Source: Denitratisoma sp. DHT3 (GTDB lineage: Bacteria > Pseudomonadota > Gammaproteobacteria > Burkholderiales > Rhodocyclaceae). From it: a stretch of 64,000 nucleotides of DNA. Every line of letters starts with the position of its first letter. Positions within the stretch are counted from its first letter, which is position 1. Positions 1 to 64,000 of this stretch are shown here, one piece after another. The stretch is from the NCBI RefSeq assembly GCF_007833355.1, contig NZ_CP020914.1:172047-236046 (forward strand), in the 5' to 3' direction. Position numbers and translations under genes: made by a program. The notes under the pieces are model-generated. The model made no database searches, was not told the origin of the DNA, and worked only from the letters and a program-made list of their open reading frames with translations.

Positions 1-47
1 AATCCGCTTCAGGCCATGTGGCCTTCACCAACTGGAAAGGAAGTGAG

Positions 48-338
48 ATGAATAAAGCGGAACTGATCGAAATCGCCGCCAAGGAGGCCGATATCAGCAA
101 GGCCGCCGCTGGCAAGGCTCTGGATGCCGTCATTGGTGCAGTGGTCAAGGCTGTTTCAAAGGGCGATACCGTCACTTTGGTTGGTTTTGGCACTTTCAAA
201 TCTGCCAAGCGTGCCGCTCGTACCGGTAAGAACCCGCAAACCGGCGCCACGATCAAGATTCCGGCCACCACCGTGCCGAAGTTCACCGCCGGTGCAGGTT
301 TCAAGACGGCTGTGGCAGGCAAGAAGGCCAAGAAATAA
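48..338 (+). CDS. hupB: HU family DNA-binding protein
   Basis: A 96-residue histone-like protein that bends and compacts DNA as a dimer. The sequence starts MNKAELIEIAAKEADISKA and carries the HU signature around GFGTFKSAKRAARTGKNPQT, the DNA-binding beta-arm, with a Lys/Ala-rich C-terminus (AVAGKKAKK). The ATG at 48 is chosen over an in-frame ATG at 18 because it follows a GGAAAGGAAG ribosome-binding site and gives the canonical HU N-terminus and length. A strong terminator follows. Family assignment is firm; HU-alpha versus HU-beta is not resolvable here. Confidence 0.95.
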   Translation: MNKAELIEIAAKEADISKAAAGKALDAVIGAVVKAVSKGDTVTLVGFGTFKSAKRAARTGKNPQTGATIKIPATTVPKFTAGAGFKTAVAGKKAKK

Positions 339-364
339 TAAGCAAGGCTTTGCTTCTGCCATCA

Positions 365-390
365 AGCCCGTCTTTGGACGGGCTTTTTTC
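365..390 (+). terminator. Rho-independent terminator of the HU gene
   Basis: Perfect 8-bp stem AGCCCGTC / GACGGGCT with a TTTG loop, followed by a T-run, 27 bases after the HU stop codon. Confidence 0.9.
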
Positions 391-497
391 TTGTGCAAGA
401 GGCGCACGGCGTAAGGCGCACTCCGCTTGAGCATCTTGAGTTGGCAGCGCCGCATCATTGCGCCGCGCCGGACTCTGCGGCCGAATGCAAATTCGGC

Positions 498-526
498 TTC
501 CACATTTTTCGTGGCGTCGCTATAAT
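498..526 (+). promoter_or_regulatory. Promoter of tRNA-Phe
   Basis: A perfect -10 box TATAAT lies at 521-526, with a weak -35-like TTCCAC 17 bp upstream. Transcription would start a few bases before the tRNA, as usual for tRNA genes. Confidence 0.6.
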
Positions 527-538
527 GCGCCGCTCTTC

Positions 539-614
539 GGCCAGGTAGCTCAGTTGGTAGAGCAGCGGATTGAAAATCCGCGTGTCGACGGTTCGATTCC
601 GCCCCTGGCCACCA
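539..614 (+). tRNA. tRNA-Phe (GAA)
   Basis: A 76-base cloverleaf including an encoded CCA end. Acceptor stem GGCCAGG/CCTGGCC, D-arm GCTC/GAGC, anticodon stem GCGGA/TCCGC with loop TTGAAAA (anticodon GAA, Phe), T-loop TTCGATT. The T-stem GACGG/CCGCC contains one A-C mismatch at its second pair; all other stems are fully paired. Confidence 0.97.
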
Positions 615-625
615 GATTAAAGTTA

Positions 626-660
626 AAGCGGCTTCCAATTCATGGAAGCCGCTTTTGTTT
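626..660 (+). terminator. Terminator after tRNA-Phe
   Basis: Perfect 11-bp stem AAGCGGCTTCC / GGAAGCCGCTT with a 7-base loop and a TTTTGTTT tail, 11 bases after the tRNA CCA end. Confidence 0.9.
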
Positions 661-1054
661 CTGGGGACACTGTACGTAGCTGCCAGCTCTTTTCTGGGCT
701 GACCTGCCTGGCTTCGGTATTGATCGAATTGATGCGGTCTCTCCCGGACGGCAGAGCGCTGGGAATGCTTCCTTCCCTGCCGCATCAAGATCTCCAGTGC
801 GACATCCCTCAACGAACCCTGAATTTTCCTCTTCAGACCGGTACTGAGCGGGTGTGGCCCCAACTGGGGCCGCGATGCTCCGGTGGGCGACGATTTGCCC
901 ATTCCGGGTAAGAATGACGACGATTCCGATACTGCGACGATATCAGATGCCTAGAATGGACCGCGCGGCCCGCGAGCCTTCGCGGGTCGGGTGTTGTGTG
1001 TGTCATGGATGGGGTTTGGATGCCCCGGGTTCGAGGGCAGGAGGGATATTCCAG
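661..1054. other. Intergenic stretch without a convincing gene
   Basis: About 390 bases between the tRNA terminator and the TetR start. No ORF with recognisable features is seen in any frame. It holds a hairpin CCCGCGA/TCGCGGG at 969-986 without a T-run and, at its right end, the AGGAGGG ribosome-binding site of the TetR gene. It probably carries that gene's promoter, but no clear -35/-10 pair stands out. Confidence 0.5.
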
Positions 1055-1768
1055 ATGGGATTGAGCAGGAGCCATGGCGCGAGGACGAAACCCACCGTTC
1101 TTCCTCTCAACCTGAAAAAACAGCCGCGTCAGTCTCGGGCCAAGTTCACCGTGAGCGTCATTCTCGAAGCGGCCCAGCAGCTTCTGTGGGAGGGAGGGAT
1201 CAAGGCGGTGACGACACGGCATGTCGCCCAGCGCGCCGGCGTAGGGGTCGGGACGCTCTATGAGTATTTCCCCAACCGCGACGCAATCCTGATCCAGTTG
1301 GCCAATCGCTCGATGCGGAAGCGTTTCCAGGACGCCATCCCTCACTTTCACGAGTCTCTCGACATCTCCCTGCCCGAACTCTTTCGTGTCGCCACGGAGT
1401 ATGCCGTCGAAGTCGATCGTGAGTTGTTGCGCTTCGGGCACGAATTCCATGCCCGCTACGCGCGGCATTTCAACCTGGGGAATTACTACCCATTGAGCAA
1501 CGACCGTCGACGCCAGCAGATCCTCGACACCGTGGAGCGCAGCGCCGCGAAAATGTTGTCCGATCGTTCCGACGAGGTGGGCGCGGCGAATACGGAGATG
1601 GCCGCCTTCCTGATCTGTCGGGCCTTGCGGGGCATGATCAACACGGTGGTGGAGGAACGGCCGGAGCTGATCCATTCTCCAGCCTTCGCCGCCACCTTGC
1701 AAAGGATCATGCTGGCGATCGCCGACTACCGTGAGCCTCTTCCGGTAAAGGCATCTCCTTCCGTCTGA
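1055..1768 (+). CDS. TetR/AcrR family transcriptional regulator
   Basis: A 237-residue regulator. The N-terminal helix-turn-helix is at about residues 38-75 (key stretch VTTRHVAQRAGVGVGTLYEY, then FPNRDAIL); the rest is a ligand-binding domain of variable sequence. The reading frame is open from 854, but the ATG at 1055 is preceded by a good AGGAGGG and gives a normal TetR N-terminus. It lies upstream of a sulfotransferase gene and is separated from it by a terminator, so it is its own unit. Ligand unknown; a lipid or acyl-CoA would fit the neighbourhood. Confidence 0.85.
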   Translation: MGLSRSHGARTKPTVLPLNLKKQPRQSRAKFTVSVILEAAQQLLWEGGIKAVTTRHVAQRAGVGVGTLYEYFPNRDAILIQLANRSMRKRFQDAIPHFHESLDISLPELFRVATEYAVEVDRELLRFGHEFHARYARHFNLGNYYPLSNDRRRQQILDTVERSAAKMLSDRSDEVGAANTEMAAFLICRALRGMINTVVEERPELIHSPAFAATLQRIMLAIADYREPLPVKASPSV

Positions 1769-1803
1769 GCGTCCCGGTCAATGTGTGCTGAGGTCCGTGA
1801 GCC

Positions 1804-1825
1804 GCACCTTCGGGTGCTTTCTTTT
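1804..1825 (+). terminator. Terminator of the TetR gene
   Basis: Stem GCACC/GGTGC with a stable TTCG tetraloop followed by TTTCTTTT, 36 bases after the TetR stop. Confidence 0.75.
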
Positions 1826-1905
1826 GGGGTGAACGATTTGTCCGGCTTCGTTTCCAGTCATTGCCGCAACAGGGTGATGCGATCTGAAGTCGGAGGCAGG
1901 GAGCT

Positions 1906-3141
1906 ATGAACTATCCGTCGCCGCGACAGGCGTTCTACGTCAAGCTAATCAACCGTACCGGGGCCTTGGCCAGAAGTTCCGGCCTGGCGGGGCGTCCCAT
2001 GACGCCGACGACACTGATGGCCGCTGCCGTGAAACGGACCGGACTGGAGGACTTCGGCGATCCCGATTGTCGTCCGGCGCTTGAGCATTTTGTGGATTCC
2101 CTGGAAAGCGAAGCGCGACTGTCCACCATCGGCCGCATGGTGACGCGCCGGATGCTGGAAGACACCCTGGCTCACCGCCTGCGAATCGTGGAATATCGCA
2201 AACGGCACTCGGACGTGGCTCGGCAAATCATTCGCCGCCCCTTGATCATCATGGGGCTGCCGCGGACCGGCACGACGATTCTCTTCGAACTCCTGGCCCA
2301 GGATCCGGCCCATCGCTCTCCCGCCACTTGGGAAATCGCCGAGCCCGTGCCGCCGGCCCGAGGTGAAACCTATCGGACGGACCCGCGCATCGCCCGGGTG
2401 GACAAGGGGTTGAAGATTTTCGACAGGGATCTGGCGGCGGGAATCAACGCCATTCATGCCATGGGGGCATCCCTGCCCCAGGAATGCCTGGCGATCAGCG
2501 CTTTCCAGTTCATGTCGGAGCAGTTCGGCGTCAATTATTTCGTCCCGAGCTATCGACGCTGGTACATGGCACAGGACATGGAGCCGACCTACCGTTGGCA
2601 CCATCAATTCCTCCAGCACATGCAGTCCGGCTTGGCGCGGGACCGCTGGGTCTTGAAGACGCCGCCCCATATGGCATTCATCGAAGCCTTGCTGACGGTG
2701 TATCCCGATGCCTGCCTGGTACAGACCCATCGCGACCCGATGGAGGTGATGGCCTCCGTTTCAAGCCTGGCCTGCACGGCTCATGGCGGTTTTTCCGATC
2801 ATGTGGATCCGGTGCTGACCGCCGACCTGGAGGTGCGCCATTTCGCCGACATGCTCCAGCGCTGCCTGAAATCACGCGCCGCGCTGGCCGATGAGTCCAC
2901 GCATTTTTTCGACATCTATTTCAAGGACATCATCAGCGATCCGATCGGCGCCATCGCCCGGCTCTATGCCCATTTCGGCTTCGACTTCAGCGCCGAGGCC
3001 AGACAGGCGATGGAACGCTATCTGGCGCAGCGCCCCAGGGAGAAGCACGGGGTTCACCGCTACACGCTGGAAGAGTTCGGTCTCGACAAAGCCCGCCACG
3101 GCGGCCTGTTCGAGGATTACCGCCGCCGTTTTGGGCTGTAG
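1906..3141 (+). CDS. Sulfotransferase family protein
   Basis: A 411-residue cytoplasmic protein of the PAPS-dependent sulfotransferase superfamily. The 5'-phosphosulfate-binding loop is GLPRTGTT at residues 117-124, and a 3'-phosphate-binding segment THRDPMEVMASVSS (R276, S284) lies in the C-terminal half. A GGAGGCAGGGAG sequence precedes the ATG. It is a single gene, convergent with the secreted propeller-like protein. The family moves sulfonate onto hydroxyls of lipids or small molecules. The acceptor cannot be read from sequence; a sterol or hydroxylated side chain is a guess from the neighbouring hydroxylase. Some members of this broad family have uncertain activity. Confidence 0.8.
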   Translation: MNYPSPRQAFYVKLINRTGALARSSGLAGRPMTPTTLMAAAVKRTGLEDFGDPDCRPALEHFVDSLESEARLSTIGRMVTRRMLEDTLAHRLRIVEYRKRHSDVARQIIRRPLIIMGLPRTGTTILFELLAQDPAHRSPATWEIAEPVPPARGETYRTDPRIARVDKGLKIFDRDLAAGINAIHAMGASLPQECLAISAFQFMSEQFGVNYFVPSYRRWYMAQDMEPTYRWHHQFLQHMQSGLARDRWVLKTPPHMAFIEALLTVYPDACLVQTHRDPMEVMASVSSLACTAHGGFSDHVDPVLTADLEVRHFADMLQRCLKSRAALADESTHFFDIYFKDIISDPIGAIARLYAHFGFDFSAEARQAMERYLAQRPREKHGVHRYTLEEFGLDKARHGGLFEDYRRRFGL

Positions 3142-3149
3142 CCGACACC

Positions 3150-3172
3150 GCACCGCCGTTTCACGGCGGTGC
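3150..3172. terminator. Hairpin between convergent genes
   Basis: Perfect 9-bp stem GCACCGCCG/CGGCGGTGC with a TTTCA loop, in the gap between the convergent sulfotransferase and propeller-like genes. There is no T-run on either side, so termination is plausible but unproven. Confidence 0.45.
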
Positions 3173-3180
3173 GTCGCAGC

Positions 3181-4821
3181 TTACGGTCGTCGGCCCGGTC
3201 CGGCGTTGCCGATCCGCAGATGCACGGTGCCACCGAAGCCGGCATAGAGCGGGTCGCCGTTGGGCAGCAATTGCACGGCAATGTAGGCGGGGTTGTAGCG
3301 CTGGCTGGGGCCGAGGCGGTAAAGCCCCAGCGTCTTGCCCGTGGCCCAATCGAGGCTGAGCCAGGCCCACTGGCCGTCGGCGATCGTGCCCAGATGGAGG
3401 CCGCCGTCCCGGGCGCTGATGGCCGGTGTTGAGCTTGGGCTGGAAACGTCGGCCCGCACCCAGTCTCGCAGGAAGCGGCGCTGTTTCGGATCCCAGCGGA
3501 ATTTCTGCAGCCCGAGCGGCGTCAGCGCCGGATCGGTGAGACGCAGCACCACGTCCAGGGTCAGGGATTCGCCGGTGCGGGGCCGGTTGTCGCCGAGCAC
3601 GGCGCCGTAGCCGAGGACGGCGGCGGCATTCTCGGAATAGGACTCCACCCGCTTCGGGTCGCCGAAATCCACGGGCAGCTTGCCCGCGACGCGACGGCTG
3701 CTGGTGCCGGGAAGCTGCTTCCAGTCCGCCGGAATCTCGTCGCGCCAGTAGAGCACGGCGTTATTCACGTCGGCGGCATCGGTGATGATGACGAAGCGGT
3801 CGCGATCCTTGGGGCCACCCATCAGCACCGGCGTGGTGCCGGTGCCGCGGCTGCCGCGATGGGTCTTGTCGCGGGGGCCGATTTCATAGGCTTCGGTCCA
3901 GGCGCCATCCTCCGGCCGGTCGCTGATTCTGCCGTCCTTCCAGACCACCTTGTGGAGCTTCTTGCTGCCGGCGAAATAGATGCCGCCCTTTTCGTCCACC
4001 GACAGGCCGTTCCAGATGACTTCATCGCCGATCCGGTAGTAGTGGGCCTGTTTCAGGTCGGGAGAGACCACGATCAGGGTGCCATCCATGCTGACGATGG
4101 CCAGGTGGCCGTCGTGGAGCGCATTGAAGCCGATGATGATGGGCAGGGGAACGGGCATGGCCTTGTTCATCCGGGCCGGGTCGAACACCAGCTCGCCCTT
4201 GGCAACGATGGGGGAGTCGGCCTGGCCGGGAATCTGGTCGCCATAGGCCAGGACGCGGTCGCGTCCGCCCGTGTAGAGCGTGCCGTCACGGCTCAAGGCG
4301 CCGTAGAAGGCACGTATGGCTTCCGTCTCGTAGCCCTTCCAGGGAGCGGCCAGGCGCTTGAATTCGACGCTGTCGGGTGTGTGCCGATCCAGTTCGGCGA
4401 CGATGCGCTGCATGTCCTCGCCGCTGTAGTAGGGAAACTTGTCCGTGGGCAGGCGCAGTTCCCGGAGCAGGGTCAGGGTGTTGTTCTTGAGGGTCAGCTT
4501 CTCGACGCGATCGACCTTGCTCAACCAGAGCACCTGGGTACCGTCGGGATAGCGCCGGTCGAAGGCGCCGGCGGAGATCGGGCTTTCCCACAACAGATCG
4601 ATCTCCCGGTCGGACAGGAGGCGCGAACCGCCTTGCGGGCCGCGTACCGGCAGAGCCCCGGTCTGGTAGCCGTCGCAGTGGGTCAGCGCACAAACTCCCT
4701 CGGCCAGGGCCGGGTTGGCCGGAGTGGTCTGAGTGGCCGGAATGTCGCGGGCCGCGGCGCCGAATGCGCTGCAAGCGGCCAGCATGAGGCAGAGGCGTTG
4801 AAGGGTGGGGTTGCGGTTCAT
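3181..4821 (-). CDS. Secreted beta-propeller-like protein of unknown function
   Basis: A 546-residue protein with an N-terminal signal peptide (MNRNPTLQRL, then LCLMLAACSAFGAAA), so probably periplasmic. The start at 4821 is chosen over an in-frame ATG 48 bases upstream because it begins the signal peptide. The body has repeated short segments such as GTLYTGGRDRVLAYG, DGTLIVVSPD and GGIYFAGSKKLHKVVW that look like blades of a beta-propeller. Paired cysteines near the N-terminus (VCALTHCDG) could form a disulfide. It is divergent from the molybdenum hydroxylase subunit and shares its promoter region, suggesting co-regulation. No enzyme motif recognised. Confidence 0.6.
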   Translation of the reverse strand: MNRNPTLQRLCLMLAACSAFGAAARDIPATQTTPANPALAEGVCALTHCDGYQTGALPVRGPQGGSRLLSDREIDLLWESPISAGAFDRRYPDGTQVLWLSKVDRVEKLTLKNNTLTLLRELRLPTDKFPYYSGEDMQRIVAELDRHTPDSVEFKRLAAPWKGYETEAIRAFYGALSRDGTLYTGGRDRVLAYGDQIPGQADSPIVAKGELVFDPARMNKAMPVPLPIIIGFNALHDGHLAIVSMDGTLIVVSPDLKQAHYYRIGDEVIWNGLSVDEKGGIYFAGSKKLHKVVWKDGRISDRPEDGAWTEAYEIGPRDKTHRGSRGTGTTPVLMGGPKDRDRFVIITDAADVNNAVLYWRDEIPADWKQLPGTSSRRVAGKLPVDFGDPKRVESYSENAAAVLGYGAVLGDNRPRTGESLTLDVVLRLTDPALTPLGLQKFRWDPKQRRFLRDWVRADVSSPSSTPAISARDGGLHLGTIADGQWAWLSLDWATGKTLGLYRLGPSQRYNPAYIAVQLLPNGDPLYAGFGGTVHLRIGNAGPGRRP

Positions 4822-4866
4822 GACATCTCCCTGAAGGTGGCCAGTCGGTGGGTGCAGCATACCGTA

Positions 4867-4899
4867 CACGTGTTAGGATGAACGCTTGCACGTGTTAGG
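4867..4899. promoter_or_regulatory. Pair of CACGTGTTAGG direct repeats in the divergent promoter
   Basis: The 11-mer CACGTGTTAGG occurs at 4867-4877 and 4889-4899, exactly 22 bp apart (two helical turns). Each copy holds the palindrome CACGTG. The second copy runs into the likely ribosome-binding site (TAGGTGA) of the hydroxylase gene. This looks like a tandem operator for a dimeric regulator acting on both divergent genes. Confidence 0.55.
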
Positions 4900-4908
4900 T
4901 GATTCATC

Positions 4909-7857
4909 ATGAACCCTGTACCCCAGAATCAATCCCGACGCCGGTTTCTGCTGCTGGCCGCCGCCGCTGGTGCGGCCGCCGCCGCCGGCATCCCGTTCTA
5001 CCACTATCGGCTGAAGGCCGGCGCCAGCGCCAAGCTCGGGCCCAGGGCGACGCCCAAGCTCAACAGCTGGGAGGACTTGTATCGCCAGCGCTGGACCTGG
5101 GACAAGATCGCCAAGGGCTCCCACGGCTGGTCCAACTGCCGCTCGGCCTGCGCCTGGGATCTTTACGTCAAGGACGGCGTGGTGGTGCGGGAGGAACAGA
5201 CGGCCACCTACGACCAGTCCGAGCCGGGAGTGCCGGACTTCAATCCGCGGGGCTGTCAGAAGGGGGCCTGCTACACCGAGGTGATGTACGGGCCTTCCCG
5301 CACCTCGGTTCCCTTGAAGCGGGTCGGTCCTCGAGGCTCCGGCAAGTGGGAGCGGATCAGTTGGGACCAGGCCATGGCGGAGATCGCCGAGAAGTGCGTC
5401 GATGCCGCGGTGAAATGGGGGCCCGAGACGATCTACCAGGATCTGGGACCCAACTACGACAACGGTCCGACGACGGCGGGGCGCTTCAAGTTCCAGCTGA
5501 TGGCCGGCGGCTTGTTCGCCGACATGTGGGCCGAGATCGGCGACCTCAATCTGGGCGCGTTGATGTCCATGGGCATGGCCCACGTCGGCGGCTCATCGGA
5601 CGAGTGGTTCCTCTCCGACTTCCTGGTGGTCTGGATGATGAACCCGTCGGTGACCCAGATCCCGGATGCCCATTTCCTCTACGAGGCGCGCTACAACGGC
5701 ACCGAGCTGGTGGTGATCGACCCTATCTATTCCGCCACGGCGATCCATGCCGACCAGTGGCTGCCGCTGACGCCGGGCAGCGATGCCGCCCTGGGGCTGG
5801 CGGTGGCCCGCCACCTCTTCGAGCAGGATGCCATCGACCACGCCTACGTGCGGGAGCAGACCGACCTGCCGATCCTGGTGCGGATGGATACCGGGCGCAT
5901 GCTGCGGGAAGCGGACCTCAAGGAAGGCGGCAAGGACAACCTGGTATACCTCTGGCATCCGCAGAAGCAGGCACCCGTGCCCGCGCCGGGCTGCGAGGGC
6001 GCCGGCGGCATCAGCATCCGCCTGGACTTCGAACCGCCCATCGAGGGCAGCTGGAAGATCAAGCTGAAGGATGGCCAGGAGGTGCTGCTGGCGACGGTGG
6101 GCTCTCTGCTGAAGGAGAGCCTCGATCCCTGGACCTTCGAGCGCACGGCGGAAGTCACCACCTTGAGCGTGGAGCAGATCCGTGCCTTCGCCGACGGCTG
6201 GGTCAAGGCCAAGCGGCCCATGGTGCTGTCTTCCTGGGGCTCCAACCGCTACCTGCATTCGGATCTGATGAACCGCACCAAGATCCTCTGCCTGATGCTG
6301 AAGGGCGCCATCGGCCGCAAGGGCGCGGGGCTGCAGAGCACGGGTTTCATCGATCTGGAAGGCTTCGGCAATGCGATGCAGGTGGAGAAGGACGGCATCC
6401 GCGGCCGGATCGGCATGATCCTCAACCTGATGACGCCGAAGGATCTCTTCGACGTGGCGGTGGACATGACCATGAAGCGCAAGACCGAGAATCAGGTCAT
6501 GCGCGAAGGCGAGCGGCGCTTCGAGTCCGAGGTGATCTGCAACACCACGGTGACGGCCGTCGACTACCGCTACCAGGGCATCAAGGAGGCGCTGGCCAAG
6601 GAGCAGGATCATCTGCTGCCCCGTCCTCTGGCCGCCTACCATGAGGAGTCGACGCGCAATGGCTGGGAGCCGGACTTCCCGCGCAGCGGCAGCCCGAAGA
6701 TCTTCTTCTCCGGCGGCTCCAACCTGCTCCGGCGCAACAACCTGCCCCAGTATCTGAAGGCGAACATGTGGGCCGACATGGAATTGATCGTGGACATCAA
6801 TCCCAAGTTCTCCTTCACCGGCACCGAGGCCGACTACATCCTGCCGGCGGCCGGCTGGTACGAGAAGGTGGGCATCAAATACACCATGGCCTATGCGCCC
6901 TACCTCCATTACTGCGACCAGGCGATCCCGCCCCTGGCGGAGTCGAAGGACGAGTTCGAGATCTACTGGCTGCTCTCGCGGGAGATCGAGCGCATCGCCA
7001 AGGCGCGCGACCTGCCGGTCTTCAACAGCTGCCATCGGCCCACCGACTGGAAGACCCTGCACCAGCGCTACAGCTGCGAGGGCGCGCTCGGCCCCAAGGA
7101 CGCCGAGCGCGTGCTGAGCGACATCATCGAGCAGAGCTCGGCGACCAAGGGCATGAGCCTGGAACAGCTGAAGACGGTGGGTGCCGCCCGCTTCGTGGCC
7201 ACCGGTGGCAATGTGTCGCCGGCATACACCTACAACCCGGACTGGAAGGGCAAGGGCGTGCTGAACACCCTGATCGCCTTCACCGAGTACAAGGAGCCCT
7301 GGCCCACCTTCAGCGGCCGGCTGACGAGCTTCATCGACCATCCGTGGTTCCTCGAGCTGGGGGAGCAGCTTCCCACCCACAAGCCCAGCCCCAAGGCCGG
7401 TGGCAACTATCCTTTCCAGTTCGTCAGCTGCCATGCCCGCTGGTCGATCCACTCCACCTGGCGCGACACGCCGATGATGCTGCGCTTCCAGCGCGGGGAG
7501 CCACAGGTCTGGATCAATCCGGCGGATGCCCACCGGATCGGCGTCAAGGATTACGACTACGCCGAGATCCACAACGACTACGGCTCGGTGCGGATGCGGA
7601 TCAAGTTCTCCACCATGGTGCGCCCCGGCGTCGCCTATTACTACCACGCCTGGGAGCCCCACCAGTTCCCCAACCACCAGTCCTTCAAATGGCTGATCCC
7701 CGGCCTCATCAATCCCCTGCACATGGCCGGCGGCACTTCGCAGCTCCAACATGGCATCAGCAAGTACCAGGCGGGCACGGCGGTGCAGGACACGCGGGTC
7801 GGCATCCGCCCCTGGACCGGCCAGCCGACGGGGGCGAAGCCGGTCGTCAAGGCGTAA
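4909..7857 (+). CDS. Molybdopterin oxidoreductase alpha subunit, ethylbenzene / steroid C25 dehydrogenase family
   Basis: A 982-residue type II DMSO-reductase-family catalytic subunit. A Tat signal (SRRRFLLLAAAAGAAAAAG, residues 9-27) sends it folded to the periplasm. The N-terminal [4Fe-4S] ligands appear as H72, C77, C81 and C116 in a His/Cys/Cys/Cys pattern typical of type II enzymes. D212 (AEIGDLNLG) lies where NarG-type enzymes have the Mo-ligating Asp. The molybdopterin-binding C-terminal domain is present. The family hydroxylates hydrocarbons with water; ethylbenzene dehydrogenase and the steroid C25 dehydrogenase of Sterolibacterium belong here. Full length, but no beta (Fe-S), gamma (heme) or chaperone gene is adjacent: a TetR gene follows. 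The natural substrate is inferred from family and context. Confidence 0.85.
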   Translation: MNPVPQNQSRRRFLLLAAAAGAAAAAGIPFYHYRLKAGASAKLGPRATPKLNSWEDLYRQRWTWDKIAKGSHGWSNCRSACAWDLYVKDGVVVREEQTATYDQSEPGVPDFNPRGCQKGACYTEVMYGPSRTSVPLKRVGPRGSGKWERISWDQAMAEIAEKCVDAAVKWGPETIYQDLGPNYDNGPTTAGRFKFQLMAGGLFADMWAEIGDLNLGALMSMGMAHVGGSSDEWFLSDFLVVWMMNPSVTQIPDAHFLYEARYNGTELVVIDPIYSATAIHADQWLPLTPGSDAALGLAVARHLFEQDAIDHAYVREQTDLPILVRMDTGRMLREADLKEGGKDNLVYLWHPQKQAPVPAPGCEGAGGISIRLDFEPPIEGSWKIKLKDGQEVLLATVGSLLKESLDPWTFERTAEVTTLSVEQIRAFADGWVKAKRPMVLSSWGSNRYLHSDLMNRTKILCLMLKGAIGRKGAGLQSTGFIDLEGFGNAMQVEKDGIRGRIGMILNLMTPKDLFDVAVDMTMKRKTENQVMREGERRFESEVICNTTVTAVDYRYQGIKEALAKEQDHLLPRPLAAYHEESTRNGWEPDFPRSGSPKIFFSGGSNLLRRNNLPQYLKANMWADMELIVDINPKFSFTGTEADYILPAAGWYEKVGIKYTMAYAPYLHYCDQAIPPLAESKDEFEIYWLLSREIERIAKARDLPVFNSCHRPTDWKTLHQRYSCEGALGPKDAERVLSDIIEQSSATKGMSLEQLKTVGAARFVATGGNVSPAYTYNPDWKGKGVLNTLIAFTEYKEPWPTFSGRLTSFIDHPWFLELGEQLPTHKPSPKAGGNYPFQFVSCHARWSIHSTWRDTPMMLRFQRGEPQVWINPADAHRIGVKDYDYAEIHNDYGSVRMRIKFSTMVRPGVAYYYHAWEPHQFPNHQSFKWLIPGLINPLHMAGGTSQLQHGISKYQAGTAVQDTRVGIRPWTGQPTGAKPVVKA

Positions 7858-8001
7858 GGCGGCCGGGCCGTTCCATGGTTATCCGATCCTCGCGGATTTT
7901 CGGCGACGTGGCTGACCATGGACGGACATGCCGCCATGCGTCGACGGCGCCAACTGTATGAGGAACGCGGTCATTCCGGTGCAATCGTGGTTGGGGATGT
8001 C

Positions 8002-8017
8002 ATGCTGCCGGCGGCAT
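8002..8017. promoter_or_regulatory. Near-perfect palindrome upstream of the second TetR gene
   Basis: ATGCTGCC/GGCGGCAT, a 16-bp inverted repeat with one mismatch, 36 bp before the TetR start codon. Position and symmetry fit an autoregulatory operator; not otherwise supported. Confidence 0.35.
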
Positions 8018-8053
8018 TCCCGTTGTTAGAATCTTCCTCCATTTCCGCCGTGA

Positions 8054-8653
8054 ATGACGTCCATGCCTGCCGAATTTCCTTCCCGCAATCCCACTGAAGT
8101 GCGCCTGTTGGCTGTCGCGCGGGAAATCACCAGCCGGGTCGGCTACGATGGCCTGACCATGAAGGAAGTGGCCGATCGCGCCGCTGTCGCCCGGGTGACG
8201 GTCTACCACTACTTCGGCAACAAGGATCGTCTGCTGGCGGAAATCGCCGCCGACCTGGAAGCCGAGGTGCTGGGCGAACTGGAACGCCTGCGGCTGCGCA
8301 CCCGGGACCCCGCCGCTCGGATTGCCCGCCGGCTGACGGTGGCCATGACCTATCTGCTGCGCGAGCCCCTGTTGTTGAACGCCGTGCTGACGGTGGCGAT
8401 GGGGGAACAGGGGCATCGGGTTTTCCTGCGCCAGGATGACAGCAGTCCGGTATGGCATCTGCTGGAAGCCGAATTGCGCGTATGGCCCAAGGGCCAGGCG
8501 CAACGCCTGGGGCGTATTTTTGGCCACCTGCTGCACTCCAGCCTGCTGTCGGTGTCTTCCGGCGCGATGTCGGTGAAGCAAGCGGAAGAGGATCTGAAGC
8601 TGGCGGGGCGGCTGCTGTTCGAGGGCATGCAGGCCGGCCTCAATAAGCGTTAG
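8054..8653 (+). CDS. TetR/AcrR family transcriptional regulator
   Basis: A 199-residue regulator with an N-terminal helix-turn-helix at residues 35-55 (LTMKEVADRAAVARVTVYHY, then FGNKDRLLAEI). The C-terminal half is a helical sensor domain. A second ATG three codons in (8063) is an alternative start. It follows the hydroxylase alpha subunit on the same strand after about 200 bases and may regulate it, itself or the divergent pair upstream; the CACGTG repeats are a candidate target. Ligand unknown. Confidence 0.85.
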   Translation: MTSMPAEFPSRNPTEVRLLAVAREITSRVGYDGLTMKEVADRAAVARVTVYHYFGNKDRLLAEIAADLEAEVLGELERLRLRTRDPAARIARRLTVAMTYLLREPLLLNAVLTVAMGEQGHRVFLRQDDSSPVWHLLEAELRVWPKGQAQRLGRIFGHLLHSSLLSVSSGAMSVKQAEEDLKLAGRLLFEGMQAGLNKR

Positions 8654-8699
8654 GGAAGCGCTGAATCGCCCCCCCCCCGAGGGAGTCGAGCCTTTCCAG

Positions 8700-10448
8700 T
8701 CAGCCGCCGCACCCCTTGAAGACGCGGCGGCTGCATCGGCCGCAGACGGCCGCGTCCAGCTTCGGTGGGATCGCCTGGGTGATGTCGTCGCGCAACCGGA
8801 AGCAGGCGTCCTCGCCGATCTCCGCCAGGTAGCCGCCGGTTTTCAGGAATTCGTAATTGGCCCGGTTCAATCCGTAGAAATAGAGCCGCCCGCCCAACTC
8901 GCGCCGCCGGCGGGCTTCCTGGCAAAGGATTTCGGCGCCGGCCACGTCGATGGTGTTGAGGCTCTGGGCGGCGATGAGCACCGACTTCCGTTCCGGCTGC
9001 CCGGCATCGACGGCGCGGAGCGCCTGCTGCAGGAAATGGGCGGCGCCGAACCAGGCCGAGCCATTGACCCGCAGGATCTGGAGCTGCGGGCATTCGTCGC
9101 GGCCTTCGGCGCGGACGAAATGGACGGATTCGCCCTCCCGCACCGGCAGCACCGGAATGATCTCCGGCCGGGATCGATGCACGATGAAGGCCAGCAGGGA
9201 CAGCAGCACCCCCAGCAGCAAACCGGCTTCCATGTGGATCAGGGTGCCCAGGAAGGTCACGCAGAAGATGGCGAATTCGAGCCGGCTGGCGCGCCAGATC
9301 TGACGGATGCCGGGAATGTCGATCAGGCCCCAGGCCACCAGGAACAGCACGCCCGCCATCACCGCATAGGGCAGGAAGGCGGCCAGGGGCGCGATCACGG
9401 TGAGCAGCACGACCAGCGCCAGGGCCGAGAATACGGCCGCCAGGGGCGTCTTGGCGCCGGCCTCGTAGTTCAGTCCGCTGCGGTTGAAGGAGCCGGGCGA
9501 GACGAAGGCGGAGAAGAAGGCGCCGGTGACGTTGGCCAAACCCTGGCCGATGAATTCCTGGTTGACGTCGATCTGCTGGCCCGAGCGGTTGCCGATGGCG
9601 CGGGCGACCGAGACGGCCTGGGTGATGGCCAGGATCGCCACGACCAGGGCCGAGCCCGGCAAGGCCAGTAGCACCGACGGCGAGAAGTCCGGCAGGGACG
9701 CGGGAGGCAGCCCCGCGGGCAGGGTGCCCACCGTGGCGATGCGCGCGGCCTCGGGGCCGATCAGGTGCGCGAGCAGGGCGGCATAGAGGCTGCCGGCCAC
9801 CATGGCGACGAGCAGATACGGCGCTCGGGGCAGGAAGCGACGGGAGACGATGCTCGCCATCAGGGTGAACAAGGCGACCGAGACCACCCAGAGGTTGATC
9901 TCGCCCAGCTGCGCCCAGGTCTGCTGCGCCAGGGCGGGGAAGGACCGCCGTCCGCCATGGTCGAGACCCGTGACGTTGGATATCTGGCTGGCGGCGATCA
10001 GGATGCCGGCCCCTGCCGTGAAGCCGGTCACCACCGTGTGGGAAATGAAATTCACCAGCCCGCCCAGGCGTGCCAGCCCGAGACTCAGCTGGATCAAGCC
10101 CACCAGGAGGGTCAGGCTCAAGGCGTATTGCAGATACTGGGCGGTGCCCGGTTCCGCGAATTGCGCGAGGGCGGCGAAGACGGCGATGGAAATGGCGTTG
10201 GTGGGGCCGGAAACCAAATGCCAGGAGGAACCGAACAGCGCCGCCACCACCGTCGGCACCATGGCGGAGTACAAACCGTACTGGGGCGGCAGTCCGGCCA
10301 GGGTGGCGAAGGCGATGCCCTGCGGAATCACGATCAACCCACCGACCAGGCCGGCCAGCAGGTCGTCCCGCAGCGTGCGGCGATTCACCCGGGGCCACCA
10401 GCGCAGGAAAGGCAGGGCGTTTTTCAGGGCGACGGGCAGGGGGACCAT
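8700..10448 (-). CDS. SulP family anion permease with STAS domain
   Basis: A 582-residue inner-membrane transporter. The N-terminal half has many hydrophobic helices, beginning with the family-typical stretch DLLAGLVGGLIVIPQGIAFA and VSGPTNAISIAV. The C-terminal cytoplasmic STAS domain (about residues 440-560) holds the loop SLNTIDVAGAE. The family moves sulfate, bicarbonate or dicarboxylates. The frame is open to 10502; ATG 10448 gives a usual N-terminus, though no strong ribosome-binding site separates the options. It is last in a minus-strand run with the MFS and DUF1214 genes. Substrate unproven; sulfate would suit a sulfotransferase locus but is only suggestive. Confidence 0.85.
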   Translation of the reverse strand: MVPLPVALKNALPFLRWWPRVNRRTLRDDLLAGLVGGLIVIPQGIAFATLAGLPPQYGLYSAMVPTVVAALFGSSWHLVSGPTNAISIAVFAALAQFAEPGTAQYLQYALSLTLLVGLIQLSLGLARLGGLVNFISHTVVTGFTAGAGILIAASQISNVTGLDHGGRRSFPALAQQTWAQLGEINLWVVSVALFTLMASIVSRRFLPRAPYLLVAMVAGSLYAALLAHLIGPEAARIATVGTLPAGLPPASLPDFSPSVLLALPGSALVVAILAITQAVSVARAIGNRSGQQIDVNQEFIGQGLANVTGAFFSAFVSPGSFNRSGLNYEAGAKTPLAAVFSALALVVLLTVIAPLAAFLPYAVMAGVLFLVAWGLIDIPGIRQIWRASRLEFAIFCVTFLGTLIHMEAGLLLGVLLSLLAFIVHRSRPEIIPVLPVREGESVHFVRAEGRDECPQLQILRVNGSAWFGAAHFLQQALRAVDAGQPERKSVLIAAQSLNTIDVAGAEILCQEARRRRELGGRLYFYGLNRANYEFLKTGGYLAEIGEDACFRLRDDITQAIPPKLDAAVCGRCSRRVFKGCGG

Positions 10449-10511
10449 GGACACGGCGGCATGTGAGACATGTCCCGATTGTAAAGACAGTCGCCGCCGC
10501 AATCGGCGACT

Positions 10512-11795
10512 TCAGCGTTCTGTCGCGGCGGGCCGGTAGCGCCGGGCGGCCAGCAGCATCAGCAGGGTGCCGAGGATGCCGCTGCCCAGGGCGATCGCCA
10601 GGGCCTGGCGCAGGGCATGGGGGCCGTGGGTCGGGGCCAGCCAGTCGCTCAGGAGGCCGACGATCTGGGGGCTGGTGGTGACGCCGAAGAGGATGATGCA
10701 GAAATTCAGCACCGCCGTGCCGGTGGCGCGCAGTTCCGCCGGCAGCATGTCCTGGACCGTGGCCTGGACCGGCGCCAGCCAGCCGCCGCCCAGCAATCCG
10801 CAAAGGGCCAGCAGTCCATAGGCCAGACTGACGGAGGGGCTGAAGCACACGGCCCACAGCAGCACCGTGGTGCCGCAGACGGAAAACGCGGCCAGCTTCA
10901 AGGGCCAGGCACGGTTGCGGGCACTCAGGCGGTCCGCCAGCCAGCCGGCGGCCAGCGCGCCGACGACCGAGGTGACGCCGAAGATCAGGCCGAACATGGG
11001 GCCCACTTCCGCCGGCGTCAGTTGGAAGCTGCGCACGAACATCGTCGGCGCCCAGTAGCCGAAGCCCATGCCGCCGAAGCCGGAAAGGGCGGCGGCGGCG
11101 CAGAGTGCGGGAAAGGCCGGCAGCCGGACCAGGTGCTTCATCGCCTGGAGGAAGGGTGGCGGCATCATCGGCCGATCGTCGGCGCGACCGTCCAGACCGC
11201 CCCGAGGGGCTTCCCGGACGCTGAGATACAGCGTCAGCGCCAGCAGGAATCCGGGCAGACCGACGGCGATGAAGGTATTGCGCCAGCCGTAGTGCTGGGC
11301 CAGCACGCCGCCCAGGGCGAGGCCGACCACCTGGCCCAGGGGGATGCCCAGGTTGTAGATCGAGACGGCCCGCGCCCGCTGTCCCGGGGCGAAATAATCC
11401 GAGAGCAGCGAGTAGGAGGGGGCCAGGGCGCACGCTTCGCCCAGCCCCACCATCAGCCGGGCGACGGCCAGTTCCGCGGGGGTGCGGGCGAGGCCCGACA
11501 GCACGGTGAACAGCGACCATAGCGTGCAGCCCAGCGCGAGGATCGCCACCCGGCTCCTGCGGTCCGCCAGCCAGGCGATGGGAATCCCGGCGCAGATGTA
11601 GAGCAGGCCGAAGGCCGGGCCGATGAGAAAGCCCATCAGGGTGTCGGAGCCGTTGAGGTCCGCGCGGACGAATTCCACCATGCCCACCAGCACGTAGCGG
11701 TCCATGAAGCTGATCATGTAGATCAGCATCAGCACGGTCAGCACGTACCAGGCGTAGCCGCCCGCCTTGGCGGGCCTGGGCAGGGTGGCGGACAC
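10512..11795 (-). CDS. MFS transporter
   Basis: A 427-residue protein with about 12 hydrophobic helices. The loop 2-3 motif of the major facilitator superfamily appears as GIPIAWLADRRSRVAILALG, and the start of helix 1 is MISFMDRYVLVGMVEFV. It resembles the spinster-like and organic-anion branch of the superfamily. Only 3 bases separate it from the upstream DUF1214 gene, so the two are probably co-transcribed. Within a degradation locus it may import a substrate or export an intermediate; the cargo is not readable from sequence. Confidence 0.85.
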   Translation of the reverse strand: MSATLPRPAKAGGYAWYVLTVLMLIYMISFMDRYVLVGMVEFVRADLNGSDTLMGFLIGPAFGLLYICAGIPIAWLADRRSRVAILALGCTLWSLFTVLSGLARTPAELAVARLMVGLGEACALAPSYSLLSDYFAPGQRARAVSIYNLGIPLGQVVGLALGGVLAQHYGWRNTFIAVGLPGFLLALTLYLSVREAPRGGLDGRADDRPMMPPPFLQAMKHLVRLPAFPALCAAAALSGFGGMGFGYWAPTMFVRSFQLTPAEVGPMFGLIFGVTSVVGALAAGWLADRLSARNRAWPLKLAAFSVCGTTVLLWAVCFSPSVSLAYGLLALCGLLGGGWLAPVQATVQDMLPAELRATGTAVLNFCIILFGVTTSPQIVGLLSDWLAPTHGPHALRQALAIALGSGILGTLLMLLAARRYRPAATER

Positions 11796-11798
11796 GGC

Positions 11799-13016
11799 TT
11801 ATTTCCCGGTCAGGCGCTTGCCCGCTTCGGCGAAGGGCACGACCCGGGTGGCGGGTTTGGGCACGGCGCTCTCGTCGCTGGGGTCGATGCCGGTGATGGT
11901 CCAGCGGATGCAGAGGGTGCCCGTGAGATGGCCCTGGGTGCAGATCCAGTTGGCAATGCCCGGGTCCTCGGCCGAGACGACGATGCGGGCGATGCCGTCG
12001 TCGTCGATCACCGCGTTGCCGATGTCCACCAGGTTGCGGCCGCCGTCGGCGTACTCGTAGGTCTGCATGTAGCGGTTGGTGCCGTAAAGGCCCCACCAGA
12101 GACACTTGGGCGGTTTCAGGTCGATCAGCAGGGCCTCGCCCGGCTTCAGGTCGAAATTGCAGAAGAGATACCAGTGGTCGGGGTTGATGTACATGAAGCC
12201 GGTGCCGCCGCGCACGGCGCGGCCGGCGTCGCTGCGCTTGACGTCCAGACCCGCCAGGTCGAACTGGTTGGGCACGTGGGGAATGATGGGGCTGGGGCGG
12301 CCGCCGTATTGCTTCATGAAGTCGATGCCGGTCTCCTTGAGGAAGGCGACGACGGAACGCAGCCGGTGGGCCACGGCGGCGTCGTCCAGGCGCGGGGCCG
12401 GGCCGGGGTGGTCGATGACGTCGATCATGTAGCGGGCCGGTTCTTCGTTCTTGGCGTCGACGAAGAATTGGCGGATCAGCACCGAGTGGAGATCGGGGTC
12501 GGCCTCGAGGAAATTCTTCGCACCCACCGGGCGCCGGGTGCCGATGATGATTTCGAAGGAGCCGTCTTCCTCGCAGACCAGATTGGTCATGTTCACCCAG
12601 TCGCCGATGCGGGGCGGCATCAGGCCGTTCCAGCCGGTGCCGGAATAGAGGCAGATGCCCAGGTAGCGCACGCTGCCGCGCTTGCCGGTGATGCGGTAGG
12701 AGCGGCCCGGAGCCAGGGGCGCCCAGTCGTAGATGGTGTAGGGATTGGGCGACCAGATTTCCATCGGCGCCGAATAGGCCGCCCAGGGCTGGGCCATTTT
12801 CGGCGTGATCATGGGCACGAAACGGGGCCGCTCCGGATCGTTCTCGAAGAACTGCTCCAGGGCCGTGCGGATGAAGTGGGTCATGAAACGATAGCCTTCG
12901 GCGGAATCGTTTTCGTCCAGGGCGCTGTTGCTGGTGAGTTCGACGGATTCCTTCAGGACGTCGAGCATTTCAAGAAAAGCCTTGCGGCTTTCCGGGGTGA
13001 AGTCTTTTTGGCTCAT
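11799..13016 (-). CDS. DUF1214 domain-containing protein
   Basis: A 405-residue soluble protein without signal peptide or membrane segment. The C-terminal part (RGGTGFMYINPDHWYLFCNF through WICTQGHLTGTLCIRWTI) matches my memory of the DUF1214 fold, whose members are often found in lipid and steroid catabolic loci. Function unknown. It is the first gene of the minus-strand run DUF1214-MFS-SulP and is divergent from the acyl-CoA operon beginning at 13578. No catalytic motif is recognised. Confidence 0.65.
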   Translation of the reverse strand: MSQKDFTPESRKAFLEMLDVLKESVELTSNSALDENDSAEGYRFMTHFIRTALEQFFENDPERPRFVPMITPKMAQPWAAYSAPMEIWSPNPYTIYDWAPLAPGRSYRITGKRGSVRYLGICLYSGTGWNGLMPPRIGDWVNMTNLVCEEDGSFEIIIGTRRPVGAKNFLEADPDLHSVLIRQFFVDAKNEEPARYMIDVIDHPGPAPRLDDAAVAHRLRSVVAFLKETGIDFMKQYGGRPSPIIPHVPNQFDLAGLDVKRSDAGRAVRGGTGFMYINPDHWYLFCNFDLKPGEALLIDLKPPKCLWWGLYGTNRYMQTYEYADGGRNLVDIGNAVIDDDGIARIVVSAEDPGIANWICTQGHLTGTLCIRWTITGIDPSDESAVPKPATRVVPFAEAGKRLTGK

Positions 13017-13577
13017 GGGGTGCCTTTCTTTCCAGTCTGTCGGATGCGCGCCAAGCGGAACGCATGCGGACCGATGCTAGGAGTCGCGCCGGATACACCC
13101 AAGCAAATCCGAACAGCCGATGGAAACCGCTTTGCGATGGGTGAGGCATGGGGGCCAACGCCAGAAACGCCGGGACAAGGCGAGGCGAATCGGGGCCCCG
13201 CGAGAGGAAGCGCAAAAGCCGAACGGCGATCATGTCGATCGCGGTGAAGCATCGATATGCGTGGGGCGCCATGTGCCGGTCATGCCGATCCCTGAATTTC
13301 CTCGGGCGGGAAAGGAATTTTGTTCGGTTTTTCCGTACCCATTTCAGGAGCCCTGGTTTCGATGGGAATGGACGCCGGAACGAACGACAGCGCAATCAGT
13401 GCCCCGGATCGCGGAGGATGGCCACTCGACCGGGTACGGCGTGCAACGGCCATTGGCCCGCCCGTTTTTCCGGTGCGCTGTTCGGCTTTGTTTGTCTGCC
13501 GCCTGGATCGCCTCCTAGCATTCCCTCGCGTTCGTCGGACACGCCGATGTGATGACCGGTCCAGGAAGGGAGTCGGG
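13017..13577. other. Divergent intergenic region between the DUF1214 gene and the first acyl-CoA operon
   Basis: About 560 bases with several overlapping short ORFs but none with good start sites or recognisable products. It must hold the promoters of both divergent operons. The only clear signal is AGGAAGGGAG just before the CaiB/BaiF start at 13578. Confidence 0.45.
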
Positions 13578-14774
13578 ATGTTTCTCAAGGGCTATCGAAT
13601 GGTGGACATGTGCTGGATGGGCGGTGGCCCCTTCACGGCGCAGGTCCTGGGGGATCTCGGATTCGACGTGATCAAGGTGATGGAGGTGCCCAAGGCATCC
13701 TCCGGCCGGCGCGGCGGGCGCAGCACCGGTTCCCTGATCGCCGAACACAACGGGATTCAGATGAGCCACTACCGCTTCGGCATCCGCAATGCCCGCAGCA
13801 TCATGCTGGATCTGAAGAGCAAGGAGGGCCTGGAGGTCTTTCATCGCCTGATCGAGAAGACCGACGTGATCACGGAAGGCTTCCGTCCCGGCGTGGCGGA
13901 TCGCCTCGGCGTCGGCTACGAGGCTTTGAGGCAGATCAATCCCGGCCTGGTCTATGCGGCCATCACCGGTTATGGCCAGACCGGGCCCTACCGCGACAAA
14001 CCGGGCCACGACGTGAATTTCGAATCCATCGCCGGCTTCATCGGCATGAACGGCAAGGCCGGCGGGCCGCCCGTGGTGACCGGCGGCCTGGTGGCCGATT
14101 TCGCCGCGGGGTCCATGTCGGCCGTGACCCACATCCTGGCGGCCCTGCTGCGCCGGGAGAAGACCGGCCAGGGCGCCTATTGCGATGTGTCGTTGACCGA
14201 TGCGGTGTTCGAGGCCAACGGCACCGCCATCGGCCCCTACCTGGGGTCGGGCGTGGAGATGCAGCGGGGCGAGATGTACTTCTCCGGCTTCTGGCCCTTC
14301 AACGATGTCTATGAAACCCGGGATGGCGCCTATCTTTCCCTCGGCGCCTGGGAGCCCTATTTCTTCAAGAACCTGTGCGAGGCCGTCGGGCGGGAGGACC
14401 TGGTCGACATCCAGTGGTCGGTGGAGCGGCGCGACTACGTGCGGGCCGAACTGACCGCGCTCTTCAAGACCCGCACCCAGGCCGAATGGGTGGCCCTGTT
14501 CGAGCCCGTGGATGCCTGCGTGACGCCGGTGAACTCGCCGGCCCAGGCCGCCAACGATCCTCAGATGCGGGCGCGGAGCATGGTCGTGGAGCTGGAGAAC
14601 CCGCTCCATGGCAAGGTGCCCATGGTGGGCTCCATGTTCAAGCTGGACGGCCAGCCCCTGGAAGCCCGCCACTGGATGAACTATCCCGGGGAACACACCG
14701 GCATGGTGCTGCAGGAACTGGGCTACAGCGAAGGCGAGGTCGCCGATCTGCAGGCCCAGGGTTTCGTGCGCTGA
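13578..14774 (+). CDS. CaiB/BaiF CoA-transferase family protein
   Basis: A 398-residue class III CoA-transferase / racemase-fold protein. D208 in the segment YCDVSLTDAV matches the Asp that forms the acyl anhydride in class III transferases. It also has H144 (PGHDVNFES) and D174 (LVADFAAGS), the pair used by alpha-methylacyl-CoA racemases, so transferase and racemase roles are both open. The ATG at 13578 follows AGGAAGGGAG; the frame is open further upstream without a better start. It is the first gene of an operon, 22 bases before a second CaiB/BaiF gene, and the two may form a heteromer. Confidence 0.8.
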   Translation: MFLKGYRMVDMCWMGGGPFTAQVLGDLGFDVIKVMEVPKASSGRRGGRSTGSLIAEHNGIQMSHYRFGIRNARSIMLDLKSKEGLEVFHRLIEKTDVITEGFRPGVADRLGVGYEALRQINPGLVYAAITGYGQTGPYRDKPGHDVNFESIAGFIGMNGKAGGPPVVTGGLVADFAAGSMSAVTHILAALLRREKTGQGAYCDVSLTDAVFEANGTAIGPYLGSGVEMQRGEMYFSGFWPFNDVYETRDGAYLSLGAWEPYFFKNLCEAVGREDLVDIQWSVERRDYVRAELTALFKTRTQAEWVALFEPVDACVTPVNSPAQAANDPQMRARSMVVELENPLHGKVPMVGSMFKLDGQPLEARHWMNYPGEHTGMVLQELGYSEGEVADLQAQGFVR

Positions 14775-14796
14775 GCCGCCCGAAGAGGAGATCGTC

Positions 14797-16080
14797 ATGG
14801 CGGAGACAAACCAGGAAGGGCAGGCAGGGCAAGGCATCCTGCGCGGCATCACGGTGCTGGACTTCGGCCGGGTGGTGGCCGGCGGCTATTGCGGCCGCAT
14901 CCTGGCCGACATGGGCGCCCGGGTGATCAAGGTGGAGGCCCCCCATACGGGCGACTACATCCGCCTCCTGGGCCCCATGGGCGGCGAGCACTGGAGCATG
15001 CCGCCCTCCATCAGCCCCATCTTCATGCATTGCAATGCCGGCAAGGAGAGCCTGTCCCTGGATCTGAAGCGTCCCGAGAGCATCGACCTGATCAAGCGCA
15101 TGATCCCCAAGATCGACGTGGTGCTGGAGAACTTCACGTCCCATGTGATGCCCGGCCTCGGCCTGGGCTATGAGGATCTGAAACGGATCCGGCCGGACAT
15201 CGTCATGTGCTCGATCAGCGGTTTCGGCCCCGCCGGTCCCCTGGCGGACGCCCCGGCGGCGGACGGCATCGCCCAGGCCATGAGCGGCATGCTCTCCCTG
15301 ATGGGCGAGGAGGGCGGCTACCCGCATTTCGCCGGCAACGGCATCGCCGACACGGCGTCCGCCACGACGGCGGCCATGGCCATCCTGGGGGCGCTGCTGG
15401 AGCGCTTCCGCAGCGGCACCGGCCAGCATGTGAATATTTCCATGATGCACACCCTCTTGAGCATGGACGGCGCCGCCGCGCCCTACTGCGTGGCCTCCAA
15501 GGGGGAGCACAAGGTGCCGCGCAGCGGCCGCTTCCATCATCTGGCCTGCCCCTGGGGCACCTTCAAGGGACCGGAGGGGAAATACCTGGTCATCATGATG
15601 ACCGGGCAGTGGGCCTGGGAAAAGCTGGCGAAGATGATGGGCCGCGAGGACATGCTGAGCCATCCGAAATTCACTTCCCTGGAAGCGCGCCTCCAGCACA
15701 AGCACGAGGTGCACGACATCATCGAAGCGTACCTGATGAGCTTCGAGACGGCGGAAGCCGCCTACCAGGCCCTGGCCGCCGAGCGGCTGCTGGTGGGCAT
15801 CGTGCTCGATCCCTGGGAGGCGGCCAGCCATCCCCAGACGCCGCCGGAAATGATCCAGCCGATTCCCTATCCCTACGCCGGCGAGGTGCCCACCATCGCC
15901 ACGGCGCCGCTCTATTCCGAGACGCCGACGCGGATCGGGCGGGCGCCCTTCATCGGCGAGCACAACCGCCGCGTGCTGCGGGAACTGGCCGGCCTCGACG
16001 ACGCCGAACTGGACCGGCTGCACCAGGCCGGCGCGCTGTTCGAGGACGACACGGTCACCCACCTCGATGCCGCGACCTGA
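14797..16080 (+). CDS. CaiB/BaiF CoA-transferase family protein lacking the catalytic Asp
   Basis: A 427-residue family III protein with intact N-terminal motifs (VLDFGRVVAGGYCGRILADM, ARVIKVEAP). At the position of the nucleophilic Asp the segment reads HVNISMMHTLL, so His218 replaces Asp. The racemase His is absent too (ADGIAQAMSG). By itself it probably cannot use the usual anhydride mechanism. As it follows an Asp-containing paralogue by 22 bases, it may be the non-catalytic partner of a heteromeric CoA-transferase. A GAGGAG ribosome-binding site precedes the ATG. Confidence 0.8.
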   Translation: MAETNQEGQAGQGILRGITVLDFGRVVAGGYCGRILADMGARVIKVEAPHTGDYIRLLGPMGGEHWSMPPSISPIFMHCNAGKESLSLDLKRPESIDLIKRMIPKIDVVLENFTSHVMPGLGLGYEDLKRIRPDIVMCSISGFGPAGPLADAPAADGIAQAMSGMLSLMGEEGGYPHFAGNGIADTASATTAAMAILGALLERFRSGTGQHVNISMMHTLLSMDGAAAPYCVASKGEHKVPRSGRFHHLACPWGTFKGPEGKYLVIMMTGQWAWEKLAKMMGREDMLSHPKFTSLEARLQHKHEVHDIIEAYLMSFETAEAAYQALAAERLLVGIVLDPWEAASHPQTPPEMIQPIPYPYAGEVPTIATAPLYSETPTRIGRAPFIGEHNRRVLRELAGLDDAELDRLHQAGALFEDDTVTHLDAAT

Positions 16081-16090
16081 GGGTGCCCCC

Positions 16091-17080
16091 ATGCTGAGCC
16101 GACTCGACGATCATTTCGCCCACCAGAACAACCGCCCCCTGGACGAACTGGATTCCCGGGATCCGTTCTGGCAGGAGGCCCTGTATTTCAATCTGCACAC
16201 GCCCGATGGCCGCTGCTCCGCCATCGGCGGGCTGGACGTGTTCCCCAACAGCGGTTTTGCCGCCGCCTGGCTGATGGTCGAGGTGGCGGGGACGCATTGC
16301 GTCAATTTCCAGACCGGGCCGATCGACGCCAACTGGCGCGACGAAATGGGCGTCGGCCCCCTGCGCTTCCAGGTGATCGAGCCCATGCAGCGCTGGCGCC
16401 TGTCGCTGCGGGACGAGGCCAACGGCATCCAGGGCGAGCTGGAATTCGAAGCCCGCTTCGCCCCCGTCCATTTCCGGCCGATCCGCCTGGAAGCGGGTGG
16501 CGAGGTGGTGTTCGACCAGTCCTATTTCAATCAGATCGGCCGCTTCCACGGCACACTGAGCGTCGGCGACCAGACCTTCTCGGGTTTCTCCGGCCTGCGT
16601 GCGCGGCGCTGGGGCGTCATCAATGCGCAGAAGCTGCCGTTCTACAACTGGATCTCCCTGCCCCTGGCCGAGGGCGCCATCGTCGCCTGGCAGTTCGAGA
16701 CGCCGGAGGGTGAAATCCTCTACTGCGACGGCGCCCTGATCCGCGGCGACGGCAGCAGGACGGCCATCGTGCGGCTCGACCACCAATGGGACTTGCCGGC
16801 CGGGAACCGCCACCCGACCCGGGTCGACGTCGTCCTCCATCTGGCCGATGGCGGCACGCTGCCGCTCTCCTGCCGCCAGTTGGCGACCCACCACGTGGGG
16901 GCCATGCCGCCCCGCTGGTCCGACGCGGTGCCGGTCGAACGCGCCTACGCCGAAACCGGCGCCTCCTCCATCGAACTCGTCGGCGAGTTCGCCGTGGCCG
17001 GTGAGACCGCCGTGGGCATCTACGACATTGCCAGTCGCCCCGGCTACCGCCGCTACGGGCTGCCCGCCCTGGACTGCTGA
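16091..17080 (+). CDS. Lipocalin/AttH-like protein of unknown function
   Basis: A 329-residue protein in the acyl-CoA operon. The start at 16091 follows GAGGG; an in-frame ATG at 16067 overlaps the preceding gene. No signal peptide or membrane segment. The central part (SYFNQIGRFHGTLSVGDQTF, GLRARRWGVINAQKLPFYNW) resembles the beta-barrel halves of CrtC/AttH-like proteins (DUF7064/7065 type), which turn up in steroid and terpenoid loci. Function unknown; a hydrophobic-ligand-binding or hydratase role is conceivable. Confidence 0.55.
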   Translation: MLSRLDDHFAHQNNRPLDELDSRDPFWQEALYFNLHTPDGRCSAIGGLDVFPNSGFAAAWLMVEVAGTHCVNFQTGPIDANWRDEMGVGPLRFQVIEPMQRWRLSLRDEANGIQGELEFEARFAPVHFRPIRLEAGGEVVFDQSYFNQIGRFHGTLSVGDQTFSGFSGLRARRWGVINAQKLPFYNWISLPLAEGAIVAWQFETPEGEILYCDGALIRGDGSRTAIVRLDHQWDLPAGNRHPTRVDVVLHLADGGTLPLSCRQLATHHVGAMPPRWSDAVPVERAYAETGASSIELVGEFAVAGETAVGIYDIASRPGYRRYGLPALDC

Positions 17081-17148
17081 AACCTGATACCGGCCGAAAC
17101 CCGGAATCCACGGGTTTCGGCCACCACCCCGCCAATCAAGGAGTTGAA

Positions 17149-17955
17149 ATGAGCGAACCCGCTTTGCTGGTCGAACGCGAGGGCCACATCGTCACCCTGA
17201 CGCTCAACCGCCCCCGCTTCAAGAACTGCCTGAACCCGGAAGCCTTCATCCGCTTGGCCGACGCCTGGGAAATGATCAATGACGACGACGACGTCCGCGC
17301 CGTCATCCTCACCGGCGCGGGCGGCACCTTCTGCGCCGGCGCCGATCTGGCCCACACTGTGCGCTGGCGGGCCGGCGAGCCGCCCCAGGACGAATTCGAG
17401 GAGCGCTTCCGCGCCGATCCGGACATCATGTGGAAGGGCCTGCTGCGGAACTACCGCTGCAACAAGGCGGTGATCGCCGCCGTGGAAGGTTCTTGCATCG
17501 CCGGCGGGGTGGAGATCCTGGAATCGACCGACATCCGTGTTGCCGGCGAGGGTGCGAAGTTCGGCATCTCCGAGGTGCGCTGGAGCGTTTTTCCCCTGGC
17601 CGGCTCCACGGTGCGCCTGCGCCGTCAGATCCCCTACACCAAGGCCATGGAGATGCTGCTCACGGGCGACCACTATCCCGCCGAGGAGGCCCTGCAGATG
17701 GGTCTGATCGGGCGCCTGGTGCCCACCGGCACGGCGCTGGCCAAGGCCCGCGAGATCGCCGAGCGCGTCGCCGCCAACGGTCCCCTGGCGGTGCGCGGCA
17801 TCAAGCGCGCGGTGCAGGAGACCGACGGCCTGACCGAGGCGGAGGCCCTGCCCATCGAATACAGGATCGGCATGGAAGTCGCCCACAGCGAGGATGCCGC
17901 CGAGGGCCCCCGCGCCTTCGTGGAAAAGCGCGTGCCCCAGTACAAGGGCCGCTGA
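17149..17955 (+). CDS. Enoyl-CoA hydratase/isomerase (crotonase) family protein
   Basis: A 268-residue crotonase. The first oxyanion-hole segment is GTFCAGADL and the second is AVEGSCIAGGVEILESTDIR. Glutamates at the two usual catalytic regions are seen in GGVEILES and GISEVRWS. An AAGGAG ribosome-binding site precedes the ATG. It would hydrate trans-2-enoyl-CoA esters in the first acyl-CoA module, just upstream of the acyl-CoA dehydrogenase. It is closely similar to the isolated copy at 47383-48201 on the minus strand (shared pattern GSTxRLRRQIPY), suggesting a duplication. Confidence 0.9.
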   Translation: MSEPALLVEREGHIVTLTLNRPRFKNCLNPEAFIRLADAWEMINDDDDVRAVILTGAGGTFCAGADLAHTVRWRAGEPPQDEFEERFRADPDIMWKGLLRNYRCNKAVIAAVEGSCIAGGVEILESTDIRVAGEGAKFGISEVRWSVFPLAGSTVRLRRQIPYTKAMEMLLTGDHYPAEEALQMGLIGRLVPTGTALAKAREIAERVAANGPLAVRGIKRAVQETDGLTEAEALPIEYRIGMEVAHSEDAAEGPRAFVEKRVPQYKGR

Positions 17956-18051
17956 TCGCCCCCCCTCCCACCCCTCCCCGGACCGCCCATGACACCCTGG
18001 GCGGCCCCTCACCCCTCCCCCCCACACACCGCATGAAACGAGGAGAACGCG

Positions 18052-19203
18052 ATGTTTGAATACACCGCCGAACAGGAAGCCATCCGCAAGACCGCCCGCG
18101 ATTTCGCCCGCAAGGAAGTGGCGCCGGGCGTCGCCGAACGGGATGCCGCCGCCCGCTACGACACCCGCTTGCTCAAGCGCATGGGCGATCTGGGTTTCCT
18201 GGGCATGCTGATGCCCGAGGAGGTGGGCGGCACCGATACCGACCTTTTGAGTTTCTGCCTGGTGCTGGAGGAGATCGGCCGGGTCGATCTGGCCCTGGCC
18301 TGGTCCCTCATGGCCTCCCTGTCCTTCGCCCACCCGGTGGCCACCGTGGGCACGCCGGAGCAGAAGGCCCTCTGGATGGACACCATCGTCCGGCCCGTGC
18401 TGCGCGGCGAAGCCAACACCGCCATGGGCATCACCGAGCCCGACGCGGGCACCGACAACGGCCGCATCCGCACCCGTGCCGTGCGCGAGGGCGACGAGTG
18501 GGTGATCAACGGCTCCAAGACCTTCATCACCGGCGCCGGCCTGGAGACCTGCAAGGGCGTGTTGGCGGTCTGCCTGACCGACCCGGAGAACTACAAGTTC
18601 GAGCACATCTTCATCCCCACCGGCACGCCGGGCTACCGCATCAGCGAGCCGCTGCGCAAGATGGGTCTCCATTCCAGCGACACCCGGGAACTGTTCTTCG
18701 ACAATGTGCGCGTGCCCCTCAACCACCGCATCGGCCTGGAAGGGCAGGGCATGCAGCGCACCAAGACCGGGTTCTTCACCGCCCGCGTCCTGATTTCCTC
18801 CACCTGCCTGGGGCTGGCCGAGGAATGCCTGACGCTCGCCACCGACTGGGCCAAGCAGCGGGTCGCCTTCGGCAAGCCGATCGCCCGTTATCAGTACGTC
18901 CAGGGCATGATCACCGACATGGCCCTGAACGTCGAACTGGGGCGCCTGATGCGGGACAAGGCCGCTCATATGGCGATGCAGGGCAAGTCCTTCGCCAAGG
19001 AGGCCTCGATGTGCAAGTGGTTCGTCACCGAGATGGCCAAGGACTGCACCGACAAGGCCGTGCAGATCTTCGGCGGCATGGGCTTCATGGATGCCTGCCC
19101 GGTGTCCCGCTACTACCGGGACATCCGCGCCGCCACCATCGGCGAGGGCACCACGGAAATCCAGCGTTACGTGGTGGCGCGGGAAATGGGTTTGTTGTCC
19201 TGA
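18052..19203 (+). CDS. Acyl-CoA dehydrogenase
   Basis: A 383-residue flavoprotein. FAD/substrate-binding signatures include AMGITEPDAGTDN and GSKTFITGAG; the C-terminal domain has RVAFGKPIARYQ and the segment ATIGEGTTEIQRYVV, where the Glu of GEGT is the likely catalytic base as in medium-chain dehydrogenases. It would introduce the alpha-beta double bond before the hydratase encoded just upstream. A GAGGAG ribosome-binding site lies before the ATG. Single complete subunit; no partner typical of the heteromeric steroid side-chain dehydrogenases is adjacent. Confidence 0.92.
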   Translation: MFEYTAEQEAIRKTARDFARKEVAPGVAERDAAARYDTRLLKRMGDLGFLGMLMPEEVGGTDTDLLSFCLVLEEIGRVDLALAWSLMASLSFAHPVATVGTPEQKALWMDTIVRPVLRGEANTAMGITEPDAGTDNGRIRTRAVREGDEWVINGSKTFITGAGLETCKGVLAVCLTDPENYKFEHIFIPTGTPGYRISEPLRKMGLHSSDTRELFFDNVRVPLNHRIGLEGQGMQRTKTGFFTARVLISSTCLGLAEECLTLATDWAKQRVAFGKPIARYQYVQGMITDMALNVELGRLMRDKAAHMAMQGKSFAKEASMCKWFVTEMAKDCTDKAVQIFGGMGFMDACPVSRYYRDIRAATIGEGTTEIQRYVVAREMGLLS

Positions 19204-19219
19204 TCCCCGGGGCCACACC

Positions 19220-20767
19220 ATGACAACCGGGATTTTGGGCAGCGATCTGGGGGTGGCCCACATGGCCGCCCGCTATCCCGAGCGGGCGGCCGTGATCTGC
19301 GAGGGGCATCCGACCCTCAGCTTCCGGGAACTGGACCGCCGTGCCAACCAGATGGCGCGGGTGTTCCGGGCCCATGGCCTGGGCAAGGGCGACCACGTGG
19401 TGCTACTGTGCTCCAACCGGCCGGAGTTCGCCGAGGTCGCCACCGCTGCGCTCCAGTGCGGGGTCGTGCTCTCGCCGGTGAACTGGCACCTCTCCCCCGA
19501 AGACGTGAGCTATGTGGTGGACAATTGCGGCGCCCGGGCCTTCATCGCGGAAGGGCGCTTCGCCGCCGCCGCCCGCCACGCCGCGCGGGAGAACGGCCAG
19601 CGGCTGGCCCTTTGTCTGTCCGTGGGCGATCCGATCGAGGGCTTCGCGGATTACGGCGAAGCCCTGGCGGCCCAGTCCGACGCGGCCCTGGAGGCCCCCG
19701 AGCTGGGCGGCATGATGTTCTATACCTCCGGTACCACGGGCCGGCCCAAGGGCGTGCGCCAGTTGGCCGAGGCCACCGAGTTCGGCCCCTTCATCCGCTA
19801 CTTCGCAATGCTCTACGACTACCAGCCCGAGCGCGGCGATGCCGTGATGGCCACCGGCCCGCTCTACCACGGCGGTTCGATGATCATGTGCGCCGTCGTG
19901 GCCCTGAGCTGCGGCGTGACCACGGTGCTGATCCCGCGCTGGGACAGCGAGGAATGCCTGCGCCTGATCGAACGCCACCGCATCAGCCAGGCGTTTGTCG
20001 TGCCCACCATGTTCCATCGTCTGCTGGCCCTGCCCGAGGCCACGCGGCGCCGATACGATCTCGGCTCCCTGCGTCTGATCCTCCACGGCGGGGCGCCGAC
20101 GCCGATCGAGGACAAGCGCGCCATGATCCAGTGGCTGGGCCCCATCCTGACCGAGGTCTATGGCGCCACGGAAGGCTTTTCCATGTCCATCGCCTCGGAG
20201 GAATGGCTGAGGAAACCCGGCTCGGCGGGCCGGCCCCAGCCCGGCGCGGTGAAGATTCTCGACGGCGACCTGGCGCCGCTGCCGGCGGGGCAGGTGGGCA
20301 CGATCTACGCCAAGCCGGCTGGGGTCTTCGAGTATTTCAACGACCCGGAAAAAACCGCCGCCAGCCACCAGGGTGAGTTCGTCACCGTGGGCGACCTGGG
20401 CTATCTGGACGAGGACGGCTATCTCTTCGTCACCGGCCGCAGCGCCGAGCTGATCATCTCCGGCGGCAGCAACATCTACCCGGCCGAGATCGACCATGCG
20501 CTGCTGGCCCATCCGGCGGTGTTGGACGCCGCGGCCTTCGGTGTGCCCGACGCCGAATGGGGCGAGGTGGTGCATGCGCTGGTGATCCCGGCGCCGGGGC
20601 AGGTGGCCGACGACGCATTGCGCCAGGAACTGCTGGCCCACTGCCGCGCACGCCTGGGCCGCCTGCGCACCCCCCGGTCTCTCGACTTCGTCGAGACGCT
20701 GCCGCGCAACGACGCGGGCAAGCTGCTGCGCACCCAGTTGCGGGATCGCTACCGCGACACTCATTGA
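19220..20767 (+). CDS. Acyl-CoA synthetase (AMP-forming)
   Basis: A 515-residue ANL-superfamily ligase. The ATP-binding P-loop is YTSGTTGRPKG at residues 168-178, the adenylate motif is YGATEG, and the C-terminal catalytic Lys lies in LPRNDAGKLLRTQL. It activates a carboxylic acid as its CoA thioester, the entry step of the module. The frame is open further upstream into the dehydrogenase gene, but the ATG at 19220, 16 bases after that gene's stop, gives the normal family N-terminus. The acid is not readable; context suggests a branched or sterol side-chain acid. Confidence 0.9.
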   Translation: MTTGILGSDLGVAHMAARYPERAAVICEGHPTLSFRELDRRANQMARVFRAHGLGKGDHVVLLCSNRPEFAEVATAALQCGVVLSPVNWHLSPEDVSYVVDNCGARAFIAEGRFAAAARHAARENGQRLALCLSVGDPIEGFADYGEALAAQSDAALEAPELGGMMFYTSGTTGRPKGVRQLAEATEFGPFIRYFAMLYDYQPERGDAVMATGPLYHGGSMIMCAVVALSCGVTTVLIPRWDSEECLRLIERHRISQAFVVPTMFHRLLALPEATRRRYDLGSLRLILHGGAPTPIEDKRAMIQWLGPILTEVYGATEGFSMSIASEEWLRKPGSAGRPQPGAVKILDGDLAPLPAGQVGTIYAKPAGVFEYFNDPEKTAASHQGEFVTVGDLGYLDEDGYLFVTGRSAELIISGGSNIYPAEIDHALLAHPAVLDAAAFGVPDAEWGEVVHALVIPAPGQVADDALRQELLAHCRARLGRLRTPRSLDFVETLPRNDAGKLLRTQLRDRYRDTH

Positions 20768-20789
20768 CCGCAATCGGAGAGAACGACCG

Positions 20790-21932
20790 ATGGGACCGCT
20801 CCAGGGATTCAAGATCATCGAAATCGCCGGCATGGGGGCCGCCCCCTTCACCGCCATGATGCTGGCGGACATGGGGGCCGAGGTGCTGCGCGTCGAGCGC
20901 CCCGGGGGCAATCCCACGACGCGGATGGCCGACGTGGCGACCGATGTCTTCAGCCGGGGCCGGCGCTGCGTCTGCATCGACCTCAAGACGGCCGAGGGGG
21001 CCGCCCTGGTGCTGGAGCTGGTGAGCCGGGCCGACGCGCTGTTCGAGGGCAACCGGCCCGGCGTCATGGAGCGCCTGGGGCTGGGGCCGGAGGTGTGCCT
21101 CGCACGCAATCCCCGGCTGGTGTACGGCCGCCTCACCGGCTGGGGCCAGGACGGCCCCCTGGCCCAGGCGGCGGGCCACGATATCAACTACATCGCCCTG
21201 TCCGGCGCGCTGAGCCTGGTCGGGCGCAGCGGAGAGCCTCCGCTGCCGCCTTCGAATCTGCTGGGGGATCTGGCGGGCGGCGGCATGAATCTGGCGTTCG
21301 GCCTGGTCTGCGCCCTGCTGGAATGCCAGCGCTCCGGCCGCGGCCAGGTGGTGGATGCGGCCATGGTGGATGGGGCCGCCACCCTCAGCACGCTCCAGCA
21401 CGGCTTGCTGCATGCCGGCTACCAGCGGCCCCGGGGCGAGAACATGATCGATTCCGGCGCCCATTTCTACAACACCTACGAGACCGCCGATGGCGAATAC
21501 ATTGCCATCGGCAGCTTCGAGCCCGCGTTCTATCGGCAACTGCTGGAGCGGCTGGGGCTGGCGGAGGCGGACTTCCCCGAGATGGACATGGCCCGCTGGC
21601 CGGAATTCAAGGAACGCTTCGCCGCCCTGTTCAAGACCCGCACCCGGCAGGAATGGTGCGAGATTTTCGAAGGCACCGATGCCTGTTTCGCCCCGGTGCT
21701 GTCCCTGAGCGAAGCCCCGCACCATCCCCACAATGCGGCGCGGGGCGTGTTCGTCGAGGTGGCCAGCGTCGTCCAGCCCCGTCCGTCGCCCCGCTTCAGC
21801 CGCACCGACGGCGCCATCCAGCGCCCGCCGGCTCGCCCCGGGGAGCATACCCGCGAGGCCCTGACGGACTGGGGCATCGATGCCGAACGTATTTCGGGGC
21901 TACTGGCGGGCCGGGTGATCGTGCAAACCTGA
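20790..21932 (+). CDS. Alpha-methylacyl-CoA racemase
   Basis: A 380-residue family III protein that closely follows the racemase (AMACR/MCR) pattern: GWGQDGPLAQAAGHDINY with H130, NLLGDLAGGGMNLAFG with D160, and E244 in GSFEP, spaced like the H/D/E catalytic set of mycobacterial MCR. It also has the family D194 (AAMVDGAA). It interconverts R and S 2-methylacyl-CoA esters so that side-chain beta-oxidation can proceed, for example after C25/C26 oxidation of a sterol. It is the last gene of the first acyl-CoA operon, behind the ligase. Confidence 0.88.
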   Translation: MGPLQGFKIIEIAGMGAAPFTAMMLADMGAEVLRVERPGGNPTTRMADVATDVFSRGRRCVCIDLKTAEGAALVLELVSRADALFEGNRPGVMERLGLGPEVCLARNPRLVYGRLTGWGQDGPLAQAAGHDINYIALSGALSLVGRSGEPPLPPSNLLGDLAGGGMNLAFGLVCALLECQRSGRGQVVDAAMVDGAATLSTLQHGLLHAGYQRPRGENMIDSGAHFYNTYETADGEYIAIGSFEPAFYRQLLERLGLAEADFPEMDMARWPEFKERFAALFKTRTRQEWCEIFEGTDACFAPVLSLSEAPHHPHNAARGVFVEVASVVQPRPSPRFSRTDGAIQRPPARPGEHTREALTDWGIDAERISGLLAGRVIVQT

Positions 21933-21945
21933 GCGCAGCGAGCCA
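21931..21945. repeat. Short copy of the dispersed GAGCGCAGCGAGCCA element
   Basis: GAGCGCAGCGAGCCA begins inside the racemase stop codon and runs to the end of the convergent small gene. The same core recurs at about 24843, 39859 and 53092. Confidence 0.55.
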
Positions 21946-21946
21946 A

Positions 21947-22198
21947 TCAGTCCTGGGATGCGGAGCCTTCGGCGAAGGCGCTGCGCAGGTTTTCCAGCAG
22001 CGCGATGAAGGCGGTCTTGATCTGGACCTCGCTGCATCCCATGAGGATCGCGTCGTCGAGGGCGTCCTGCGCCACCTGGCGCAACTCGTCCAGGTTCTGG
22101 TTGAGCACCTTGATTTTTTCCGTGCATGACACCGGAGTCCCGTCCGGCTTGCGCCAGACGGGACGGCCACTGCAGGTCGAATCGACGTCGGGCTCCAT
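21947..22198 (-). CDS. Small conserved hypothetical protein
   Basis: An 83-residue protein lying 11 bases downstream of cysK on the same strand, so probably co-transcribed. The C-terminal half is an amphipathic helix (IKVLNQNLDELRQVAQDALD followed by DAILMGCSEVQIK). No signal peptide. I recall similar short proteins in other betaproteobacteria but know no function. Its conserved position behind cysK would suggest a housekeeping role; that is inference. Confidence 0.65.
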   Translation of the reverse strand: MEPDVDSTCSGRPVWRKPDGTPVSCTEKIKVLNQNLDELRQVAQDALDDAILMGCSEVQIKTAFIALLENLRSAFAEGSASQD

Positions 22199-22209
22199 GA
22201 AGCGTCGGG

Positions 22210-23145
22210 TCAGGCGCCCAGGTGCTCGAAGAGCTTGGTCGAAAGGTAGCGCTCGCCGTAGGACGGAATGATGGCCACGATCAGTTTGCCCGCGCTCTCC
22301 GGACGCCGGGCCACCTGCAGGGCGGCCCAGACGGCGGCGCCGGAGGAAATGCCGACCAGCAGGCCTTCCCGGGTCGCCATGGCGCGGGCGGTGTCGAGGG
22401 CGTCGTCGTTGGTCACGCGTACGACTTCGTCATAGATCTTGGTGTTGAGCACCGCGGGCACGAAGCCGGCGCCGAGGCCCTGGATCAGGTGCGGGCCCTT
22501 TGGGCCGCCGGACAATATCGGGCTGGCGTCGGGTTCCACCGCCACCATCCTGACGTCCGGTTTGCGCGCCTTGAGCACTTCGCCCACGCCGGTGATGGTG
22601 CCGCCGGTGCCGATGCCGGAAACGACGATATCGACCTTGCCGTCGGTGTCGTTCCAGATTTCCTCGGCGGTGGTCTTGCGATGGACCTCGGGGTTGGCCG
22701 GGTTCTCGAACTGCTGCGGCATGAAATAGTTTTGGTTGGCGGCCACCAGCTCCTTGGCCTTGGCGATGGCGCCGCTCATGCCGTCCGCGGCGGGGGTCAG
22801 GATCAGGTCGGCACCATAGGCCTTGAGCAGCAGACGCCGTTCCCGGCTCATGCTTTCGGGCATGGTCAGCACCAGCTTGTAGCCGCGGGCGGCCGCCACC
22901 ATGGCCAGGCCGATGCCCGTGTTGCCGCTGGTCGGTTCCACCAGCACCGTGGTCGCCGGGTTGATGGTGCCCGCCGCTTCGGCGGTATCCAACATGGAGA
23001 TGGCAATCCGGTCCTTGACGCTGTGGCCGGGGTTGTAATACTCCAGCTTGGCCACGACGGTGGCGGACAATCCCTCGGTCAGCCGGTTGATACGGACCAG
23101 TGGCGTATTGCCGATCAGTTGGGTGACATCGTTGGCGATTTTCAT
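22210..23145 (-). CDS. cysK: Cysteine synthase A (O-acetylserine sulfhydrylase)
   Basis: A 311-residue PLP enzyme making cysteine from O-acetylserine and sulfide. K44 in NPGHSVKDR is the PLP lysine; [13 protein letters not shown] binds substrate and [15 protein letters not shown] binds the cofactor phosphate. The frame is open upstream, but the ATG at 23145 gives the canonical start [17 protein letters not shown]. It is followed by a small hypothetical gene on the same strand. CysK and CysM are similar; length and the N-terminal motif favour CysK. Confidence 0.93.
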
Positions 23146-23255
23146 CTTGTGTGCTCCCGGTGAGTGTTGGGGGACGCTGATTATCCTCGATTCAGGATGA
23201 CTGGCGCCGTTCGGCTTGCATCGGCCGGCGGTTGCGGGGGGGCTCGCATTCCGGC

Positions 23256-24791
23256 TCAGCGGGTGCGCCGGGAAAACTGGGCCAGGCGGAAGCCCAGCAG
23301 GAACAGCGTGCCGAGGTAGGCGGCGGCGCCGCCGGCGACCAGCGCGCCCAGGCGCAGAACCTTGTCCTGCCAGGCGCCATCCAGCCACGCGCTCTCCCTG
23401 CCCGTGCCCCAGTACAGTGTAATCCCCAATACCGCCAGCGCCAGTGCCAGCTTCCAGAGAAAGGACGGCCAGCCGGCCGCCGGCCGGTAGCTGTCTTGCT
23501 TGCGTAGACCCCGGTAGAGCAGGAAGGCGTTGCAGCAGGAGGCGAGGCCGATGGACAGGGCCAGACCGGCATGCTTGAGCCAGCCGACGAAGGCCAGGTT
23601 CATCAACTGGGTCAAGGCCAGCGTCAGGAGCGCGATCTTCACCGGGGTCCGGATGTCCTGGCGCGCGTAAAAACCGGGGGCCAGCACCTTGACCAGGATC
23701 AGCCCGGCGAGCCCCACGCTGTAGGCCACCAGGGCCTGCCGGGTTTGCAGCACGTCGGTGGCGCTGAAGGCGCCGTGCTGAAACAGCGTGGACAACAGCG
23801 GGACGGCCAGCAAGGCCAGCGCCAGGGCCGCCGGCAGGGTCAGCAGCAGGGTCAGGCGCAGCCCCCAGTCGAGCAGGGCCGAGAATTCCTGGGTGTCACC
23901 GGTGGCGTGGGTCCTGGACAGGCTGGGCAGCAGGATCGTACCCAGCGCCGCGCCGAGCAGGCCGGCCGGGAATTCCATCAGCCGGTCGGCGTAGTACAGC
24001 CAGGAGACGCTGCCGCTCTCCAGGAAGGAAGCGAACACGGTGTTGATCAGCAAGGAGAGCTGGGACACCGACACCCCCAGCACGGCGGGCGCCATCAGTT
24101 TCAGGATGCGGCGCACGCCGGGGTCGGACAGCGAGAGCGAGAAGCGGGGCAGCATGCCGATCCGGGAAAGCGCTGGCAACTGGATCGCCAGCTGCGCCAG
24201 CCCGCCGAGGAACACCGCCCAGCCCAGGGCCAGCACCGGCGGCGCGCAGTAGGGTGCCAGCCAGAGAGCGCCGCCGATCATCGCGAGATTGAGCATCACC
24301 GGCGTGAAGGCGGGCAGGGCGAAGCGGCTCCAGGTGTTGAGGATGCCCGCGGCCAGGGCCACCAGCGACATGCACAGGATGTAGGGGAAGGTGATGCGGG
24401 TGAGGGTGACGGTCAGTTCGAACTTGTCGGCATCGGCGGAGAATCCCGGCGCGGTGAGGTAGATCACCGCCGGCGCGGCGATCATGCCCAGGATCGTCAC
24501 CGCCAGCACGGCGAGGAACAGGGCGGTGGCGACATGGTCCACCAGGCGCTTGGTTTCCGCCTCGCCCTGGCGATTCTTGTATTCCGCCAGGATCGGAACG
24601 AAGGCCTGGGAGAAGGCGCCTTCCGCGAACAGCCGGCGCAGCAGGTTGGGCAGCCGAAAGGCGACGAAGAATGCGTCGGTGGCCAATCCGGCGCCGAAGG
24701 CGCGGGCGATGATGAAATCGCGCAGGAAGCCGAGGATGCGGGACAGCAGCGTCATGCCGCTGACGGTGGCGAGCGTCTTCAGGAGATTCAT
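23256..24791 (-). CDS. murJ: Lipid II flippase MurJ
   Basis: A 511-residue membrane protein with about 14 hydrophobic helices that flips lipid II for peptidoglycan synthesis. The N-terminus carries the family hallmark [20 protein letters not shown] and [16 protein letters not shown]. The start at 24791 gives the standard MurJ N-terminus, although the frame stays open upstream. It is divergent from rpsT, an arrangement common in betaproteobacteria. Confidence 0.95.
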
Positions 24792-24840
24792 GGGACGACA
24801 TGTTAGTGTGAAAGAACGCAAAAACGGAGTGTGTGGTGAC

Positions 24841-24903
24841 TTCGAGCGCAGCGATCCAATGCCGTCACCTCCCCCGGCGAGGGGGAGGCCGGGAGGGGGA
24901 GGG
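24841..24903. repeat. Dispersed intergenic repeat element, copy near murJ/rpsT
   Basis: A roughly 63-base element starting TTCGAGCGCAGCGATCCA and continuing through GTCACCT and a CCCCGGCGAGGGGG palindrome to a G-rich end. It aligns over its whole length with the copy at 39857-39919. Confidence 0.65.
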
Positions 24904-24981
24904 TTTTTTTCTTGCTCTTCGCGTATTCCATGCGCCGGGACGGACAATTGGTTTCCATGAGCGTCAGGGGAGAATGCGCCC

Positions 24982-25010
24982 TTGCAAAGGGGGGGGGAAG
25001 TCCATATAAT
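24982..25010 (+). promoter_or_regulatory. rpsT promoter with a G9 spacer tract
   Basis: -35 TTGCAA (24982-24987), 17-bp spacer, -10 TATAAT (25005-25010). The spacer contains nine consecutive G residues (24989-24997), so slippage there would change promoter spacing. Confidence 0.8.
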
Positions 25011-25047
25011 CGCGCCCTTTTCCAAACCCGGAATACGGATCACCCAC

Positions 25048-25308
25048 ATGGCAAATTCCGCACAAGCCCGCAAGCGCGCCCGCCAAGCCGTCAAGCAGCG
25101 CGCCCATAACATGAGCCTGCGTTCGACTCTGCGTACCGCGATCAAGAAGGTGCGCAAGGCGATCGTCGCTGGCGACAAGGCGGCCGCCCAGGCGGTCTTC
25201 AAGGAGTCCCAGAGCGTCATCGACTCCATCGCCGACAAGAAGGTCGTTCACAAGAACTCGACGGCCCGCTACAAGAGCCGCCTCTCCGCCGCGATCAAGG
25301 CGCTCTGA
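25048..25308 (+). CDS. rpsT: 30S ribosomal protein S20
   Basis: An 86-residue basic protein of the small ribosomal subunit, starting [20 protein letters not shown] and ending in the helical [10 protein letters not shown]. Typical length. The frame is open from 24982, but the ATG at 25048 gives the conserved N-terminus and lies downstream of a near-consensus promoter. A single-gene unit with its own terminator. Confidence 0.97.
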
Positions 25309-25372
25309 CAGCGCCGGATTGATGTGGGCGGCACGCTACGGCATGTAGCGTCGCCCGGCAGATGATGGTTTC

Positions 25373-25410
25373 AGCACAACGCCCGGGCATCGGCTCGGGC
25401 GTTGTGCTTT
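25373..25410 (+). terminator. Terminator region of rpsT
   Basis: A 16-bp stem starting AGCACAACGCCCGGGC with a 4-base loop and one G-T pair, then a short TT. A second hairpin just upstream (about 25326-25356, with a bulge) may assist. It also lies ahead of the convergent DUF3579 gene. Confidence 0.65.
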
Positions 25411-25500
25411 GTCTCGTCGTGGCGCCATCGTGGCTTGATGCGGCGGGTCGCCACCCATCGCTACCACTGCTACTACTCGCCGCCACGATGGGCGCGCCGT

Positions 25501-25797
25501 TCAGCGCGGCGGCATCCAGGGGGCGATGACTTTGAGGTTGTTGTCCTGGGCGAATCGCTCCAGAAAGTGGTAGGCCTTGGATTCGATGTCGTGGATGCGG
25601 ATATTCACGAATACGCATTTCTCCCCTTCGTGGCTGCCCGGTTGGACATAGGGTGAATACGCCATCCGCCGTTCCGCGCCGAATACCGACATGGTGCCGC
25701 ACAAGCGCTCGGCCCAGTCGCTGGGACGGAAGCGGCGACCCTCCAGGGTCACTCCGACGATGATGAAGCTTTCGTGGCGGGATTTGTTCGTCGTCAT
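25501..25797 (-). CDS. DUF3579 domain-containing protein
   Basis: A 98-residue protein matching the DUF3579 pattern: FIIVGVTLEGRRFRPSDWAE, SPYVQPG and HFLERFAQDNNLKV. The family is small, soluble and largely restricted to betaproteobacteria, with no known function. It is convergent with rpsT. Confidence 0.85.
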   Translation of the reverse strand: MTTNKSRHESFIIVGVTLEGRRFRPSDWAERLCGTMSVFGAERRMAYSPYVQPGSHEGEKCVFVNIRIHDIESKAYHFLERFAQDNNLKVIAPWMPPR

Positions 25798-25947
25798 GGG
25801 GCTTTGCTCACAGCGCTACCATCAAGGAGGCCGTGCCTGTTGCCTGCCTTTGGCACGTCCTCTTTTCCGGGGAAAAGATAGCGCATCTTGCTGACGTGTT
25901 CCTTGCTGCGTGAGGCGCGGATTATCCAGCAAAAAGCGCCTGCCTGG

Positions 25948-25976
25948 TTGTCATCCTAGAAATATCTCCATATACT
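25948..25976 (+). promoter_or_regulatory. Near-consensus sigma-70 promoter of the small gene at 26011
   Basis: -35 TTGTCA (25948-25953) and -10 TATACT (25971-25976), five of six consensus bases each, with an exact 17-bp spacer. The predicted transcript would start about 28 bases before the ATG. Confidence 0.75.
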
Positions 25977-26010
25977 CCCCGCATCTATATGATGCTAAAG
26001 GGGTTTGTGA

Positions 26011-26247
26011 ATGCTTCCCCCATTGGTTGCCAAGTACGGATTCCGGATCCGAACCCGTGTCGGGCTGGTGGTCGACAATTTGATGATTTACGGGCGCGAC
26101 GAGTCGGAGGCGCGCAGCAAGCTGCGCCAGATGTATCGGGATTGCGAAATTCTCGATTGCGCCTGCCAGCGCGGGACGCAGGGCGACAGGAAAGGCATAT
26201 CCGTCGTGGCGGCGGCGTTGTGCCGCGAAGATGCGATCTCCCGCTGA
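26011..26247 (+). CDS. Small hypothetical protein
   Basis: A 78-residue protein not recognised as a known family. It is basic, with a Cys pair (DCEILDCACQ) near the middle and no signal peptide. A strong promoter and an AAAGGGG ribosome-binding site upstream argue that it is expressed. It ends 6 bases from the convergent hisC stop. The high promoter quality for such a small gene is notable. Confidence 0.6.
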   Translation: MLPPLVAKYGFRIRTRVGLVVDNLMIYGRDESEARSKLRQMYRDCEILDCACQRGTQGDRKGISVVAAALCREDAISR

Positions 26248-26253
26248 TCGCCG

Positions 26254-27327
26254 CTATTTCCCCAGGATTTCCCGCAAGGCGGTGGTCAGCGCGGCGCACT
26301 GGGCGTCGGTGCCCACCGTGATGCGCAGGTATTGATCGATCCGCGGCTGGCGGAAGTGGCGCACGATGATGCCGCGTTCGCGCAGGGTTTGGGCCAGTTG
26401 CGCGGCATCCCGATCGGGATGGCGGGCGAAAAGGAAGTTGGCGGCCGAGGGGAGCACCACGAATCCCAGCCCGCCGAGATCCTGCGCCAGGCTTTCCCGG
26501 CTGGTCATGACGGCCCGGCGGGTACGCTCGAAATGCTCCACGTCATCCATCGCGGCTGTCGCGCCGACGCAGGCCAGGCGGTCCAGGGGATAGGAGTTGA
26601 AGCTGTTCTTGACCCGCTCCAGCCCCTCGATCAGTGCCCGCTGGCCGATCGCAAAGCCGACCCTCAGGCCGGCCAGCGAGCGGGACTTGGACAGGGTCTG
26701 CACCACCAGCAGATTGGGGTGGCGCTCCACCAGCGCGACGGCCGAGGGAATGGGGGTGCCGCCGAAATCGATGTAGGCCTCGTCGATCACCACCATGGAG
26801 CCCCGGTTGCCCGCCGCGAGGCGTTCGATTTCCGTCAGGGGCAGCAGGCAGCCGGTGGGTGCGTTTGGATTAGGGAAGATGATGCCGCCGTTCTCCCTAC
26901 CCAGGTAATCATCGACCCGAATGGTGAAGTCGGCGGCGAGCGGGACGGCGCGGTAGTCGATTTCATACAGTCCGCAATAGACCGGGTAGAAGCTGTAGGT
27001 GATGTCGGGGAACAGCACCGGGCGGCCATGCTTGAGCAGCCCGAGGAATACGTGGGCCAGCACCTCGTCCGAGCCGTTGCCGACGAACACCTGCTCCGCC
27101 GCCACGCCGTGATGGCGTGCGATGGCCTGTTTCAGCGCGCTGGAGTCCGGATCGGGGTAGAGGCGCAGATTGTCGCCGACCTCCGCCGCCATCGCTTGCA
27201 GGGCCTTGGGCGAGGGGCCGTAGGGATTCTCGTTGGTGTTGAGCTTGACCAGGTTGGGCAGCTTGGGCTGTTCCCCCGGAACATAGGGGATCAGCGTATG
27301 GACGGTTGGGCTCCAATAGGGATTCAT
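26254..27327 (-). CDS. hisC: Histidinol-phosphate aminotransferase
   Basis: A 357-residue PLP aminotransferase of histidine synthesis, converting imidazole-acetol phosphate to histidinol phosphate. The PLP lysine is K214 in [11 protein letters not shown], with NPNAPTG and DEAYIDFGG as further cofactor contacts. The start [20 protein letters not shown] is family-typical; the frame stays open upstream. Unusually, it is divergent from hisB and the rest of the his operon. Confidence 0.93.
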
Positions 27328-27438
27328 GGGGCGGTATGGCGAGGATGGTTGGAACGGCGCGGTATCGCCGGGATTGGCTGAAATGGTATCATGGCGCCCT
27401 GTTCGAATTTCCCCCATTACCAGGCACCACCAAGCGCC

Positions 27439-28023
27439 ATGCGCCAAGCCGAACTCTCCCGCAACACCCTGGAAACCCAGGTTTCCGTGCGCCTCGATCT
27501 GGACGGCATGGGCAAGTCGACCCTCGCCACGGGGATCGGGTTCCTGGATCACATGATCGACCAGATCGCCCGTCACGGGCTGATCGATCTCGAAGTCCGG
27601 GCCAGCGGGGATCTGCATATCGACGATCATCACACGGTCGAGGACGTCGGCATCACGATCGGGCAGGCGCTGGCCAAGGCGGTCGGCGACAAGGCTGGCG
27701 TGCGCCGCTACGGGCACGCCTACGTGCCCCTGGACGAGGCGCTGTCGCGGGTGGTGGTGGATCTTTCCGGCCGCCCGGGACTGGTGTTCAACGTGGACTT
27801 CACCCGTTCAATGATCGGCGAGTTCGATGTCGATCTGGTGCGCGAGTTCTTCCAGGGCCTGGTCAATCATGCCGCCATCACCGTGCATGTCGATTGCCTG
27901 CGGGGCGACAATGCCCATCACCAGGCCGAGACCGTGTTCAAGGCTTTTGGCCGGGCGCTGCGCATGGCGGTCGAGCCGGATTCCCGCTCCAGCGGCATCC
28001 CCTCCACCAAGGGCAGCCTCTAA
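27439..28023 (+). CDS. hisB: Imidazoleglycerol-phosphate dehydratase
   Basis: A 194-residue monofunctional HisB converting IGP to imidazole-acetol phosphate. Metal-binding segments HHTVEDVG and DNAHHQAE and the motif [14 protein letters not shown] are present. The start at 27439 ([14 protein letters not shown]) is chosen over an in-frame ATG at 27391 by family length. First gene of hisBHAFIE. Confidence 0.95.
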
Positions 28024-28053
28024 CCGCAATCTTCCTCGCTACGCGTCGCACCT

Positions 28054-28692
28054 ATGAGCATCGTCGCCGTCGTCGATTACGGTATGGGCAACCTGCGTTC
28101 GGTGGCCAAGGCCATCGAGCATGTGGCTGCGGGCGCCACGGTCCAGGTGACTTCCGATCCCGCCGCCCTGGCGCGCGCCGACCGCGTGGTGATGCCGGGG
28201 CAGGGCGCCATGCCGGACTGCATGCGGGAACTGGCGCAACGGGGCCTGCGCGACGCCGTCGTGCGGGCCGCCGCCGAGAAGCCGTTCCTGGGTATCTGCA
28301 TCGGCGTGCAGATGCTGTTCCAGCACAGCGAGGAGGGCGACGTGCCGGGGCTGGGCATCCTGCCCGGCCGGGTCTGCCGTTTCCCGTCCGCCGCGATGAA
28401 CGCGCCGGACGGCGGCCGCCTCAAGGTACCTCACATGGGCTGGAACCAGGTGCGGCAGACAGGGGTACATCCCCTGTGGGCAGGCATTGCCGACCAGGCC
28501 CGGTTCTATTTCGTGCACAGCTACTATGTGGAGCCGGCCGAGTCGGCGTTGGTCGCGGCTTCCACCGTCTATGGCATCCCCTTTACCAGTGCGGTGACGC
28601 GCGATAACATCTTCGCCGTCCAATTCCACCCGGAGAAAAGCGCCCAGGCCGGCTTGCAGCTGCTGGGCAATTTCATGCGCTGGAACCCCTGA
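28054..28692 (+). CDS. hisH: Imidazole glycerol phosphate synthase subunit HisH
   Basis: A 212-residue glutamine amidotransferase subunit that feeds ammonia to HisF. Catalytic triad: C82 in [10 protein letters not shown], and H192 and E194 in FHPEKS. The start follows hisB by 30 bases. It works as a heterodimer with the hisF product encoded two genes downstream. Confidence 0.95.
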
Positions 28693-28747
28693 TTTCATGG
28701 CCCTTGGCCGTTTCGCCACTTGGCCGCTTCGATATGGACTTCCCCCT

Positions 28748-29491
28748 ATGCTGCTGATTCCTGCCATCGACCTCAAGGACGGGCACTGCGTGCGCCTCAA
28801 GCAGGGCGTCATGGATGATGCCACCGTGTTTTCCGAGAATCCCGCCGCGATGGCGCGGCACTGGATCGACCAGGGCGCCCGCCGTCTCCATCTGGTGGAC
28901 CTCGATGGCGCCTTCGCCGGCAAGCCCAAGAACGAGTCGGCGATCAAGGCGATCCTGAGCGAAGTCGGCGACGAGATTCCGGTCCAGCTCGGCGGCGGTA
29001 TCCGCGACCTGGACACCATCGAGCGCTGCCTGGACGACGGCATCAGCTATGTGATCATCGGCACCGCCGCGGTCAAGAATCCGGGCTTTCTGCATGACGC
29101 CTGCACCGCCTTCCCCGGCCACATCATCGTCGGCCTGGACGCCAAGGACGGCAAGGTGGCGGTGGATGGCTGGTCCAAGCTGACCGGGCACGACGTGATC
29201 GACCTGGCCAAGAAGTTCGAGGACTACGGCGTCGAGGCCGTGATCTATACCGACATCGGCCGCGACGGCATGCTGAGCGGCGTCAATGTGGACGCCACGG
29301 TCAAGCTGGCGCAGGCCCTGCGCATTCCCGTCATCGCCAGCGGCGGCGTCGCATGCCTCGCCGACGTCAAGGCGCTGTGCGCGGTACAGGACGAGGGCAT
29401 CGTCGGCGCGATCACCGGGCGGGCCATCTACGAAGGCAAGCTCGATTTCAGGAAGGCCCAGGCCGAAGCCGACAAGCTGCGCAAGGCCTGA
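28748..29491 (+). CDS. hisA: Phosphoribosyl-ProFAR isomerase
   Basis: A 247-residue TIM-barrel isomerase of histidine synthesis. D8 (MLLIPAIDL) and the second catalytic Asp in [11 protein letters not shown] are present, as is the phosphate-binding LGGGIR. The ATG at 28748 gives the family N-terminus; an in-frame ATG at 28697 would add an unsupported 17-residue extension. Confidence 0.95.
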
Positions 29492-29511
29492 CCCGGAAAC
29501 GGGTCGCTATC

Positions 29512-30270
29512 ATGCTCGCAAAACGCATCATTCCCTGTCTCGACGTCAGCGCCGGACGCGTCGTCAAGGGCGTCAATTTCGTCGAGCTGCGCGATGCCGG
29601 CGATCCGGTGGAAATCGCCCGCCGCTACGACGAGCAGGGCGCCGACGAGATCACCTTCCTCGACATCACCGCCAGTTCGGATCAGCGCGACATCATCCTG
29701 CACGTGGTGCGGCAGGTCGCCGAGCAGGTGTTCATCCCCCTCACGGTAGGCGGCGGCGTGCGCGCCGTCGATGACGTGCGGCGCCTGCTGAACGCCGGGG
29801 CCGACAAGGTCAGCATGAATACCGCCGCGGTGCAGAATCCCCAGCTGGTGGCCGACGCCGCCGGCAAGGTCGGCTCCCAGTGCATCGTGGTGGCCATCGA
29901 TGCCAAGCAGGTGGCGCCGGGCCGCTGGTCCGTCTTCACCCACGGCGGCCGCAAGGACGCCGGCCTGGACGCTATCGACTGGGCGCGCCGGGTCGTGGCG
30001 CTGGGGGCCGGCGAAATCCTGCTCACCAGCATGGACCGGGACGGCACCAAGAGCGGTTTCGATCTGGCCCTGACCCGGGCGGTGTCCGATGCGGTGGACG
30101 TGCCGGTCATCGCCAGCGGCGGCGTCGGCAATCTGCAGCATCTGGCCGACGGCGTCACCGAAGGGCGCGCGGACGCGGTGCTGGCGGCCAGCATCTTCCA
30201 TTACGGCGAATACACCATCCGCGAAGCCAAGGAATACATGCGGGCGCGGGGCATCGAGGTTCGGCTCTGA
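29512..30270 (+). CDS. hisF: Imidazole glycerol phosphate synthase subunit HisF
   Basis: A 252-residue TIM-barrel cyclase starting [20 protein letters not shown], with D11 and the second catalytic Asp in [13 protein letters not shown]. It makes IGP and AICAR from PRFAR and ammonia from HisH. It starts 20 bases after hisA. Confidence 0.96.
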
Positions 30271-30322
30271 GGCGTTCGCCTCGGAGCGCAGGGGCGAGAA
30301 GGGCGAGGAGGGGCGCGTGGGG

Positions 30323-30703
30323 TTGAATTGGCTCAATGACGTGAAATGGGACGAGCAGGGCCTGGTGCCGGTGATCGCCCAGGATGCGGCCAGCGGCGAG
30401 GTGCTGATGTTCGCCTGGATGAACCGGGACGCGCTCGACCAGACCCGTCGTACCGGCGAGGCCGTGTATTGGTCCCGCTCGCGGCGCCGCCTCTGGCGCA
30501 AGGGCGAGGAGTCGGGCCATGTCCAGAAGGTGCACGAGATCCGCACCGATTGCGACAGCGACGTGATTCTGCTGCGGGTCGAGCAGGTGGGCGGCATCGC
30601 CTGCCACACCGGCCGTCGCAGTTGCTTCTTCAACAAGCTGGAGGAGTCCGGCTGGAGCAGCGTGGAGCCGGTGCTCAAGAACCCCGAGGAGATCTACCGA
30701 TGA
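30323..30703 (+). CDS. hisI: Phosphoribosyl-AMP cyclohydrolase
   Basis: A 126-residue zinc enzyme opening the adenine ring of PR-AMP. Zn/Mg ligands lie in [13 protein letters not shown] and [10 protein letters not shown]. No ATG exists at the expected site. TTG at 30323, about 9 bases after GAGGAGGGG, gives the family-like start [13 protein letters not shown] at 30317 is an alternative but sits too close to the ribosome-binding site. It overlaps hisE by ATGA. Confidence 0.92.
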
Positions 30704-31023
30704 TCGACGCCGAAGTGCTGCATCGCCTGCAGGCCACCCTGGATGGACGCAAGGGCGCCGCGCCGGATTCGTCCTACGTCGCCAGCCTGTATGCCAAGGG
30801 GACCGACACCATCTGCAAGAAAGTGGCGGAGGAGGCGGCCGAGGCCATCATGGCCGCCAAGGATGGCGACCGACTGCACCTGGTGCGCGAGGTGACCGAT
30901 CTCTGGTTCCACAGCATGGTGCTGCTGGCCCAGTTCGACGTCGGCGTCGATGACGTGCTGGCCGAGTTGCGCCGGCGCGAGGGCATCTCGGGCATCGACG
31001 AGAAGAAGAGCCGGGGAGCCTGA
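30700..31023 (+). CDS. hisE: Phosphoribosyl-ATP pyrophosphohydrolase
   Basis: A 107-residue MazG-like helical enzyme hydrolysing PR-ATP. The metal-binding [10 protein letters not shown] and EVTDLWFH motifs are present. The start overlaps the hisI stop (ATGA), showing translational coupling. HisI and HisE are separate proteins here, not fused as in enterics. Confidence 0.95.
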
Positions 31024-31025
31024 CC

Positions 31026-31376
31026 ATGGCCGACTGCCTCTTCTGCAGGATCGCCGCCGGGGAGATCCCCTGCAAGAAGGTCTACGAAGACGAACAGATG
31101 CTTGCCTTTCATGACATTCATCCGCAGCGCCCGGTGCATTTTCTGATCATCCCCAAGCCGCATCTGTCCTCCCTCTATGATGCCGGGTCGGAACACGAGG
31201 CCCTGCTGGGGCGGATGATGGCGAAGGCCGGTGAGCTGGCCCGGGCCGAGGGTCTCGACGATGGTTTCAGGACCATCGTCAATACTGGCCGCATCGGTGG
31301 TCAGGAGGTTTATCATTTGCATCTGCACATTCTCGGCGGGCCGGAGCCGGTCGGGCCGATGACGCAGAAACGATAG
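31026..31376 (+). CDS. hinT: HIT-family nucleotide phosphoramidase (HinT-like)
   Basis: A 116-residue purine nucleotide phosphoramidase. The histidine triad is [10 protein letters not shown] near the C-terminus; N-terminal [12 protein letters not shown] is family-typical. It begins 2 bases after hisE, so belongs to the same transcript; this position between hisE and tatA is common in betaproteobacteria. Confidence 0.94.
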
Positions 31377-31392
31377 AGGACAGGAGACGGCA

Positions 31393-31629
31393 ATGGGAAG
31401 CTGGAGCATTTGGCATTGGCTGGTGGTGCTGGTGATCATCATGCTGGTGTTCGGTACCAAGAAACTCGGCAGCGTGGGCAAGGATCTGGGAAGCGCCATC
31501 CGCGGCTTCAAGGACGGCATGAAGGAAGGCAGCGCGGAGCAGCAGCAACCGCCGCCCGCTCAGTTGGATCAGCAGCCGTCGGGCCGCACCATCGAGGGCG
31601 AGGTGAAGGACAAGAAGGTCCAGCAATAA
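31393..31629 (+). CDS. tatA: Sec-independent translocase subunit TatA
   Basis: A 78-residue membrane protein. One N-terminal helix ([20 protein letters not shown]), then an amphipathic helix ([19 protein letters not shown]) and a polar tail. It oligomerises into the Tat translocation pore. The Tat-dependent hydroxylase at 4909 is a likely client. A CAGGAGACGG ribosome-binding site precedes the ATG. Confidence 0.95.
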
Positions 31630-31686
31630 GCGTCCGGAGCGGCGCCCGCGACAGGGCGCCGGCTTTCTGCGCCTACGGAGATTCCC

Positions 31687-32049
31687 GTGTTTGATGTCGG
31701 CCTCAGCGAGCTCATGGTCATCGGCGTGGTGGCCCTGATCGTCATCGGCCCGGAGCGGCTGCCCCGGGTCGCCCGTACCGTGGGCACCCTGATGGGACGC
31801 GCCCAGCGCTATTTCGCCGACGTCAAGTCCGAGGTCAACCGCGAACTGCAGCTTGAAGAACTGCGCCGGATGCAGCAGGAAATGGCGGCCCAGGTGCAAC
31901 AGGCCGACACCCAATTGCAGCAGCTGGGCGGCGATGCGGCCGGAGGGATCAAGGAATTGGAAAACACCCTGCAACAGTCCCTCAGCAGCGCCGAGCCGCA
32001 ACCGGCCGAACCGCAGCCGGCCGAGACCGATCCGGCGAAAAAATCCTGA
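31687..32049 (+). CDS. tatB: Sec-independent translocase subunit TatB
   Basis: A 120-residue protein with an N-terminal membrane helix ([20 protein letters not shown], then PERLP) and an amphipathic and charged C-terminus; it receives Tat signal peptides together with TatC. The start is GTG, 7 bases after GGAG. The stop overlaps the tatC start (TGATG). The tail has [11 protein letters not shown] repeats. Confidence 0.94.
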
Positions 32050-32786
32050 TGTCCGAACTGCAGGAAGGGCTGATCTCCCATCTGATCGAGTTGCGCTCGC
32101 GATTGATGAAGGCCATCGGTGCGGTGCTGCTGGCGCTTCTCTGCCTCGTGCCCTGGTCGGGGAAGATCTACGATCTGCTCGCCCAGCCGATGATCGCCAC
32201 CCTGCCGCCGGGCACCAAGATGATCGCCACCGGGGTGATCACCCCCTTTCTGGTGCCGCTCAAGGTGACGCTGCTGGCGGCCTTCGTCATCGCCCTGCCG
32301 ATCGTGCTCTACCAGGCCTGGGCCTTCGTCGCGCCGGGGCTCTACGCCCATGAGAAGCGCCTGGCGTTGCCGGTGATCATCGCCACCACGGTGCTGTTCC
32401 TGCTGGGCATGGCCTTCTGCTATTTCTTCGTCTTCGGCACGATGTTCAAGTTCATCGCCGAAGTGGCGCCGGGCAGCATCACGCCGGCGCCCGACATCGA
32501 GCAATACCTGTCCTTCGTGATGACCATGTTCCTGGCCTTCGGCACCACCTTCGAGGTGCCGGTAGTGGTGCTGCTGCTGGTCAAGTTCGGCATCGTCAGC
32601 CTGGAAAAGCTGAAGGACATCCGCCCCTACGCCATCGTCGGCGCCTTCATCGTGGCGGCGGTGGTGACGCCGCCCGACGTGACCTCGCAGTTCATGCTCG
32701 CGGTGCCCATGTGCCTGCTCTACGAATTGGGCCTGCTGCTGGCCCGCTTCGTCACCGTCGTGGAAAAGGCGCCGCCGCAGGTCTGA
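32049..32786 (+). CDS. tatC: Sec-independent translocase subunit TatC
   Basis: A 245-residue inner-membrane protein with six hydrophobic helices; the primary receptor for twin-arginine signal peptides. N-terminal LISHLIELRSRLMKAIGAV and the segment ALPIVLYQAWAFVAPGLY are family hallmarks. Last gene of the his-hinT-tat run. Confidence 0.96.
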   Translation: MSELQEGLISHLIELRSRLMKAIGAVLLALLCLVPWSGKIYDLLAQPMIATLPPGTKMIATGVITPFLVPLKVTLLAAFVIALPIVLYQAWAFVAPGLYAHEKRLALPVIIATTVLFLLGMAFCYFFVFGTMFKFIAEVAPGSITPAPDIEQYLSFVMTMFLAFGTTFEVPVVVLLLVKFGIVSLEKLKDIRPYAIVGAFIVAAVVTPPDVTSQFMLAVPMCLLYELGLLLARFVTVVEKAPPQV

Positions 32787-32798
32787 CCGCGGGCCTGG

Positions 32799-33953
<1,155 letters not shown>

Positions 33954-33972
33954 GAATTGGACAGGGAGTTGT

Positions 33973-34719
33973 ATGCGACGTGAAGAACTCGGCGCCTATC
34001 TCGAGAGCCTGCTGGAGGTGGCGCGCTACAAGGATTATTGCCCAAACGGGCTGCAGGTGGAAGGTCGCGACGAGGTGCGAAAGCTGGTCTGCGGCGTCAC
34101 CGCCAGCCAGGATCTGCTGGAGGCTGCCGCCGCACGCGGCGCCGATGCCATCCTGGTTCACCACGGCTGGTTCTGGCGCGGCGAGGACGGCCGGGTGACT
34201 GGCATCCGCAGGCGGCGCCTGGGCACGTTGCTGGCCCATGACATCAGCCTGTTCGGCTACCACCTGCCGCTGGACGGCCATGGGGAGCTCGGCAACAACG
34301 CCCAACTGGCGCTGCGCATGGGCTGGACGGTGGATGGGCGCTTCGCCGATCAGGACATCGCATTCCTCGGCCGCCCGGCCGAGCCGCTGGCGGCGGCCGA
34401 CCTGGCCGCGGCGCTCTCGCGGACCCTGGGCCGGCCGGCCCAGCTGGTCGGCGACGGCCGGCGCCGGGTGCGGCGCCTGGCTTGGTGCAGCGGCGGCGCC
34501 CAGGGCTATTTCGAGCAGGCCATCGCCCAGGGCGCGGATATGTTCGTCAGCGGCGAAATCTCGGAGCAGACCTACCACCTGGCGCGGGAATCGGGCGTGC
34601 CCTATGTCGCCGCCGGCCACCACGCCACCGAGCGCTACGGCGTGCAGGCGCTGGCCGAGCACCTGGCGGCGCGTTTCGGCCTCGACTGCGAATACGTGGA
34701 ACTGGACAATCCGGTCTAG
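33973..34719 (+). CDS. Nif3-like dinuclear metal centre protein
   Basis: A 248-residue YbgI/Nif3-family protein. Metal-binding segments are ILVHHGWFW, GYHLPLDGH and YVAAGHHATERYG. The family forms hexamers with two metal ions per subunit; its cellular role is unsettled (annotations as GTP cyclohydrolase type 2 are weak). The ATG at 33973 follows ACAGGGAGTT. The stop overlaps that of the convergent regulator gene. Position next to a DegS-type protease is frequent in proteobacteria. Confidence 0.9.
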   Translation: MRREELGAYLESLLEVARYKDYCPNGLQVEGRDEVRKLVCGVTASQDLLEAAAARGADAILVHHGWFWRGEDGRVTGIRRRRLGTLLAHDISLFGYHLPLDGHGELGNNAQLALRMGWTVDGRFADQDIAFLGRPAEPLAAADLAAALSRTLGRPAQLVGDGRRRVRRLAWCSGGAQGYFEQAIAQGADMFVSGEISEQTYHLARESGVPYVAAGHHATERYGVQALAEHLAARFGLDCEYVELDNPV

Positions 34720-35324
34720 GGCTTTGCCGCCCTGCCCGGGCCGGGCTCGGCCGCGCCGCCAACGTTTTCCCGGCGCGAGCCGCGCTGCTTCTCCTGGCTG
34801 GCGAAGGCGTCCTCCAGCAGGCGGATCACGCGGGCGGTTTCCCGAAAATCCTCCATGATCTCGCCATCGGTGGCGCTGAGCTGCTCGACGGCGGCGGGCG
34901 ACAGGGTCAGGCTGCGGGCGCCCTCGCGGTAGAGCCAGCCTCGTTCTTCGAGTTCCTTGACCTTGCGGCGCACCGTCTCCCGCGGAATACCGGTCGCCTC
35001 GCTGATCGACAGCGCGTTGCAGGGCGCGACCTTCTGCTGTTGCAGCGTCCGCATCAGTTCCTTCCAGTGCGCGGGTTCCGGCGTGTCCTGGAAGTTCAGA
35101 GCGCGCAAGGCCCGGGCGATGTTGTACTGGGCGATTTCGCCGAACACCAGGAACAGCGTCAGGTCGCCGCCGAAGAGGCGGTAGGCCCGCCGCATCGTGT
35201 TGATGGTGAAACGGCTGGCATAGGTGCTCAGTATCATTCGGTCCGTCACCGGATCGGTGATCTGTGCAGCCAGGTCGCCGATGCTGATCGAGGAAGCGGG
35301 TTTGCGGGGGGGACGGGAGCCCAT
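34716..35324 (-). CDS. Winged-helix transcriptional regulator
   Basis: A 202-residue protein with a DNA-binding segment SISEATGIPRETVRRKVKEL followed by a wing (ERGWLYREGARSLTLSP). The N-terminal 90 residues are helical and match no ligand-binding domain I know. It is divergent from the second acyl-CoA operon and separated from it by about 115 bases that contain a palindrome, so it probably controls that operon. Its last codons overlap the end of the convergent Nif3-like gene. Confidence 0.7.
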   Translation of the reverse strand: MGSRPPRKPASSISIGDLAAQITDPVTDRMILSTYASRFTINTMRRAYRLFGGDLTLFLVFGEIAQYNIARALRALNFQDTPEPAHWKELMRTLQQQKVAPCNALSISEATGIPRETVRRKVKELEERGWLYREGARSLTLSPAAVEQLSATDGEIMEDFRETARVIRLLEDAFASQEKQRGSRRENVGGAAEPGPGRAAKP

Positions 35325-35356
35325 GGCGAATCCATACAGGATAAAACGTCAAAAGT

Positions 35357-35369
35357 ACCCACCGTGGGT
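35357..35369. promoter_or_regulatory. Perfect palindrome in the promoter of the second acyl-CoA operon
   Basis: ACCCAC-C-GTGGGT, a 13-bp perfect inverted repeat, lies between the divergent winged-helix regulator and the flavoprotein gene, 17 bases before a possible -35 TTGACG at 35386. A good candidate operator. Confidence 0.5.
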
Positions 35370-35441
35370 GTTTTGGTCAATACCCTTGACGGGGCAGCGT
35401 CTAAGATCATTCTCCTTTCGTATTGGAATGGAGCCTGTCCC

Positions 35442-36569
35442 ATGCGTACCCCCATCTGCGAAACGCTCGGCATCGACGTACCCATCTTCGCCTTCACCCA
35501 CTGTCGCGACGTGGTGGTAGAGGTTTCCAAGGCCGGCGGCCTGGGCGTGCTGGGCATGGTCGGCTTCAGCATCGAGCAGGTCAAGGAGGAACTGGACTGG
35601 ATCGACGCCCACATCGGCGACAAGCCCTATGGCGTGGATATCGTGATCCCCCAGAAATACGAAGGGATTGGCGAGACGGACCCTGCCGAGCTGGAGCGCC
35701 AGCTGGAAGCCATGGTGCCCCAGGGTCATCGCGACTTCGCGGAAAAACTGCTCGAGGACCACGGTGTCCCCGCATGGCCGGACGATTCCCGGATGGGGTT
35801 GATGGGCTGGACCGAGGCGACCGCGCGGCCGCAGCTGGAGGAGGCGTTGAAGCGCCCCAACGTCCGCCTGGTGGCGAACGCGCTGGGCACGCCGCCCAAG
35901 GAAGTGATCGACGAGATCCATGCGTCCGGCCGGCTGGTGGCGGCGCTCTGCGGCAAGATCAAGCAAGGCCTGCAGCACAAGGCCGCCGGCGTGGACATCA
36001 TCATCGCCCAGGGCGCCGAGGGCGGCGGCCATACCGGCGACATCGGCTCCATCGTGCTCTGGCCCCAGATGGTGGATGCCGTGGCGCCCACGCCGGTGTT
36101 GGCGGCCGGCGGCGTCGGCAGCGGGCGGCAGATGGCGGCGGCACTGGCCATGGGTTGCGCCGGTGTATGGACCGGCTCCCTCTGGCTCACCGTCACCGAG
36201 GCCCATGCCGAACCCGCCCAGAAGGAGGAATTGCTCAAGGCGACGTCCGAAGACACCGTGCGCTCCCGCTCCTGGACCGGAAAACCGGCCCGCATGGTGC
36301 GTAACGACTGGACCGAGGCCTGGGAGGCGCCGGAGAATCCCAAGCCCCTGGGCATGCCCCTGCAGGGCCTGGTGGTGTCGGACGCCATCCGCCGTACTTC
36401 CCGCTATGCCGCCGTGGCCGATACCCGCAAGGTGCTGTTCAACCCCTGCGGCCAGGTGATCGGCCAGATCAATCGGGTCGAGTCCAGCAAGGACGTGGTG
36501 TTCCGCCTGCTCAACGAGTACGTGGATACCCTGGAGCGCCTGAACGGCCTGCTCGACGACAAGGCGTGA
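35442..36569 (+). CDS. Nitronate monooxygenase family flavoprotein
   Basis: A 375-residue FMN-binding TIM-barrel protein of the 2-nitropropane dioxygenase superfamily. Evidence: N-terminal GGLGVLGM, the segment IIAQGAEGGGHTGDIGS, and the phosphate-binding LAAGGVGSGRQMAAALAMG. Related proteins of unknown or diverse activity occur in actinobacterial lipid and steroid loci, so a nitroalkane substrate is not implied. The start at 35442 gives a family-like N-terminus; the frame is open far upstream. First gene of the second acyl-CoA operon, 4 bases before the next gene. Confidence 0.8.
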   Translation: MRTPICETLGIDVPIFAFTHCRDVVVEVSKAGGLGVLGMVGFSIEQVKEELDWIDAHIGDKPYGVDIVIPQKYEGIGETDPAELERQLEAMVPQGHRDFAEKLLEDHGVPAWPDDSRMGLMGWTEATARPQLEEALKRPNVRLVANALGTPPKEVIDEIHASGRLVAALCGKIKQGLQHKAAGVDIIIAQGAEGGGHTGDIGSIVLWPQMVDAVAPTPVLAAGGVGSGRQMAAALAMGCAGVWTGSLWLTVTEAHAEPAQKEELLKATSEDTVRSRSWTGKPARMVRNDWTEAWEAPENPKPLGMPLQGLVVSDAIRRTSRYAAVADTRKVLFNPCGQVIGQINRVESSKDVVFRLLNEYVDTLERLNGLLDDKA

Positions 36570-36573
36570 CGAC

Positions 36574-37761
36574 ATGACGGCAGGAACGAAACCGCTTTCC
36601 GGCATCCGCGTCCTGGATTTCACCCAGTACCTGCCCGGGCCGTTGTGCACCCAGCATCTGGCGGACCTGGGCGCCGACGTCGTCAAGATCGAGAACCGCA
36701 AGGGCGGCGATCTGTCGCGGCCGACGCCGGACGGCTCCACGTCCCAGATGTTCCTCAAGGTGAACCGCAACAAGCGTTCCCTGAGCATTGACCTGCGGCA
36801 AGCGGAAGGCATCGAGATCGTCCGCCGTCTGGCCAGGGACGCCGACGTGCTGGTGGAAGGCTTCCGTCCCGGCGTGATGGACAAGCTGGGCCTGGGCTAC
36901 GCGGCGCTCTCGGCGCTGAATCCGCGCCTGGTCTATTGCGCCATCACCGGCTACGGCCAGGATGGTCCCTTCCGCGAATTCGGCGGCCACGACATCAACT
37001 ACCAGAGCCTCTCCGGCGTGCTGGAGCAAAGCGGCGCCGCGGGCGGCCCGCCGGCACCCGGCGGTTTCCAGGTCGCCGACATCGCCGGCGGTTCGCTCAC
37101 CTCCGCCATGGCGCTGCTGGCCGCTCTGGTGGATGCCCAACGCACGGGGCAGGGGCGCTTCGTCGACGTCTCCATGACTGACGCGGCCCTGGCCTGCATG
37201 GTCATGGGGCTCTCCACCATGGACTCCTTCGGCAACGGCAAGCCCTTGCCCCGGGGCGAGGACTACACCAGCGGCAAGCTGCCCTGCTACGGCGTCTATG
37301 AAACCGCCGACGGCCGCCACGTGGCTCTGGGTGCCCTGGAGCCGCAGTTCTGGCGGGCCTTCTGCGATGCGGTGCAGCGTCCCGACCTGATCGCCAAGGG
37401 CTGGGCCCTTGGGGCCGACGGCGATGCGGCCAAGGCCGAGATCGCCGCCCTGATCAAGAGCCGCAGCCTGCGGGACTGGTCGGAACTGCTGTCCACCGTC
37501 GATGGTTGCGCCACCCCCGTGCTGCGCCTGGACGAGGTGCTGGAGCACCCGCTGACCCGGGCCCGGGGCATGGTGCGGGAAGGGCTGAGTCCGGAAGGCA
37601 GGCCCTACCGCCAGTTCGCCTTTCCGGTGAGGATGAGCGGCTACCGGTTCTCGGTCGAGCGCAATCCGCCGGCCCTGGGCGAGCACAACGACGAGTTGTT
37701 GAAATCCCTCGGCTACGGCGATGACGACATCGCCGCGCTGCATTCCAAGAACGTGGCCTGA
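36574..37761 (+). CDS. CaiB/BaiF family protein, racemase-like
   Basis: A 395-residue family III protein. H139 (GGHDINYQSLSG), D169 (FQVADIAGGS) and E256 (LGALEPQFW) match the alpha-methylacyl-CoA racemase set, and D203 (VDVSMTDAA) matches the transferase Asp. An alpha-methylacyl-CoA racemase is slightly favoured over a CoA-transferase. It starts 4 bases after the flavoprotein gene and is followed by an acyl-CoA dehydrogenase. It would be the second such racemase in the window. Confidence 0.8.
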   Translation: MTAGTKPLSGIRVLDFTQYLPGPLCTQHLADLGADVVKIENRKGGDLSRPTPDGSTSQMFLKVNRNKRSLSIDLRQAEGIEIVRRLARDADVLVEGFRPGVMDKLGLGYAALSALNPRLVYCAITGYGQDGPFREFGGHDINYQSLSGVLEQSGAAGGPPAPGGFQVADIAGGSLTSAMALLAALVDAQRTGQGRFVDVSMTDAALACMVMGLSTMDSFGNGKPLPRGEDYTSGKLPCYGVYETADGRHVALGALEPQFWRAFCDAVQRPDLIAKGWALGADGDAAKAEIAALIKSRSLRDWSELLSTVDGCATPVLRLDEVLEHPLTRARGMVREGLSPEGRPYRQFAFPVRMSGYRFSVERNPPALGEHNDELLKSLGYGDDDIAALHSKNVA

Positions 37762-37785
37762 GCGGCCCATCACCCGGAGAGCACC

Positions 37786-38961
37786 ATGGCACTGCATCTG
37801 TTCGACAAATGGCGCGCCCAGTCGCCCTACTACAACGAGAGCCACGAAGCGTGGGCGATGACGGTCCGCAAGTTCGTGGAAAAGGAGGTCACCCCCTACA
37901 TCGACCAGTGGGAGGACCAGGAGGAGGTGCCCCGCGAGCTCAGCGTCAAGGCGGCCGAAGTAGGCATCATCCAGCTGGGCTTCCCCGAGGAATATGGCGG
38001 CATCAGCCAGGGCGTGGATGCCTTCCACGGCATCGTCGCCGCCAACGAACTGGCCCAGACCGGTTCCAGCGGTCTCACCGCCGCGCTGTTCATGCACGGC
38101 GTGGCCCTGGTGCCCATCATGAAATTCGGCAGCGAGGAAATGAAGCGCCGCATCGCCCCCGAGGTGCTGGCCGGGCGCAAGCTGATGGCCATCTGCCTGA
38201 CCGAGCCCTCCGGCGGTTCCGACCTGGCGGCGATCCAGACCCGGGCCGAGAAGCGCGGCGACAAGTGGGTGCTCAACGGCTCCAAGACCTTCATCAGCAA
38301 CGGCATGCGCGCCGACTACTACACCGTCTGCGCCCGCACCGGCGGGCCCGGCCCCGACGGCCTGAGCCTGTTCCTGGTGGAAAAGGGCACGCCCGGCTTC
38401 ACCCAGACCAAGCTGAAGAAGATGGGCTGGCATTGCTCCGATACCGCCACCCTCTATTTCGACGACGTCGAACTGCCCGCCGAGAACCTGCTGGGGCCGG
38501 AGAACATGGGCTTCCTCGCCACGGTGAAGAACCTCAACAACGAACGGGCCGGACTGGCCGCCGGCGCCTGCGCCTATGCCCGCTGCGCGGTGGAGGAGGC
38601 CTACGAATGGGCTTGCCAGCGCGAGACCTTCGGCAAGCCGCTGATCAAGCATCAGGTGATCCGCCACAAGTTCGCTGAAATGATGCGCCAGATTTCCGCC
38701 TCCCAGGCCCTGGCCGACCAGATGGTGTGGGCGATGATGCACGACAAGCTGGACTTCGCCACCCTGTCGCTGGCCAAGGTGCAGGCCACCCGCACCCTGG
38801 AGAACGTGGCCCGGGAATGCGCCCAGATTCTCGGCGGCGCCTGCTTCATCCGCGGCTGCAAGATCGAGCGCATCTACCGCGACGTACGCCCCCACGCCAT
38901 CGGTGGCGGCTCCGAGGAGATCATGCTCGACTTCGCCGCCCGCCACATGGGCTTCGCCTGA
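37786..38961 (+). CDS. Acyl-CoA dehydrogenase
   Basis: A 391-residue flavoprotein with CLTEPSGGSDLAAIQTRAE, GSKTFISNGM and RETFGKPLIKHQVI. At the C-terminal position of the usual catalytic Glu the sequence reads IGGGSEEIML, so the base is probably elsewhere, as in isovaleryl-type or GGGS-EIM dehydrogenases. This suggests a branched-chain acyl-CoA substrate, consistent with the racemase gene just upstream. A GGAGAGCACC sequence precedes the ATG. Confidence 0.92.
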   Translation: MALHLFDKWRAQSPYYNESHEAWAMTVRKFVEKEVTPYIDQWEDQEEVPRELSVKAAEVGIIQLGFPEEYGGISQGVDAFHGIVAANELAQTGSSGLTAALFMHGVALVPIMKFGSEEMKRRIAPEVLAGRKLMAICLTEPSGGSDLAAIQTRAEKRGDKWVLNGSKTFISNGMRADYYTVCARTGGPGPDGLSLFLVEKGTPGFTQTKLKKMGWHCSDTATLYFDDVELPAENLLGPENMGFLATVKNLNNERAGLAAGACAYARCAVEEAYEWACQRETFGKPLIKHQVIRHKFAEMMRQISASQALADQMVWAMMHDKLDFATLSLAKVQATRTLENVARECAQILGGACFIRGCKIERIYRDVRPHAIGGGSEEIMLDFAARHMGFA

Positions 38962-38992
38962 ACGCCAAGCGACGCCGTATCGAGGAGGATCC

Positions 38993-39796
38993 ATGTCCTT
39001 TGTTCTGATCGACAAGCCCTGGCCTCAGGTCACGCGCATCACCCTCAATCGTCCGGAACGGATGAACGCCATGGCCTTCGACGTCATGGCGCCGTTGCGC
39101 GAGGTGCTGGAGGAGGTGAGCTTCGACAACGAGTGCCGGGTGGTGATCCTCACCGGCGCCGGGGAAGCGTTCTGCGCCGGCGCGGACCTCCAGGACCCCG
39201 GCTACCTGCCCATCTTCAACGGCCTGACCATGCCGGGCATTTCCCGGCGCGCGCTGAAAGTGCTGGACGACGTGGTGTTGACGCTACGCGACATGCACCA
39301 GCCGGTGATCGCCGCCGTGAACGGTCCGGCCATCGGCGGCGGTTTTTGTCTTTCCATGGCCTGCGACATCCGGCTGGCCGCCGACAGCGCCTGCTTCCGC
39401 GCCGCCGGCATCAACAACGGCCTGACCGCGGCGGAGCTGGGCCTGAGCTACATCCTGCCCCGCGCCATCGGCGCCACCCGCGCTTTCGAGATCATGCTGA
39501 GCGGCCGCGACGTCGACGCCCGGGAAGCCGAGCGCATCGGACTGGTGTCTCGTACCGTGCCGGGCGCCGAGTTGATGGACCATGTCCGCCAATTGGCGGA
39601 ACGCATCCTCGGCTTCAGCCATCTGGGTGTCGAACTGACCAAGCAGATGCTCTGGGCCGGGCTCGACGCCAGCAGCCTGCACAATCACATGAACCATGAA
39701 GGCCATGCCCAGCTGTTCGTGCGCATGACCACCCGCAATTTCGAGGAAGCCATCGCCGCCCGGCGCGAGAAGCGCCCGCCCCAGTTCAAGGACTGA
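38993..39796 (+). CDS. Enoyl-CoA hydratase/isomerase family protein
   Basis: A 267-residue crotonase-fold protein. Oxyanion-hole segments AFCAGADLQD and AAVNGPAIGGGFCLSMACDI are present, with a Glu in LTAAELGLSYILPR at the second catalytic region. The ATG at 38993 follows GAGGAGGATCC; an in-frame ATG upstream lies inside the dehydrogenase gene. Third enzyme of the second module. Confidence 0.9.
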   Translation: MSFVLIDKPWPQVTRITLNRPERMNAMAFDVMAPLREVLEEVSFDNECRVVILTGAGEAFCAGADLQDPGYLPIFNGLTMPGISRRALKVLDDVVLTLRDMHQPVIAAVNGPAIGGGFCLSMACDIRLAADSACFRAAGINNGLTAAELGLSYILPRAIGATRAFEIMLSGRDVDAREAERIGLVSRTVPGAELMDHVRQLAERILGFSHLGVELTKQMLWAGLDASSLHNHMNHEGHAQLFVRMTTRNFEEAIAARREKRPPQFKD

Positions 39797-39856
39797 CGGC
39801 GGCCCGGCGTGTCCCCGTCTGGCGTGAAACAGCAAATTGAAACGACAGGTCAATTT

Positions 39857-39919
39857 TTCGAGCGTAGCGAGCCAGCATCGTCACCTTCCCCGGAGAGGGG
39901 GAAGCGGGGCGGGGGTGGA
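39857..39919. repeat. Dispersed intergenic repeat element, copy before the thiolase-like gene
   Basis: Starts TTCGAGCGTAGCGAGCCA and continues through GTCACCT, a CCCCGGAGAGGGG palindrome and a G-rich tail. It aligns end to end with the copy at 24841-24903. Confidence 0.65.
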
Positions 39920-40006
39920 CCTTGATTTTCCGTTCCGGCCGAGCATCACGCTTCTTTATCAAAACCGTCCCTGTTTGGTTCCGGCTTGGCCGGCTTAGGA
40001 GATTCC

Positions 40007-41560
40007 ATGCATTCCGTTCCCGATTCCACTCCCGTCATCGTCGGCGTCGGCCAGCACTGTCCCAAGACCTTCGATCCCGCGCTGCCCTGCGCGCCGGTCG
40101 ACCTGGCGGCCGAGGCGGCCAGGAAGGCCCTGGCCGATTCCGGCCAGGCCGAGGCGCTGCGCCAGGCGCTCGACACGGTGGTGTTCTTCAAGCTGTTCGC
40201 GGACATGGGTTTCACGTCCTCGCCGCTGGGCCGCTCCACCAAACCGCCGCGCTCGCTCGCCCGGCGCCTGGGGATCGATCCGCCCCACGCGATCTACTCC
40301 TCGGTCGGCGGCAACCTGCCCCAGGCAATGCTCAACGACTACGCCGAGGCCATCGTCAAGGGCGAGGCCAGGGCGGTGCTCCTGGCCGGCGGCGAATCGC
40401 AGCGCACCTCGGCCGAAGCCATGCGCGCCGGCATCGCGCTCGACTGGAACGAGGACCCGCCCGGGGACATGGTGGATCTGGTCCGGGGGGACGACATGGT
40501 CGCCCTGGATTTCGAATTCCCCCACGGCGTGGGGATGCCCACCTGGTCCTATCCGCTGTTCGAGAATGCGATCCGCGGCAGGAAGGGGCGCAGCGCGGCC
40601 GAGCATCAGAAGGCCCTGGGCGAACTGTGGGCGGGCCTGAACCGGATCGCCCGGGCCAATCCGCTGGCGGCGGCGCCGAGCGGCAAGAGCGCCGAGGAGA
40701 TGGCCACGCCGACGCCGGACAACCGCCTGATCAGCTTTCCCTACACCAAGGTGATGAACGCCAACGACCGCGTGGATGAGGCCGCCGCGGTGATCCTCAC
40801 TTCGGCCGGCACCGCGCGGGCGCTGGGCATCGATCCTTCCCGCTGGGTCTTCCTGCGCGGCTGCGGCGACGCCAAGGCGGGCATGCGCACCACCGACCAG
40901 ATCGACTTCCACAGTTCGCCGGCCCTGGCCCTGTGCGCCAGGAAGGCCCTGGCCCAGGCCGGGATCGGCATCGAGCAGGTGGATTTCTTCGACATCTACA
41001 GCTGCTTCCCCTCGGCCGTCGAACTGGGCTGCGACGCCCTGGGCATCGCCGAGAACGACCCCCGGCCGTTGACCGTGACCGGCGGCTTGCCCTTCTTCGG
41101 CGGCCCGGGCAACGCCTATGTGCTGCATTCCATCGCCGAGACGGTGGAGTGGCTGCGCCGGGGCCGCGGCAAGTACGGCCTGGTCACCGGCAACGGCGGC
41201 TTCATGTCCAAGCAGTCGGTGGGCATCTATTCCACCGAGCCCGGCGTCGGCGAATGGCGGCGCGAGGATCCGGCCCGCTATCAGGCCGAACTGGACGCGA
41301 TGCCCGCGCCGCGGATCGAACTCGCACCCAACGGCGCCGCCCGCATCGAGACCTACACGGTGATCTGCGAAAAGGGCGTGCCCGCCCGCGGCGTGATCAT
41401 CGGCCGGCTCCTGGCGGACGATGCCCGCTTCGTCGCCAACACCCCCCAGAACCGTCCCGAGATCCTGCAATGGCTGATGGAGGGCGAACCCTTGAACACG
41501 GAAGGCACGGTGGTCAGCGACAATGGGCACAACACTTTCGTGCCGACTCGTTTCGACTAA
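40007..41560 (+). CDS. Thiolase-like protein (type 1) / acetyl-CoA acetyltransferase family
   Basis: A 517-residue thiolase-superfamily protein with a C-terminal extension, matching the thiolase-like-protein-1 architecture. The usual nucleophilic Cys region reads YSSVGGNLPQ, so Val100 stands in for Cys. The second half retains DIYSCFPSAVE and a GNGGFMS segment. Classic Claisen thiolysis by the normal mechanism is therefore doubtful; a retro-aldol or CoA-binding role is possible. The ATG at 40007 follows TAGGAGATT. It sits in a beta-oxidation operon. Confidence 0.8.
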   Translation: MHSVPDSTPVIVGVGQHCPKTFDPALPCAPVDLAAEAARKALADSGQAEALRQALDTVVFFKLFADMGFTSSPLGRSTKPPRSLARRLGIDPPHAIYSSVGGNLPQAMLNDYAEAIVKGEARAVLLAGGESQRTSAEAMRAGIALDWNEDPPGDMVDLVRGDDMVALDFEFPHGVGMPTWSYPLFENAIRGRKGRSAAEHQKALGELWAGLNRIARANPLAAAPSGKSAEEMATPTPDNRLISFPYTKVMNANDRVDEAAAVILTSAGTARALGIDPSRWVFLRGCGDAKAGMRTTDQIDFHSSPALALCARKALAQAGIGIEQVDFFDIYSCFPSAVELGCDALGIAENDPRPLTVTGGLPFFGGPGNAYVLHSIAETVEWLRRGRGKYGLVTGNGGFMSKQSVGIYSTEPGVGEWRREDPARYQAELDAMPAPRIELAPNGAARIETYTVICEKGVPARGVIIGRLLADDARFVANTPQNRPEILQWLMEGEPLNTEGTVVSDNGHNTFVPTRFD

Positions 41561-41569
41561 GGAGATTTG

Positions 41570-42586
41570 ATGAAACTCGGACTGCAACTCGGCTACTGGG
41601 CTGCCAAGCCCCCGGTGGACGGCAACGTCGGCATCGCCCGCGCGGCGGAGGCCCTGGGCTTCGATTCGGTGTGGACCGCCGAATCCTGGGGCAACGACGT
41701 GTTCACGCCCCTGGCCTGGATCGGCGCCCACACCTCGAAGATCAAGCTGGGCACCGCCATCGCCCAGCTCTCGGCGCGGACGCCGGCGGCCTGCGCCATG
41801 GCGGCCATGACCCTGGATCATCTTTCCGGCGGACGCGTGATCCTGGGGCTGGGCGTCTCCGGCCCCCAGGTGGTGGAGGGCTGGTACGGCCAGCCGTTCG
41901 AGAAACCCCTGGCGCGCACCCGCGAATACGTGGACATCGTGCGCCAGGCGCTGCGCCGCGAGGCGCCGGTGAGGAATCCCGGCCCCCACTACCCCTTGCC
42001 CTACACGGGGCCGGGCGCGACCGGCGTGGGCAAGCCGCTGCGCCCCATCATCCACCCGCTGCGCGCCGACCTGCCCATCTACCTGGGCGCGGAGGGGCCG
42101 AAGAACGTGAGCCAGACCGCGCGCATCGCCGACGGCTGGCTGCCGGTCTATTACAGTCCGTTCCGCCAGGAGGTCTATGCCGACCAGTTGCAGGATGCGA
42201 AGCCCGGTTTCGAGATCGCGCCGCTGGTGATGGTGAACCTCGACGACGACCTGGAAAGGGCGCTGTTGCCGGCGAAGATGATGCTCGCCTTCTACATCGG
42301 CGGCATGGGCTCGCAGGAGCACAATTTTCACAAGAACCTGATGTGTCGCATGGGCTTCGAAGCGGAAGCCAACAAGATCCAGGAGTGCTTCCTCGCGGGC
42401 CGGCAGGCCGAGGCCGTGCAGTACGTGCCCACCAGCTTCGCCGACGAGATCACCCTGTCCGGGCCGAAGGCGCGCATCAAGGAGCGGCTGCAGGCCTGGC
42501 GCGAATCCCCGGTGACCACCTTGCTGATCAACGGCCCGCGCATGGACGAGGCGACCTTGCGCACCATCGCGGAACTGGTGCTCTGA
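41570..42586 (+). CDS. LLM-class flavin-dependent oxidoreductase
   Basis: A 338-residue luciferase-like TIM-barrel protein. Typical segments: ARAAEALGFDSVWTAESWG, LGTAIAQLSARTPA and RVILGLGVSG. The family uses either FMN or coenzyme F420; the pattern resembles F420-dependent members known from actinobacteria. ATG at 41570 follows AAGGAGATTTG, 9 bases after the thiolase-like gene. It could reduce or oxidise an acyl-CoA-derived ketone, but the substrate is unknown. Confidence 0.82.
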   Translation: MKLGLQLGYWAAKPPVDGNVGIARAAEALGFDSVWTAESWGNDVFTPLAWIGAHTSKIKLGTAIAQLSARTPAACAMAAMTLDHLSGGRVILGLGVSGPQVVEGWYGQPFEKPLARTREYVDIVRQALRREAPVRNPGPHYPLPYTGPGATGVGKPLRPIIHPLRADLPIYLGAEGPKNVSQTARIADGWLPVYYSPFRQEVYADQLQDAKPGFEIAPLVMVNLDDDLERALLPAKMMLAFYIGGMGSQEHNFHKNLMCRMGFEAEANKIQECFLAGRQAEAVQYVPTSFADEITLSGPKARIKERLQAWRESPVTTLLINGPRMDEATLRTIAELVL

Positions 42587-42628
42587 CGGACGGCGCAGCG
42601 AAAACAACACCACGGAGGAGGAACAGGA

Positions 42629-44239
42629 ATGACCCGGCGTACTTTCAATCTGGCCGACCTGCTTGAAATCTCGGCCGCAGTGAAACCCGACCAGGAGGCC
42701 CTGGTCTGCAACGACCAGCGGCGCACCTTCCGCCAACTGATGCAGCGGGCGACGGCGCTGGCCCGCTACCTCCACGCCCGGGGGCTGCGCCCCGGCGACC
42801 ACATCGGCATCCATGCCTACAACTCAATCGAGTTCATGGAGGCCTGTATCGCCGCTTTCATGATCCGCGCGGTGCCGGTGAATGTGAACTACCGCTACAC
42901 GGTGGACGAGACGCGCTACCTCTACGGCAACGCCGAACCCAAGGCGCTGGTCTATGAAGGCGCGCTGGAGGACATCATCGCCCCCGCCCTGGACGCGGCG
43001 CCGGCCTGCCAGGTGCTGCTGCGGCTAGGGGAGGGCAAGGGCCTGCTGCCCCAGGCCGTCGGTTTCGAGGCGGCCGTCGCCGAAGGCGGGCCGGACATCG
43101 GTGATGTCGGGCGCTCCGATGACGACACCCTGCTGCTGTACACCGGCGGCACCACCGGCATGCCCAAGGGGGTGATCTGGACCCACAAGGACGTGTTCTT
43201 CGGCGGCTTCGGCGGCGGCGGCAACTTCTGCCCCAAGGGGCCGGTAGCGGCGCCCGAGGAACTGGCCGAGCGCGTGCGGGAGAACTTCCCCGTCGTGCAC
43301 ATGGCCTGCGGCCCGCTGATGCACGGCGCCGGCTTCTGGGCGACGATGATCGGCCTGCTCTCGGGCCACAAGGTGGTGTTGAACGGCCGCCCCGACTTCA
43401 GCGCCGAATACGTGCTGGACCTGGTGCAGCGCGAGCGGGTCACCATCATCATGGTCGTCGGCGACGCCATGTGCATCCCCCTGGCCGACGCGCTGCAAAA
43501 GCACCCCGGCCGCTGGGACCTCTCCTCGATGTTCGTCGTCTCCTCGGCCGGGGCGCTGTTCTCGGACCACGTGCGCGACGCCCTGAAGGCCCATCTGCCG
43601 GCCAACGTGATCTTCGCCAACGGCATGGGCTCGTCCGAGTCCGGCCAGGTCGGCTCCGGCAGCAAGCCGGAGGGTGACGGCCTGATCCGCCTCAAGCCCG
43701 ACGCCAACAATGCCGTGGCGATCGACGGCGCGCGCTTCGCCAAGCCCGGCGAGACCGGCATCCTGGTGCGCAAGGGCTACCTGCCGCTGGGCTACTACAA
43801 GGACCCGCAAAAGACCGCCGAGACTTTCGTCCACATCGACGGCCAGCGCTGCGTGCTGATCGGCGACATCGCCCGCCAGGAAGACGACGGCGCGATCACC
43901 ATGTTCGGCCGCAACTCCCAGTGCATCAACACCGGCGGCGAGAAGGTATTCACCGAGGAAGTGGAAGAAGCAGTGCGCAGCTTCGACGGCGTCTTCGACG
44001 CCCTGGTGGTGGGCGTACCCGATGCCCGCTGGGGCCAGAAGGTCGTCGCGGTCGTCTCCCTGCGCCCCGGCCGAGCGGAGGACGCCGATGCCCTGAAGGC
44101 CCACTGCCGCCAGCGCCTGGCCGGCTACAAGGTGCCCAAGGACGTCATCTTCGTCGACGAAGTGCGACGCAACCCGGTGGGCAAGGCAGACTACCGCTGG
44201 GCCAAGACGACGGCGGAGCAGCGGCTGACGGGCACTTGA
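42629..44239 (+). CDS. Acyl-CoA synthetase (AMP-forming)
   Basis: A 536-residue ANL-family ligase with P-loop YTGGTTGMPK at residues 171-180, FGRNSQCINTGGEKVFTEEV in the hinge region and the catalytic Lys in RRNPVGKADYRW. It resembles FadD-type ligases for sterol side chains or branched acids. A GGAGGAGGAAC ribosome-binding site precedes the ATG. Last gene of the second acyl-CoA operon. Confidence 0.9.
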   Translation: MTRRTFNLADLLEISAAVKPDQEALVCNDQRRTFRQLMQRATALARYLHARGLRPGDHIGIHAYNSIEFMEACIAAFMIRAVPVNVNYRYTVDETRYLYGNAEPKALVYEGALEDIIAPALDAAPACQVLLRLGEGKGLLPQAVGFEAAVAEGGPDIGDVGRSDDDTLLLYTGGTTGMPKGVIWTHKDVFFGGFGGGGNFCPKGPVAAPEELAERVRENFPVVHMACGPLMHGAGFWATMIGLLSGHKVVLNGRPDFSAEYVLDLVQRERVTIIMVVGDAMCIPLADALQKHPGRWDLSSMFVVSSAGALFSDHVRDALKAHLPANVIFANGMGSSESGQVGSGSKPEGDGLIRLKPDANNAVAIDGARFAKPGETGILVRKGYLPLGYYKDPQKTAETFVHIDGQRCVLIGDIARQEDDGAITMFGRNSQCINTGGEKVFTEEVEEAVRSFDGVFDALVVGVPDARWGQKVVAVVSLRPGRAEDADALKAHCRQRLAGYKVPKDVIFVDEVRRNPVGKADYRWAKTTAEQRLTGT

Positions 44240-44249
44240 CGGGGTGGTA

Positions 44250-44271
44250 CCGCTTCCCATGCGGGAAGCGG
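44250..44271 (+). terminator. Hairpin after the second acyl-CoA operon
   Basis: Perfect 9-bp stem CCGCTTCCC/GGGAAGCGG with an ATGC loop, 10 bases after the ligase stop. It lacks a T-run. Confidence 0.5.
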
Positions 44272-44649
44272 GCTGCTGCGCGAGGGAAGGCTGGCATGGT
44301 CCGGTGCGTGGCTGCTCGCCATGCGGCGCGGCTAGTGCCAGCGCTCATATTCCGCTTTTTGAAACATGCTGTCGACGAACGTCAGGGGCGGTTGTCGGCC
44401 AGTAGCGGACGTAAGGCAAATTTATGCAAATCCGCCGGCCACAAAAAAGACCAGCAGGATGACAATCGGTAGCGAGACAGGCACAATCCTTACGTCATTA
44501 CACTGTGACGCCTATGATCGCTATCTATTCTCGTAAATATTGCCAAGAATCTGCCGAGAACCTGTATTGGCCTGCTCTCCAGACTGCTGCGTTATCCAGG
44601 GTATACGGCACCCAGCCAGCGTATGCGGCAATAATGCCGTCTACTCTAG
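44272..44649. other. Gene-poor flank to the left of the cassette array
   Basis: About 380 bases of lower GC than the flanking operons. Short ORFs exist on both strands but none has a convincing start or family match. An inverted repeat ACGGCA/TGCCGT lies near 44605-44640, just before the first core site. An attI-like site or decayed attC might lie here, but no clear partner box is seen. Confidence 0.45.
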
Positions 44650-44689
44650 GTTGGGCGCCATCGAATCCGCAGCAACTGGGAACATCCGT

Positions 44690-45046
44690 ATGAAGAAGAA
44701 ACCCTCGGCTAATCCTGTCTCAGAGCGCAGAGTTCCAATTCTCAGTCCGGTGGAGGAGCGGATACTCAGCCAAATTGTTCAATGGGCTGACGAGTATTCT
44801 GCCGTCAAAGCCAAGGGTGATCGGCTTGCGTATCTCGAACCTCCGACCACCGAGAAATGCAGCACGCAGTTTCGCTATAGTCACGAGGAAATGCTCGCCC
44901 TGCTCAACCGTCTCGAAAATCAAGAATTGATCATCAAGCGCCGCAGACAGTCGGCTGGGCTCGGCGGAAACGGTTACGACGGATCGTTGTATTCTGAGGT
45001 TATCCCAACGGAATGGGGGCGCGAAGTCTTGTCGCGCAATCGGTAG
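44690..45046 (+). CDS. Hypothetical protein, first integron cassette
   Basis: A 118-residue soluble protein starting MKKKPSANPVSERRVPILSP. The middle (YSHEEMLALLNRLENQELII followed by KRRRQS) looks like a helix pair of a small winged-helix or DNA-binding domain, but no family is recognised. The ATG at 44690 lies 33 bases inside the cassette boundary, a normal spacing for cassette genes; the frame is open upstream across the core site. It ends 22 bases before attC1. Confidence 0.6.
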   Translation: MKKKPSANPVSERRVPILSPVEERILSQIVQWADEYSAVKAKGDRLAYLEPPTTEKCSTQFRYSHEEMLALLNRLENQELIIKRRRQSAGLGGNGYDGSLYSEVIPTEWGREVLSRNR

Positions 45047-45068
45047 CAGTGGGTACTCAGTACCTGAC

Positions 45069-45134
45069 GCCCAACCCGGCAGTCGAGCGGACCTGCGCGA
45101 AAAGCCGCGCAGGCCACTCACTTCTACGTTGGGC
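45069..45134 (+). other. attC site 1
   Basis: A 66-bp attC: R'' GCCCAAC (45069-45075) and R' GTTGGGC (45128-45134) are exactly complementary. Between them lies a hairpin CCTGCGCG/CGCGCAGG (45092-45113). The first 45 bases are identical to those of attC3. Confidence 0.85.
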
Positions 45135-45143
45135 CTCACTATC

Positions 45144-45463
45144 ATGAGCGAATCGATCATCATCGCATTAATCGGCGTCGCAGGTGCCGTCAAGGCTCCT
45201 TTGCTACGATTGCTGTTCAGTGGCTTTCCCACTTTCTCCAAGAGCGCGCGGCGTCCAAGAAAAACAAGCCAAGAAAGGATCTTCTGCTCGAAATGCTGCG
45301 CTCTCCAAAATGCCGTTGGCGCAAGCTCGAAACGCTTATGCATGTAATCGGCGCCGACGAAGAAACAACAAAGTGACTACTGCTTGAAGTGGGAGCGCGT
45401 GCATCTGAAGACGGCCAACCCTTGTGGGGCTTGATTGAGCGCAACCCACTTCCAAAGGATTAG
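45144..45463 (+). pseudogene. Broken cassette gene (frameshift plus internal stop)
   Basis: Starting at ATG 45144 the frame reads MSESIIIALIGVAGAV and then loses coding sense. Two bases further over, a continuous frame reads FLQERAASKKNKPRKDLLLE, then MLRSPKCRWRKLETLMHVIG and GADEETTK, hits TGA at 45374-45376, and continues LLLEVGARASEDGQPLWGLI to TAG at 45461. I recall intact proteins of this pattern (TKRLLLE-type) from other integron cassettes, with CGA where TGA stands here. A frameshift near 45185-45205 and one nonsense change thus inactivate it. Confidence 0.65.
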
Positions 45464-45499
45464 AAGTGTCCCAGCAAGGCATTCCAACGGAGCAAGACA

Positions 45500-45979
45500 A
45501 TGTGGAACCCGTTTAGTAAGCGCGCAGACATCCCAAGGCTCGGGGATCTGACTAAGGAAAGCATTACTGAGCTTGAACGCTTCATCGGAAGTGGGATCTA
45601 TTTCGAAAAGGCCATGCTCGCCGCAATCCCAGTCGCGGCCGTTCTGCAGGGCTTGACGACGTTATCAAGAGGCCAGCCGCACAATACGATTACCAATTAC
45701 TACTCCATAGCCCAGCATGTCTTCTTGAAGGACGAAAAAGCGACTCAAGCAGTTGAAACGTTTGTTGATGCCCTCCGTGCTGATATTGCGAGACTGTCAG
45801 CACCCAATTGGCTTCCGTGGGCCTTAGCCGATGAAGTTTTCGCGGGCGTATTCGGACTGGATAAGCAACTAATGACCCAAAGTGGCAATGACGAACACGC
45901 TGAAGCCTCTGTCAAGAGCTATGGCATCGCGACAGCGTGCTTCAGCATCTACAACCAAGTTATCCATTACAAGCTCTGA
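45500..45979 (+). CDS. Hypothetical protein, second integron cassette
   Basis: A 159-residue protein of unknown function (MWNPFSKRADIPRLGDLTKE). Helix-rich and without a clear signal peptide or membrane anchor. No attC separates it from the broken gene upstream, so both ride in one cassette of about 960 bases, or an attC has been lost. It ends 16 bases before attC2, which supports it as the true cassette gene. Confidence 0.6.
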   Translation: MWNPFSKRADIPRLGDLTKESITELERFIGSGIYFEKAMLAAIPVAAVLQGLTTLSRGQPHNTITNYYSIAQHVFLKDEKATQAVETFVDALRADIARLSAPNWLPWALADEVFAGVFGLDKQLMTQSGNDEHAEASVKSYGIATACFSIYNQVIHYKL

Positions 45980-45995
45980 GTAGTAATACTGTGAG

Positions 45996-46091
45996 GTCCA
46001 ACCCCTCGGTCAACCGGACCGCCTGCAAGCTGTGCTTGCAGGTTCCCCCCGCGCTTCGCGCTCCGGCGGTCGGTTACCTCAAACGTTGGGC
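45996..46091 (+). other. attC site 2
   Basis: A 96-bp attC: R'' GTCCAAC (45996-46002) and R' GTTGGGC (46085-46091), pairing with one G-T. Internal inverted repeats CTGCAAGC/GCTTGCAG and GCGC-TTC-GCGC form the folded arms. Longer and different in sequence from attC1 and attC3. Confidence 0.85.
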
Positions 46092-46108
46092 GCTTAGGAG
46101 GTCGTAGC

Positions 46109-46702
46109 TTGGAAACTCTGTTTCTGCAATTTCTCAGTGCACTCGTGGGCGGCTTGGTGGTCTATGTTTTCGGTATTCGAAAATTGTCCATTGAACTTCG
46201 GAACGCCTTTATCCAAAAGCAAATGTCCGAGTTCTACTCACCGATTGCCGGCTGCCGCAAACGCATAAGAGCAAAGAGCGAAGTGCGCGGGAAGGTATCT
46301 GCTGCGGCCAGTGAAGCCTGGGCGGAGCTATGTGCACCGTATTCTGAGACCAAGCAGCCCATGCTCAATCACGAAAAGCTGTACGCCCCGTACGGAAAGA
46401 TCATTGAGTACGACAACAACCAACTACGTGAAGAGCTGATACCCCTCTATCGCAAGATGCTCGACCTCTTCACTTATAAATACTGGCTCGCCGATGAAGA
46501 CACCCGCGCCCATTACCAAGAGTTTCTTGAGTTCATCGAAATTTGGGAGCGTTACCTCGCAGAGGCATTGCCCGGTGGCGTCTTGCGCAAACTTGGACAC
46601 ACCGAAGAGAACGTGCTCCCGTTCTACGAGCATGTCGAACGTAAGCTCTCTGCGCTCCAAGAAGAAATCAATGCCAAGAGCTTCTGGAAACTACGCCTAT
46701 GA
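46109..46702 (+). CDS. Hypothetical membrane-anchored protein, third integron cassette
   Basis: A 197-residue protein with an N-terminal membrane helix (LFLQFLSALVGGLVVYVFGI) and a helical, charged remainder (AFIQKQMSEFYSPIAGCRKR). The start is TTG at 46109, 7 bases after AGGAGG, and 18 bases inside the cassette boundary. I recall similar proteins among integron cassettes and in stress islands, without known function. It ends 8 bases before attC3. Confidence 0.65.
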   Translation: METLFLQFLSALVGGLVVYVFGIRKLSIELRNAFIQKQMSEFYSPIAGCRKRIRAKSEVRGKVSAAASEAWAELCAPYSETKQPMLNHEKLYAPYGKIIEYDNNQLREELIPLYRKMLDLFTYKYWLADEDTRAHYQEFLEFIEIWERYLAEALPGGVLRKLGHTEENVLPFYEHVERKLSALQEEINAKSFWKLRL

Positions 46703-46709
46703 CAATCGC

Positions 46710-46775
46710 GCCCAACCCGGCAGTCGAGCGGACCTGCGCGAAAAGCCGCGCAGGCCGGTTTGCTCCACGTTGAAC
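46710..46775 (+). other. attC site 3
   Basis: A 66-bp attC: R'' GCCCAAC (46710-46716) and R' GTTGAAC (46769-46775). The inner hairpin is the same as in attC1; the copies differ mainly in the right arm. It is the last recombination site of the array. Confidence 0.85.
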
Positions 46776-46845
46776 ATCTGCTTTTGCTAAGCGGCTACAG
46801 GCTGCTAAGGGTCGCAACCCGCCGGATAAATCCAGCAGGCCCGAT

Positions 46846-47340
46846 TCACCGAACCAACTCGCAAACAAACACCGGGATGTTGCGGTCGGTGCGGGCCTGG
46901 TATTCGTCGAAGGCGGGGTAGAGTGAGAGCAGGTGGGGCCAGAGGTCGCGCTTCTCGGCGTCGCTGACCTGGCGCGCGCGGTAGGTGCGGCGCTCGGCGC
47001 CGACCTGGATCTCCACTTCCGGATGGGCCTTGACGTTGTAATACCAGGTGGGATGGCTGTCGGCGCCGCCCTGGGAGGCGACGATCAGTTTCTTGTCGCC
47101 CAGGGGCAGGTGGATCAGGGCGATGCTGCGCGGCTTGCCTGACTTGGCGCCGGTGGTGGTGACCAGGCAGATCGGAAAGCCGCCGGGGAAAGTGTTCAGC
47201 CAGCGGCCTTTGCTGGCGCGATAGACCCAGACATTGATGCGGGTGAAGGTCTTGATGAACAGGCGGGTCAGGCCCTTGGCGTTTTCCGGATAGGGCTTCA
47301 GGTCCTCGCGGCGGGTCTTGACGTAGTCGTAGCGGATCAT
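46846..47340 (-). CDS. Deazaflavin (F420)-dependent nitroreductase-like protein
   Basis: A 164-residue split-beta-barrel protein of the Ddn/F420-dependent quinone reductase family. Evidence: FPICLVTTTGAKSGKPRSIA, KLIVASQGGADSHPTWYYNV and the tail YQARTDRNIPVFVCEL. Family members reduce quinones or nitro compounds with F420H2, and are mostly actinobacterial. With the LLM-class enzyme at 41570 it raises the question of F420 use. It is downstream of, and likely co-transcribed with, the enoyl-CoA hydratase gene. Confidence 0.82.
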   Translation of the reverse strand: MIRYDYVKTRREDLKPYPENAKGLTRLFIKTFTRINVWVYRASKGRWLNTFPGGFPICLVTTTGAKSGKPRSIALIHLPLGDKKLIVASQGGADSHPTWYYNVKAHPEVEIQVGAERRTYRARQVSDAEKRDLWPHLLSLYPAFDEYQARTDRNIPVFVCELVR

Positions 47341-47382
47341 GATTGGCTCTCTCGTGGTGGGGCCTATGCGCCTTATTTCGCC

Positions 47383-48201
47383 TTATTTGCCGACGTATTT
47401 CGGCGGGCGTTTTTCCTTGAAGGCCAGCATGCCTTCCTTCGCGTCCTGGGTGGAAAAGATCGGCCAGCCCAGCGTTTCCTCGCGGCGCAGCGCCTCGGCT
47501 TCGGGCAGGTCGTGCTGGTGTTCGCGCAGGGACTTGAGGATCGCCTGGACCGAGAGCGGCGCGTTTTCGCAAAGTTCGTCGGCGATCTTCAGTGCCGCCG
47601 CCAGGGCCTGGCCCTTGGGCACGACGCGGTTGATCAGGCCCCACTGCAGCGCCTCCTGGGCGCTGACGTGGCGGCCCAGCAGCAGCATTTCTGCGGCCAG
47701 GGCATAGGGGATCTGACGGCGCAGGCGGATGGTGGAGCCGCCCAGGGGGAAGAGGCCGCGCTTGCATTCGGTGATGCCGAACACCGCGTCCTCCGCCGCG
47801 ACGCGGATGTCGGTGCCTTGCAGGATCTCCGTGCCGCCGGCCAGCGCATAGCCTTCGACGGCGAGGATCACGGGTTTCTGCGGCTGGTTGTGGCGCAGCA
47901 GTGCCTGCCAGTGCAGATCGGGGATCGACTTCATCAGCGCCTGGATCTCGCCGGCGTCGGCGTCGCCGCTGGGGCCGGACTTCAGATCCATGCCGGCGCA
48001 GAAGGTGTCGCCCTTGCCGGTGAGGATCGCGCAATAGAGTTCGGGGTCCGCGTCCAGGCGGCGCCAGGCGCGGTACATGCCGACGATCATGGCGCTGGAA
48101 AGGGCGTTCTTGGCCTCGGGCCGGTTGAGCGTGACCACCATGACGTGGCCCTGTTGCTCGATGGTGCAGTTGGGGGTGCTGATGTCGAGCGCCTCGAACA
48201 T
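47383..48201 (-). CDS. Enoyl-CoA hydratase/isomerase family protein
   Basis: A 272-residue crotonase. Segments TFCAGMDLKSG, AVEGYALAGGTEILQGTDIR and GITECKRGLFPLGGS carry the oxyanion hole and glutamates. Strong similarity to the hydratase at 17149 (shared GSTxRLRRQIPY) marks them as paralogues. ATG at 48201 follows CAGGAGGCATTC; the frame stays open upstream. It is divergent from maeB and co-oriented with the F420-type protein. Confidence 0.9.
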   Translation of the reverse strand: MFEALDISTPNCTIEQQGHVMVVTLNRPEAKNALSSAMIVGMYRAWRRLDADPELYCAILTGKGDTFCAGMDLKSGPSGDADAGEIQALMKSIPDLHWQALLRHNQPQKPVILAVEGYALAGGTEILQGTDIRVAAEDAVFGITECKRGLFPLGGSTIRLRRQIPYALAAEMLLLGRHVSAQEALQWGLINRVVPKGQALAAALKIADELCENAPLSVQAILKSLREHQHDLPEAEALRREETLGWPIFSTQDAKEGMLAFKEKRPPKYVGK

Positions 48202-48498
48202 GAATGCCTCCTGATCCAAATCCAAAAGTTCGATGTTGTGCGATGCGTGTGAAGACGCGCAGTTTGTCATGAGGCTGGAGGTCGCACCGCGATGGCAGAC
48301 GGCAAGTTGCCCATTACGGGTAGAAATTCCCCTTCCGGCGTCCATGGGGCGGCTGCCCCCGCAGATGCGCCATGAAATGCGAACAAGGACCCTCCGGGCC
48401 GGCGAACTGGCAGGGGCTGTCAAATGGGTTCGGCTGGACCCGCCCCTTGGGGCTAAAATAGCCGGCTAATCTTCCAAGAACAACTACATCGATTCGCC

Positions 48499-50775
48499 AT
48501 GGATGACCAGATTCGCGCCGCCGCCCTCGAGTATCACCTGAAGCCCAAGCCCGGCAAGATTGCCGTCACGCCCATCAAGCCGCTGGCGACCCAGGGCGAT
48601 CTTTCCCTGGCTTACTCTCCGGGTGTCGCGGCGGCCTGCGACGAGATCGTCGCCGATCCGGCGAATGCCTACAAATACACCTCGCGCGGCAATCTGGTGG
48701 CGGTGATCACCAACGGCACCGCCGTGCTGGGCCTTGGCAACATCGGCGCCCTGGCCGGCAAGCCGGTGATGGAAGGCAAGGGCGTGCTGTTCAAGAAGTT
48801 CGCCGGCGTCGATGTGTTCGACATCGAGGTCAACGAGCTCGACCCGGACAAGCTGGTGGACATCATCGCCGCGCTGGAACCCACGTTCGGCGGCATCAAC
48901 CTGGAGGACATCAAGGCGCCGGAGTGCTTCTACATCGAGCAGAAGCTCAAGGAGCGGCTGAATATCCCGGTCTTCCACGACGACCAGCACGGCACCGCGA
49001 TCATCGCCAGCGCCGCCGTGATCAACGGCCTCAAGCTGGTGGGCAAGGACATCGGCCAGGTGAAGCTGGTCTGCTCCGGCGCCGGCGCGGCCGCCATCGC
49101 CTGCCTGGACCTGATGGTGAGCCTGGGGCTGAACCCGAAGAACGTCCATATCGTCGACAGCAAGGGCGTGGTCCATGTCGGCCGCGACGCCAGGCTGGAC
49201 CCCTCCAAGGCACGCTACGCCCAGGAGACCACGGCGCGCACCCTGGGCGACATCATGCCCGGTGCCGACGTGTTCCTCGGCCTGTCCGCCGCCGGCGTGC
49301 TGAAGCCGGAGATGGTCAAGGGCATGGCGCCGAACCCCATCATCCTGGCGATGGCCAATCCGGTGCCCGAGATCCTGCCGGAGCAGGCCAAGGCGGTGCG
49401 TCCCGACGCGATCATCGGCACCGGCCGTTCCGACTACCCCAACCAGGTCAATAACGTCCTCTGCTTCCCCTTCATCTTCCGCGGCGCGCTGGACGTCGGC
49501 GCCACCTCGATCACCGACGAGATGAAGGCCGCCTGCGTGCGCGCCATCGCCGACCTGGCCCATGCCGAGCAGTCCGACCTGGTGAGCGCCGCCTACGCCG
49601 CCGAGGAAATCAAGTTCGGCCCCGAGTATCTGATCCCGAAGCCCTTCGATCCGCGCCTGATCGTCAAGATCGCCCCGGCCGTGGCCGAGGCGGCGATGGC
49701 CTCGGGTGTGGCGACGCGGCCCATCGCCGACATGGATGCCTATCGCCAGCAGTTGAACGAATTCGTCTATCACTCGGGGCTGGTGATGAAGCCGGTGTTC
49801 GCCGCGGCGAAGAAGAATCCGGGCCGCATCGTCTTCTGCGAGGGCGAGGACGAGCGCGTGCTGCGGGCCGTGCAGACCGTGGTGGACGAGGGGCTGGCCA
49901 AGCCGATCCTGATCGGCCGGCCCGAGGTGGTGGAAATGCGCATCGCCAAGGCGGGTCTGCGCCTTCGCGCCGGCCAGCATTTCGGCCTGGTGAATCCGGA
50001 TTCCGATTCCCGCTACAAGGAGCTGTGGCAGGACTATTACGAGATCATGAAGCGCAAGGGCGTCGGCCCCGAATACGCCAAGCGCGAGATGCGCCGGCGC
50101 ACCACCCTGATCGGCGCCATGCTGGTCAAGCACGGCTATGCGGACGGGCTGCTGTGCGGCACCTTCGGCAAGTATTCCCAGCACCTGCGCTACATCGACA
50201 GCGTGATCGGCCAGCAGCCCGGCATTGGCAGCTACTACACGCTGAACATGCTGATCCTGCCCAATCGCACCCTGTTCATCGGCGACACCTACGTCAATTA
50301 CGACCCCAGCGCCGAGCAGCTGGCCGAGATGACCCTGCTGGCGGCCGAGGAGGTGCGGCGCTTCGGCATCGCGCCCAAGGTGGCGCTGCTGTCCCATTCC
50401 AGCTTCGGCACCGACGACACGCCCACCGCGATCAAGATGCGCCGCGCCCTGGAACTGGTCCAGGAGCGGGCGCCGCAACTGGAAGTGGAAGGAGAGATGC
50501 ACGGCGACGCGGCCCTGTCCGAAACCATCCGCGGCCAAGTTTTTCCCCATTCCCGCCTGCAGGGGCCGGCCAATCTGCTGATCATGCCCACCCTGGACGC
50601 CGCCAACATCGCCTTCAACCTGCTCAAGACGGCGGCGGGCGACGGCCTCACCGTGGGGCCGATGCTGCTGGGCGCCGCCCGTCCGGTGCACGTCCTGACG
50701 CCCACCGCGACGGTGCGGCGCATCGTCAACGTGGCCGCGCTGCTGTCGGTCGAGGCCGCCCACGAACGGGGTTGA
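48499..50775 (+). CDS. maeB: NADP-dependent malic enzyme with phosphotransacetylase-like domain
   Basis: A 758-residue fusion. Residues 1-430 are the malic enzyme: [47 protein letters not shown] and [12 protein letters not shown] bind malate, metal and NADP. Residues from about 430 to the end are a phosphate-acetyltransferase-like domain ([34 protein letters not shown]), usually regulatory and responsive to acetyl-CoA. The enzyme converts malate to pyruvate, CO2 and NADPH, useful when growth substrates yield acetyl-CoA. Confidence 0.95.
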
Positions 50776-50779
50776 TCCG

Positions 50780-51802
50780 ATGCGCGCGCCTCCGCCCGGA
50801 ACCGCACTGGTCCTCGGCGGAGGGGGTGCCCGGGCCGCGTATCAGGCCGGGGCGCTGAAAGCCCTGTGCGAGTTGCTGCCGGCCTCGGAGCGGAACCCTT
50901 TTCCCCTGATCTGCGCGGTCTCCGGCGGCGCCATCAACGGCGCGTTGCTGGCGGCCGGTGCCGTCGGCTTCGCGCAGGCGGTGGAAAAACTGCTGGCGTT
51001 CTGGCGGGGATTGGCTCCCGCCAAGGTTTGGCAAGGGACCGGCCGCTGGCGCCGTTGGCAGTCCCGCGGCGCGGCCGCGCCGCTCGATGGCGCGCCCCTG
51101 CGACAGCTCCTGGAGCGGGAAATCGATTTCGCCGCCATCGCCGCCGCCATCGACGAGCGCCAACTGCTGGGTGCGAGCCTCGACTGTTTCGGCCTGGCCT
51201 CGGGCCAGACCGTCAGTTTCTTCCAGGGGCGTGCCGACCTCGACCCCTGGTGCGCGGAAGGCGTGGTGGCCGCCCACGTGCGGCTGGGCGTCGACCACGT
51301 GCTCGCCTCCTGCGCGCTGCCGCTGCTGTTCGAGCCGGTGCGCCTGCACCGGGAATACTTCGCCGATGGCGCAACGGGTGCGTGGGGGCGCGCGGCTCCG
51401 CTGCTGGCCGCCCGCCAGTTGGGTGCCCGGCGCATCCTGCGGATCGACGCGGAGGTCGCCCCCCAGCCCGGCGAACGCACGGGACAGATCGTTGCGCCCG
51501 GATTTTCCGGGATCATGGGACATTTTCTGGCGCGGCTTCATCAGGATGCGGCGGCGTGCAACGCCAGCGTGCCGACGCTGACCCTGACGCCTTCGCGCGA
51601 TCCGGCGCTGCTGGCCGTCCCGCATGTATCGGCGATGCCGTCCTTTTCCGGCTGGTCGTCCGGCTCCGGGGCGCGACTGGCGAGCTACCTGCTGTTTGGT
51701 GGCGACTATGGCGCGGACCTGATCGAGCTGGGCTATCGCGACACCCTCGCCCGACAGGCGGAATTGCGGCAGTTTTTCCTCGATTCTTCAGTATCGGCTT
51801 GA
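50780..51802 (+). CDS. Patatin-like phospholipase
   Basis: A 340-residue patatin-fold hydrolase. The glycine-rich oxyanion loop is LGGGGARAAYQAG, the nucleophile S48 lies in AVSGGAING, and D196 in FADGATG completes the dyad. The nucleophile elbow is A-V-S-G-G rather than the common G-x-S-x-G. No signal peptide. It begins 4 bases after maeB and is probably co-transcribed. It likely acts on acyl esters or phospholipids; substrate unknown. Confidence 0.85.
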   Translation: MRAPPPGTALVLGGGGARAAYQAGALKALCELLPASERNPFPLICAVSGGAINGALLAAGAVGFAQAVEKLLAFWRGLAPAKVWQGTGRWRRWQSRGAAAPLDGAPLRQLLEREIDFAAIAAAIDERQLLGASLDCFGLASGQTVSFFQGRADLDPWCAEGVVAAHVRLGVDHVLASCALPLLFEPVRLHREYFADGATGAWGRAAPLLAARQLGARRILRIDAEVAPQPGERTGQIVAPGFSGIMGHFLARLHQDAAACNASVPTLTLTPSRDPALLAVPHVSAMPSFSGWSSGSGARLASYLLFGGDYGADLIELGYRDTLARQAELRQFFLDSSVSA

Positions 51803-51853
51803 GGTTGGGGTGCTATCTACCTAATTTCCCGATGAAATTTGTAACAGACCCGT

Positions 51854-51882
51854 TTGTGATTTCGGGGTAGGTTTGCTAAACT
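51854..51882 (+). promoter_or_regulatory. Putative promoter of the PBP7-type endopeptidase gene
   Basis: -35 TTGTGA (51854-51859), 17-bp spacer, -10 TAAACT (51877-51882), 29 bases before the ATG. Four of six consensus bases in each box. Confidence 0.5.
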
Positions 51883-51911
51883 CCGGCCGACGCGCTTTGT
51901 GGAGAGCTTCA

Positions 51912-52925
51912 ATGAAAAAAACCGTGATTTCCCTGGCCGTCTCGATCGGCCTGGCGATGGGCATGGTCAGCGGCGAGGCCCTGGCCACCACGCACAAGAA
52001 AAAGCCGGTTGCCGCCAAGAAGCAGGTGCGCGCCCAGGCGGCGAAAAAAGCGTCTCCTGCCCATCGCGCCCGCCAGTCCGCGTCCCTCGACGAAGCCCAG
52101 CATCTGGTGCTGGGCTCCGCTGCCGCGCTGGTGCAGGACCAGACCACGGGTGCGATTCTGTTCGAGAAGAATGCCGGCGCCGTGGTGCCCATCGCCTCGA
52201 TCACCAAGCTGATGACCGCGATGGTGGCCCTGGACGCCAAGCCGGGCCTGGAAGAGACCCTGAGCATCGGCGACGACGACGTGGATACCTTGAAGGGCAC
52301 CCACTCCCGCCTCAGGGTGGGCACCGAACTGAGCCGCGAGAACATGCTGCGGCTGGCCCTGATGTCCTCGGAGAACCGCGCCGCATCGGCTCTTTCCCGC
52401 CACTATCCGGGCGGACGCGCCGCCTTCGTCGCGGCGATGAACCGCAAGGCCCAGGCGCTGGGGCTGACCGACACCCATTTCGAGGACCCGACCGGTCTCA
52501 CCGCCGCCAATGTCTCCAGCGCCCGCGACCTCACCAAGATGGTGGCCGCGGCCCACCAGTATCCGCTGATCCGCGAGTTCTCCACCACTTCCGAATATCA
52601 GGTGCCGCTGGGGCGCCGCACCGAGACCTTCCGCAACACCAACATGCTGGTGCGCACCGGCAACTGGGACATCGGTCTGTCCAAGACCGGCTTCATCAAC
52701 GAAGCCGGGCGCTGCCTGGTGATGCAGGCCTGGCTCAACAACAAGCCGACGATCATCGTGCTGCTCGACTCCTGGGGAAAATTCACCCGGATCGGCGACG
52801 CCAACCGCATCAAACGCTGGATCGAGAGCGCGTCACTGAACGCACGGCCCTCGGCTGGCCTCAGGATCTCCACCCAGCAGCGTCCTGAGAGTGCGTCCCT
52901 GAATGCGAGGTCCTCGGCTGGCTGA
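51912..52925 (+). CDS. pbpG: D-alanyl-D-alanine endopeptidase (PBP7-like)
   Basis: A 337-residue periplasmic penicillin-binding protein that cleaves peptidoglycan crosslinks. Signal peptide MKKTVISLAVSIGLAMGM, a Lys/Ala-rich linker, then the motifs S96-x-x-K99 (SITK), S153-E-N155 and K258-T-G. The last 45 residues are unusual: a 12-residue unit ESASLNARxSAG occurs twice. ATG at 51912 gives the signal peptide; an in-frame ATG at 51873 adds an unlikely extension. The gene has its own promoter and terminator. Confidence 0.92.
   Translation: MKKTVISLAVSIGLAMGMVSGEALATTHKKKPVAAKKQVRAQAAKKASPAHRARQSASLDEAQHLVLGSAAALVQDQTTGAILFEKNAGAVVPIASITKLMTAMVALDAKPGLEETLSIGDDDVDTLKGTHSRLRVGTELSRENMLRLALMSSENRAASALSRHYPGGRAAFVAAMNRKAQALGLTDTHFEDPTGLTAANVSSARDLTKMVAAAHQYPLIREFSTTSEYQVPLGRRTETFRNTNMLVRTGNWDIGLSKTGFINEAGRCLVMQAWLNNKPTIIVLLDSWGKFTRIGDANRIKRWIESASLNARPSAGLRISTQQRPESASLNARSSAG
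52824..52922. repeat. Duplicated 36-bp unit in the 3' end of pbpG
   Basis: Two imperfect 36-bp copies at 52824-52859 and 52887-52922, 63 bp apart and in the same frame, encode ESASLNARxSAG twice. The second copy ends one codon before the stop. Confidence 0.75.
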
Positions 52926-52946
52926 CGACTGGAAGCCCCCTCGCAC

Positions 52947-52970
52947 AGCCGGCGCAAGCCGGCTTTTTAT
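52947..52970 (+). terminator. Terminator of pbpG
   Basis: Perfect 7-bp stem AGCCGGC/GCCGGCT with a GCAA tetraloop, followed by TTTTAT. Confidence 0.85.
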
Positions 52971-53089
52971 TCTGAAAACCGCGCTTCCTTGACAGAGCTT
53001 TTCCGCCGCGCCGCCTTTCCCACGATGGGGAAAAGCGGCACGCGGCGCCAGCCGCAACCTATCGGTGCCGCTACAGCGTTCCCCGTGAT

Positions 53090-53133
53090 ATCGAGCGCAG
53101 CGAGCCATATCGACCCCGCCGAAGGGGGGAGCC
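53090..53133. repeat. Dispersed intergenic repeat element, copy between pbpG and the IclR gene
   Basis: Starts ATCGAGCGCAGCGAGCCA, then a CCCCGCCGAAGGGGGG palindrome, matching the first two thirds of the copies at 24841 and 39857. Confidence 0.6.
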
Positions 53134-53154
53134 AACACCAACACAGGGGCGAAC

Positions 53155-53931
53155 CTAGCTGCGCGGCGAGTAGCCGATGGTGGCCGAAAGGGCGCTGGCG
53201 GTTTCCCGCAGGATGGCGCTCCATGAATCGTTGTAGCGGTCGGCCGGGGCGGAGACCGACAGACCCGCCACCAGTTCGCCCGTGTCGTCCCGCACCGGCG
53301 CGGCCACGCAGCGCAGCCCCACTTCGATTTCCTCGTTGTCGAAGGCCACGCCGTGGCGGCGCACCCGCGCCAGTTCCTTTTCCAGGGCGACGATGTTGGT
53401 GATGGAACTGGACGTGCGGCCCGGCAGGCCGGTGCGGCGGGCATACTCGCGTACCGATTCGGCGCTGCCCTCGGCCAGGTAGAGCTTGCCCACCGCCGTG
53501 ACGTGGAGTGGGGCGCGGGCGCCCACCAGGTGCACCACCCGCACCGAGGAGCGGCCGCTGGAGGTGCGCTCCACATAGACGATCTCGTCGCCCTGGCGCA
53601 CGCCCAGATTGATGCTTTCGCCCAGGCGCTGGTGCAGCTGCTGCATCAGCGGCATCGCCGAGTCGCGGATGTTGATGCGGGATTTGACGATGTTGCCCAA
53701 TTCCAGCAGCCGTATGCCGAGCCGGTAGGTGCCCGGCTCGACCCGCTCGACGAAACCGGCGGCGGCCATCGCGGCCAGGATGCGGTGGGCGGTGGACGGG
53801 TGGAGTTCGGTTTCCAGTGCCAGTTGCTTCAGGCTGATCGGGTCGTGGTGGTAGGAGAGGGTGTCGAGCAGTTTCATCATGCGCTCGATGACTTGGATCC
53901 CCCCCCTGGATTCTGCTGCTGCTGACGCCAT
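53155..53931 (-). CDS. IclR family transcriptional regulator
   Basis: A 258-residue regulator. The N-terminal winged helix (LKQLALETELHPSTAHRILA) is followed by the IclR effector domain with RQGDEIVYVERTSSGRSSVR, HVTAVGKLYLA and EVGLRCVAAPVRDDTGELVA. Members typically respond to aromatic or carboxylic acid metabolites. It stands alone between pbpG and a cation antiporter gene on the same strand, so its target is unclear. Confidence 0.9.
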   Translation of the reverse strand: MASAAAESRGGIQVIERMMKLLDTLSYHHDPISLKQLALETELHPSTAHRILAAMAAAGFVERVEPGTYRLGIRLLELGNIVKSRINIRDSAMPLMQQLHQRLGESINLGVRQGDEIVYVERTSSGRSSVRVVHLVGARAPLHVTAVGKLYLAEGSAESVREYARRTGLPGRTSSSITNIVALEKELARVRRHGVAFDNEEIEVGLRCVAAPVRDDTGELVAGLSVSAPADRYNDSWSAILRETASALSATIGYSPRS

Positions 53932-54028
53932 ATTCGCTCCCGGCCCTTGATGCCGGAATACTACTACAGGCCCTGGCGCGGCCTCGCCGGGCGTGCCGAG
54001 GCGATGAGCACCCTCAACGGGGTCTGCC

Positions 54029-55798
54029 TCACGACGGGTTCTCCCCGGATTCCCGGCGTGCGGCCGGGTCGGCCGCGGGCGGCAGGCCCTCCTTGCGATA
54101 CAGCCCTCTCAGCGATGCGTAGCGTTCGGCGCGCACGGCGCGGACCCGCACGATCGCCTGCTCCATCGGCACGCCCAGCTGGGCCAGGGTCTCGGCGGCC
54201 AGCATCAGGCTGCCTTCCAGCACTTCCGGAATGGCCTCGGTGGCGCCGGCATGCTTCAGGCGCACCACGCCCGCGTCGTCCAGGGCGCGCACCACCACCG
54301 GCAGAGCGGGGTGGCTCTGGCGCACCAGACGCAGCACGCGTTCCGCCGAGGACAGGTCGGGGTAGGTGATCACCACCGCCCGCGCCCGGCCCAGGCCGGC
54401 GGCCTGGAGCACTTCCAGGCGGTCGGCGTTGCCGAAGGCGGTATGGCCCAGCGCGGGCAGGTGGCGCTTGTCGATCGACTGGAGGTCCAGATCGAGGGCC
54501 AGGAAGGGAATGCCCTCCGCCGAGAGGAACTCGCCGATATTCTTGCCTGTGCGCCCGTAGCCGCAGAGGATCACGTGGTCCGACAGGTCGCTGCTTTCCG
54601 CGGAAACCGCCTGCACCACCTGTTCTCCCCGGGCGCGGTTGCTGGTGACGTGGGCGCCCCAGCGGGCCGTGTGGTCGATCAGGAACGGGGCGATGAACAT
54701 CGAGGCCAGTATCGCCGAGATGGTGAGCTGGAAGACGTCGCCATCGACCAGCTTGAGCGCGTTGGCATAGTTGATCAGCACCAGGCCGAACTCCCCGCCC
54801 TGGGCCAGCTGCGCCGCGGTGCGCAGGCTGACGTCAAGGGGGCTGCGCGTTCCCTTTGCCGCCAGCAGCGCCACCAGACCCTTGCCGCCCACCAGCAACA
54901 CGACCGCCAGCAGCAGCCGCTCGATGTTGGCGAGGACGTAGCCGATGTCGAGCATCATGCCCACGGTGACGAAGAACAGCCCCAGCAGGATGTCGCGGAA
55001 AGGCCGGATGTCGGCTTCCACCTGGTGGCGGTAGGCGGTCTCGGAGATCAGCATGCCGCCCACGAAGGCGCCCAGCGCCAGGGACAGGCCGGCCTGTCCG
55101 GTGGCGAAGGAAAGACCCACCACGATCCAGAGGGCGGTGAGCACGAACAGCTCGCTGGAGCGATGGTGCGCCACCCGGTCGAAAATGGGACCGATCAGCC
55201 GCTTGCCGATGCCGATCAGCAGCGTCAGCGCCAGGACCGCCTGGAGCAGGGCGAGGCCCATGGCGCGGGCCAGGCCCTCGCCGGGCGCGGCCAGCGCCGG
55301 GAACAGGATCAGGGCCGGCACCACCGCCAGATCCTGGAACAGCAGCACGCCCATGGTCTGGCGCCCGGCCCGGGAATGCAGCTCCAGACGCTCGGAGAGC
55401 ATCTTGGCGACGATCGCCGTCGAGGACATCGCCACCGCCAGGCCCACCGCCAGGGAAGTGCGCCAGCCCTGGCCGTAGAACAGGCCGGTGACCAGGGCGG
55501 TGCCGGCCACGGTCAGCAGCACCTGGGCCGGGCCCAGGCCGAACACCAGGGAGCGCATCGCCACCAGGCGCGGCAGGGAAAATTCCAGGCCGATCGAGAA
55601 CATCAGGAACACCACGCCGAATTCGGCGAAGGCGTCCACCTGCGCGCTTTCCTTCAGCAGGGCCAGTCCGTGGGGCCCCAGGGCGATGCCGATGGACAGG
55701 TAGCCCAGCATCGCCGGCAGGCGCAAGCGCCGGGTGAGCGCCACCGCGAAGACGGCCGCGCTGAGGAGAAAAGTGATCAGGAGCAGAGTCGAGTGCAT
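54029..55798 (-). CDS. KefB/KefC-type monovalent cation:proton antiporter
   Basis: A 589-residue CPA2 antiporter. About 12 membrane helices begin MHSTLLLITFLLSAAVFAVA; the ion-binding region is VFLMFSIGLEFSLPRL. The C-terminal cytoplasmic part has a TrkA-N NAD-binding domain (DHVILCGYGRTGKNIGEFLS). Kef systems export K+ and are gated by glutathione adducts. An in-frame ATG 27 bases upstream is an alternative start. It is divergent from the other antiporters of the island. Confidence 0.9.
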   Translation of the reverse strand: MHSTLLLITFLLSAAVFAVALTRRLRLPAMLGYLSIGIALGPHGLALLKESAQVDAFAEFGVVFLMFSIGLEFSLPRLVAMRSLVFGLGPAQVLLTVAGTALVTGLFYGQGWRTSLAVGLAVAMSSTAIVAKMLSERLELHSRAGRQTMGVLLFQDLAVVPALILFPALAAPGEGLARAMGLALLQAVLALTLLIGIGKRLIGPIFDRVAHHRSSELFVLTALWIVVGLSFATGQAGLSLALGAFVGGMLISETAYRHQVEADIRPFRDILLGLFFVTVGMMLDIGYVLANIERLLLAVVLLVGGKGLVALLAAKGTRSPLDVSLRTAAQLAQGGEFGLVLINYANALKLVDGDVFQLTISAILASMFIAPFLIDHTARWGAHVTSNRARGEQVVQAVSAESSDLSDHVILCGYGRTGKNIGEFLSAEGIPFLALDLDLQSIDKRHLPALGHTAFGNADRLEVLQAAGLGRARAVVITYPDLSSAERVLRLVRQSHPALPVVVRALDDAGVVRLKHAGATEAIPEVLEGSLMLAAETLAQLGVPMEQAIVRVRAVRAERYASLRGLYRKEGLPPAADPAARRESGENPS

Positions 55799-55895
55799 GG
55801 GTCGGGTATCGGAATCGGAGGCCATTGCGGCCTTGATAGAATGGCCCGCCGCACTGACTCCCGAGTTTACCAAGAGAAGAGACCCTCTCCCCATC

Positions 55896-57113
55896 ATGAT
55901 GATTATCGGAATTCCCCTGGAGTTTTTGCTGTTCGCCGCCACCCTGCTGGGGGTCGCCCTGTTTCATGGTCATACGCTGTACATCGGCCTGGCCGGGCTG
56001 GCCGCCGTTTCCCTCTACAAGATCCTGGTGGCCGGCTTCGCCTTGGGTCCGGGGTTCGAGGGCTTCGCGGCCCACCTGGGCCATGAGCTGGTCACCCTGT
56101 CCAACCTGCTCTGCCTGTTGCTGGGCTTCGCGCTGCTGTCGCGCCATTTCGAGAAGAGTCATCTGCCGGTCATCCTGCCCCGCTACCTGCCCGACGACTG
56201 GAAGGGCGGGTTCCTGCTGCTGGTGATGGTCTTCGTCCTTTCGGCCTTCCTCGACAATATCGCCGCGGCCCTCATCGGCGGCGCCATGGCCCACCAGTTG
56301 TTCCGCGCCCGGGTCCATATCGGCTACCTGGCGGCCCTGGTCGCCGCCTCCAACGGGGGCGGGGCAGGGTCCGTAGTGGGGGATACCACCACCACGATGC
56401 TCTGGATCGCCGGTGCCTCGCCCCTGCAGGTAATGGAGGCCTTTGTCGGTAGCAGCGTCGCACTGGTGGTGTTCGGCATTCCTGCCGCCCTGGCCCAGCA
56501 GCGCTATTCGCCCATCCTCAAGCATAGCCACGCGCACACCCGTGTAGATTGGGGCCGTGTGGGCATCGTGGCCACGATCCTGGTTTTCGCGGTGGCGACC
56601 AATCTCTTCGTGAACTTCCGCTATCCGGCCGAAGCCAGCCACTTCCCCTTCATCGGCGTGGCCGTCTGGGTGGCGATCCTGCTGACATCCAACCTGCGGC
56701 GCCATGACTGGGAGGTCCTGCCGGAGTCCTTCAAGGGGTCCGTCTTCCTCCTCTCCCTGGTGCTCTGCGCCTCCATGATGCCGGTGGAGCAACTGCCGCT
56801 GGCCTCCTGGACCACCACCCTGGGTCTGGGCTTCGTCTCCGCCGTTTTCGACAACATTCCCCTGACCGCCCTGGCCATCAAGCAGGGGGGCTACGACTGG
56901 GGCTTCCTCGCCTACGCGGTGGGCTTCGGCGGTTCCATGGTCTGGTTCGGTTCCTCCGCCGGCGTCGCCTTGGCCAACATGTATCCGGAAGCCAAGTCCG
57001 TGGGGTTGTGGCTGCGCCACGGCTGGTTCGTGGCAGTGGGCTATCTGGCCGGTTTCCTGGCCCTCGTGCTCCTCGTGGGCTGGCATCCCGAGGTCCTGGG
57101 CGGAGCGCGCTAG
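55896..57113 (+). CDS. NhaD/ArsB-superfamily ion transporter
   Basis: A 405-residue membrane protein with about 11 helices. The segment VLSAFLDNIAAALIGGAMAH and its repeat FVSAVFDNIPLTALAIKQGG are the paired discontinuous-helix motifs of NhaD/ion-transporter superfamily proteins; SNGGGAGSVVGDTTTTM lies near the ion site. A sodium:proton antiport role is likely. It is followed directly (stop TAG, then ATG) by another antiporter gene. Confidence 0.82.
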   Translation: MMIIGIPLEFLLFAATLLGVALFHGHTLYIGLAGLAAVSLYKILVAGFALGPGFEGFAAHLGHELVTLSNLLCLLLGFALLSRHFEKSHLPVILPRYLPDDWKGGFLLLVMVFVLSAFLDNIAAALIGGAMAHQLFRARVHIGYLAALVAASNGGGAGSVVGDTTTTMLWIAGASPLQVMEAFVGSSVALVVFGIPAALAQQRYSPILKHSHAHTRVDWGRVGIVATILVFAVATNLFVNFRYPAEASHFPFIGVAVWVAILLTSNLRRHDWEVLPESFKGSVFLLSLVLCASMMPVEQLPLASWTTTLGLGFVSAVFDNIPLTALAIKQGGYDWGFLAYAVGFGGSMVWFGSSAGVALANMYPEAKSVGLWLRHGWFVAVGYLAGFLALVLLVGWHPEVLGGAR

Positions 57114-58451
57114 ATGCGATATCTCGGCCTACTCCCGCTGCTTTCTCCGCTCCCCGCCCTGGCCGCCGGAGGCGGCGTGGTGGGGGAGAACCTGCTCTGG
57201 CTGGCCCTGATCCTGATGGCGGCCCGGCTCTTCGTGCCCCTGGCGCGGCGCGTCGGTTTTCCCGCGGTGCTGGGAGAGTTGCTGCTGGGGGTGGTGCTGG
57301 GCAATCTTTCCCTGGCCGGAGTGGATTACTTCGCCACCATCGCTCGGGATCCCATCGTCGCCTTCATCGCCGAACTGGGGGTGATCGTGCTGTTGCTGCA
57401 GATCGGTCTGGAAACCCGGTTGAAGGACCTGATTCAGGTTGGCCCCCGGGCCACCCTGGTGGGCTGCGTCGGCATCGCCGCGCCTTTCGCGCTGGGGGCC
57501 TGGTTTGTCGGTCCCCTCCTGTTACCCGGCATGACCACCCATACCTACCTGTTTCTCGGTGCCACCCTGGCCGCCACCTCGGTGGGCATCACCGGCCGGG
57601 TGTTCCGCGATCTGGGCAAGCTCGACACCCCCGCCGCCCGTATCGTATTGGGGGCGGCGGTGATCGACGACGTGCTGGGTCTGGTAATCCTGGCCGTGGT
57701 CTCCAGCCTGGTCACGGCGGGTTCCGTGAGCGGCGGCGAGGTGCTGTGGATCATCGCCAAGGCGGCCCTGTTCCTGGCCGGCAGCATCGGCATCGGGCGC
57801 CTGATCGCTCCCCATTCCAGCCGCTGGCTGGCCCGGCTCGATGCCGGACCCAGTATGCTTTTCGCCCAGGTGCTGGCCACCGGCCTGTTCCTCGCCTGGC
57901 TGGCCCATGCCATGGGCCTGGCGCCCATCATCGGCGCCTTCGCCGCCGGCCTGCTGTTCGAGCCGGTGTTCCTCAAGGACTTCGAGACTCCCGCCATCGT
58001 GCGGGAGATCCAGCCCCTGCTGCCTGCCCATGACCCGGATCTGGCGGGGCGCCTGATGCCGGTACTGGCCCGCCATGCGGGCCACCAGCACGAGCACATG
58101 ATCGAGCCCATCGGTTATTTCTTCGTTCCGGTGTTCTTCGTCCTCACCGGGATGCAGGTGGATCTGCGGGCCTTCGCCGATCCGGCGGTCGTCGGCATCG
58201 CCCTGGGCATCACCGTCGCCGCCATCGTCGGCAAATTGCTGGCGGGGGTCTGCGCCGGCACCGCCGGGCGCTGGCTGGTGGGTTGGGGCATGGTGCCCCG
58301 GGGCGAGGTGGGCCTGATCTTCGCCATGGCCGGACGCCAGTTGGGGGTGATCGGCGAGGGACTGTTTTCCGCGGTGGTGGTGATGGTGATCCTGACCACC
58401 GTGGTGACGCCGCCCATGCTTTCATGGCTGCTGAGGCCCTCCCGCAGCTGA
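57114..58451 (+). CDS. CPA2-type cation:proton antiporter
   Basis: A 445-residue antiporter. After a hydrophobic N-terminus (LGLLPLLSPLPALAAGGG) come segments FPAVLGELLLGVVLGN, LGVIVLLLQIGLETRL and AAVIDDVLGLVILAVV; the Asp pair of the last is the ion-binding site in NapA-like antiporters. There is no C-terminal TrkA domain. It abuts the NhaD-like gene and overlaps the next antiporter gene by TGATG, so the three are one transcript. Confidence 0.88.
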   Translation: MRYLGLLPLLSPLPALAAGGGVVGENLLWLALILMAARLFVPLARRVGFPAVLGELLLGVVLGNLSLAGVDYFATIARDPIVAFIAELGVIVLLLQIGLETRLKDLIQVGPRATLVGCVGIAAPFALGAWFVGPLLLPGMTTHTYLFLGATLAATSVGITGRVFRDLGKLDTPAARIVLGAAVIDDVLGLVILAVVSSLVTAGSVSGGEVLWIIAKAALFLAGSIGIGRLIAPHSSRWLARLDAGPSMLFAQVLATGLFLAWLAHAMGLAPIIGAFAAGLLFEPVFLKDFETPAIVREIQPLLPAHDPDLAGRLMPVLARHAGHQHEHMIEPIGYFFVPVFFVLTGMQVDLRAFADPAVVGIALGITVAAIVGKLLAGVCAGTAGRWLVGWGMVPRGEVGLIFAMAGRQLGVIGEGLFSAVVVMVILTTVVTPPMLSWLLRPSRS

Positions 58452-59638
58452 TGGCCTATCCCGCCATTTTCACCGCCGCCCTGTGTCTGTTGCTGGCCTT
58501 CGGCGTCGAGCGCCTGGGCCGCTCCAGCGGCATACCCTCGGTGATCCTGCTGATCCTGATGGGGCTGCTCGGCAAGCCGGCCCTGGCCGCCCTGGGGGTT
58601 GCCCTTTCCGGCCTTGACGGGGTGGTGCCCCTGCTCGGTGCGGTGGGCCTGGTCCTGATCGTCCTGGAAGGCGCCCTCGATATCGAGTTGCGGCGGGACC
58701 GGCTGCACGCCGCCGCCGGGGCGGGGCTGCTGGCGGTGGCCGGTTTCGGGGTCTGCCTGGCGGTGTTCGCTTCCCTGGCCGTGCTGGCCCTTTCCATGAC
58801 GCCTTTCCAGGCCCTGATCCTGGCGGTGCCCTTTGCCGTGATCAGCAGCGCCGTCGCCATTCCGGGCAGTTCCTTCCTGACGCCGGCCGGCCGCGAGTTC
58901 GTGGTGTATGAGAGCTCCATTTCGGACATCCTGGGGGTCATGGTGTTTTTTGCCCTGGTGGGCTCCGATGGCACCCCCGGCGGCATCGCCTGGGGATTGC
59001 TGGGGGGCGGGGCCCTGTCCCTGCTGTTGGCGGTCGTCTGCACCCTGACCCTGGTGGCCGTGCTGATCCGGATCGACGGCCACATCCGCTTCATTCCGTT
59101 GCTGGCCGGCCTTTTCGGGCTCTATGCGGCAGGCAAGATGCTGCATCTGTCGCCCCTGATCCTGGTGCTGCTGTTCGGCCTGGCCCTCAACAACCCGTCC
59201 CTGCTCGGCCGTTTCCCGCCCTTCAGTCGCTGGATCGATGATAGCTACGAGGCGACGCTGAAGGAGTTCAAGGTGCTGACCATGGAACTCACCTTCGCGG
59301 TACGGGGATTCTTTTTCCTGCTGCTGGGGTACTGGACCGAGTTATCCGATCTGGCGCACTACCAAGCCTGGCTCTCCGCCGCCCTGGTCCTAGCAACGAT
59401 CTATGCCAGCCGCGGCGCGATGCTGCGCCTGGGGCGCTCTTCCATGGTTGCTTCCCTGACCTGGCTGGCCCCCCGGGGCCTGATCACGGTGCTGCTGTTC
59501 CTGAATGCGCGGGAGGTCCTCTCGCTGCCCGCCTACGCCCAGGGAACGGTGATGCTGGTGGTGCTGGCCTCGGCGGCGCTGATGGCCCTTGGTCGGCCCC
59601 GACGGGCCCCGGCTGCCGTCGTCACAAATGGCGGTTGA
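58451..59638 (+). CDS. Cation:proton antiporter
   Basis: A 395-residue membrane protein of the CPA family with about 11-12 helices (LLLAFGVERLGRSSGIPSVI, GAVGLVLIVLEGALDIELRR, SSISDILGVMVFFALVG). The start overlaps the preceding stop (TGATG). An alternative ATG lies about nine codons upstream within the previous gene. The 3' end overlaps the convergent lipoprotein gene by 17 bases. Ion specificity unknown. Confidence 0.82.
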   Translation: MAYPAIFTAALCLLLAFGVERLGRSSGIPSVILLILMGLLGKPALAALGVALSGLDGVVPLLGAVGLVLIVLEGALDIELRRDRLHAAAGAGLLAVAGFGVCLAVFASLAVLALSMTPFQALILAVPFAVISSAVAIPGSSFLTPAGREFVVYESSISDILGVMVFFALVGSDGTPGGIAWGLLGGGALSLLLAVVCTLTLVAVLIRIDGHIRFIPLLAGLFGLYAAGKMLHLSPLILVLLFGLALNNPSLLGRFPPFSRWIDDSYEATLKEFKVLTMELTFAVRGFFFLLLGYWTELSDLAHYQAWLSAALVLATIYASRGAMLRLGRSSMVASLTWLAPRGLITVLLFLNAREVLSLPAYAQGTVMLVVLASAALMALGRPRRAPAAVVTNGG

Positions 59639-60137
59639 GGAGGGCGAACAGCCGGTGGTAGAAGTCGCCGTCGGCAATCGTCTCCTCACCCACCTTGATC
59701 ATGTTCTCGCTGCTGGCGATCCAGGGCATGGAAATGGAGCCCATTCCGGTCACGCTTAGGCCGGCGCTGGTGTTGCTGGCCTTGAGTTCGAAATAAGTCT
59801 GTTTGGCATTGGCATAAACCACGGCTCCCGGTTCCGCCGCCAGGCAGACCAGGTTGATCTCCAGCCGGGTGTGGTGCTCCTTCGAGGGCTGGAAGGCCTT
59901 GTGGCCCTGGATCAGGGCCTTGGCCTTCTGCTCCACCTGGTAACCCTGGCTGAGCAGGGCCCGGCGTCCGGCTTCGCAGGCGCTTTCGCTGTCGGCCTTG
60001 ATGCGGTATTCGAAGGGGGTGTCGGCGCCGAAGCTTTCCTTGGGGTAGACGGACAGTGCCGACAAGGGGGTGGAGGGCGCGGCACAGCCCGCTGCCAGGC
60101 AGCAGGTGATCAGGGGGAGGAGGCGTCGGGGGAGCAT
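59622..60137 (-). CDS. DUF2242-type lipoprotein
   Basis: A 171-residue protein with a lipoprotein signal peptide: MLPRRLLPLITCCLAAGC, lipobox LAAGC with C18. The mature part (YPKESFGADTPFEYRIKADS; LLNRHL at the end) fits the DUF2242 family of betaproteobacteria, function unknown. It is divergent from a MarR gene and probably controlled from the same operator. Frame is open upstream; ATG 60137 starts the signal peptide. Confidence 0.78.
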   Translation of the reverse strand: MLPRRLLPLITCCLAAGCAAPSTPLSALSVYPKESFGADTPFEYRIKADSESACEAGRRALLSQGYQVEQKAKALIQGHKAFQPSKEHHTRLEINLVCLAAEPGAVVYANAKQTYFELKASNTSAGLSVTGMGSISMPWIASSENMIKVGEETIADGDFYHRLFALLNRHL

Positions 60138-60148
60138 TGAAGGGGTGA

Positions 60149-60168
60149 TATATTGATTGCAATATAAT
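60149..60168. promoter_or_regulatory. MarR-type operator overlapping a TATAAT box
   Basis: Perfect inverted repeat TATATTG-attg-CAATATA (60149-60166), strikingly AT-rich for this genome, in the 92-base gap between the divergent lipoprotein and MarR genes. A perfect TATAAT (60163-60168) overlaps its right arm, so binding would block transcription toward the MarR gene. Confidence 0.65.
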
Positions 60169-60229
60169 TGCTGACCATTTACCGGGTGAATTCTACAAGA
60201 CCGGCAACCCAGCTCAGCGGAAGGCTGCA

Positions 60230-60698
60230 ATGACCAGGAACCCCAATACCCAATTACCGATGGATGTGCTGCGGAAGTTCCGCCTGATTTTCGGCTCGGT
60301 GCGCCAGCACTTCCGGGAAATCGAGCAGAACTGCGGCGTCTCGGGCTCCCAGCTTTGGATCCTGCAGGAGGTGGCGGGCCTACCGGGACTCGGGGTTTCC
60401 GAACTGGCAGGCCGCCTGGCGATCCACCAGTCCACCTGTAGCCAGTTGGTGGATAAACTCGTTGCACGGGGCCTGCTGGTCAAGCAGCGTAGCGTCGAGG
60501 ACCAGCGGCGGGTGGGCCTGAGCCTGTCCGCCGAGGCCGAGGGCATCCTCGGCCGGGCGGCGGGGCCTGCTGCCTGCGGCCCTGATGGCGCTGCCGATGG
60601 ATGCCCTGGCGATCCTCGACGATTCCCTGGCGCGGGTGATCGAACACCTGCCCCGCCGTGACGAACGCTGGGCCGACCGGCCCCTGGCGGACCTGTGA
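60230..60698 (+). pseudogene. MarR family regulator with a C-terminal frameshift
   Basis: The frame from 60230 encodes a MarR winged helix (LGVSELAGRLAIHQSTCSQL, VKQRSVEDQRRVGLSLS) and ends at 60661 with a tail of Gly, Pro and Ala. Removing one G from the run GGGG at 60562-60565 restores a normal C-terminal helix (LLPAALMALPMDALAILDDS, LARVIEHLPRRDERW) ending at TGA 60696-60698, which overlaps the next ATG. The restored protein has 155 residues. The DNA-binding domain is intact; the dimerising C-terminal helix is lost, so function is doubtful. A sequencing error cannot be excluded. Confidence 0.75.
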
Positions 60699-61279
60699 TG
60701 GTGCGCCGGCTTTCCCTGGCTGCCCTGGCCCTGCTGGCAGGATGCGCCTCGCCTTCGCCGTCTCCCGGCCCCCTGGTCTTGGGGCCAAAGGATACTGTTT
60801 CCTCTCCCGAGGGCAGACCACGGGGCGCCACGCCTCTCCCACCGGCGCCGTCAATACCGCCTGTCCCGGCCGTCGTCCCCGCCGAGATGCCGGGGGACGT
60901 GGCGGATGGGGCGGATGGGGCGCCCCGCGTGATTTTCCCCCGGGGATCGGCCCAATTGCCCATCGAGAGTGGGGCCGTCATCCGTGCGGTGGCGGAGGCC
61001 CTCAAGGCAGAGCGGTCCCGCACGGTGCTGCTGGTGGGGTATTCCGACCACTGGGGGAGCCGGGAAATCTCGCTGGCCCTGGCCGTGCGGCGCGTCGATG
61101 TGGTGGCGAAGGAACTTTTGCGCCAGGGCGTACCTGGTGGACAGATCCGGAAACTGGCTCGCGGATACCTGAAATCCGTGTTGGCCCAATGCCGGGGCCC
61201 AGCCTGTGAGCGAAGGCTGCAGCAAGTCGAACTGCGCCTGGTGGACAAGGCGGGCCGGGAACTGGCGGGGCTTTCCTGA
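60698..61279 (+). CDS. OmpA-like lipoprotein
   Basis: A 193-residue outer-membrane lipoprotein. Signal and lipobox MVRRLSLAALALLAGC (LLAGC), a Pro-rich linker (PLPPAPSIPPVPAVVPAEMP) and a C-terminal OmpA/peptidoglycan-binding domain (VLLVGYSDHWGSREISLALA, VRRVDVVAKELLRQG). The start overlaps the stop of the restored MarR frame. It overlaps the following antiporter by one base and belongs to that transcript. Confidence 0.8.
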   Translation: MVRRLSLAALALLAGCASPSPSPGPLVLGPKDTVSSPEGRPRGATPLPPAPSIPPVPAVVPAEMPGDVADGADGAPRVIFPRGSAQLPIESGAVIRAVAEALKAERSRTVLLVGYSDHWGSREISLALAVRRVDVVAKELLRQGVPGGQIRKLARGYLKSVLAQCRGPACERRLQQVELRLVDKAGRELAGLS

Positions 61280-62469
61280 TGCCGGACTATCTTGTCGCCA
61301 TGATCGGGCCCCTGGCCTGGCCCGCCGCCCTGCTTGCAGCCTGGCTGGCGGGTGAGGCGGGCCAGCGTTGGCTGGCCCTGCCCCGGGTCAGCAGCTACGG
61401 CTTGGTGGGTTTCCTGCTGGCCGAGCACCAGGCGGGCCTCCTGGGGCGGATGGGGGGTGATGTGCTGGCCCTGGCCGCGGACGTGGCCTTCGGGATGATC
61501 CTCTTCGAGCTGGGCTACCGCATCAATCTGCGCTGGTTGCGGAGCAACCCCTGACTGGGCGTATCCAGCCTGCTGGAGTCCTTCGGCACGTTCGCCGCCG
61601 TCCTGGCCATCGCCCAGGCATTTGGCCTGGGTCTGGTGCCTTCCCTGCTGCTGGCGGCCCTGGCCATGTCCACCTCTCCCGCCTCCGTGCTGCGGGTGGT
61701 CAACGATCTCCACGCCTCGGGCCAGGTGACGGAACGGGTGCTGCACCTCTCGGCCTTCAACTGCGCCCTGGCCGTGGTCGTGTTCAAGGTCGTGGTCGGC
61801 TACTGGGTGCTCGCCACCGCCGGCAGCGTTTTCCAGGCACTCTGGAGCAGCCTGGTGGTCTTGGTGGTCTCGGCTGGCCTCGGGGTGCTCTTCGGCGTGG
61901 CGGTGCCCGCCCTGCTGCGCCGCACCGGGGCAACCGCCCGGGATGCCACGGTGCTGTTCTCCCTGGCGGTGCTGTTGCTGGTGACCCTGACCCACGGGCT
62001 GAAGTTCTCACCCCTGCTGGCGACCCTGGCCTTCGGCCTGGTGTCGCGCCATCGGCGGGTGGCGTTCTCCCAGGCCCAGCGCAACTTCGGCTCCCTCGGC
62101 AATCTGCTGACCCTGTTTCTGTTCGTCTTTGCCGGTGCCACACTGGACTGGCGCGATGCCGTGGCCGGCCTGGGACTGGCCCTGGCCCTGGTGGCTGGCC
62201 GCCTGGCAGTCAAGGTGGCGGCCGTGGCGTTGCTGGCCCGGGCCGCTGGCCTCTCCTGGCGCAAGGGCGCCTTGACCGGCCTGGCCCTGACGCCCCTGTC
62301 GGTGTTTGCCATCCTGCTGCTGGAGCAGACCCGCTACCTGGGGGTCGGCCTGGTGGATGACTTGGCGCCCCTGGCGGCCCTGGTCCTGCTGCTGGACCTG
62401 GTGGGCCCCATCGTCACCCAGCGGGCCCTGATCTGGGCCGGCGAGACCCATTCCGGAAAGGCGAACTGA
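61279..62469 (+). pseudogene. Cation:proton antiporter interrupted by an in-frame TGA
   Basis: Codons 1-91 encode the first helices (WPAALLAAWLAGEAGQRWLA; FGMILFELGYRINLRWLRSN). TGA at 61552-61554 stops the frame, but the same frame continues without shift through LGVSSLLESFGTFAAVLAIA and eight or so more helices to 62469 (396 codons in all). A single base change (for example from CGA or TGG) explains it. As sequenced the antiporter is truncated; a distal restart is unlikely to give a working protein. Confidence 0.8.
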
Positions 62470-62471
62470 CC

Positions 62472-63503
62472 ATGCCCCTGGAGCCCTTCAAGGTTTCCGA
62501 GTCCCTGACCCTGGGCGTTGAGCTGGAGTTGCAATTGGTGAACACCACCGATTTCGACCTCGCCGCCTCGGCCTCGGACATGCTGCATCTGCTGGAGCGG
62601 CAACCCTTTCCCGGCGACGTGAAGCCCGAGATCACCGAGAGCATGATCGAAATCTCCACCGACGTGCATCGGCGCCACGGGGACCTGCTGCTGCAGTTGC
62701 GGCAGATGCGGGATGTCCTGACCCGGGCGGGGGACCGGCTCAATGTGGCCCTCTACGGCTACCTGGCCAAGCAATTCACCGTCTTCGGTCAGCATGTCCA
62801 TGTGGGCTGCGCCTCGGCCGACGAGGCGCTGTTCCTGCTCCATGCCCTGAACCGGTATCTGCCCCACTTCATCGCCCTTTCCGCATCCTCCCCCTATTCC
62901 CAGGGGGTGGATACCCTGTTCGATTCGGCGCGGCTGAATTCCGTCTTCGCCTTTCCCCTCAGCGGCCGGGCACCCTTCATCCTGTCCTGGGATCAGTTCC
63001 AGAGCGAGTATTTCGCCAAGATGGAAGGGACCGGCGTGGTGAAGAGCATGAAGGACTTCTATTGGGATATCCGGCCCAAGCCCGAGTTCGGCACCATCGA
63101 ACTGCGGGTCTGCGATACCCCGCTGTCCGTGGAGCGGGCGGCGGCCCTGGCGGGCTATCTGCAGATCCTCTGTGCCCACCTGCTGGAGCGGCGGGAGCCG
63201 GCGCCAGTGGAGGACGACTACCTGGTGTACAACTACAACCGCTTCCAGGCCTGCCGCTTCGGCCTGGATGGCGTACTGGTCCATCCCAAAACCCACGAGC
63301 GTCTACCCCTGCGGGAGGACATCCTTGCCACCCTGCGCCGGGTGACGCCGGTGGCGATGGATCTGGGGGCAGGGGATGTCCTGGATGGGATTTACCACGT
63401 GGTGGCCGAGGGCAACCACGCCAGCTTCCTGCGGTATCGATTCCAGGAGGAAGGTAGTTTGCCGGCAGTCGTGGATGCGGCGGTGGAATGTTTTCGCCAA
63501 TGA
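62472..63503 (+). CDS. GCS2-type carboxylate-amine ligase (YbdK-like)
   Basis: A 343-residue ATP-dependent ligase of the glutamate-cysteine ligase 2 family. Typical segments: [13 protein letters not shown] near the start, [31 protein letters not shown] and [20 protein letters not shown]. Family members join glutamate and cysteine or related amines; YbdK itself has only weak activity. It lies in the antiporter transcript, 2 bases after the broken antiporter. Link to glutathione-gated K+ efflux is a plausible inference. Confidence 0.85.
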
Positions 63504-63562
63504 AGACCCAGCGGGTTCTTTGGCTCCTGGGGGCGGTGTTGGCCTCGGTCATGGGACGATAG
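63500..63562 (+). CDS. Possible 20-residue hydrophobic peptide
   Basis: ATG at 63500 overlaps the ligase stop (ATGA) and starts a short [20 protein letters not shown] plus three residues, ending at 63562. It looks like a signal peptide or single membrane helix without a body. It may be a tiny membrane protein, or the remnant of a deleted secreted-protein gene. Confidence 0.3.
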
Positions 63563-63570
63563 GGCTGCCC

Positions 63571-64000
63571 ATGTTCGCGATCCCCGTCATCAATGATCTG
63601 GCGCTTGTCGTCGCGGCCATCGTGGCCGCTGGCGTGGGCGGGGAGCTGTTTCTGAAAGGCGTCGTGGGCGTTGCGGACGCGCTGCGCGTCCCCAAGCTGC
63701 TGGTCGCCACCACATTGGGTGCCTGCGCCACCTCGACGCCGGAGTTGATCGTCTCCACTACGGCGGCCCTTGCCGGCGAACCCGCAATTGGCTTGGGGGA
63801 TGCCTTGGGCAGCAATGTGATCAACATTGCCTTGGTGCTCGGGCTGGCACTGCTATCGGGGCCGATCCGGGTCGCCCGGCGTGAACTGGGGCGCGACTTC
63901 ACGGTTGCACTCGCGGTGCCGCTGCTCACCTTCATGCTGGTGCTGGATGGCACCTTGTCACGGGCGGATGGCGGGCTGTTGCTCGGGATATTTTGTGTAT
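63571..64000 (+). CDS. Sodium/calcium exchanger family protein (partial, runs off the window)
   Basis: The first 143 residues of a CaCA-family (YrbG-like) antiporter. The alpha-1 repeat is visible: KGVVGVADALRVPKLLVAT, TLGACATSTPELIVSTTAAL and IGLGDALGSNVINIALVLG. The usual GxGTSxPEL appears as GACATSTPEL. It starts 8 bases after the short peptide ORF and continues the antiporter series. No stop before position 64000. Confidence 0.82.
   Translation, partial: MFAIPVINDLALVVAAIVAAGVGGELFLKGVVGVADALRVPKLLVATTLGACATSTPELIVSTTAALAGEPAIGLGDALGSNVINIALVLGLALLSGPIRVARRELGRDFTVALAVPLLTFMLVLDGTLSRADGGLLLGIFCV

Follow-up and report, generated by a model that had tools for sequence, protein, structure and literature searches.

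The gene-cassette array at positions 44650–46775 of the 64,000-nucleotide stretch of the Denitratisoma sp. DHT3 chromosome analyzed here (hereafter, the window) lacks an adjoining integrase gene and carries an attI-like recombination site at its head. Four attI-headed arrays, this one included, were found in the chromosome, which encodes a single integron integrase (IntI). The sequence shows the attC sites, an attI-like head and its exact junction with cassette 1; only one intI gene exceeds the profile cut-off, and this layout recurs at two further loci of the genome and at several in its relatives. Judging from these sequences, the array is probably an integron platform without intI, consisting of an attI-like head and three cassettes, which would derive from a copy of an integron that lost intI and at which IntI acting in trans would still recombine cassettes.

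The window corresponds to C1:172047-236046 of a one-contig genome of 3,655,561 bases, and the array occupies positions 216,696–218,821 of the contig. Its features are listed in Table 1, in which the overlapping short frames upstream of the cassette 2 open frame are, presumably, one decayed cassette gene. The leader contains a single promoter-like match (44459–44487, 9 of 12 bases, with 0.2 matches expected), and a search of the window at the Rfam gathering threshold matched only a tRNA.

Table 1. Features of the cassette array, in window coordinates
Feature	Position	Strand	Remarks
Leader upstream of attI-like core	44315–44649	+	Last 52 bases are part of the attI-like site
attI-like site without intI	44598–44656	+	Core GTTGGGC at 44650–44656, G|TT at 44650/44651
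Cassette 1	44651–45128	+	Limits: attI-like core and attC1 core
Cassette 1 gene, 118 aa, family not assigned	44690–45046	+	
attC1	45069–45134	+	84.7 bits; fold z -5.0
Cassette 2, apparently fused (broken gene and open frame)	45129–46085	+	Limits: attC1 and attC2 cores
Broken small gene, cassette 2	about 45144–45464	+	Overlapping short frames upstream of the open frame
Cassette 2 open frame, 159 aa, family not assigned	45500–45979	+	
attC2, long stem	45996–46091	+	42.3 bits; fold z -3.1
Cassette 3	46086–46769	+	Limits: attC2 and attC3 cores
Cassette 3 gene, 197 aa, TTG start, family not assigned	46109–46702	+	
attC3, chimeric	46710–46775	+	54.6 bits; fold z -1.9

The attC sites were evaluated with a covariance model (R2) built from the nine attC of the resident integron of this genome (alignment A1, 22 pairs, with 86.5% of cells paired vs 75.6% in shuffles). 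All three window sites scored at least 42 bits with this model, which was trained on other sites (E = 9.8e-19, 6.5e-8 and 4.7e-11 for attC1, attC2 and attC3), and thus form an array of the attC family; the next best match in the window, at 20.5 bits, was taken for chance. All three attC sites of the original prediction, and its left core, were confirmed, as was the complementarity of R'' and R', which extends over 7/7 positions in attC1, 6/7 in attC2 and 5/7 in attC3. The predicted folding of the arms held for attC1 and attC2 when the bottom strands were folded and was poor for attC3, in which the arms mismatch each other, the left one resembling attC1 and the right one being of an unrelated type. 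The last R' of attC3 (GTTGAAC) lies inside sequence that is common to the array-free locus of a congener (G001). Recombination inside the shared stem likely produced this chimera, which, given its poor fold, is probably a poor recombination substrate. As a separate observation, attC1 and attC3 show about 99% identity over some 61 bp to an attC from a Citrobacter freundii plasmid, where it is part of a class 1 integron, and about 83% identity to the attC of blaOXA-2 type cassettes.

Genome-wide, R2 gave 18 matches among the 150 of 1,939 first-look candidates that were scored: eight of the nine resident attC, the three in the window, three at 637,119–639,357, three at 2,874,517–2,877,961, and one at C1:2433298 (27.6 bits) that was rejected, being located inside a gene that reads as a methionine synthase-like one. 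The ninth resident attC (1167324–1167383) is absent from this genome-wide list and present in the window-search run of the same model; a relaxed attC pattern scan yielded mostly noise.

To characterize the head of the array, an attI profile was fitted on 26 intI-adjacent sites of relatives (35 intI loci were examined, nine of which yielded no attI site), with the attI of this genome left out in scoring, and was run over the GTT positions (n = 4,116) in 211 kb of the 3,656-kb genome. The top four positions are the heads of the four arrays, namely, the resident integron (39.4 bits), the arrays at 637–639 kb (L040, 37.8 bits) and 2.874–2.878 Mb (L041, 37.3 bits), and the window site at 44650 (19.6 bits), followed by a fifth position at 7.1 bits. 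The score of the window site falls in the leave-one-out range of the 26 fitted attI (10.6–39.4 bits) and was attained by 1 of 20,000 base shuffles of the site; column-permuted profiles gave 0.02 matches on average, with a maximum of 1. In alignments spanning about 57 bases, the window site scored highest against the attI of the two congeners (44 for G002 and 36 for G001, with the next at 20), and 2,000 dinucleotide shuffles of the upstream portion of the site never attained 44. Its core pairs with the R'' of attC1 at 7/7 positions, the pattern that insertion of cassette 1 at this G|TT would leave; the junction of cassette 1 is exact. Some observations count against the attI reading: the window site scores far lower than the other two orphan sites; in a plain DNA search, the best place in G002 is an orphan attI but with an E-value of only 0.09; and unrelated places in G003 and G012 score better than that orphan attI (E = 0.006 and 0.03). 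On the balance of these sequence comparisons, the site at 44650 is attI-like and of the type of the congeners: the extra left core site originally noted is present, but it is not a stray core.

A plain array formed by off-target insertion at a non-attI, attG-like site, with the left side resembling attI only because IntI needs similar bases, is an unlikely alternative. Off-target insertion at attG sites has been described (Loot 2024, as cited in the accessible portions of PMC12444791 and PMC12901181), and the right junction of the window array lies in sequence common to the array-free G001 locus. Two further points in favor of such an insertion also weigh against the intI-loss explanation: attI-like sites are reported to be frequent across genomes (PMC10127599, accessible portion), and 9 of the 20 remote arrays in relatives, described below, have no attI head. 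Off-target insertion is, however, at odds with the extent of the likeness to congeneric attI, which reaches to about -50 (36/54 positions identical with the G002 attI), with the sharing of 56 and 129 bp between the resident attI and the heads of L040 and L041, respectively, and with the score of -30 at the corresponding place in the array-free G001.

A search of the genome with the TIGR02249 profile produced 13 matches, one of which, a full-length IntI of 487.3 bits, is over the cut-off of 265. This sole intact intI (C1:1170946-1171890, L009) lies about 952 kb from the window array and belongs to a complete resident integron, whose attI and nine attC are located upstream of intI on the opposite strand and precede insertion sequence-like and toxin-antitoxin-like genes (named by reading). 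None of the 13 matches is inside C1:172047-236046, in agreement with the predicted lack of an integrase in the 64 kb; the window array, with no intI adjoining its attI-like site, is a CALIN in the sense of having no adjoining integrase and is not a complete integron. The search for intI and further attC across the genome that had been proposed as a check thus returned one intact intI, the nine resident attC and two more integrase-less arrays, L040 and L041, with three attC each. Accordingly, the description of an array without an integrase holds locally, but the genome does contain a complete integron at a distance along with two further arrays; and of the two options originally offered, a CALIN or the tail of a distant array, the tail does not fit, given that the array has an attI-like head of its own and that homology with G001 restarts at 46767. 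No convincing intI remnant was detected in the 4 kb upstream of the window site with the IntI of this genome as the only query (best E = 0.046).

The heads of the other two orphan arrays are closely related to the resident attI (94.6% identity over 56 bp for L040 and 74.4% over 129 bp for L041) and to each other (85% over 243 bp). The 251-bp leader of L040, used as a query, matched three places in this genome; across 60 other genomes it matched two weak cores, of which the G004 one adjoins intI and the other is in G030.

Eight between-array matches of at least 90 bp were found, none of which involves the window. Four of these are between L040 and the resident array, all within insertion sequence pieces; since nothing else matches within this genome, recent movement between its platforms is not apparent, which counts against the preferred explanation. 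The other four involve congeners: the resident array of G001 matches the resident array here (552 bp, 80%), L041 (181 bp, 93%) and L090 of G001 itself, and the resident array of G002 matches L092 (102 bp, 89%). These comparisons bear on the possibility that rearrangement or insertion sequence activity transferred the window array from the resident integron, which we regard as very improbable. The first attC of the window array and that of the resident array are alike, and insertion sequence sequence was recognized by reading in the resident array as well as in L040 and L041, as such a transfer would suggest; but the window site agrees with the G002 attI at more positions (36/54) than with the resident attI (28/57), no cassette is common to the window and any other array compared, and no insertion sequence was recognized, by reading only, at 43800–47800 of the window.

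Two side observations concern the content of the arrays. An insertion sequence with the ends GAAGCTGTAGAAA, which we take to belong to the IS1182 family, begins directly after an attC GTT core in four instances from two genera: the two in L040 (about 8137–8738 and 9354–9955) show both ends and a repeated GTT, and those in L019 (about 13372) and L094 (about 1768) show one end. BrnT-like cassette genes occur in three arrays of this genome (L040, 8785–9063; L041, 8830–9108, minus strand; L019, 15981–16277, minus strand), the L040 copy being assigned by Pfam and the other two by reading.

The history of the locus was approached through G001, the only congener that is comparable there, so that the comparison gives no direction to the gain or loss of the array. 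The BLAST alignment of window positions 42001–50000 with the G001 locus (L063) ends at 44314 and restarts at 46767, which is 2 bases short of the last core; the 2.45 kb at 44315–46766 corresponds to about 50 bp in G001. In G001, the 2.88-Mb locus is array-free as well, and the 637-kb locus (L087) contains an array of other sequence with no attI head, which was counted against the attI-headed reading. A motif, TGAAC(G/A)TC(C/T)GCT, was noted after the array in the window (46771), at the array-free G001 locus (L063, 8845, minus strand) and at the end of the G001 array (L087, 7368); 18 places with up to 3 mismatches were listed, 5 of them with at most 2, and two of these five (window 56611 and L092 3437) are off array ends.

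In a tree of 15 IntI sequences, the integrase of this genome falls in a group of eight (support 96/93), with 78.7% identity to those of G030 and G012, and lies outside the clade formed by the IntI of the two congeners (support 100/99), to which it is 67.6% and 67.0% identical. This genome and both congeners share the sequence that borders the locus on its intI side, and the integrase seems, from these comparisons, to have been replaced in place at C1:1170946-1171890. Because the attI of the window is of the congeners' type and the IntI of this genome is of another clade, we infer descent from an integron copy at the window locus that would have lost intI and kept attI. Furthermore, with the window site matching the attI of the congeners and the heads of L040 and L041 matching the present attI, the simplest reading is that the window platform would be older than the other two orphan platforms.

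The same layout was sought in relatives. IntI over the cut-off was identified in 37 of 61 genomes, this one counted, and attC matches at E ≤ 1e-5 in 23 of these 37. The loci analyzed comprise L117–L136 (20 loci chosen by eye among the 150 matches listed) and arrays of G001, G002 and G030; several of the relatives are drafts, in which a separate contig does not prove distance from intI. Seven arrays with the head cut by a contig end were left out (L117, the plus-strand matches of L118, L125, L126, L130, L132 and L136). With an attI head defined as a site that scores 17.5 bits or more and lies no further than 2.5 kb upstream of the first attC, such a head is present in 11 of the 20 remote arrays with an uncut head, or in 10 of 19 without L094 of G030, which was included because the attI query had matched it; six of the 20 have a single attC (L090, L094, the minus-strand match of L118, L123, L124 and L128). 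The nine arrays that have no attI head are L087, L090, L093, L119, L120, L122, L123, L127 (11.4 bits) and one of the two in L135. Among 7,133 GTT positions, 15 sites reach 17.5 bits, 4 beside intI, 11 at array heads and none elsewhere, compared with 0.12 on average (maximum 2) for permuted profiles.

Pairing of the attI core with R'' was complete (7/7) at 11 of the 14 attI-headed arrays (3 here and 11 elsewhere), and 6/7, 5/7 and 3/7 at one each, the latter two both in G020; nearby GTT sites attain 6/7 in 2 to 14% of cases, a shift of the attC start by up to 4 bases being allowed in both comparisons. At several orphan sites, the sequence is similar to the resident attI of the same genome (L134 of G020, 92% over 170 bp; L121 of G005, 98.7% over 149 bp; L092 of G002, 91% over 58 bp; L135 of G022, 80% over 96 bp), a likeness that is favored in the relatives, though not for this genome, by the training of the profile partly on their attI. 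The L121 array of G005 retains residues 1–71 of IntI (E = 4e-15) and is an integron caught after partial loss of intI. At the other 13 of the 14 attI-headed arrays, a search of 2.2–4.0 kb upstream with the IntI of this genome as the only query revealed no convincing intI remnant, which counts against the explanation by loss of intI. Altogether, remote attI-headed arrays are most likely platforms that lost intI and kept attI. Independently of these arrays, contig C1 of G020 contains five IntI matches, four of which exceed the cut-off (three intact, the other with a stop) and one of which is broken and below it.

We give appreciable weight to, but lean away from, the reading that the attI-like site and cassettes of the window are an inert, decaying relic, which is compatible with an origin by loss of intI and incompatible with use in trans. 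The broken gene in cassette 2, the chimeric attC3 and the low score of the attI-like site are of the kind that decay would leave; against it, cassettes 1 and 3 have open genes with homologues elsewhere, attC1 folds well, and at other orphan platforms the attI core is kept better than the leader. In four comparisons, identity in the core and leader was 50/53 vs 155/191, 47/53 vs 60/127, 45/52 vs 71/124 and 48/52 vs 63/116 (Fisher P = 0.02, 1e-7, 1e-4 and 4e-7), leader identities of about 47–57% being near the level of a forced alignment. The better conservation of the core fits use of the site, although copying of the core only would look alike. Under the preferred explanation, IntI made in trans from its distant locus would recombine cassettes at the attI-like site of the window.

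The cassette genes, as originally predicted, encode proteins of no assigned family: neither Pfam nor PADLOC gave a match for any of the three. The cassette 1 protein has 25 listed matches at E ≤ 1e-3 including itself, that is, 24 others, the best with 81% identity; the protein of the cassette 2 open frame has two homologues (92% and 72%); and the cassette 3 protein has 120 listed matches at E ≤ 1e-3, with up to 94% identity and with Rhodocyclaceae, Thiobacillus, Competibacteraceae and Marinobacter among the named sources. In 300 genomes of the order, the cassette 3 protein was found at E ≤ 1e-20 in one, its own. A scan of named genomes with the cassette 3 protein located four loci (in Sulfuritalea, Nitrospirales, Marinobacter and Thermoanaerobaculia records), two of which have attC-like sites, so that the cassette status of this gene elsewhere is only partly supported.

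Several known systems resemble the window array in part. CALINs located away from a resident intI occur in Xanthomonas and Shewanella (PMC12444791, PMC9229058); these share with the window array the lack of an adjoining intI, but the accessible portions of both papers mention no attI-like head of the kind present here. An attI-headed array that lacks an integrase and coexists with a complete integron has been described in a Shewanella prophage (PMC9892861, accessible portion), a single case in a cryptic prophage, whereas here there are three such arrays in one chromosome, with others in several genera and more than one attI type. In the delta-attI cassettes of class 1 and 2 integrons (PMC12901181, accessible portion), attI sequence is likewise off its normal position, but in those a cassette ends in a partial attI instead of attC, whereas here attI sequence heads the array. 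The integron remnant of Treponema phagedenis similarly consists of cassettes left after loss of intI (PMC3607928); the accessible portion of that paper names attC and cassettes and no attI, and here, in contrast, another intI is still present in the genome. In a partial literature search that covered subscription journals thinly, no account of attI-headed arrays recurring in chromosomes was found, which is weak evidence of novelty.

The attI head offers a concrete origin, loss of intI from an integron, for part of the integrase-less arrays, and makes their service by a remote integrase directly testable. More speculatively, these arrays may represent distributed integrons of this bacterial family, in which one IntI would serve several attI platforms scattered along the chromosome: attI would be under selection where intI is gone, cassettes could be captured and expressed in several genomic settings simultaneously, and orphan attI types might outlive replacement of the integrase. 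The attI profile combined with the complement of R'' is a simple search rule that would split CALINs into attI-headed and attI-free ones.
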